Shown here: positions 1 to 34,442 of the stretch, piece by piece
Numbering within the stretch: the first letter of the stretch is position 1
Layout of the letters: every line of letters begins with the position of its first letter
Origin: Caulobacterales bacterium
GTDB lineage: Bacteria > Pseudomonadota > Alphaproteobacteria > Caulobacterales > Caulobacteraceae
Assembly: GCA_947475655.1 (NCBI GenBank)
Contig: CANJOB010000009.1
Coordinates: forward strand, 1 to 34,442
Length of the DNA: 34,442 nt
Reading direction: 5' to 3'
The notes under the pieces: model-generated
Seen by the model: the letters and a program-made list of their open reading frames with translations, nothing else
Told to the model about the DNA's origin: nothing
Databases searched by the model: none
Position numbers and translations under genes: made by a program

Positions 1-1
1 G

Positions 2-571
2 CGAATTCTGGAGCGGCTGGGCTGCGAGGTCCGGATTTTCGATCCACGGGACTTGCCCTTGCCCGACGGCGCCCCCGTCGATCACCCCAAGGTGAAGGCG
101 CTGCGCGCGCTCTCGGAATGGTCGGAAGGCCAGGTGTGGTGCAGTCCCGAGCGCCACGGCGCGATTTCAGGCGTGATGAAATCTCAGATCGATTGGATAC
201 CGCTGGAGATCGGAAGCGTGCGACCCACTCAGGGGCGGACCCTGGCGGTCATGCAGGTCAGCGGCGGCTCCCAGTCCTTCAACGCGGTCAATACCCTGCG
301 CCTGCTCGGCCGCTGGATGAGGATGATCACGATTCCGAACCAATCCTCGGTAGCCAAGGCCTTCCAGGAATTCGAGGCGGACGGACGCATGAAGCCGTCG
401 AGCTACTACGACCGGGTGGTGGATGTGATGGAGGAACTGGTGAAGTTCACCCTGCTCACCCGCGACCGCGCCGACTATCTGGTCGATCGCTACAGCGAGC
501 GTAAGGCTGACGGCCGCATTCCGGAGCATGTGGCGTTGGCCGCTGCGGCGATGGATCACGAAGCCACCTGA
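2..571 (+). CDS. arsH: ArsH, NADPH-dependent FMN reductase of arsenical resistance (5' end outside the window)
   Basis: The open frame enters from the left edge at base 2 and ends in TGA at 569-571, giving about 189 residues. ArsH proteins are usually about 230-240 residues, so roughly 40-50 N-terminal residues lie outside. The visible part carries the family hallmark block: an [12 protein letters not shown] segment, then [28 protein letters not shown], and near the C terminus [19 protein letters not shown]. Known family members are flavodoxin-fold FMN oxidoreductases that oxidise trivalent organoarsenicals or reduce quinones and azo dyes using NADPH. The enzyme should be cytoplasmic. The rest of an ars operon, if present, would lie to the left. 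A TTG at 53 could serve as a start, but the frame stays open and ArsH-like ([14 protein letters not shown]) upstream of it, so the true start is earlier. Confidence 0.93.
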
Positions 572-710
572 AACACGGCCCAGTACGAAACCATGACCGG
601 CCTGCTGGAATATCTCATGCAGGACGGCTGTGGCGGCGCGCCGGAAATCTGCGCCTCTCTCGCTGATGTCGTTCTGTGCGGCCAGTGCGCACCCAGCGGA
701 AACGCCTGAA

Positions 711-1388
711 TCACTCCCGGCGCAGGATCTTCTCGGTCAGCAGGCTGCCCCACCAGCCGGCGCGGAAATCGGCCTTGATGGCGGCGGGATCGTAAGACTC
801 GCTGTTGACCCAGTCGAGGAAACTCAACCCCTTGGCCTCGCCCTCGGCCAGGTAGCGCTCGAACATGTAGTCGAGCACTCCGGTCTTGCCGACCTTGGCG
901 TGCAGATACTTCCACGACAGCTGCTTCATCGCCTCAGCGATCGGCTGGCCCAGCTGGAAATGGGCGTAGAGCACGCTCATCAGCCCAGCCCGGTCCGCGC
1001 CGGACTTGCAGTGCATGAAGGCCGGGTACTCGATCCGCTCGAACAGCGTCTTGGCCCCCAGCACCCGGGCGCGGGTCGGGACTTCGCGCGAGGTCACCAC
1101 ATGGTCGACCAGCGTCAGCCCCAGGCGTTCGCAGGCGTCGCGCTCCAGCAGGCTGAAACTGCCGTCGCCGCCGCGCAGGTTGATGATGGTCTTGATCCCC
1201 TGCGCCTTCAGCTCGGCCAGCTGCGCCGGCGAGGGCTGGTTGCCGCGCATCAGCCTGCCGTCGACCCAGTGCCGGTTCTTCACCAGCTTGCGCAGGAAGG
1301 CGTGGTCGCCCCACCACAGGTAGTCCTTCTCGGCCAGCCGGCGGCCCTGCGGCGTCGAAAGGTCGAACTTCGGCGGTGTAGCGGACAT
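711..1388 (-). CDS. PTP-like (CX5R) phosphatase, possibly acting on lipid A or envelope phosphates
   Basis: This is a 225-residue protein starting at the ATG read from 1388. The open frame extends much further upstream but becomes non-protein-like there. The cysteine-phosphatase signature HCKSGADRAG supplies the catalytic Cys127 and Arg133 (CX5R). It is preceded by the beta-strand TIINLRGGDGSF and by a candidate general-acid region around DHVVTSREVP. No signal peptide or membrane segment is visible. The family includes dual-specificity and tyrosine phosphatases. In Caulobacter a PTP-like enzyme, CtpA, has been linked to envelope integrity and lipid A dephosphorylation. The gene here is divergent from a lipid A / Kdo operon, which makes a lipid A related role plausible, but that is inference. 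The sequence alone cannot tell a protein substrate from a lipid one. Confidence 0.85.
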   Translation of the reverse strand: MSATPPKFDLSTPQGRRLAEKDYLWWGDHAFLRKLVKNRHWVDGRLMRGNQPSPAQLAELKAQGIKTIINLRGGDGSFSLLERDACERLGLTLVDHVVTSREVPTRARVLGAKTLFERIEYPAFMHCKSGADRAGLMSVLYAHFQLGQPIAEAMKQLSWKYLHAKVGKTGVLDYMFERYLAEGEAKGLSFLDWVNSESYDPAAIKADFRAGWWGSLLTEKILRRE

Positions 1389-1422
1389 GGCGCGGACATA
1401 GGGCCTTAGGGGCGCCGTGCAA

Positions 1423-1473
1423 AGAGCGCGCAGGGCAAAAGTGGCTACCGGCTTTGCCCGCCCAGCGCGCTCT
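1423..1473. repeat. Nested imperfect palindrome 1 in the divergent phosphatase / ABC exporter spacer
   Basis: The outer arms AGAGCGCGC (1423-1431) and GCGCGCTCT (1465-1473) are perfectly complementary over 9 bp. Inside them GGGCAAA (1433-1439) pairs with TTTGCCC (1453-1459). It lies between two divergent genes, so it is not a terminator for either. It could be a 5'-UTR structure or a REP-like element. Confidence 0.7.
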
Positions 1474-1485
1474 AAACTTTTGAAT

Positions 1486-1538
1486 CCCGAGCACGATTCA
1501 ACGATCAGGCTGCGCCTGATCGCATCGTGCTCTCGGGG
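1486..1538. repeat. Nested palindrome 2, REP-like intergenic element
   Basis: The outer arms GAGCACGAT (1489-1497) and ATCGTGCTC (1524-1532) enclose inner arms GATCAGGC (1503-1510) and GCCTGATC (1514-1521) around a TGC loop. The flanks CCC and TCGGG extend the pairing with one mismatch. Both stems are perfect. Elements of this GATC-rich style recur between genes in alphaproteobacteria. Only this copy was recognised in the window. Confidence 0.75.
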
Positions 1539-1583
1539 CGCCGCCTTGACACAGGCCGGCTCAGGGCCGACCTCGGACCAAGC

Positions 1584-3382
<1,799 letters not shown>

Positions 3383-3386
<4 letters not shown>

Positions 3387-4078
3387 GGCCGCTGAAGTCG
3401 GACGCAGTGGTGCGCGCCGCCGCGGCCCTGTTCACCGCCTATATCAAGGCCACCCTGGCCACCCTGCGCTGGACCCACGTCAACCGCGAGATACCCGAAG
3501 CCGCCTGGGCGCAGGGGGGGGCGGCGATCCTTTGCCTGTGGCACCAGGGCATCCCGATCTCGGCGCCCAGCTGGCCGGCGAAGGACGGGGCGCAGGACCT
3601 GCAGGTGCTGATCTCGCGCTCCAAGGACGGGGAGTTCATCGCCCAGGTGATGCAGCGGCTCGGCTTCGGCTCCATACGCGGCTCATCGAAGAAGAAGGCG
3701 GACGCGGCCAAGAACAAGAACGGCGAACAGGCCTTCCGCGAGATGGTCAGGACCTTAAGCGCCGGCAAGGCGGTGGCGGTGACGCCGGACGGCCCGCGCG
3801 GGCCGGCGCTGGAGATGCAGAAGGGCGTCGCCGCCCTGGCGCGGATCACCGGCGCGCCGGTGCTGATGGTCGGCCTGGCCGCCGCTCCCTGTGTGCGGCT
3901 CGATACCTGGGACCGCACCATCGTGCCCCTGCCGTTCGGCCGCGCCGCCATGGTCTGGGCCGGGCCCTTCCACGCCGGGCGCGACGACGACCCCGATGTG
4001 CTCACCGCGCAGTGGACGCAAGCCCTGCGCGCCCTCGACGCGCAGGCCCAGGCCATCGTCGGCGGTCAGCGGCATTGA
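3383..4078 (+). CDS. DUF374 family lysophospholipid acyltransferase-like protein
   Basis: This 231-residue protein starts at a GTG overlapping the exporter's stop. It carries the DUF374 hallmarks: LWHQGIPI near residue 53 (the acyltransferase histidine region), then SRSKDGEFIAQVMQRLGF, an RGSS segment, and the conserved VTPDGPRGP block about two thirds along. The fold is related to LPLAT acyltransferases that move acyl chains from acyl-ACP or acyl-CoA to glycerolipids or lipid A precursors. The exact reaction of DUF374 proteins is not established. Its place between the MsbA-type exporter and waaA in an apparent operon suggests work on lipid A or a linked membrane lipid. It has one hydrophobic N-terminal stretch and is probably membrane-associated. 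Confidence 0.85.
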
Positions 4079-4108
4079 TCGGGGCGCGCTGGAGTGGGAT
4101 GAAGGCAC

Positions 4109-5125
4109 ATGGCTGACACACACCGCCACGACCATCCGGGCCACGGGCACGACCGCAAGCACGGTCACCAGCATGACCATGGGCACGACCACGGGCACGC
4201 CCATGGCCACACGCACGGCCATGGTCATCACGGGCATGACCACGGGCACAGCCACGCCCCCGCCAACTTCGGCGCGGCCTTCGCCATCGGCGCGGCGCTC
4301 AACATCGGCTTCGTCGTCGCCGAGGCCGCCGCCGGCATCCTGACCGGCTCCCTGGCCCTGATCGCCGACGCCGGCCACAACCTCGCCGACGTGCTGGGCC
4401 TGCTGCTGGCCTGGGCCGCCGTCATCCTGGCCAAGCGCGCCCCGACCGCGCGCCGCACATACGGCCTGCGCAAGGCCACCATCCTGGCTTCCCTCGCCAA
4501 CGCCGGCCTGCTGCTGGTCGGAGTCGGGGTCATGGCCTGGGAATCGCTGATCCGGCTGGAGAACCCGCAGCCCGTCGCCACCGGCTGGATGGCCGCCGTC
4601 GCCGCCGGCGGGGTGGTCATCAACACCATCACCGCCCTGATGTTCATGCGCGGGCGCAAAGACGACATGAACCTGCGCGGCGTCTATCTGCACATGGCCG
4701 CCGACGCCGCCATCAGCGCCGGGGTGGTGGTGGCCGCCCTGGCCATCTACCTGACCAACTGGCTGTGGCTCGACCCGGCCGTGACCCTGGCCGTGCTGGC
4801 GGTGATCGTCGCCGGGACCTGGGGGCTGCTGCGCGACAGCCTGGACCTGGCCCTGGACGCCGCCCCGCGCGGCATCAACCCGATCCAGGTGCGCGAAGCC
4901 CTGGTCGCCCTGCCCGGCGTCGCCTCCGTCCACCATGTCCACATCTGGGCCATGAGCACCACGGAGATCGCCCTGACCGCGCACCTGGTGGCGCCCGGCG
5001 CCGGCGGGGAGCTGTTGAAGCGGGCGGCGGCGACGCTGAAGGACCAGTTCGGCATCGGCCACGTCACCCTGCAGATCGAGGACGAGGCGGCCAATTGCGA
5101 CGGGCCGTGTCCGGACCTGGCGTGA
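4109..5125 (+). CDS. Cation diffusion facilitator, CzcD/ZitB-type Zn(II)/metal exporter with His-rich N terminus
   Basis: This 338-residue CDF transporter has six predicted transmembrane helices. The first 50 residues contain 22 histidines in HGHDHGH-type runs, a cytoplasmic metal-binding leader. The metal site is visible as LIADAGHNLADV in TM2 (His and Asp ligands) and HMAADAAISAGVV in TM5. The C-terminal cytoplasmic domain carries the usual VHHVHIWAM metal-binding motif, and a CDGPC pair lies at the tail. CDF proteins export Zn(II), Cd(II), Co(II) or similar ions by proton antiport. A good ribosome site (GGAGTGGGATGAAGG) lies before the ATG, 30 bases after the previous gene. Its stop overlaps the waaA start (GTGA). 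Its place inside a lipid A operon is unusual and may be a later insertion or a linked zinc-homeostasis function. Confidence 0.92.
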   Translation: MADTHRHDHPGHGHDRKHGHQHDHGHDHGHAHGHTHGHGHHGHDHGHSHAPANFGAAFAIGAALNIGFVVAEAAAGILTGSLALIADAGHNLADVLGLLLAWAAVILAKRAPTARRTYGLRKATILASLANAGLLLVGVGVMAWESLIRLENPQPVATGWMAAVAAGGVVINTITALMFMRGRKDDMNLRGVYLHMAADAAISAGVVVAALAIYLTNWLWLDPAVTLAVLAVIVAGTWGLLRDSLDLALDAAPRGINPIQVREALVALPGVASVHHVHIWAMSTTEIALTAHLVAPGAGGELLKRAAATLKDQFGIGHVTLQIEDEAANCDGPCPDLA

Positions 5126-6387
5126 GCGCCCCGGCGCTGCGCGCCTATCGGCTGATGCTGGGCCTGGCCGAACCCCTCGCGCCGCTGATCCTCAAGCGCC
5201 GGTTGGCCAAGGGCAAGGAAGACGGCCCGCGTCTGGGCGAGCGGCTCGGCCGCACCAATCTCATCCGCTCTCCCGGTCCCCTGGTCTGGCTGCACGGGGT
5301 CAGCGTCGGCGAAAGCCTGTCGCTGTTGCCGCTGATCGAGCGCCTGCGCGGCGAGCGGCCGGGGCTGACCCTGCTGGTGACGTCGGGCACCCAGACCTCC
5401 GCCGCCCTGCTGGCGCGGCGCCTGCCGCAAGGTGTGATCCACCAGTACGCCCCGGTCGATGCGCCCGGCGCGGTGGCCCGCTTCCTCGACCACTGGCGGC
5501 CGGATCTTGGCGTCTTCGCCGAGGGCGACATCTGGCCCAACCTGCTGATGGCGGCGAAGGCGCGCGGCGTGAAGCTGGCCCTGGTCTCGGCCCGCATCAC
5601 CGAGAAGACGGCCAGGGGCTGGAGCGTGTTTCCGGCCTCCGCCGCCCTGGCGTTCGGGGCCTTCGACATCGCCCTGCCGCAGGACGAGGAATCGGCCCGC
5701 CGGCTGCAAGACCTGGGCGCCAACGTCACCGGGCGGCTGAACTTGAAACTGGCCGGCGATCCCCTGCCCGCCGACCCGGCGGCGCTCAAAGCGCTGAAGA
5801 GCGCCGTGGCCGGACGTCCGGTGCTGCTGGCCGCCTCGACCCACGGCGGCGACGAGCCCCTGGCGCTCGACGCCTACGCCCAGGCCGACCCTGACCGCAA
5901 ATCCCTGCTCGTGATCGTGCCGCGCCACGCCGAGCGTGGGCCGACCCTGGCCGAGACGGCGCGCGCCCGCGGCCTCACCGCCACCCTGCGCAGCGCAGGT
6001 GAAGCGCCCGCTTCGGGCCAGGTGCATGTGGCCGACACGCTGGGCGAGCTGGGGCTGTGGTTCCGAGTCGCCGCGGCCACCTACATGGGCGGGGGCCTCA
6101 CCGAGCGGATCGGCGGCCACAATCCGCTGGAGGCCGCGCGCCTGGATTGCCCGGTGATCAGCGGCCCGCGCGTCTCCAACTGGGCCGAAGTCTATGCCGC
6201 CCTGGGCGATGTCGGCGGGGTGACGGTGATCGAGACCGCCGCTGACTTGGCCGCCGCCTTCGCCCGTGCCCTGACCGATCCCGCCGCCATGAAGGCCCAG
6301 GCGGCCAGAGCCCGCGCCCTGGCCGACGGCCAGGCGGCGGCCATGGACGCCGGCTGGGCGGCCCTCAAGCCCCTGTTGCCCGCATGA
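5122..6387 (+). CDS. waaA: 3-deoxy-D-manno-octulosonic acid (Kdo) transferase
   Basis: This 421-residue GT-B glycosyltransferase starts at a GTG that overlaps the metal exporter's TGA. It transfers Kdo from CMP-Kdo to the lipid IVA acceptor at the inner face of the cytoplasmic membrane. Visible landmarks are VWLHGVSVGES near residue 55 (N-terminal Kdo-transferase domain), FAEGDIWPNLL around 133, LLAASTHGGDE in the linker, VPRHAERG, and the C-terminal donor-site block GGGLTERIGGHNPLEAAR. An N-terminal hydrophobic helix would anchor it in the membrane. Whether it adds one, two or more Kdo units cannot be read from sequence. Its end overlaps lpxK by four bases (ATGA), a coupled arrangement. Confidence 0.95.
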   Translation: MSAPALRAYRLMLGLAEPLAPLILKRRLAKGKEDGPRLGERLGRTNLIRSPGPLVWLHGVSVGESLSLLPLIERLRGERPGLTLLVTSGTQTSAALLARRLPQGVIHQYAPVDAPGAVARFLDHWRPDLGVFAEGDIWPNLLMAAKARGVKLALVSARITEKTARGWSVFPASAALAFGAFDIALPQDEESARRLQDLGANVTGRLNLKLAGDPLPADPAALKALKSAVAGRPVLLAASTHGGDEPLALDAYAQADPDRKSLLVIVPRHAERGPTLAETARARGLTATLRSAGEAPASGQVHVADTLGELGLWFRVAAATYMGGGLTERIGGHNPLEAARLDCPVISGPRVSNWAEVYAALGDVGGVTVIETAADLAAAFARALTDPAAMKAQAARARALADGQAAAMDAGWAALKPLLPA

Positions 6388-7499
6388 AGCTGAGCACCCC
6401 GCGCTGGTGGTACGTGCGGCGCGGCGCGCCCATGCCGATCACCCGCGCCCTGCTCACCCCGGTCAGCTGGCTGTGGGCGGCGGTCACCGCGCGCAAGCTG
6501 GCCAAGATCACGCCCACCGATCCCGGCGTGGCGGTGATCTGCGTCGGCAACCTGACCATGGGCGGGACCGGCAAGACCCCGGTGGTGCGCGAACTGCTTC
6601 GCCATCTGCGCAGCCGTGGCGTCGAGGCCCAGGGGCTGTCGAAGGGCCACGGCGGGCGCCTGATCGGGCCGGTGCTGGTCGACCCCGCCGTCCACCCCGC
6701 CGCGGACGTCGGCGACGAGCCGCTGATGCTGTCCCGCGACGCGCCGGTCTGGGTGGCGCTGGACCGCCTGGCCGGCGCCCAGGCCGCGGCGGCGGCGGCG
6801 GCCAAGGCCCAGGTGGTGGTTATGGACGACGGCCACCAAAATCCGTCGGTGCGCAAAACCCTGTCGCTGGTGGTGGTCGACGGCGAGACCCGCGACGACG
6901 AATGGCCATTCGGCGACGGGGCGGTATTCCCCGCCGGGCCGATGCGCGAGCCGCTTAAAGCCGGCCTGGCCCGCGCCGACGCGGTGGTGCTGCTGTTGCC
7001 GGCGGACTTGGCCGAGCCCGACCCGGCCCTGCTGGCGGTGCTCGCCCCAACCCCGGTGCTGATCGCCCGCCTGGTCCCCGACAAGGCCCCGCCGAAGAAA
7101 CCGGTCCTGGCCTTCGCCGGCATCGGCAAGCCTTGGAAGTTCGAACGCGCGCTGAAAGCCGCCAAGGCCAGGCTGCTCGATTTCGCCGCCTTCCCCGACC
7201 ACCAGCCCTATGACGAGGCGACCCTTAACCTGCTGGACCGCCAGGCGGCGGAAGGCGGAGGGGTGCTGCTGACCACCGAGAAGGACTGGGTGCGGCTCTC
7301 CCCCGAATGGCGGGCCAAGGTCACGCCCTGGACGGTGCGGGCGAGGTTCGAGGACGAGACCGCGCTGGACGCGGTGCTGGCGAAGGCGCTGCCGGCTCCC
7401 GCTTCTAAACTCCGCTCACCCCGGCGAAAGCCGGGGCCCGGTTCTGTCCAGGCTCCGCAGAAAGCAAAAAAGCCTGCGTCCCGGCTTTCGCCGGGATGA
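6384..7499 (+). CDS. lpxK: Tetraacyldisaccharide 4'-kinase with a repeat-encoded C-terminal tail
   Basis: The 371-residue product phosphorylates the 4' position of the lipid A disaccharide precursor using ATP at the inner membrane. The P-loop MGGTGKTPVVREL is seen with Lys64. VVMDDGHQN (the catalytic-base region), FPAGPMREP, AFAGIGKP and LLTTEKDWVRL are all family blocks. The conserved domain ends by about residue 340. The last 25-30 residues (LRSPRRKPGPG... to ...SRLSPG) are read entirely from an intergenic-type palindromic repeat. The natural end was therefore probably altered when the repeat inserted or expanded. It faces purD across 13 bases. Confidence 0.95.
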   Translation: MKLSTPRWWYVRRGAPMPITRALLTPVSWLWAAVTARKLAKITPTDPGVAVICVGNLTMGGTGKTPVVRELLRHLRSRGVEAQGLSKGHGGRLIGPVLVDPAVHPAADVGDEPLMLSRDAPVWVALDRLAGAQAAAAAAAKAQVVVMDDGHQNPSVRKTLSLVVVDGETRDDEWPFGDGAVFPAGPMREPLKAGLARADAVVLLLPADLAEPDPALLAVLAPTPVLIARLVPDKAPPKKPVLAFAGIGKPWKFERALKAAKARLLDFAAFPDHQPYDEATLNLLDRQAAEGGGVLLTTEKDWVRLSPEWRAKVTPWTVRARFEDETALDAVLAKALPAPASKLRSPRRKPGPGSVQAPQKAKKPASRLSPG

Positions 7500-7500
7500 A
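7417..7500. repeat. Two-arm palindromic intergenic repeat (GGC-GAAA-GCC type) overlapping the lpxK 3' end
   Basis: The left arm CCCCGGC-GAAA-GCCGGGG (7419-7436) and the right arm CCCGGC-TTTC-GCCGGG (7480-7495) are each hairpins and are also complementary to each other. A further inner pair, CAGGCT (7449-7454) with AGCCTG (7471-7476), extends one long cruciform. This is the dispersed repeat class common in Caulobacterales and other alphaproteobacteria. Lying between convergent lpxK and purD, its transcript hairpin may also act as a bidirectional terminator, though no T tract is present. Confidence 0.85.
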
Positions 7501-7512
7501 CGGGCTTTTGGA

Positions 7513-8778
7513 TTACAGCGCCCGCCAGCCGATGTCGCGGCGGTGGAAGCCGCCCGGCCATTTGATCGCGTCGACCGCGGCATAGGCGCGGTCGCGGGCC
7601 ACCCGCAGGTCCGACCCCCGCGCGCAGACGTTCAGCACCCGGCCGCCCGCCGCCGTCAGCGAGCCGTCCGCGCCCCGCGCCGTGCCGGCATGGAAGACGG
7701 TGACCTCCGCGCCGAAATCCGCTTCCGCGCCCTCGATCACCGAGCCGGCCTTGGGCGCCTCGGGATAGCCTTCCGCCGCCAGCACCACACAGACGCCGGC
7801 CTCGTCGCGCCACACCGGCCGCGGTAGGCTGCTCAAGGTCCCGGTGGCGCAGGCCAGCAGGTAGGGGATCAGGTCGCTTTCCAGCCGCAGCATCAGCACC
7901 TGGCATTCGGGGTCGCCGAAGCGGGCGTTGAACTCCACCAGTTTGGGGCCGTCCGCGGTGAGCATCAGCCCGGCGTAGAGCACGCCGACGTAGGGGTAGC
8001 CCTCGGCCGCCATGGCCCGCACGGCCGGTTCGATCATCTCGATCCGCGCCTGCTCGGCCAGTTCGGGGGTGAGGATCGGCGCCGGCGAATAGGCGCCCAT
8101 GCCGCCCGTGTTGGGGCCCTGGTCGCCGTCGAAGGCGCGTTTGTGGTCCTGGGCGGCGCCGAACAGAATCGCGGAGCGGCCGTCGGTGAGGGCGAAGAGG
8201 GAGGCCTCCTCGCCCTGCATGAAGTCCTCGATCACCACCTGCGCCCCGGCGGCGCCGAAGCGGCCGCCGAGCATGTCGCGCACGGCGGCTTTCGCCTCGG
8301 CCAGGTCGGCGGCGATGACCACGCCCTTGCCGGCCGCCAAGCCGTCGGCCTTGATCACGTAGGGCGGGGGCAGGGTCTGCAGAAAGGCGTCGGCCTTCTC
8401 CGCGTCGTCGAACACGCCGTGGCCGGCGGTCGGCAGGCCGTGGCGGGCGCAGAAGTCCTTGGTGAAGGCCTTGGATGTCTCCAGCCGCGCCGCCAGTTGA
8501 GACGGGCCGAAACAGGGGATCGACAGGGCCGCCAGGCGGTCGGCCAGACCCTTTTCCAGCGCGCTCTCGGGACCGACCACGACGAGGTCGGCGGCGATCT
8601 CCCGCGCCAGGGCGACAAGGCCGTCGACGTCGGTGGCGGAGACGGCGCGGACCTCGCAGACGCGCTCGATGCCCGGATTGCCGGGCGCGGCGACCAAGCG
8701 TTTGAGCAGCGGCGATTGCGCGATCTTCCAGGCCAGGGCGTGTTCGCGCCCGCCCGACCCCACCAGCAGAATGTTCAT
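7513..8778 (-). CDS. purD: Phosphoribosylamine-glycine ligase (GAR synthetase)
   Basis: This 421-residue ATP-grasp enzyme joins glycine to 5-phosphoribosylamine, the second step of de novo purine synthesis, in the cytoplasm. It opens with MNILLVGSGGREHALAWK, the classic PurD N terminus. YVIKADGLAAGKGVV, QDHKRAFDGDQGPNTGGMGAYSP, GVLYAGLML and VEFNARFGDPECQ follow in order and cover the ATP-grasp and active-site segments. Length is normal for the family. It begins 31 bases after the phoB stop on the same strand, so read-through from the phoU-phoB transcript is possible. It ends convergently with lpxK next to the palindromic repeat. Confidence 0.97.
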   Translation of the reverse strand: MNILLVGSGGREHALAWKIAQSPLLKRLVAAPGNPGIERVCEVRAVSATDVDGLVALAREIAADLVVVGPESALEKGLADRLAALSIPCFGPSQLAARLETSKAFTKDFCARHGLPTAGHGVFDDAEKADAFLQTLPPPYVIKADGLAAGKGVVIAADLAEAKAAVRDMLGGRFGAAGAQVVIEDFMQGEEASLFALTDGRSAILFGAAQDHKRAFDGDQGPNTGGMGAYSPAPILTPELAEQARIEMIEPAVRAMAAEGYPYVGVLYAGLMLTADGPKLVEFNARFGDPECQVLMLRLESDLIPYLLACATGTLSSLPRPVWRDEAGVCVVLAAEGYPEAPKAGSVIEGAEADFGAEVTVFHAGTARGADGSLTAAGGRVLNVCARGSDLRVARDRAYAAVDAIKWPGGFHRRDIGWRAL

Positions 8779-8809
8779 GCCGCGCGTGTCGCGCGACAGG
8801 AGGGGAAGA

Positions 8810-9508
8810 TCAACCCTCGAAGTCGATCGAGTAGCCGGCCGAGCGGACGGTGCGGATCGGATCGAACTCCTCGCCTTCGCTTAAAGCTCGCCTCAGGCGG
8901 CCGACATGCACGTCGACGGTGCGCACCTCGACATAGACCTCCGAGCCCCACACCGCGTCGAGCAGCTGCTCGCGGCTGAACACCCGGCCCGGGTGCTGGA
9001 TCAGGTGGCGCAGCAGCCGATACTCGGTCGGGCCCAGCCGAACGGGCCGGCCGGCGCGGCGCACGCGGTGCGCGGCCTGGTCGATCTCGATGTCGCCCAG
9101 CGCCAGCCGCTCCTCGGCCAGGGCCGGGCGGATGCGGCGCAGCACGGCGCGCACCCGGGCGTTGAACTCGGTCATGGAGAAGGGCTTGACCATGTAGTCG
9201 TCGGCGCCGGTGTCGAGGCCGCGCACCCGGTCGCTCTCCTCGCCGCGCGCGGTCAGCATGATGATCGGCAGATTGCGGGTCTCGGCCCGGCCGCGCAGGC
9301 GGCGGCAAACCTCGATGCCGCTCACCTTGGGCAGCATCCAGTCGAGGATGACGATGTCGGGCGCCTGTTCCTCGACGATCATCAGGGCCTCCTCGCCGTC
9401 GGCGGCGACCCCGACCCGGAACCCCTCCTTCTCGAGGTTGTACTGCAGCAGGGCGCAGAGGCTTTCCTCGTCCTCGACCACCAGCACATAGGGTTGGGAG
9501 ACGCTCAT
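8810..9508 (-). CDS. phoB: Phosphate regulon response regulator PhoB
   Basis: This is a 232-residue OmpR-type regulator with an N-terminal receiver domain and a C-terminal winged helix. The phospho-acceptor is Asp56 in VILDWMLP. The acidic pair is in VEDEE, and the conserved Lys is in MVKPFSM. The DNA-binding half has LGPTEYRLLRHLIQHPGRVFSREQLLDAVWG and VDVHVGRLRRAL, typical of PhoB. The ATG at 9508 is chosen because the receiver strand (YVLVVEDEE) begins right after it. Phosphorylated PhoB would bind PHO boxes, one of which is visible at 10246-10264. It follows phoU by seven bases, so the two are one transcription unit, with purD just downstream. Confidence 0.96.
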   Translation of the reverse strand: MSVSQPYVLVVEDEESLCALLQYNLEKEGFRVGVAADGEEALMIVEEQAPDIVILDWMLPKVSGIEVCRRLRGRAETRNLPIIMLTARGEESDRVRGLDTGADDYMVKPFSMTEFNARVRAVLRRIRPALAEERLALGDIEIDQAAHRVRRAGRPVRLGPTEYRLLRHLIQHPGRVFSREQLLDAVWGSEVYVEVRTVDVHVGRLRRALSEGEEFDPIRTVRSAGYSIDFEG

Positions 9509-9515
9509 GGGTGCT

Positions 9516-10211
9516 TCAGCCGTGTTGCAGGGTGTCGAACTTGGGCCGGATGCCGGCCAGGATCTCGCCCGTGAACTCGTAGTGGACGATTTCAGCGATG
9601 TTGGTGGCATGGTCGCCTATCCGCTCCAGGTTCTTGGCCACGAAGAGCAGGTGGGTGCAGGGGGTGATCGTGCGCGGGTCGCCCATCATGTAGGTGAGCA
9701 GTTCGCGGAAGATGGCGTTGTAGTGCTCGTCGACTTCCTCATCGCGGCTCCACACCTGCACGGCGCGCTCGACGTCCTGGGCGGCGTAGGCGTCCAGGAC
9801 GGTCTTGAGCCGGTCGACCACCAGCTTGCCCATGCGGTCGATCGAGCGGTTGAACGGGGTCACCGGCTCACCCTTGGCCAGGATCAGGCCGCGCTTGGCG
9901 ATGTTCTTGGCCAGGTCGCCGCAGCGCTCCAGCTGCATCGATATCTTCATCGCCGACATGGCGTGGCGCAGGTCCGCCGCCACCGGCTGGCGCAGGGCGA
10001 TCAGGCGCAGGGTCAGGTGCTCGACGTCGGCCTGCAGGGCGTCGATGCGTTCGTCGGCGGCGACCACCGCCGCGGCCTGGGCCACGTCGCGGCGGGTCAT
10101 CGAATCGACGGCGTCGGCGATCTGCGCCTCAACCAGACCGCCCAGGCGGGCGATCTCGGCGCCCAGCTGCGCCAGTTCCTCGCCATAGGCGGTGACCAGG
10201 TGTTCACTCAT
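9516..10211 (-). CDS. phoU: Phosphate signalling regulator PhoU
   Basis: This 231-residue all-helical protein has two PhoU repeats. Recognisable pieces are EELAQLGAEIARLGGLVEAQIADAV at the N terminus, RQPVAADLRHAMSAMKISMQLERCGDLAKNIAKR in repeat one, and CTHLLFVAKNLERIGDHATNIAEIVHYEFTGE in repeat two, each with the metal-cluster E/D-x-x-x-D pattern. PhoU links the Pst phosphate transporter to PhoR and restrains the Pho response when phosphate is plentiful. In many bacteria it follows pstB. Here pstSCAB is absent and phoU is preceded directly by phoR with a 69-base gap that holds a PHO box. Confidence 0.96.
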   Translation of the reverse strand: MSEHLVTAYGEELAQLGAEIARLGGLVEAQIADAVDSMTRRDVAQAAAVVAADERIDALQADVEHLTLRLIALRQPVAADLRHAMSAMKISMQLERCGDLAKNIAKRGLILAKGEPVTPFNRSIDRMGKLVVDRLKTVLDAYAAQDVERAVQVWSRDEEVDEHYNAIFRELLTYMMGDPRTITPCTHLLFVAKNLERIGDHATNIAEIVHYEFTGEILAGIRPKFDTLQHG

Positions 10212-10245
10212 GCGTATTTTCTGTGACCGTCCCCGGCGATGGGGT

Positions 10246-10264
10246 GATGACAGTTTTACGACAG
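10246..10264 (-). promoter_or_regulatory. PHO box upstream of phoU-phoB
   Basis: Read on the minus strand the site is CTGTCGT-AAAA-CTGTCAT-C. That is two 7-base direct repeats of CTGTCAT with a 4-base A-rich spacer, one mismatch from the canonical pair. It sits 34 bases before the phoU ATG and 16 bases past the phoR stop, so it would drive phoU-phoB (and possibly purD) under PhoB control. No convincing -10 hexamer was found at the expected distance. Confidence 0.7.
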
Positions 10265-10280
10265 TTCCGTGACGGTGTCC

Positions 10281-11477
10281 TTAGCCGCCGGCGGAGGCCG
10301 CCCTGGGGGTCATGGCCGGGGCCGCCGGGAAATAGGCGACGAAGGTCGCGCCCCGATCCAGCTCGCTCTCGACGATCAGCCCGCCCTGGTGCCGGTTGAC
10401 CAGGTGCTTGACGATGGCCAAGCCAAGGCCTGTGCCGGCGTTGACGCCGCTCTTCTGGCCGGGCGCGCGGTAGAAGCGCTCGGAAAGCCGGGGCAGGTGC
10501 TCACGCGCCAAGCCCGGCCCTTCGTCGGAAACGGTCAGGGCGACAAACGTCTGGCCGCGGGCGTCGGGCGCCACCAGGGCGTGGCGCGCGCGGGCCTCTC
10601 CGCCGTTGGCCCCGCTGGCCTCCGCCGCCGCCGCGTCCATCCCGCCCTGGACGCGGACCCGCACCGCGCTGCCCGGCGGGGCGTATTTGAGGGCGTTGGC
10701 CACCAGGTTCTGGGCCAGCTGGATGATCTGGTCGCGGTCGCCGACGATCACCGAGCGCCCGTCCGTGGTCATGTCGAGGGCCACGTCGCGCTCCTTGGCC
10801 AGGGGCTGCAGCGCTTCCGCCACCTCGGCCGCCGCCAGGGCCAGATCGACCCGGTCCAGCGGCGGGATGTGCTCGTTCAATTCGATCCGCGACAGGCTGA
10901 GCAGGTCGTCGATCAGCCGCGCCATGCGGTCGGCCTGGGCCTGCATCACCGACAGGAAGCGCTCGCGGGCGGCCTCGTCGTCGCGGGCGTGGCCGCGCAG
11001 GGTCTCGATGAAACCGCTCAGGGACGCCAGGGGGGTGCGCAGCTCATGGCTGGCGTTGGCCAGGAAGTCGGCGCGCATGCGCTCGTTGCGGCGGGCGTCG
11101 GTCTGGTCGCTGAAAGCCACCAGGGCCAGGCGCTCGGGGCCGTCGCCGATATCGTCCAGCGGCCGGGCGGTGACGCGCCAGCAGCGGTCGCGCGGCCCGC
11201 CCTGCTCCCAGATCGCCGTTGCCTCGCGCCGTTCGAACAGGGCCTCGTCCACCGCCTCAAGCACAGCGGGGTGCCGCACCGCCGACAGAAGCCGCCCCTC
11301 CGCCCCGGGCAGGCGCAGCAGGTCGCGCGCCGCAGGGTTGGCGAAGGCGAAGCGCCGGCCGGCCAAGTCCTCAGGCCTTGCCCCGGCCACCAGCATCACC
11401 GGATCGGGCAAGGTCTCCAGCATGGCCCGGAAGGGGCCGCCCCCCTCCGCCACGGTCGATGGCGTCCTAGACGTCAT
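10281..11477 (-). CDS. phoR: Phosphate regulon sensor histidine kinase PhoR, without an evident membrane anchor
   Basis: This 398-residue kinase starts at the ATG at 11477, which is followed by a PAS-like domain (about 15-135, ending LVAFSDQTDARRNERMR). The H box ASHELRTPLASLSGFIETL then supplies the phospho-accepting His. The N box NLVANALKYAPPG, G1 VSDEGPGLAREHLPRLSERFYR and G2 GTGLGLAIVKHLVNRHQG complete the ATPase. Adjacent phoU and phoB identify it as PhoR. Escherichia coli PhoR has an N-terminal membrane segment; none is visible here, and an upstream extension (to 11576) adds no clear helix either. It may be soluble or membrane-recruited. The ATPase contains an Ala/Gly-rich insertion (about 295-325). 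Confidence 0.92.
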   Translation of the reverse strand: MTSRTPSTVAEGGGPFRAMLETLPDPVMLVAGARPEDLAGRRFAFANPAARDLLRLPGAEGRLLSAVRHPAVLEAVDEALFERREATAIWEQGGPRDRCWRVTARPLDDIGDGPERLALVAFSDQTDARRNERMRADFLANASHELRTPLASLSGFIETLRGHARDDEAARERFLSVMQAQADRMARLIDDLLSLSRIELNEHIPPLDRVDLALAAAEVAEALQPLAKERDVALDMTTDGRSVIVGDRDQIIQLAQNLVANALKYAPPGSAVRVRVQGGMDAAAAEASGANGGEARARHALVAPDARGQTFVALTVSDEGPGLAREHLPRLSERFYRAPGQKSGVNAGTGLGLAIVKHLVNRHQGGLIVESELDRGATFVAYFPAAPAMTPRAASAGG

Positions 11478-11624
11478 GCACAGCCCGTTCCTAGATATCG
11501 GCAATGAAACCAAGCGACATATGGCGCACCGCCCTGGCTTGCGATAGACGGAACGGTCGACGCAATTTAGCCGCATCGTCCAATGACTAGGTATCCGCCG
11601 TTTTGGTTTCGAGGCTCCGTTAGT

Positions 11625-14600
11625 ATGCAGCGCAAGCTTTTGGCCGCGACCGTCGCCGCCGGGCCCATCCTGGCCTTGGCCTTCCTGGCGCCGGAGTCCG
11701 CGAGGGCCCAGACGACGGAGATCACCACCGCCACCACCGTCCCGGTGGCCACGGCGACGGCCGCTAACGGCGGCCCGGCCAATATCACCGTCACCACCGC
11801 CGGCGCGATCACCCTGACCACGCCCGGTCCGATGATCACGCTGAACAGCAACAACACCGTCACCACCAGCGGCTCCCTGTCGTCGAGCGGCGTCTCCGAC
11901 TCCACCGGCATCCTGGTCCGGGGCGGCAATACCGGCGCGGTCACGGTCAACGCGCCCATCAGCGTCATCTCGCCGCTCAACCCGCCCGACAACGACGGCG
12001 ACGGCGACGCCGACGGCCCCTTCGCCGACGGCACGGGCCGCTATGGCATCCGCGTGGTCGGTCCGGGCGTCTTCACCGGCCCCATCACCCTCAATCCGGG
12101 CGGCGCCCTGCAGATCAGCGGCAATGACTCCGCCGGTCCGTCAATCGAGACGGGCATGGCCGGCGACCTGAACGTCAGCGGCAACATCAATACCACCGGC
12201 GACCGGGGCTATGGGGTGCGCCTCAACGGACCGCTGACCGGTAATGCGCGCATCCAGGGGACGGTAGCCGTCTATGGCCCGGATTCGGTCGGGGTGGCGC
12301 TGGACGGCGACATCAGCGGCGCCCTGGTGTTGCAGGGCGGGGTCAGCGCCACCGGCTACCGCTACACCCAACGCCCGGTGCTGGAGACCGACCGCAAACG
12401 CCTCGACTCGGACGACAACCTGATCGGCGGGCCGGCGGTGCGTATTTCCGGGAACGTCGGCGGGGGGGTGATCTTCGACATCGCCCCGACCGTGAACGCC
12501 GACGTCGCCGACACCGATGGGGACGGCATCCCCGACATCCAGGAGGGCATCGCCACCATCACCTCCTACGGCTCGGCGCCCGGCGTGGTGGTCGGCTCGG
12601 CCACGCGCGCCACGTCGCTGGGCGTGGTGGGGACGGGGAACAACGCCTACGGCTTCGTCAACCGCGGCTCGATCACTACCGACGGCGTGTTCGACGGCGT
12701 CTCCGCGACCGGCGTCCAGCTCGGCGCCGGCGGCGCGGTCGCCATCGCCAACGGCATCCACAACAGCGGCACGATCAACGCCACGGCCTATTCGGCCAAC
12801 GCCACCGGCATGGTGCTGAACGCGGGCGTCAGCGCCCCGGCGATCGTCAACCTCGGCGCCCTCAACGCTTCCACCACCAGCGACGGGGTCAACACCGTCC
12901 GCGGCTTGAGCATCCAAGCCGGGGCGACCGTCACCAGCCTGACCAACAGCGGCACGATCGTCGCCGGGGTCAACGGCGCCAGGGCCAACGCCATCGCCAT
13001 CGAGGACCTGGCCGGCGGCATCCGCCGCATCGACAACACCGGCACCATCAGCGCCGGTGTCAACAACGTCTCCGGCGCGGCGGTCACCAGCACGCGCACG
13101 GCCGTCGACGCACGCGCCAACACCGCCGGCCTGACGATCCGGCAGGACGGCACGGTCGGGACGATCTCCACCGCCGACACCGACAAGGACGGGGTCGACG
13201 ACGCCCTGGAGCCCGTCCTCAACGGCGACGTGTTCTTCGGCTCCGGCGCCGACCGGCTGGAGCTGGCCAATGGCTCCTTCAACGGCGCGGCCCACTTCGG
13301 CGCGGGCGCCGACAGCCTGGTCATCAGCGGCGGGGCCTTCATGGCCGGCGCCCTGACCGACAGCGACGGACGGCTGACCATCAGCCTCGATAAGGGCGCC
13401 CTGGCGATCCTCAACGCCGAGACCATCCGCGCCACCAGCCTGAACGTCACCTCGGCCGACAGCCAGCTGCTGTTCGCCGCCGACCCGGTCAACCGGTCCG
13501 CGACCCAACTGCTGGTCGGCACGGCGTCCATCGCCGACAAGGCCCAGGTCAGCATGACCCTGTCGTCGATCCTCGACGCCCCGACGCGCTACACCGTGAT
13601 CAAGGCCGGGTCGCTGACCGCCGGCACGCTGACCTCCAGCCTGACCGGCTCGCCCTATTTCTACGTCTCGTCCGCCACGGCCAACACCGCCGCCGGCGAG
13701 GTCTATGTCGATGTGCGGCCGCGCACCGCGACCGAGCTGGGCTTCAACGGCACCCAGACCCAGGCCTACAGCTCGATCATCCAGGCGCTGAAGAACGACG
13801 TCGAACTGTCCCGGCCGCTGCTGGTGCAGACCGGGCGCGACGGCCTGGTTCACCTCTACAACCAGCTGCTGCCCGACCTCGGCGGCGGCACCTTCGACGC
13901 CCTGGCCTATTCGGTTGAGCAGATCGCCGAGGGCATCGGCCAGCGGCCCGACCCCTACGAGCGTTACGGCCCGGACAGCTTCTGGGCCCAGGAGGTCAAC
14001 AGCCTGGTGCGGACCGAGACCGAAGATGTCATGGGCTCCGACACCCAGGTGTTCGGTTTCGCCGGCGGCTACGAGGCCATGGGCGAATTTGGCGGCGCCC
14101 TGGGCGTGGCCGTTGCCTACCTGAACGTACAGGAACGCGACAACGCCGCCCAGGTGGGCGAGCGGACCACCACCTCCGCGGTCCAGGGCGACATCTACTG
14201 GCGCCGTTCGGTCGGCGGCCTGCGCCTGTCGCTGGGCGGCGGCGGCGGCTACGGCTGGATGACGGGCGACCGGCGCTTCTTCTCCGGCGACCTCAACGGC
14301 GACGGCCTCAACGACCTGGCGCGCGAGAACAGCGCCAGCTGGAACAGTCTGATGGGCCACGCCTTCGCCAGCGTCGGCTACGAGCAGGGCTTCGGCCGCT
14401 ACTACCTGCGCCCCGAGGGCCGGCTGTCCTATTTCTACCTTCGCGAGGGCGAGCGGAAGGAAAGCGGCGGCGGCGCTGGTTTCGACGTCACCACCGAGGA
14501 CCGCTCCAGCAGCGCGCTCAACGCCATCGCCGGCCTGACCTTCGGCGCCAGCTTCGGCCGTGACCTGTGGTGGCGCCCGGAAGTACGCGTCGGCTACCGC

Positions 14601-14819
14601 CAGCAGATCGCCGGCTCGATCGGCGACACCGTGGCCCAGTTCGCCGGCGGGACCCCCTTCACCCTGGCGTCCGCCGACAACAAGGAAGGCGCCGTCACCC
14701 TCGACATGGCGCTGCGCGCCGGCACCCCGATGTCCTACGTCGCGGTCGAGGGCGGGGTGGCCGCGGCCAAGCGGCAGAAGCGCTACAACGTGCGCCTCGC
14801 CGGCCGGATGATGTTCTAA
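11625..14819 (+). CDS. Autotransporter (type Va secreted) with calcium-loop motifs in the passenger
   Basis: This 1064-residue protein starts at the ATG at 11625, whose signal peptide MQRKLLAATVAAGPILALAF...ARA-Q ends near residue 28. The passenger (about 30-770) is Thr/Gly/Asn-rich with repeated TNSGTI / IHNSGTI / DNTGTI blocks, typical of a right-handed beta-helix. The last ~280 residues form the autotransporter beta-barrel, from FWAQEVNSLVRTE at about 785 to the terminal aromatic residue in AGRMMF. DxDxDG loops resembling thrombospondin type 3 or EF-hand calcium sites occur near residues 122, 296 and 518 in the passenger and near 889 in a barrel loop. The passenger should be translocated to the cell surface. 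Its function (adhesin, enzyme or matrix protein) is unknown. It is divergent from phoR. Confidence 0.88.
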   Translation: MQRKLLAATVAAGPILALAFLAPESARAQTTEITTATTVPVATATAANGGPANITVTTAGAITLTTPGPMITLNSNNTVTTSGSLSSSGVSDSTGILVRGGNTGAVTVNAPISVISPLNPPDNDGDGDADGPFADGTGRYGIRVVGPGVFTGPITLNPGGALQISGNDSAGPSIETGMAGDLNVSGNINTTGDRGYGVRLNGPLTGNARIQGTVAVYGPDSVGVALDGDISGALVLQGGVSATGYRYTQRPVLETDRKRLDSDDNLIGGPAVRISGNVGGGVIFDIAPTVNADVADTDGDGIPDIQEGIATITSYGSAPGVVVGSATRATSLGVVGTGNNAYGFVNRGSITTDGVFDGVSATGVQLGAGGAVAIANGIHNSGTINATAYSANATGMVLNAGVSAPAIVNLGALNASTTSDGVNTVRGLSIQAGATVTSLTNSGTIVAGVNGARANAIAIEDLAGGIRRIDNTGTISAGVNNVSGAAVTSTRTAVDARANTAGLTIRQDGTVGTISTADTDKDGVDDALEPVLNGDVFFGSGADRLELANGSFNGAAHFGAGADSLVISGGAFMAGALTDSDGRLTISLDKGALAILNAETIRATSLNVTSADSQLLFAADPVNRSATQLLVGTASIADKAQVSMTLSSILDAPTRYTVIKAGSLTAGTLTSSLTGSPYFYVSSATANTAAGEVYVDVRPRTATELGFNGTQTQAYSSIIQALKNDVELSRPLLVQTGRDGLVHLYNQLLPDLGGGTFDALAYSVEQIAEGIGQRPDPYERYGPDSFWAQEVNSLVRTETEDVMGSDTQVFGFAGGYEAMGEFGGALGVAVAYLNVQERDNAAQVGERTTTSAVQGDIYWRRSVGGLRLSLGGGGGYGWMTGDRRFFSGDLNGDGLNDLARENSASWNSLMGHAFASVGYEQGFGRYYLRPEGRLSYFYLREGERKESGGGAGFDVTTEDRSSSALNAIAGLTFGASFGRDLWWRPEVRVGYRQQIAGSIGDTVAQFAGGTPFTLASADNKEGAVTLDMALRAGTPMSYVAVEGGVAAAKRQKRYNVRLAGRMMF

Positions 14820-14890
14820 CCCACCCTAGGGGTGTCCTTCGCGCGTGCGGCCCTGTCAGCAAAACTGCGGGCGCGCCCATTAATCTCCAG

Positions 14891-14919
14891 TTGTCCGATA
14901 GGAATTATGGCGCGTATTT
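14891..14919 (+). promoter_or_regulatory. Candidate housekeeping promoter for the sulfate-binding protein gene
   Basis: TTGTCC (14891-14896) and GTATTT (14914-14919) are separated by 17 bases, a modest match to a sigma-70 type -35/-10. They lie in the 165-base gap after the autotransporter, whose only other notable item is a short CACCC-TAG-GGGTG stem near 14822. The match is too weak to be sure. Confidence 0.25.
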
Positions 14920-14984
14920 AGCGGCGAACCTGTGGACGGTTCGGCCATTTTAAGGTCGTCCGACCCGCCGCCGAGGACGAGCCT

Positions 14985-16013
14985 ATGACCGACAAGCTTT
15001 CCCGCCGCTCCATGCTGGCCGCTGCCGGCGTCGCCGCCGCCCAGCCGGGCCTGGCCGCCGCCCAACCAACCCGTCCGCGGCCGATCACCCTGCTTAATGT
15101 CTCCTACGACCCGACCCGCGAGCTCTACCGGCAGATCAACGCCGCCTTCACCCGCGACTTCAAAGCCCGCACCGGCCAGGACATCACCGTCAACCAGAGC
15201 CACGGCGGCTCGGGCGCCCAGTCGCGGGCGGTGATCGACGGCCTGCCGGCCGATATCGTCACCCTGGCCCTGGCCTATGACATCGACGCGGTGGCCGAGC
15301 GGTCGAAGCTGCTGCCGCCCAACTGGCAGGGCCGCCTGCCGCTGAATTCGACCCCCTACACCTCGACCATCGTCTTCCTGGTCAAGAAGGGGAATCCGCT
15401 GCGAATCCGCGACTGGGCCGACCTGGTCCGCCCCGGCGTGCGGGTGATCACCCCCAATCCCAAGACGTCGGGCGGCGCGCGCTGGAACTACCTGGCGGCC
15501 TGGGCCTCGGTCTCCAAGGCGCCGGACGGGACTCCGGCCAAGGCCCAGGCCTTCGTCGCCGAGCTTTACCGCCATGCGCCGGTGCTCGACACCGGAGCCC
15601 GCGGCGCCACGGTCAGTTTCGCCCAGCGGGGCCTGGGCGACGTGCTGATCACCTGGGAGAACGAGGCGCACCTGGTGCTGCAGGAGTTCGGCGCCGACAA
15701 GTACGAGATCGTCACCCCGCGCAGCTCGATCCTGGCCGAGCCGCCGGTGGCCCTTGTCGACCGCAACGTCGACCGCAAGCGCTCCCGCGGAGCGGCCCAG
15801 GCCTATCTGCAGTTTCTCTACACGCCCCAGGCCCAGGAAATCATCGCCCGCAACCACTATCGGCCGACCAATCCGGCGGTCGCGGCCAAGTACGCCGCCA
15901 GCTTCCCGCGGATCCCGCTGGCGACGATTCGCGATTTTGGCGGCTGGCGTAAGGCTCATGCGGATCATTTTGCCGACGGCGGCGTTTTCGATCGTATCTA
16001 CCGGCCGCGTTAG
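14985..16013 (+). CDS. Sulfate/thiosulfate ABC transporter periplasmic binding protein
   Basis: This 342-residue protein is of the Sbp/CysP type. It starts with [15 protein letters not shown], a leader whose SRRSML looks like a twin-arginine (Tat) signal, followed by an AAA-rich cleavage region. The mature part has [48 protein letters not shown], the [17 protein letters not shown] hinge and [16 protein letters not shown], all sulfate-binding signatures. It would capture sulfate or thiosulfate in the periplasm for a CysTWA permease. No cysT, cysW or cysA lies beside it, so the permease must be encoded elsewhere. A strong intrinsic terminator closes the gene 45 bases downstream, so it is monocistronic. 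Confidence 0.93.
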
Positions 16014-16057
16014 CGGCCCGCCCGCTCCGCTTCCTCCCCTGGGCGGCACGGTTTCTG

Positions 16058-16089
16058 GGCGGCGGAGCGACCCTCCGCCGCCATTTTTT
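16058..16089 (+). terminator. Intrinsic terminator after the sulfate-binding protein gene
   Basis: A perfect 10-bp GC stem (GGCGGCGGAG / CTCCGCCGCC) with loop CGACC is followed by A and six T residues. This is textbook Rho-independent structure on the plus strand and separates the gene from lovK. Confidence 0.9.
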
Positions 16090-16097
16090 CCTATCCT

Positions 16098-16123
16098 GGA
16101 ACTGGGCTGTAGGCCTGTGCATT
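16098..16123 (+). promoter_or_regulatory. Candidate general-stress (EcfG/SigT-type) promoter for lovK
   Basis: GGAAC (16098-16102) is followed after 17 bases by CATT (16120-16123). The alphaproteobacterial EcfG consensus is GGAAC-N16/17-CGTT, so one base differs in the -10. It lies 43 bases before the lovK ATG and just past a terminator. In Caulobacter, lovK and lovR belong to the general stress circuit, which agrees with this reading. Confidence 0.4.
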
Positions 16124-16166
16124 AACAACCCCTGGTTTCACACCCCATAGCAGCTAAGCTTCAGGC

Positions 16167-17270
16167 ATGACCGACACCCTGCCGAAGACCGACCCCGGTC
16201 AAATCGCCGACCCGGACGTCTTCGCCCAGGCCATGCGCGCCTCCCGCCTGCCGATGATCATCGCCGACGCCCGCGCCCCGGACAGCCCCATCGTCTTCGC
16301 CAATGACGCCTTCCTCGACCTGACCGGCTACAGCCGCGAGGAGGTCATCGGCCGTGACTGCCGCTTCCTGCAGGGCCCGGCGACCGACCCCCTGGCGGTC
16401 CAGCGCCTGCATGAGGCGCTCGAGGGCCAGCACGACACGGTGATCGAGCTCCTCAACTACCGCAACGACGGCGCCACCTTCTGGAACACGATCTACCTCA
16501 GCCCGGTCCGCAGTGGCGACGGGCGGGTAGCCTATTTCTTCGGGGCCCAGGTCGACGTCACCGAGAAGAAGCACGCCGAACTAAGCTTGATGCAGTCTCA
16601 TCTCGATCTGGAATCGGCCGTGGCCTAGCGCACGGCCGAACTGCGCGACACCCTGGGCCAGAAGACCGCCCTGCTGCACGAAGTCGACCACCGGGTGAAG
16701 AACAACCTGCAGCTTATCGCTTCCCTGCTGCTGCTGCAGACCCGACGCGTGCGCGACCCGGCGGTGAAAAAGGCCCTGGGCGGGATGCTGGAGCGAGTCA
16801 ACGCCGTGGCCACGGTCCACCGCCGCCTGTTCCAGAGCGAGGACGTGGCGATGTTCGACCTCGCCGCCTTCGCGCACGATCTGGCCGACGACGCCCTGGG
16901 CGCCGCGGACCGCGGCGACGTCAAGATCAGCCTCGACGCGCAGGCCGTCCAGGTGCCCGCGGCCCTGGCCGCGCCCCTGGCCCTGGTGATCAACGAACTG
17001 CTGCTCGACGCCATCGCCCACGGCTTTCCGCCCGGCCGCGGCGGCCTGATCAAACTGGGGGTCACACATAGCCGGCGCGGCGTACGGATCGAAGTGACCG
17101 ACAACGGCGTTGGTATGGCTGTAGAGCCCTCTTCCGGCCCGGAATCGGTCGGTCTGGGGCTCACCATCGTCGACCTGCTGGCGCAACAGCTGCGGGCCGA
17201 GGTGACCAGAAGTGACGCGGGTCCCGGCGTGAGTACTGTGCTGGAGCTGCCCGTCGACGGCGTGAGTTAG
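16167..17270 (+). pseudogene. lovK: LovK-type blue-light sensor histidine kinase, interrupted by an in-frame amber codon
   Basis: One continuous frame of 368 codons contains a single TAG at codon 154 (16626-16628). Codons 1-153 encode a LOV domain with the flavin-adduct motif GRDCRFLQG (photoactive Cys), preceded by IVFANDAFLDLTGYS and ending in FFGAQVDVTEKK. After the stop, in the same frame, comes RTAELRDTLGQKTALLHEV, then DHRVKNNLQ (H box of the HisKA_2/HWE type), a NELLLDAIAHGF N box and DNGVGM / GLGLTIVDLL ATPase motifs. The full length matches Caulobacter LovK (about 368 residues). The kinase half shows no other damage. No ATG, GTG or TTG lies between the stop and the phospho-accepting His (16689-16691), so simple restart cannot make a working kinase. 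Recent mutation, readthrough or a sequencing error are all possible. Confidence 0.9.
16626..16628 (+). other. In-frame amber codon within lovK
   Basis: TAG sits between GTG-GCC and CGC-ACG-GCC-GAA, where relatives have a sense codon in the helical linker (VAxRTAELR). A single base change from CAG or GAG would create it. The frame is intact on both sides. Confidence 0.95.
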
Positions 17271-17274
17271 GCGT

Positions 17275-17745
17275 TTGATTACGGACGAGCCCTTGGAAGT
17301 TCTGATCGTCGAAGATGAAATCCTGCTCGCCACCGAGCTCGGCTTCCTCGTGGAGGAGGCCGGTTGCCGGGATGTGGGGCACGCCATGAGTTCGGACGAG
17401 GCGCTGATCATGGCCTCCAAGCTGCGGCCCGACCTGGCCCTGGTCGACGTGCACCTGCGCGACGGCCCCACCGGCATCGACGTGGCCCGCAATATCGTCC
17501 AGCACTGCGGCGGGGTGGCCCTGTTCATGACCGCCAACGTCAAGCGCCTGCCGGAGGACTTCGCCGGCGCCCGCGGCGTGATCGGCAAGCCCTATTCCGA
17601 ATACGGGGTGAAGGCCGCCCTGGCCTACCTCGCCATCTGCCTGCGCGACGGCCGCGCCCCCGGCCTGCCCCCCGCCGGCTTCGAGCTCGCGCCTCACTTC
17701 GCCGAGCTGTGGAGCGTCTACGACGTGGTCCCCAAGGCCGGCTGA
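17275..17745 (+). CDS. lovR: LovR-type single-domain response regulator
   Basis: This 156-residue receiver-only protein has VLIVEDEILLATELGFL at the N terminus, phospho-acceptor Asp58 in LALVDVHLRDG, the switch Thr in LFMTAN and the conserved Lys in GVIGKPYSE. The C-terminal extension GFELAPHFAELW has no DNA-binding domain. In Caulobacter, LovR takes phosphate from LovK and feeds the general stress pathway. It starts four bases after the lovK stop at a TTG (17275), with no good ribosome site. A second TTG at 17293 is possible. Its TGA overlaps the next ATG by one base (TGATG), so the transporter that follows is likely translationally coupled. Confidence 0.88.
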   Translation: MITDEPLEVLIVEDEILLATELGFLVEEAGCRDVGHAMSSDEALIMASKLRPDLALVDVHLRDGPTGIDVARNIVQHCGGVALFMTANVKRLPEDFAGARGVIGKPYSEYGVKAALAYLAICLRDGRAPGLPPAGFELAPHFAELWSVYDVVPKAG

Positions 17746-18011
17746 TGGCGGCGTCGGGCTTGGTCGAGGCTGTCGGCGTGGCCGCCGCCCTGTGCTCGAT
17801 GACCAGTTTCGCCCCGCAAATCCTCAAGATCTGGCGTGAACACGACGCCTCGGCGGTCTCCTTACGCACCTATGCGGTCACCGTGAGCGGATTTAGCCTG
17901 TGGACCCTCTATGGAATCCTGCTTGGAAGCTGGCCGGTGGCGGTGTCGAACACCGTTTGTTTGTTGATGGCCGGCACGGTGCTGATTATGAAAATCAGGC
18001 TGAGCGGCTAG
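17745..18011 (+). CDS. SemiSWEET-type sugar transporter (single MtN3/PQ-loop repeat)
   Basis: This 88-residue membrane protein has three predicted helices, the single triple-helix bundle of SemiSWEETs. The PQ-loop is at residues 22-29 (FAPQILKIW), followed by DASAVSLRTYAVTVSGFSLWTLYGILLGSWPVAVSN with the substrate-pocket Trp and Asn. The last helix is LLMAGTVLIMKI. Family members act as dimers and pass mono- or disaccharides through the inner membrane by facilitated diffusion. Its ATG overlaps the lovR stop. It is easily missed because a longer alternative frame covers lovR. Its presence in a photosensory operon is unexplained. Confidence 0.85.
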   Translation: MAASGLVEAVGVAAALCSMTSFAPQILKIWREHDASAVSLRTYAVTVSGFSLWTLYGILLGSWPVAVSNTVCLLMAGTVLIMKIRLSG

Positions 18012-18081
18012 GGCTGGAGCCTTTTGCCGCGTATAGTGTCTGTTAGTTGGGGTTTTTGGGTCAGGCTGGAGGTCTAGGACG

Positions 18082-18369
18082 ATGCAGAAGACACTGGACG
18101 AGATGCTCGGCGCCCTGTCGGACGCCGACGTGGGGATGCCCTCCGCCAACCTGGAAAGCGGCGTCTGGTCGAAGATCGAGGCTGAGGAGACCGCGCGCCG
18201 CGCCGGCCCCTCGCTCACCATCCAGATCGCCGTGGCCCTGACCACCCTGGTGATCGGCCTGTCGATCGGCTGGTCGGCCACCACCACCGACCATCCCAAC
18301 CTCAGCTCGATCCTGTCGGCCGACTACGCCCAGTACGGACCCCTGTCGCTGCTGTCAGGCGGTCTATGA
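18082..18369 (+). CDS. CnrY-like membrane anti-sigma factor
   Basis: This 95-residue protein has an amphipathic acidic N-terminal half (MQKTLDEMLGALSDADVGMP ... ESGVWSKIEAEE), one transmembrane helix at about 45-67 (LTIQIAVALTTLVIGLSIGW) and a short periplasmic tail. Size, topology and gene order match CnrY of Cupriavidus, a short anti-sigma of the same length whose cytosolic helices clamp the sigma factor CnrH. The homology call rests mainly on context, since such peptides diverge quickly. It overlaps the next gene by four bases (ATGA). A GGAGG site lies 10 bases before the ATG. The 70-base gap after the SemiSWEET gene may hold a separate promoter, but none is clear. Confidence 0.7.
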   Translation: MQKTLDEMLGALSDADVGMPSANLESGVWSKIEAEETARRAGPSLTIQIAVALTTLVIGLSIGWSATTTDHPNLSSILSADYAQYGPLSLLSGGL

Positions 18370-18830
18370 CGCCCTTCTGGCGTAACCTGCTGATCACCAT
18401 TGTCGTCGCCGCCGCCTCGGGTTTCGCCGGAGCGAGGCTGGGCGCGATCCGCAACCAGTCCCACGCCAGCCCGCCGTCCGCCCAGGCCACCCTGCGCCAG
18501 AGCGTCGACGCCATGCTGACCCGGGACTTCAACCTCACGGCCGATCAGAAGCGCAAGGTCGCCGAAATCGACGAAGCCTATACGCGCCAGAACAACCGAA
18601 TCTGGTCGATGCTGAAGATGACCAACGCCGAGCTGGCGGGCGCGCTGTCCGAAGACATGACCATGAACGACATGACTCATGTCTACATCCGGCAGATCGA
18701 AGAGAACGCCGGCCTGCTGCAGACGGCGACGATCAACTACATCATCGACATCCGCAACGTTCTCACCCCGCAACAGCGCGACCTCTACGATGAGCGGATT
18801 ATCCGGGCGCTGATGCAAGACGCGCCCTGA
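18366..18830 (+). CDS. CnrX/Spy-CpxP-type periplasmic sensor (LTxxQ family)
   Basis: This 154-residue protein has an N-terminal membrane helix (about 7-26), then a helical periplasmic domain with the two LTxxQ signatures of the CpxP/Spy/CnrX superfamily: LTADQKRK at 57-64 and LTPQQRD at 133-139. In CnrX this fold binds Ni or Co and releases the CnrY anti-sigma. The His ligands typical of CnrX are not obvious here. Only His33 and His105 are present and there is no Cys. A Met cluster, MTMNDMTH at 98-105, could favour a soft metal such as Cu(I) or Ag(I), or no metal at all. It sits between the anti-sigma and sigma genes, with overlaps on both sides. Confidence 0.75.
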   Translation: MTPFWRNLLITIVVAAASGFAGARLGAIRNQSHASPPSAQATLRQSVDAMLTRDFNLTADQKRKVAEIDEAYTRQNNRIWSMLKMTNAELAGALSEDMTMNDMTHVYIRQIEENAGLLQTATINYIIDIRNVLTPQQRDLYDERIIRALMQDAP

Positions 18831-19426
18831 TGAGCGAGGACGGGGCGCTCGTCGAGCGGGCGCTGAGCGGGGACAAGGATGCCTATGGCCTGCTGATCGG
18901 GCGCCACAAGGCCTGGCTCTACCGCTTCATCCGCCGCCACGCCGCCAACGCCGAGGATGCCAACGACATTCTGCAGGAGACTTTCGCCTCGGCCTGGCGG
19001 GCCCTGTCCCGCTACGATCCGGAGCGGCTGTTCGAGATCTGGCTGCGGCGCATCGCCCTCAACAAGTGCCGGGACCTCGGCCGCAAACATGCGGTGCGCC
19101 GCACCGTGTTCATGATCACCCACCCCTTCGTCGACGCGGAGGAGCGGGCCCCAAGCCTCTCCCCCGCCGCCGACACGATGATGATCGCCGACGAGTCGCT
19201 GCGGCGGCTGCAGAAGGCCATCGCCGGTCTGCCCGCGAATCTGCGCGAGCCGCTGGTCCTGACCGCCCTCGAAGGTCTCAGCCAGAAGGAGGCGGCGGCG
19301 GTGCTGGGCATCAACATCAAGGCGGTGGAGAACCGTGTCGCCCGCGCCCGCGCCAAGCTGGCGGCCGCCCTCGACGTCAGCCAGGTGCAGGACATAAGCG
19401 ACGTGCGGCGCCAGAGTGACGGCTAG
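18830..19426 (+). CDS. ECF sigma factor, CnrH-like
   Basis: This 198-residue sigma-70 family protein has region 2 (YRFIRRHAANAEDANDILQETFASAWRAL, about 24-52) and region 4 (LPANLREPLVLTALEGLSQKEAAAVLGINIKAVENRVARARAKL, about 137-180). Region 3 is absent, as in ECF factors. It would direct RNA polymerase to a specific stress promoter when the membrane anti-sigma just upstream lets go. It starts at the ATG overlapping the sensor's TGA (TGATG). The three-gene set has nearly the same sizes as CnrY-CnrX-CnrH. No efflux-pump genes follow; the next gene is convergent and abuts directly (TAG at 19424-19426, opposing stop at 19427). Confidence 0.92.
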   Translation: MSEDGALVERALSGDKDAYGLLIGRHKAWLYRFIRRHAANAEDANDILQETFASAWRALSRYDPERLFEIWLRRIALNKCRDLGRKHAVRRTVFMITHPFVDAEERAPSLSPAADTMMIADESLRRLQKAIAGLPANLREPLVLTALEGLSQKEAAAVLGINIKAVENRVARARAKLAAALDVSQVQDISDVRRQSDG

Positions 19427-20179
19427 CTAGTTGGGATCGGGCGCCGGCGGCGGGGTCAGGTCGAAGGTCTCGACGCCGTTGATGTCGACGCTGCGGTCGA
19501 GCGCCCCGACGCAATAGTTCTGCTCGGTCGTCGCGCGCGCCGGATTGCGCTTGTAGTTTTTCACATAGACCCAGGGCGTGGCGAACACCGCCGGGTCGGT
19601 GACGGTGGTGGTGACCTCGATCATGCCCGGCGCGGTGAACTTGAAGCGCTCGCTGACGGTCATGGTCCTGCCCGGCACGCCGTAGAGGAATTCGTTGCTG
19701 CGGCGCAGGCCGTGGGTTTCGACCACCAGCACTTCGCCTTCCCAGCGGCCGATCGACTCCCCGCTGAAGGTCTCGAACAGTTCGTCGTCCGGGGTGGGCT
19801 TTCTGCCATCGAGCCAGATATTGCGCATCTCCAAGCCGCGCCCGGTGGTCAGCAGGCCGATGCCGTCCTTGCGCACCAGGGCCTCGAACCCGCCGGCCAT
19901 CATTTGCCGCGGCATGCCGGCGGGAATGCAGCGGGCTTCCGGCGTGAACACCTGGCGGCCGGCGGCGCGGTTGTCGATCTGCACCTTGCGCCTGGCGGCG
20001 TATTCGGCGGTGAGCGGGATCGCAACGGTCTCGTAGCGCTCGATGGAGATGAAGTTCTGGTTCTCCCACACCCCGCCCGACAGCATGGCGGTTAGCTGTT
20101 CGGCGGACGGCTGCGCCGCGGCGGCGGTGGCCGAGATCGCGAGAACGACGGCCAGTGCCAGGCAGGACTTGCGGAACAT
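19427..20179 (-). CDS. Exported protein of unknown function with an SIGRWEGEVLVVET motif
   Basis: This 250-residue protein has a clear Sec signal peptide at residues 1-22 (MFRKSCLALAVVLAISATAA, cleaved near AAA-Q). The ATG at 20179 is chosen because it begins this signal. The mature part has EARCIPAGMPRQMM, NIWLDGRKPTPDDELFETFSGESIGRWEGEVLVVETHGL, a TVSERFKFTAPGMIEVTTTVTDP strand set and EQNYCVGA. These blocks recur in periplasmic proteins of proteobacteria and acidobacteria that often sit beside or are fused with DUF6152-type domains. No enzyme function is known to me. It is divergent from a DUF6152 gene 151 bases away, which supports a shared role. Confidence 0.75.
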   Translation of the reverse strand: MFRKSCLALAVVLAISATAAAAQPSAEQLTAMLSGGVWENQNFISIERYETVAIPLTAEYAARRKVQIDNRAAGRQVFTPEARCIPAGMPRQMMAGGFEALVRKDGIGLLTTGRGLEMRNIWLDGRKPTPDDELFETFSGESIGRWEGEVLVVETHGLRRSNEFLYGVPGRTMTVSERFKFTAPGMIEVTTTVTDPAVFATPWVYVKNYKRNPARATTEQNYCVGALDRSVDINGVETFDLTPPPAPDPN

Positions 20180-20330
20180 GGGCGGCCTCAATCGTGATCG
20201 GATAAGCCTATTTCCGGCCATTCCCGCGCGCGCGTCGACCCCGCTCGGCTTGAAGGCTTTTTCAAAGACTATGAGCCACTGGCGCATGCGGCCCTGGGTT
20301 ACCCTGGCGGCAATCAGAGGAGCGCATGCC

Positions 20331-23194
<2,864 letters not shown>

Positions 23195-24307
23195 TCAGTC
23201 TTCCAAAATTGTCGGGCCGGCGGCGTCGACGCGCACAATGAGCGCCCGGCCCTTGAGATGATCGAACAGCGACTGGTCCGTGCCGGTCATGAAGGCCTGC
23301 AGGCCGGTCGCCGCGATTTCGTCCGCCAGCGCCTCCCGGCGACGGGCGTCGAGATGGGCTGCCACCTCGTCGAGCAATACTACAGGATTCGGGGTGTCTT
23401 TTGCACGTGATAATCGCGCCGCCTGAGCCAAAACCAGATTGAGAATCAAAGCTTTCTGCTCGCCGGTGGAGCATTCGACGGCCGGGCGGCGGCGGTCCTG
23501 GTGGATCACATCCAAATCGCCCCGGTGCGGCCCGGTCAAGGCCCGCCCCGCGGCGGCGTCACGCGCCCTCGACGCGGCGAGCTGCGCCGCCAATTGCGCC
23601 TCCTCGGCGGTCCCGAAACCCCCGGCCAGGGCGACGGTGGCCTTGGGGAAAACCCCGCCGGCCCGTGCCTCGATCTCCGCCTGCAAGGCCTCGAGGGTCC
23701 GCATCCGGGCCGCGGCCATCAGGGCGCCGGCCTGGGCCATGCGGGCCTCCAGCGCGCTCAGCCAGGCCGGATCGGGCGTTTCCTCGCCCAGCAGGCGGGT
23801 GCGCTCGCGCATGGCCAGGTCGTAGGCCCCGACATGGGCGGCGTGGCTCGGCTCGGCGGCGAAGGCCAGCCGGTCGAAGAAGCGCCGCCGCTCGCCGGCG
23901 CCCTCCAGGAACAGCCGGTCCTGTGCGGGGGTGAGCCACATCGGCCGCACGTGGTCGGCCAACCGCGCGGGCGGGGCCGCCTCCCCGTCGATCCGCACCG
24001 TGCGCCGCGCGGCGCCCGCGGCCTCCACCCCGGTGCCAAGCCGGACAGGCCCCGCCTCACCGCCTTCGATGGCGGCGGAGACCGCCCAGGCGCGTCCGGA
24101 CACCTCGCCTGGCAGACGCCGCCCCATCTCCGCCAGCGCCGCCCCGCGCAGCCCCCGGCCCGGCGACAGCAGGCTGATCGCCTCTAGGAGATTGGTCTTG
24201 CCCGCGCCGTTGGGCCCGAACAGCACGACGCTGCGGCCCGCGAATTCGAGGGACGCCCGCTCATACGAGCGGAAATCGGTCAGGGTGAGGGACAGGAGGG
24301 CGAACAC
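23195..24307 (-). CDS. recF: DNA replication and repair protein RecF
   Basis: This 370-residue SMC-like ATPase loads RecA at single-strand gaps with RecO and RecR. It starts at a GTG (24307) giving [22 protein letters not shown], the normal RecF opening. Walker A GPNGAGKT is at residues 31-38, the [29 protein letters not shown] block lies mid-protein, the ABC signature is [17 protein letters not shown], and Walker B is [14 protein letters not shown]. It lies 25 bases after dnaN and abuts gyrB exactly (TGA-ATG), so dnaN-recF-gyrB looks like one operon. Confidence 0.96.
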
Positions 24308-24332
24308 TACCCCTCCAAGATAGGGATTGGGA

Positions 24333-25454
24333 TCAAACCCGCAGCGGCATCAGCACGTATTTCACCCCGCCGTCGGACGGGTCGATGACCAGGGTCGGGG
24401 AAGCCGGGTCGGCGAAGCGGAATTCGGCGGTGTCCCCGCCGATCTGGCCGGCGACATCGAGCAGGTAGCGGGCGTTGAAGCCGATCTCGAAGGGCTCGCC
24501 GTCGTAGTCGACCTCCAGCTCCTCGACGCCCTGGCCGGCCTCCATATTGCGCACGGTCAGGATGATACGCCCGCTCTCGACCGCCATCTTCACCGAACGC
24601 GACTTCTCGGCCGAGATGGTGGCCACCCGGTCAACGGCCTGGGCGAACAGGCTGTTATCCAGGGTCATGATGCGGGCGTTCTCCTTGGGGATCACCCGGC
24701 CGTAGTCGGGGAAGGCCCCGTCGATCACCTTGCTGGTCAAGGCCCCGGCGCGGCCGAACTCGAAGCGGATCTTTTGCGGGCTGATCTGCAGCTCGATACT
24801 CTCCCCGGCGTCCTCGAGCAGGCGGCGGGCCTCCTGCACGGTCTTGCGCGGCACGATCACGCCGGGCGCGCCGACCGCGCCCTCGGGCGCCGGCATCTCG
24901 GCCAGGGCCAGGCGGTGGCCGTCGGTGGCCACGGCGCGCAGCAGGGCCACGCCGTCCTCGACCACCGTGTGCAGGTAGAGGCCGTTCAGGTAGTAGCGCG
25001 TCTCCTCGGTGGAGATGGCGAAGCGGGTCTTGTCGATCAGGCGGATCAGGTCGCCCGCGTCGAGCGTCATGCGGTTGGAGAGCCCATCTGAGCTCATCAC
25101 CGGGAAGTCGCACGCCGGCAGCACCGGCAGGTTGAAGCGCGAGCGGCCGGCCTTGATCTGCAGGCGCGGATCGTCGCCGCTGTAGGTCAGTTGAACGTCG
25201 CTGCCTTCCGGCAGCTTGCGGACGATTTCGTACAGGGTGTGCGCCGGGGCGGTGATCTGGCCGGGCTGGTCGACCTGGGCCAGGCCGTCATCGACGATTT
25301 CTATGTCCAGGTCGGTGGCGGAGAACGCCACGGAGTCGCGCGTCGCCGACAGCAGGACGTTGGACAGGATCGGGATGGTGTTGCGCCGTTCAACCACGCT
25401 CTGCACGTGGCCCAGGGCCTTCAGCAGCGCCGCCCGCTCGATGGTGAGATTCAT
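24333..25454 (-). CDS. dnaN: DNA polymerase III beta sliding clamp
   Basis: The 373-residue clamp protein dimerises into a ring that tethers Pol III to DNA and serves as a docking platform. The ATG at 25454 gives [35 protein letters not shown], the usual start. An upstream extension to 25511 is unlikely. Other marks are [44 protein letters not shown], and the C-terminal clamp end [10 protein letters not shown]. dnaA is not upstream, unlike the classical dnaA-dnaN order. The next gene upstream is grpE, 106 bases away, and that gap should hold the dnaN promoter. Confidence 0.97.
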
Positions 25455-25560
25455 CCCGGAAAGTCCAGTCCAGCCGCCCGGCCGGAGCGAATCGCCCGGC
25501 CTGAACGCCACATTGAAAAAGGACTTCCGACTCTAGCGGAAATGACGGGCGGAGGAAGCC

Positions 25561-26214
25561 CTAAGCCTTGGTATCCACAGCGTGATCACCGTCTTCGCCG
25601 CCGCCGGGGCCGGGGCCGTTCTGGGCGTAGGGGTTGGAGGTGACCGGTTCAGAGGCCGCCGCGCCGGTGGAGCCCTTGGCCGCCACCACCACCATGGCTG
25701 GGCGCACCAGCCGGCCGAACAGCTCGTAACCGGTCTGCAGGGTCTGGATCACCCCGCCGGCGGCGACATCGCCACTGGGCTGCTCCATCACGGCCTGGTG
25801 CAGCTGCGGGTCGAACTTGGTTCCGGCCACCGCGTCGACCTTCTTGAGGCCATTGCGTTCGAAGGCGGCGCTCAGTTCCTTCTCGGTCATCTCGATCCCG
25901 GTCAGCAGGGATTTCAGCGCCGGGTTGGCGTCGTCGGTGGTGGCCGAGGTCAGGGCGCGCGACAGGTTGTCGGCCACGCCCAGCAGGTCGCGGGCGAATT
26001 TCTGGATGGCGAAGGCGCGGGCGTCGTTGGATTCGCGCTCGGCGCGGCGGCGGGTGTTCTCGGCGTCGGCGGCGAACCGCAGCACCTGTTCCTTCAGGCC
26101 GGCGACCTCCGCCTCCAGGGCGGCGATGAGGGCGGCGTCGGAGGCGGCGTCCAGGGCGGCGTCGTCCTCGGGCAGGGCGTCCTGCGCCTCGGGCGGGGTG
26201 GTTTCGTCGGTCAT
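25561..26214 (-). CDS. grpE: GrpE, nucleotide exchange factor for DnaK
   Basis: This 217-residue cytoplasmic co-chaperone speeds ADP release from DnaK. It has a disordered acidic N terminus (TPPEAQDALPEDDAALDA), the long coiled-coil helix (ALEAEVAGLKEQVLRFAADAENTRRRAERE), and the compact beta domain with FDPQLHQAVMEQPSGDVAAGGVIQTLQTGYELFGRLVRPAMVVVA. It follows hrcA by seven bases, as in many alphaproteobacteria, so the two share a transcript. A Gly/Pro-rich tail extends past the domain. Confidence 0.96.
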   Translation of the reverse strand: MTDETTPPEAQDALPEDDAALDAASDAALIAALEAEVAGLKEQVLRFAADAENTRRRAERESNDARAFAIQKFARDLLGVADNLSRALTSATTDDANPALKSLLTGIEMTEKELSAAFERNGLKKVDAVAGTKFDPQLHQAVMEQPSGDVAAGGVIQTLQTGYELFGRLVRPAMVVVAAKGSTGAAASEPVTSNPYAQNGPGPGGGEDGDHAVDTKA

Positions 26215-26221
26215 ACAGTCC

Positions 26222-27295
26222 TCATCCGTCGATCAGTCGGCCCAGAACCTTGGCGGTGTAGTCCACCAACGGGATCACGCGGGCGTAGTTCAATCGGGCC
26301 GGGCCGATCACGCCGATCGCGCCCAACACCCTCTGCTTGCCCGACATATAGGGCGCCGCGATCACGGCGGAACCCGAAAGCGAAAACAGCCGCGATTCCG
26401 CGCCGATGAAGATGCGCACCCCTTGGGCGTGGGAGACGTTGTCGAGCAGGCCGATCAGCTGTTCCTTCTGCTCCAGGTCGTCGAACAGCATCCGCACCCG
26501 GGCCAGATCGTCGGCCGCGGGGGAGGCCAGCAGGTTGGCGTGGCCGCGCACGATCAGGGCGCGTTCCGCCTCCCCGCCCCCGCCCCACGCGGCCAGGCCT
26601 TCCTCGACCAGGCGGGCGGCGGTCTGGTCAAGCTCGCGCCGGGCCGCCTCCAGCTCGGTGCGCGCCTCGGCGCCGGCCTCGGCCAGGGTGCGGCCTCGCA
26701 GGCGGGAATTCATGAAGTTGGAAGCTTCCGCCAGGGCCGAGGGAGTGAGGCCCGGCGGGTGGGTCATCAGCCGGTTCTCGACCGAGCCGTCGTCGAACAC
26801 CATCACCGCCAGGGTCTGGTCAGGGCCGAGCGAGACGAACTCCACATGCTTGACCCCGCCGTCGCGGGCCGGGGCGGTGACCACGCCGGCGCCCGACGCC
26901 AGGCCGGACAGGATCGAGCTGGCCTCGTTCAGAGCCTCCTCCAGCGAGCGGCTCTTGGCGAAGAGGCGCGCCTCGATGTTGCGCTGCTCGGCCTCGGCCA
27001 GGTCGCCGACCTCCAGCAGGCCGTCGATGAACAGGCGCAGGCCGGCGTGGGTGGGGGCGCGCCCGGCGCTGGTGTGGGGCGAGCCCAGCAGCCCCAGCTG
27101 GGCCAGGTCGTGCATGGTGTTGCGGATCGAGGCCGGCGACAGCTTCAGCCCGCTCAGCGCCGCCGCCTGCGACAGGGTAGCCGAACCGACCGGCTCGCCG
27201 GTCTCCAGATAGGATTCGACGATGCGCCGGAAGATGTCGCGCGCGCGCCCGTCCAGCTCGGGCAGCGGCAGGGCGGGGGTGGAAAGCAGGCTCAT
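26222..27295 (-). CDS. hrcA: Heat-inducible transcription repressor HrcA
   Basis: This 357-residue repressor binds CIRCE operators, normally before groESL, and loses activity in heat when GroEL is titrated. The N-terminal winged helix shows [27 protein letters not shown], then [39 protein letters not shown], all diagnostic. The middle has a GAF-like part with [29 protein letters not shown]. The C terminus has [37 protein letters not shown]. No CIRCE element lies in the 73-base gap to rph, so HrcA probably does not autoregulate here. Confidence 0.96.
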
Positions 27296-27330
27296 AAGCG
27301 CGGGTTCGGTGGACGGGGCTTGTCTGATCT

Positions 27331-27359
27331 AGGATAAGCGCCGTCGATCCCTAACCCAA
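27331..27359 (-). promoter_or_regulatory. Candidate hrcA-grpE promoter in the hrcA/rph divergent gap
   Basis: On the minus strand TTGGGT (27354-27359) and TATCCT (27331-27336) are spaced by exactly 17 bases and lie 36 bases before the hrcA ATG. Each hexamer matches the sigma-70 consensus at only about four positions. No heat-shock sigma-32 motif is clear. Tentative. Confidence 0.25.
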
Positions 27360-27368
27360 GGCTTTCCC

Positions 27369-28082
27369 ATGCGACCCTCCCAGCGCGCCGCCGACCAGCT
27401 TCGCGCGGTCACTTTCGAGACCGGTGTCAACCGCTACGCCGAAGGCTCCTGCCTGATCGGTTTCGGCCACACCAAGGTGCTGGTCACCGCCAGTATCGAG
27501 GAAAGCCTGCCCGGCTGGCTGCGCAACAAGGGCCAGGGCTGGGTCACGGCCGAATACGGCATGCTGCCGCGCGCCACCCATACCCGCGGCCGGCGCGAGG
27601 CCGCGGCGGGCAAGCAGAGCGGCCGCACCCAGGAAATCCAGCGCCTGATCGGCCGCAGCTTGCGGGCCGTGGTCGACCTCAAGGCCTTAGGGGAACGCCA
27701 GGTGGTGATCGACTGCGATGTGGTCCAGGCCGACGGTGGCACCCGCACGGCGGCCATTACCGGCGCCTGGGTCGCCCTGCGCCTGGCGGTGAACGGGCTG
27801 TTGAAATCAGGCGCGCTTACCGCCGACCCGCTGATCGGACAGGTCGCCGCCGTCTCCTGCGGCGTCTTCAAGGACGTGCCGGTGCTCGACCTCGACTACG
27901 ACGAGGACAGCGCCGCCGAGGCCGACAGCAACTTCGTCCTCACCGAGGACGGCGGGATCGTCGAAATTCAGGCCACCGGCGAGAAACGCGGCTTCAGCCA
28001 AGCCGAGTTCGAGGGCCTGTTCGCCCTGGCCCGCCTGGGGACGGCGGAGCTGTTCAAGCTGCAGCGGGCGGCGGTGGGTTAG
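27369..28082 (+). CDS. rph: Ribonuclease PH
   Basis: This 237-residue phosphorolytic exoribonuclease trims tRNA 3' ends using inorganic phosphate and assembles as a hexamer. It opens [85 protein letters not shown] is the phosphate and RNA site, followed by [26 protein letters not shown]. All key Arg and Asp residues are present. It is divergent from hrcA, the conserved arrangement in Caulobacterales. Its stop is five bases from the convergent outer-membrane protein gene. Confidence 0.97.
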
Positions 28083-28087
28083 CGGGC

Positions 28088-29362
28088 CTAGAAAGAGACC
28101 CTCAAAGCCGACGAGATCACCGTCTGGTTCTGGGTCGGGGCCACGCCGGAGCGGCGGCGGTCGGAGCGGGTGCTCAAGACCTGCTGCGCTTCCAGCAGCC
28201 ATTGCACATGGGCGTTGATCGGCTGGCGCCAGGCGGCCATCAGGGCCATGCCGTGCTCGGCGTTGTTGTCGACCGCCTTCCACGTGTTGTCCGTGGTCTC
28301 GAAATAGTCGACGCGGCCGGACAGCACGCGGTCGCCGAAGCTGCGGCTGAGCATGACGTAGGCGCTCTGGTATTCGACATCGATCCATATCTGCGGCGTC
28401 ATGATGCCCATCAGGGTGACGCCCTTGAGCGCCTGGCCCTTGATGCGCCACTGGTCACTGATCTTCACCGACCCGCCGACGTTCCAGAACCGGGTGTCCC
28501 AACCCCACTGCTTTTCCGACGCCACCGTCCCGGTCACGGCGGTAGGGTTACCGGCGTTGTCGTAGTAGAGGGCGTTCAGCATCACATTGCCGATCGGCCG
28601 CCAGTCGACCCGGGCGTACCAGCCGACCTTATCGTCCAGCTCGAGCAGAGGCGTGGTCAGGGGCGCCTGGCGGTTGCGCATGAACGGAGTCATGGCCCGC
28701 AAGGGGAAGTCGCCGCCGTGGGTCGATTTCAGGTCATGCAGGGCCCAGCCGCGGAAGGTCAACAGGGTGGCGTAGGTGTCGTTGAGGCCGAACAGGCCGA
28801 TCGTGCCGCCCAGCTCCTGGCCGCTCTCGAAGGTGCGGTTGAACGAATACTCGGCCCCGGCGACCTTCACCTCCTCGCCGATCCAGCTGTTGATGGCGCT
28901 GGGGGTTATGGAATCGGTCACGGCCCAGGTCGGACCGGAATGCTCCTGCGACACCGGCGGCCAGAAGATGCCGGCGCGGATCTGCTGGCGCAGCGGGCCG
29001 GTGGGGGTGGGGCGGTAGGTGACAAAGGCTTCGCCGACGCCGAAGGTGCGGGGCTGCGCCGGCTGGTACTGGCCGACCACCGTGGCGCCGAGGTTCCAAC
29101 CGAAGGACGGCTTCCAGATGATGTCCGCCTCGGCCAGGGAAGGCCGGATTTTGAAGTCGTCCCCCGCACCGCTGGCGGCGGTCTTGCCCTGGCCGCCGTC
29201 GATCCAGCTCTTCTCGCCGTTGGCCGCGGTGAGGCGCGCCTCGGCGAAGGCTGACAGGGTATCGCGGGAAAAGAGGTCGACCTGGGCGTGGGCGGGAGCC
29301 GGCGTCTGCGCCAGGGCCAGAGCCAGCAGGAACGCGGCGGTCACGCCAATCGGCATGCGCAC
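28088..29362 (-). CDS. Predicted outer-membrane beta-barrel protein
   Basis: This 424-residue exported protein starts at GTG (29362), eight bases after a GGGGGG site. An ATG at 29356 is the alternative. It has a signal peptide ending near AHA-Q, many alternating aromatic/polar strands (WNLGATVVGQYQ, GWYARVDWRPIGNVMLNALYYDN, IWIDVEYQSAYVMLSRSF) and a terminal Phe in ALRVSF, the BAM-recognised ending. It could be a porin-like channel; the exact family was not recognised. It is the last gene of an apparent operon with a cupredoxin-like periplasmic protein and a c-di-GMP enzyme. Confidence 0.72.
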   Translation of the reverse strand: MRMPIGVTAAFLLALALAQTPAPAHAQVDLFSRDTLSAFAEARLTAANGEKSWIDGGQGKTAASGAGDDFKIRPSLAEADIIWKPSFGWNLGATVVGQYQPAQPRTFGVGEAFVTYRPTPTGPLRQQIRAGIFWPPVSQEHSGPTWAVTDSITPSAINSWIGEEVKVAGAEYSFNRTFESGQELGGTIGLFGLNDTYATLLTFRGWALHDLKSTHGGDFPLRAMTPFMRNRQAPLTTPLLELDDKVGWYARVDWRPIGNVMLNALYYDNAGNPTAVTGTVASEKQWGWDTRFWNVGGSVKISDQWRIKGQALKGVTLMGIMTPQIWIDVEYQSAYVMLSRSFGDRVLSGRVDYFETTDNTWKAVDNNAEHGMALMAAWRQPINAHVQWLLEAQQVLSTRSDRRRSGVAPTQNQTVISSALRVSF

Positions 29363-29377
29363 GGCTGATGCCCCCCG

Positions 29378-31771
29378 TTAACCGTAACGTCGGTCTTCGG
29401 TCTGTTCTTGCGCCAAAAACGTCAACAATACGTTGAGCGGGGCCGGGCGGGCGATCAGGTAGCCCTGGGCTACATCGCAGCCCATGGCGGTCAGCAGCTG
29501 CAGCCCGGCCTCGGTCTCGACCCCCTCAGCGGTCACCTTCAGGCCCAGGCTGTGCGCCAGGTCGATGGTCGAACGCACCAGCAGGGCGTCCTTGGCGCTG
29601 CTGTCGAGGCTCAAGACAAAGGCCTTGTCGATCTTCAGCTCGTCGGCCTTGATCTGCTTCAGATAGGCCAGGGACGACAAGCCAGAGCCGTAGTCGTCAA
29701 TGGAGACGGCGATGCCGGCGGCGGCGAAGCGGTCGATCACCTCCAGCGCATTGCGCGGGTTGTCGATGACCGCTGTCTCGGTGATCTCGAAGCAGAGCGG
29801 CCCCTCGGCAGTGGCGGCGATCTCCAGGGCGCGCTCGGCGAATTCCATGTCGCCCAGCAAGCGGCCGGAGACGTTGATCGACACGGCCAGGTCGAAGCCG
29901 GCGGCGCGCATCTTGGCCTGGTCGGCGATGGCGCGGGCCAGCACCCAGTCGGTCAGGGCGCGGATATGGCCGGTTTCCTCGGCCATGGGGATGAACAGGT
30001 CGGGCGGAAGCATGCCGCGTACCGGGTGGCGCCAGCGGGCTAGGGCCTCGCAGGCATCAACCTTGCGGCTGCGCAGGTCCAGCTTGGGCTGGTAGAACAG
30101 GTCGAGCGACCCGTCCTCCATCGCCAGGGCCATCTCGCTCATCAGCGACAGGTTGGCGACGGGATCGCCGTAGGTCGTGGCGTCGAAGGCGGCGATCTTC
30201 TGGCGCGCGGCGCGGGCCTGGCCGAGCGCGATGCCGCCCCGCTCGATCAGCAGGGAAACGTCGTCGGCGTGCACGCCCATCATGGCCAGGCCGATGGTGA
30301 GGTGGACGTCGACCATGCCGCCGTTGATGTCGCACGGCGCGTCCAGGGCGTTGAGGGCGTGGTGAAGCCGGGCCTGGGCCTCGGCCTCGCTGGCCGCGCG
30401 CATCGTGATCCCGAGCATGGAGGTGGCCAGGCGGGCGACGGCGCCGTCGACGGCCAGGGCGGCGGCGCGGCGGCCGACCTCGCCGACCAGGGCGGTGGCG
30501 GGACCGTAGCCGATGGCGCCGCGCACATGCTCGAAGCGGTCGATGCCGATGGACACCGCCACCAGCTGGCCGGCGTCGGTCTGGGTCGGAAGCTTGTCGA
30601 TGATATCGACATAGGCGGGACGGTTGAGCAGGCCGGTTTCGCTATCGTGCATGGCCTGGCGCAGGATGCGCGCCTCGCGCTCTGCGATCTCGTCGGCCAT
30701 TTCATTAAAGCCCTGGGCAAGAATGCCGATCTCGTCGCGGGTGTCGACCGTGGCGTGCGAGCGCTCGCCCGCCTGCAGCCGGCGCACCGCCTCGCCCAGC
30801 GCCAGCAGCGGCCGGGTGACGCTGCGCGCCAGGGCCCAGCTGCCCAGCACCACCAGGGCGATGCCCAGAAGACCGGTGATCAGCACCGCGCTCAGCAGCG
30901 GGCGGTAGGCCTCCATGGCCATGGACAGCGGATAGCGCAGCAGCAGCACCGCCGGCGCGCCCCCGTCAAGGGTGCGCAGGGATTTCACCATGGCGACGGA
31001 CTGGCCGTAGCCGTCCTTGATCTTGATCTGCGGGGTGGCCCGGGCCTTGGCCTGCTCGTCCAGCGAGGTATCGATCACGGAGGTGATGTCGGTCGAACGG
31101 GTCACCTTCAGCGGGCCCGAGGATGAGAGCCAACCCTTTGGCTCCTTGTGCAGCACGGTGGCCTGGATCGGGATGGCCGAGAGGCTTTCCAGCGCCCGCA
31201 TCTCGCCCTGGTCGAGGCGGCGGGCGAACACCACCCAGCCGTTCAGGGTCGGCGACAGGATCGGGGCGGCGATGGCCTGGTAGGAGGCTTGGCCCAGGGT
31301 CAGCACGCCGGAGGCGATCTGTTCGTCGAGGTTCACCGCCATGCGCTGGGCGGCGTCCTGAATCTGGCCGGCGTTGTCGCCGATCACCGCGCCGTTGGTG
31401 TCGAGCATGAAGGCGATGTCGACGTTGAGGCGGCGTTTGAGGTTGTCTAGGGCCGAGCCGATGGTCTCGTCGTCGCGCGAGGCCACCGCCGAGCGGAAAC
31501 CGAAATCGCGCGACAACAGGCCGGCGCCGTCCTGCAGGCGCCCGGAACGCAGGTCCCAGACCTGATCGAACACCGCCGCGGTGACGGTGAGTTGGTCGCG
31601 CACCGCCCGCTCCGCGTTGGAAGAGATCGCGCCATAGACGGCCAGGGAGACCAGGATCATCGCCGCGCCGAACAGACCGGCGTAGAGTACGGTCAGGCGG
31701 GTCCGCAGGCTGGCGAACCGCATCCAGCCGAGCGCGAGCGCGGTGAGGTCGGCGGGGGTCTTCACAATCAA
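29378..31771 (-). CDS. Membrane-bound GGDEF/EAL protein, probable c-di-GMP phosphodiesterase
   Basis: This protein of about 797 residues has a first TM helix (about 24-46), a periplasmic Cache-like sensor domain (about 50-285), a second TM helix (about 290-312), a HAMP linker, a GGDEF domain and an EAL domain. The GGDEF signature is lost: the position reads VARLATSMLGI (449-453 ATSML), so cyclase activity is unlikely. The EAL part keeps its motifs: CEALARWRHP (EAL at 575-577), the Asn in SINVSGRLL, FEITETAV, DDYGSGLSSL, LKIDKAFV, AEGVET and QGYLIARP. It should cleave c-di-GMP. The start is TTG at 31771, overlapping the cupredoxin stop (TTGA); a GTG at 31765 is the alternative. Its stop is 15 bases before the outer-membrane gene. 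Confidence 0.88.
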   Translation of the reverse strand: MIVKTPADLTALALGWMRFASLRTRLTVLYAGLFGAAMILVSLAVYGAISSNAERAVRDQLTVTAAVFDQVWDLRSGRLQDGAGLLSRDFGFRSAVASRDDETIGSALDNLKRRLNVDIAFMLDTNGAVIGDNAGQIQDAAQRMAVNLDEQIASGVLTLGQASYQAIAAPILSPTLNGWVVFARRLDQGEMRALESLSAIPIQATVLHKEPKGWLSSSGPLKVTRSTDITSVIDTSLDEQAKARATPQIKIKDGYGQSVAMVKSLRTLDGGAPAVLLLRYPLSMAMEAYRPLLSAVLITGLLGIALVVLGSWALARSVTRPLLALGEAVRRLQAGERSHATVDTRDEIGILAQGFNEMADEIAEREARILRQAMHDSETGLLNRPAYVDIIDKLPTQTDAGQLVAVSIGIDRFEHVRGAIGYGPATALVGEVGRRAAALAVDGAVARLATSMLGITMRAASEAEAQARLHHALNALDAPCDINGGMVDVHLTIGLAMMGVHADDVSLLIERGGIALGQARAARQKIAAFDATTYGDPVANLSLMSEMALAMEDGSLDLFYQPKLDLRSRKVDACEALARWRHPVRGMLPPDLFIPMAEETGHIRALTDWVLARAIADQAKMRAAGFDLAVSINVSGRLLGDMEFAERALEIAATAEGPLCFEITETAVIDNPRNALEVIDRFAAAGIAVSIDDYGSGLSSLAYLKQIKADELKIDKAFVLSLDSSAKDALLVRSTIDLAHSLGLKVTAEGVETEAGLQLLTAMGCDVAQGYLIARPAPLNVLLTFLAQEQTEDRRYG

Positions 31772-32400
31772 TAGGCCCGGTCGCGGTCGGGAGCGGGGCG
31801 CATGTCGACGCCGACGGCGAGGGCGACTTCCTGGACGCCTAAGGTCACGGGACGGGCGATCTCGTTGGCCACGGCGCGCTGGTAGGGGTGCCAGACCTTC
31901 ACCGTCGCCGCGCCGGCCGGCAGGCCGCGCAGGCGCACCTGGCCGTTGGCGTCGGTCTTGCCGGCGAAGGGCGTGGCGACCACCTTGATGAACGAGACCA
32001 TGGAGTCGTGGATATTGCAGCCGAGCGCGACCACGCCGGCCTTGTCGAATTTCACCGTGCGTGGCGCCTGCTCGCGGCCGTAGAGCTTCAGCTCGAACGC
32101 CTTTGTCGGCGAGAAAGAATAGACGTGGTGGCGCACCACGTCCTTGTTGGGGAACGACACCTCGGCCCCGACCGGCACCACCAGGATGAACGGGTCGAAC
32201 TTCATCTGCTGCTGCACGACCTGGTAGGTCCCGCCGGGCCGGGCCGGGCCGGCGCCGGCGACGTCGACCGTCACCACCACGTCGCGGACGGGCTTTCCGG
32301 CCTTGTCGCGCACGGTCACATTGAGGTCAGCCGCATGGCTGGCCCCGGCGAGCGCGACGCTCGAGAGCAGGCAAATCGCGAAGGCAAGGCGCGCGAACAT
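31768..32400 (-). CDS. Periplasmic cupredoxin-like protein
   Basis: This 210-residue exported protein has a Sec signal at about 1-23 (cleaved near SHA-A). It resembles small blue-copper or methylamine-utilisation-linked proteins. Candidate type 1 copper ligands are His91 or His92 (VRHHVYSFS) plus Cys128, His131 and Met134 (GCNIHDSM). Around them are VPVGAEVSFPNKDVV and a C-terminal carboxypeptidase-regulatory-like strand set (DANGQVRLRGLPAGAATVKVWHP). It could sense or carry copper or electrons in the periplasm. It is the first gene of the operon that continues to the c-di-GMP enzyme and an outer-membrane barrel. The 90-base region upstream should hold the promoter. Confidence 0.8.
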   Translation of the reverse strand: MFARLAFAICLLSSVALAGASHAADLNVTVRDKAGKPVRDVVVTVDVAGAGPARPGGTYQVVQQQMKFDPFILVVPVGAEVSFPNKDVVRHHVYSFSPTKAFELKLYGREQAPRTVKFDKAGVVALGCNIHDSMVSFIKVVATPFAGKTDANGQVRLRGLPAGAATVKVWHPYQRAVANEIARPVTLGVQEVALAVGVDMRPAPDRDRAY

Positions 32401-32490
32401 GCCTTAACCTTGACCGGTAAGGGGTGAAGTTCCGGTGAATCTTTCCCGAATTGACACCTGCGGCGTTTTCGCGCCGGCGTCAGAACCGCT

Positions 32491-33309
32491 CTAGCGCGCG
32501 GCCGCCTTGGCCCGGGCCTCGGCGACCCAGACTTCCCAGGGCCGCGCCACCGGGTCGATCCGCGCCGCCTCGGCGGCGTTCAGATAGACCGGCGGTCCCA
32601 TGCGCAGGGCCTCGGCCACCACCTGGGCGTTGGTCTGGGTATAGACCGACCACATCACCGCGAGCCTCACGGAAGGCGCCGTCACCGCCATGCCGTGGCC
32701 GCGGATCAGCACCACGTTCCGCATCCCCAGGGTCTTGGCCAGGGCCGAGCCGGTCTTGGCGTCGCGGATCAGCATGTTGTTCTCAGGCCCCGTGACGTCG
32801 CGGATCTCGTAGACCGGAACCGGGGTGACGCCGAGGAAGCCGGAGACGTGGGTCAGGGCTTGGAACGGGGTCTTGGTCACGGTGAAGGGCATGACGGCCG
32901 GGGAGTGGCTATGCACCACCGACTGCACGTCGGGCCGGGCGCGGTAGATCTCGCCGTGGATGAAGCGCTCCGAGTACATCTCGCGCCCGCGCTGATCGAC
33001 CGGCTGGCTGTCCTCGTCGTACTCCATGATGTCGGCGGCCTCGACCAGGCCCGGACCGCGCGAGCGGGCCATGTAGTAGTGCTTGGGGTTCTTAACCGAG
33101 CGGACGCTGATGTGGCCAAACCCGTCCAGCACCCGCTCGTTGGCCAGGATGTGGTTGCCGTCGATCAGGTCAGCGATCCGCAGCTCGTCTGTGTCGGCGA
33201 CCGCCGCCGGAGCGGCGGCGGAGGCCGCCGGCGCCTGGGCGAGAGCATGCGCGGCGGTCAGCATCGAAGCTGCGGCCACAGCGCAACGCAACAGGGTCTT
33301 GGCGGTCAT
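32491..33309 (-). CDS. Exported class II aldolase/adducin-like protein
   Basis: This 272-residue protein starts at the ATG at 33309, five to eight bases after a GGGAGAC site. Residues 1-24 form a Sec signal peptide (TLLRCAVAAASMLTAAHALA-Q) and an Ala/Pro-rich linker follows. The fold marks are GNHILANERVLDGFGHISVR, the metal ligands in SVVHSHSP, the catalytic Glu candidate in SERFIHGEIY, and the third metal His in LIRGHGMAV. Class II aldolases cleave sugar phosphates in the cytosol, so an exported form is odd and its substrate unknown. It lies 26 bases after an MFS transporter on the same strand, so the pair may handle one carbon source. Confidence 0.85.
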   Translation of the reverse strand: MTAKTLLRCAVAAASMLTAAHALAQAPAASAAAPAAVADTDELRIADLIDGNHILANERVLDGFGHISVRSVKNPKHYYMARSRGPGLVEAADIMEYDEDSQPVDQRGREMYSERFIHGEIYRARPDVQSVVHSHSPAVMPFTVTKTPFQALTHVSGFLGVTPVPVYEIRDVTGPENNMLIRDAKTGSALAKTLGMRNVVLIRGHGMAVTAPSVRLAVMWSVYTQTNAQVVAEALRMGPPVYLNAAEAARIDPVARPWEVWVAEARAKAAAR

Positions 33310-33335
33310 GGTCGTCTCCCTTGTTCTTGCCGCCA

Positions 33336-34442
33336 CTAAACCGGCTTTGGCCTTGGCATCAAGGCGCTGGCCATGGCGATCACGGCGATCATCGCCCCCA
33401 TGCCGTAGAGGCCGGGGGCGAAACCGCCCAGCACATCGCGCGACAGCCCGACCGCTAGCGGCCCGATGGCCGAGACCGCGCCGATCAGGCAGGTCAGGGC
33501 GAATATCTCCAGGTTGTGCCGCGGGCCGTAGAACTCCAGCAGAAGCACGGTGACCGCCAGGACGGTGAAGCCGAAACCAAGGCCGATCCCGGAGGCGTAG
33601 AGCAGGATCGCCCCCTGACCGTGGCCGTAGGCCAGGGCGGTTGAGCCCGCCGCCAGCATTCCCTGCCCCAGCACCAGCAGGATGCGCGGGTCGATCTTCT
33701 CGGCCAGGGCGCCGCCGGCCAGGCGCGCCAGCATGGCCAGCAGGCCTTCCAGGCTCAGGGCCAGGCCGGCCATGGCCGGGGTCGTCCCCCGCTCTGTCAG
33801 GTGCGCCACCGACAGGCCGGCGGCCACGGAACCCGCCAGCAGGTGGCTGAAATAGGCGGCCATCAGCACGTAGAACTGCGGCGTGCGCAGGGCCTGGGCG
33901 ACGCTGAAATCGGCCCCCGAGGCGGTGGCCAGCGCCTGTTCGTGGGTCTGGACCGCCGGTTCGATCCGGCCCACCGCCAGCACGCAGGCCAGGCCGACGA
34001 TCCCGGCCAGCACGGCCTGCAGCACCCAGTATCCGCGCCAGCCGATGTCGGCGGACATCTGTTCGGCGAACAGCGGACCCGCCACGCCGCCTAAGGCGCC
34101 GAGCGTGAAATAGACCCCGAACGCCATGGCCTTGCGGGTGAATATCTGCCCCAGGGCATAGGTGCCGGGGATCAGGGCCATCATCTGAAACCCCGCCCCG
34201 CACAGCACCGCCCCGACCAGGTAGGCGGCCTGGCTCTCCGCGTGGGCGAAGCCGAGCAGGCCGGCGACCATGACCACCGAGCCGGCCAACAGGGTCGTGC
34301 GCAGGCCGAAACGCCGGATCAGGGCGGCGGGAAACCAAGACGACGCCCCGGTGGCCGCGCCCATCAGGGTGAAGCCCAGGCCCGCCTCGCCCCAGCTCCA
34401 GCCCAGCTCGCGCACCATCGCCGGCAGCACCACCCCCAGCGA
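33336..34442 (-). CDS. MFS transporter (N terminus outside the window)
   Basis: The frame runs past the right edge; 368 residues are visible, with about 11 transmembrane helices. It contains the MFS loop RRFGLRTTLLAGSVVMV, a GALGGVAGPLFAEQ stretch, and a GGALAEKIDPRILLVLGQG repeat loop in the second half. It resembles monocarboxylate or small-acid transporters of the MFS, but the substrate cannot be read. It precedes the aldolase-like gene by 26 bases on the same strand, suggesting a two-gene unit. Confidence 0.85.
   Translation of the reverse strand, partial: SLGVVLPAMVRELGWSWGEAGLGFTLMGAATGASSWFPAALIRRFGLRTTLLAGSVVMVAGLLGFAHAESQAAYLVGAVLCGAGFQMMALIPGTYALGQIFTRKAMAFGVYFTLGALGGVAGPLFAEQMSADIGWRGYWVLQAVLAGIVGLACVLAVGRIEPAVQTHEQALATASGADFSVAQALRTPQFYVLMAAYFSHLLAGSVAAGLSVAHLTERGTTPAMAGLALSLEGLLAMLARLAGGALAEKIDPRILLVLGQGMLAAGSTALAYGHGQGAILLYASGIGLGFGFTVLAVTVLLLEFYGPRHNLEIFALTCLIGAVSAIGPLAVGLSRDVLGGFAPGLYGMGAMIAVIAMASALMPRPKPV

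Follow-up and report, generated by a model that had tools for sequence, protein, structure and literature searches.

The lovK gene in the window (the whole 34,442-nt stretch of DNA analysed) is split by a single in-frame amber codon between its LOV and kinase halves, probably through an ordinary recent nonsense mutation in a Caulobacter-like bacterium that would leave a LOV-only product without kinase output. This reading is supported by the verified stop, the intact remainder of the frame, uninterrupted relatives, a probable lesion in the N-box, an intact lovR and nonsense codons in other genes of the same draft genome.

An amber codon between the LOV and kinase halves of lovK

The source is a draft genome of 2,875,128 bases (2.88 Mb) in 239 contigs, 83.1% complete and 2.18% contaminated, whose named near relatives in another collection are Caulobacter, Phenylobacterium and other Caulobacteraceae. 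It yielded one strong LOV match, namely the interrupted lovK. The features discussed here are as follows.

16167..16625, + strand: LOV half of lovK, 153 codons, intact up to the stop (frame, Pfam)
16626..16628, + strand: amber codon (TAG), in frame, within the helical linker joining LOV to DHp (frame, alignment column)
16629..17270, + strand: kinase half of lovK, with HisKA_2/HWE DHp plus HATPase; not translated if the TAG acts as a terminator (frame, Pfam)
16689..16691, + strand: phospho-acceptor His, codon 175 (motif DHRVKNN; His in 46/46 genus loci)
17007..17009, + strand: N-box codon 281, Asp vs. Asn in 46/46 genus loci (alignment)
17275..17745, + strand: lovR, single-domain response regulator, intact, with a TTG start 4 nt past the end of lovK (receiver-domain match)

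lovK (16167–17270) opens with ATG at 16167 and runs through 153 open codons to TAG at 16626–16628 (codon 154), beyond which 213 further codons are open up to a terminal TAG at 17268–17270. The single amber codon reported in the preliminary description is thus real at the level of the assembled sequence, and the continuous LOV–linker–kinase frame expected of a LovK is broken at codon 154. The total of 368 codons was also correctly given there as the expected length: C. crescentus LovK has ~368 codons, and the stop-to-stop frames of relatives, mostly 370 aa or more, are in agreement with this. Over the 50 codons upstream of the TAG, the coding score was 11.1 (vs. –3.3 for the other five frames), and over the 50 codons downstream 21.4 (vs. 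0.6).

The first 153 aa gave PAS/LOV-type Pfam matches (PAS_9, 7.6e-23) and retain the photoactive Cys in the motif GRDCRFLQG, while the 213 aa past the stop matched HisKA_2 (2.2e-22), HATPase_c (1.2e-9) and HWE_HK (2.1e-6). HisKA_2 and the phospho-acceptor motif DHRVKNN are present only beyond the stop, and the alignment column places the TAG in the linker, as first described. Codon 64 of the window gene (16356–16358) encodes Asp directly before the photoactive Cys (GRDCRFLQ), a position held by Asn in 88/90 and Ser in 2/90 homologs and by Asn in all 35 genus LOV-kinases; the substitution may alter the photocycle.

If the TAG base is real, as we infer, translation would stop at codon 154 and yield a 153-aa protein, predicted to comprise just the LOV core and a short helical end, lacking any effector domain. 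The preliminary description had placed the phospho-acceptor His at codon 175 with no usual start codon before it, and both points hold, the first start-type codon after the TAG being a GTG at 16695 (codon 177), already past the His. Translation restart before the phospho-His was rejected, since no ATG, GTG or TTG lies between the two. Both the kinase and the phosphotransfer functions of LovK would consequently be lost, and the LOV-only product would presumably be inert or merely titrate partners.

Uninterrupted relatives

The genus survey comprised 75 genomes including the source, i.e. 74 others. A kinase ortholog (called at E ≤ 1e-45) was found in 56 of these 74 (57/75 with the source), and none of the matches listed has an internal stop. 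Loci were read for 46 of the 56, namely 35 LOV-kinases and 11 kinase-only forms. The final alignment was made from 126 loci, of which 90 distinct LOV-kinase homologs without a stop were kept and 34 without both halves, one duplicate and one with a stop were left out. At the column of the stop, 84 of the 90 rows carry an amino acid (Glu 35, Ala 21, Asp 12, Arg 10, His 2, Lys 2, Thr 1, Gln 1) and six a gap; given this variety of residues, the TAG sits at a variable position of the linker.

A search for truncated, short-LOV orthologs at E ≤ 1e-20 found none among the 74 other genus genomes, and the shortest LOV-bearing frame among the matches listed (217 aa) belongs to a distant LOV with 40% identity. 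The only other interrupted case met is a LOV-kinase in a Jannaschia draft genome (locus L087), whose in-frame TAG (4157–4159) lies inside NCRFLQ, a different site from that in lovK. No published lovK or LOV-kinase interrupted by a nonsense codon turned up among the papers listed in our literature search; the Brucella passages on pseudogenes found there deal with other genes. Among lovK matches longer than 800 bases, none exceeded 74% DNA identity in the 74 other genus genomes, and a plasmid search gave only partial matches (99 records), with coverage below 80% in each.

Conservation on both sides of the stop

Median identity of the window lovK to the 35 genus LOV-kinases is 59% for the LOV half and 60% for the kinase half. 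Of the residues invariant in these 35 proteins, the window gene keeps 31/37 in LOV, 4/5 in the linker, 41/42 in DHp and 19/20 in CA. At a 90% threshold it keeps 55/70 in LOV (the lowest of 36 sequences), 52/60 in DHp and 44/62 in CA (each the second lowest of 36). Divergence is thus spread over the whole gene, not special to the part past the stop, and the near-equal divergence of the two halves means that the stop is either young or not real. Relaxed selection after the stop, for which the N-box change had first been read as decay, was rejected, as divergence in the kinase half as a whole does not exceed that in the LOV half. The retained invariant residues and the equal identity across halves argue against long neutral decay after the stop, which supports the recent event proposed in the preliminary description.

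In the ATPase domain, the N-box Asn expected of a LovK is replaced by Asp at codon 281. Across the 90-row set this position holds Asn in 83, His in 3, Asp in 2, Ala in 1 and a gap in 1; because the two rows with Asp are distant homologs with open frames (L064 and L095), the substitution is only suggestive of a second kinase lesion. EnvZ N347D has been described as kinase-minus and phosphatase-plus, and in our reading of the motif lovK codon 281 would correspond to EnvZ N347.

Stop-codon usage and other nonsense codons in the draft genome

Stop usage and interruptions were scanned in 833,917 bases (29% of the genome) holding 612 coding segments. TAG was the commonest stop (254 segments, next to 250 with TGA and 108 with TAA), so its suppression would lengthen a large share of proteins. 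Release factor RF1 is found in two pieces, each on its own contig (409 and 77 bits); taken singly, neither passes the 423-bit cut-off. Anticodon CUA occurs in none of the 31 tRNA genes found in this 83% complete genome, a set from which Trp, Tyr, Asp and Ile tRNAs are also missing, and a search with one suppressor-like tRNA pattern gave 0 matches. We rejected amber reassignment or suppression in view of how stops are used, the presence of RF1, the tRNAs found and the TGA and TAA interruptions described below.

The scan returned 43 stops flanked by coding signal both upstream and downstream, including that in lovK. Eight further stops were looked at (seven translated, plus one more), and two were confirmed with relatives. 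ligD carries a single in-frame TGA (C6:7016 of the source genome; L163:7016), and a transglycosylase-like (SLT) gene, present in 17/18 other genus genomes searched, a single in-frame TAA (C28:3929; L186:3929); in each case five relatives have a sense codon. With lovK, there is one case of each stop codon. Of the other stops inspected, two resembled gene junctions, a further two were followed by an ATG, and no relative was found for the stop at L161:9434, which has coding signal on both sides. L170:749 is another such stop. The remaining stops of the scan each have a nearby in-frame ATG, and the count of three interruptions per 612 segments, drawn from the stops inspected individually, is a lower bound; such a frequency is unremarkable for true pseudogenes. 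Isolated nonsense codons in drafts of this kind, among them TGA in ligD, TAA in the transglycosylase-like gene and TAG in the Jannaschia LOV-kinase, are hence special neither to lovK nor to amber; the data fit true pseudogenes and consensus errors alike.

LOV-less LovK in the genus and the adjacent lovR

By position in the match lists, LOV lies directly upstream in the same frame in 41 of the 56 genus relatives, and not so in 15. The latter appear to represent LOV-less LovK, the figures being counts of states. All 11 kinase-only loci read have an ATG and a short leader, which often resembles the LovK N-terminus fused to the linker, with lovR retained downstream (e.g. L007, L009, L015, L245, L254, L256).

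lovR was found downstream in 45 of the 46 genus loci read, and not in one. Its spacing from lovK, 4 nt in the window, ranges from –3 to 22 nt in those 45 loci, and this closeness suggests, without proving, that early termination in lovK would lower lovR expression. A gene for an ECF-type sigma factor lies 1.1 kb downstream of lovR (window 18830–19426).

Competing explanations

The main rival to a recent nonsense mutation is an error of consensus or assembly, or a mixture of strains, with lovK uninterrupted in most or all living cells. We regard this as rather unlikely, though deserving serious weight: the draft is fragmented, incomplete and slightly contaminated, the base may therefore be wrong, the lovK frame is otherwise intact, and the sample contains two more interruptions of single-base type, one of them in the transglycosylase-like gene that nearly all genus genomes searched possess. 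The N-box change, however, would then need a separate explanation, and three cases in 612 segments would be no surprise for true pseudogenes. The intact lovR counts against a recent mutation, as does the low CA conservation (44/62), yet the LOV half ranks lower still and divergence is not confined to the part past the stop. Readthrough or suppression of the TAG, which would supply some full-length LovK, had been raised in the preliminary description and now has a very slim chance. The kinase frame is intact and the base directly after the TAG is C, a weak termination context, but TAG ends more of the sampled segments than either other stop, RF1 is present, the suppressor tRNA(CUA) to be looked for was not among the 31 tRNAs found in this incomplete genome, other interruptions use TGA and TAA, the relatives show no conserved interruption, and the N-box Asp also counts against it. 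Nor does the intact downstream frame favour readthrough, as had been argued, since any recent nonsense change leaves the same picture. Least probable of all is translation of the kinase half alone from an unusual start, to work like the kinase-only LovK that commonly stands beside lovR in the genus with its own ATG and leader; the stretch from the stop to the phospho-His offers no usual start, and the N-box Asp again argues against it.

A functional short LOV, i.e. a 153-aa LOV dimer signalling through other kinases, is improbable. Short LOV proteins make up 13% of bacterial LOV proteins according to PMC4416707 and can act as true receptors according to PMC4335406, and the photoactive Cys is retained in the window. 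C. crescentus LovK, which together with LovR affects hfiA and adhesion, is described as active on adhesion in its non-phosphorylatable form LovK(H180A) (PMC6530869), for which reason a protein deprived of its kinase part would not, by analogy, necessarily lose all activity. Against this stand the LOV half, which ranks last of 36 in keeping residues conserved across the genus, the undecayed kinase half, the lack of any truncated ortholog among the 74 other genus genomes and the opposite direction of change in the genus, where 15/56 orthologs lack LOV and keep the kinase. As to the short-LOV photoreceptor first proposed, a LOV-only product would arise by default, but its LOV half is no better conserved than the kinase half; nothing in the data shows selection for a short LOV, and a functional one is possible but unsupported. 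It is more improbable still that LovK first became kinase-dead through the N-box Asp, like EnvZ N347D, remaining active unphosphorylated, and that the TAG then freed a LOV domain titrating other kinases; were this so, the window gene would mirror the LOV-less forms of LovK elsewhere in the genus.

Comparison with known systems

A recent nonsense mutation, if real, would be a natural instance in which a photoreceptor kinase has been switched off, bearing on the dispensability of light input to LovK–LovR. In the genus, LOV and kinase appear to separate repeatedly, with LOV missing and kinase and lovR retained (15/56 genomes), and the window would show the rarer reverse. The locus resembles C. 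crescentus LovK–LovR, as described in PMC6530869, in domain order, HWE/HisKA_2 kinase family and the position of lovR directly downstream, but differs from it by the TAG in the linker and by two Asn-to-Asp replacements, one in the N-box and one directly before the photoactive Cys. Its predicted product, an effector-free LOV core ending in a short helix, is like the bacterial short LOV proteins DsLOV, RsLOV and Methylocystis sLOV; unlike these, it would arise through a stop in a kinase gene that is intact elsewhere, in a form that no relative shares and with a putative function. With the ordinary single-nonsense pseudogenes of prokaryotes it shares one stop, an intact remainder, uninterrupted orthologs and other cases in the same draft. 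In nothing tested does the window lovK depart from these except in its second catalytic change, and it most likely represents this ordinary kind of loss, or else an error in the draft, whereas a novel system of readthrough or of split genes is improbable.
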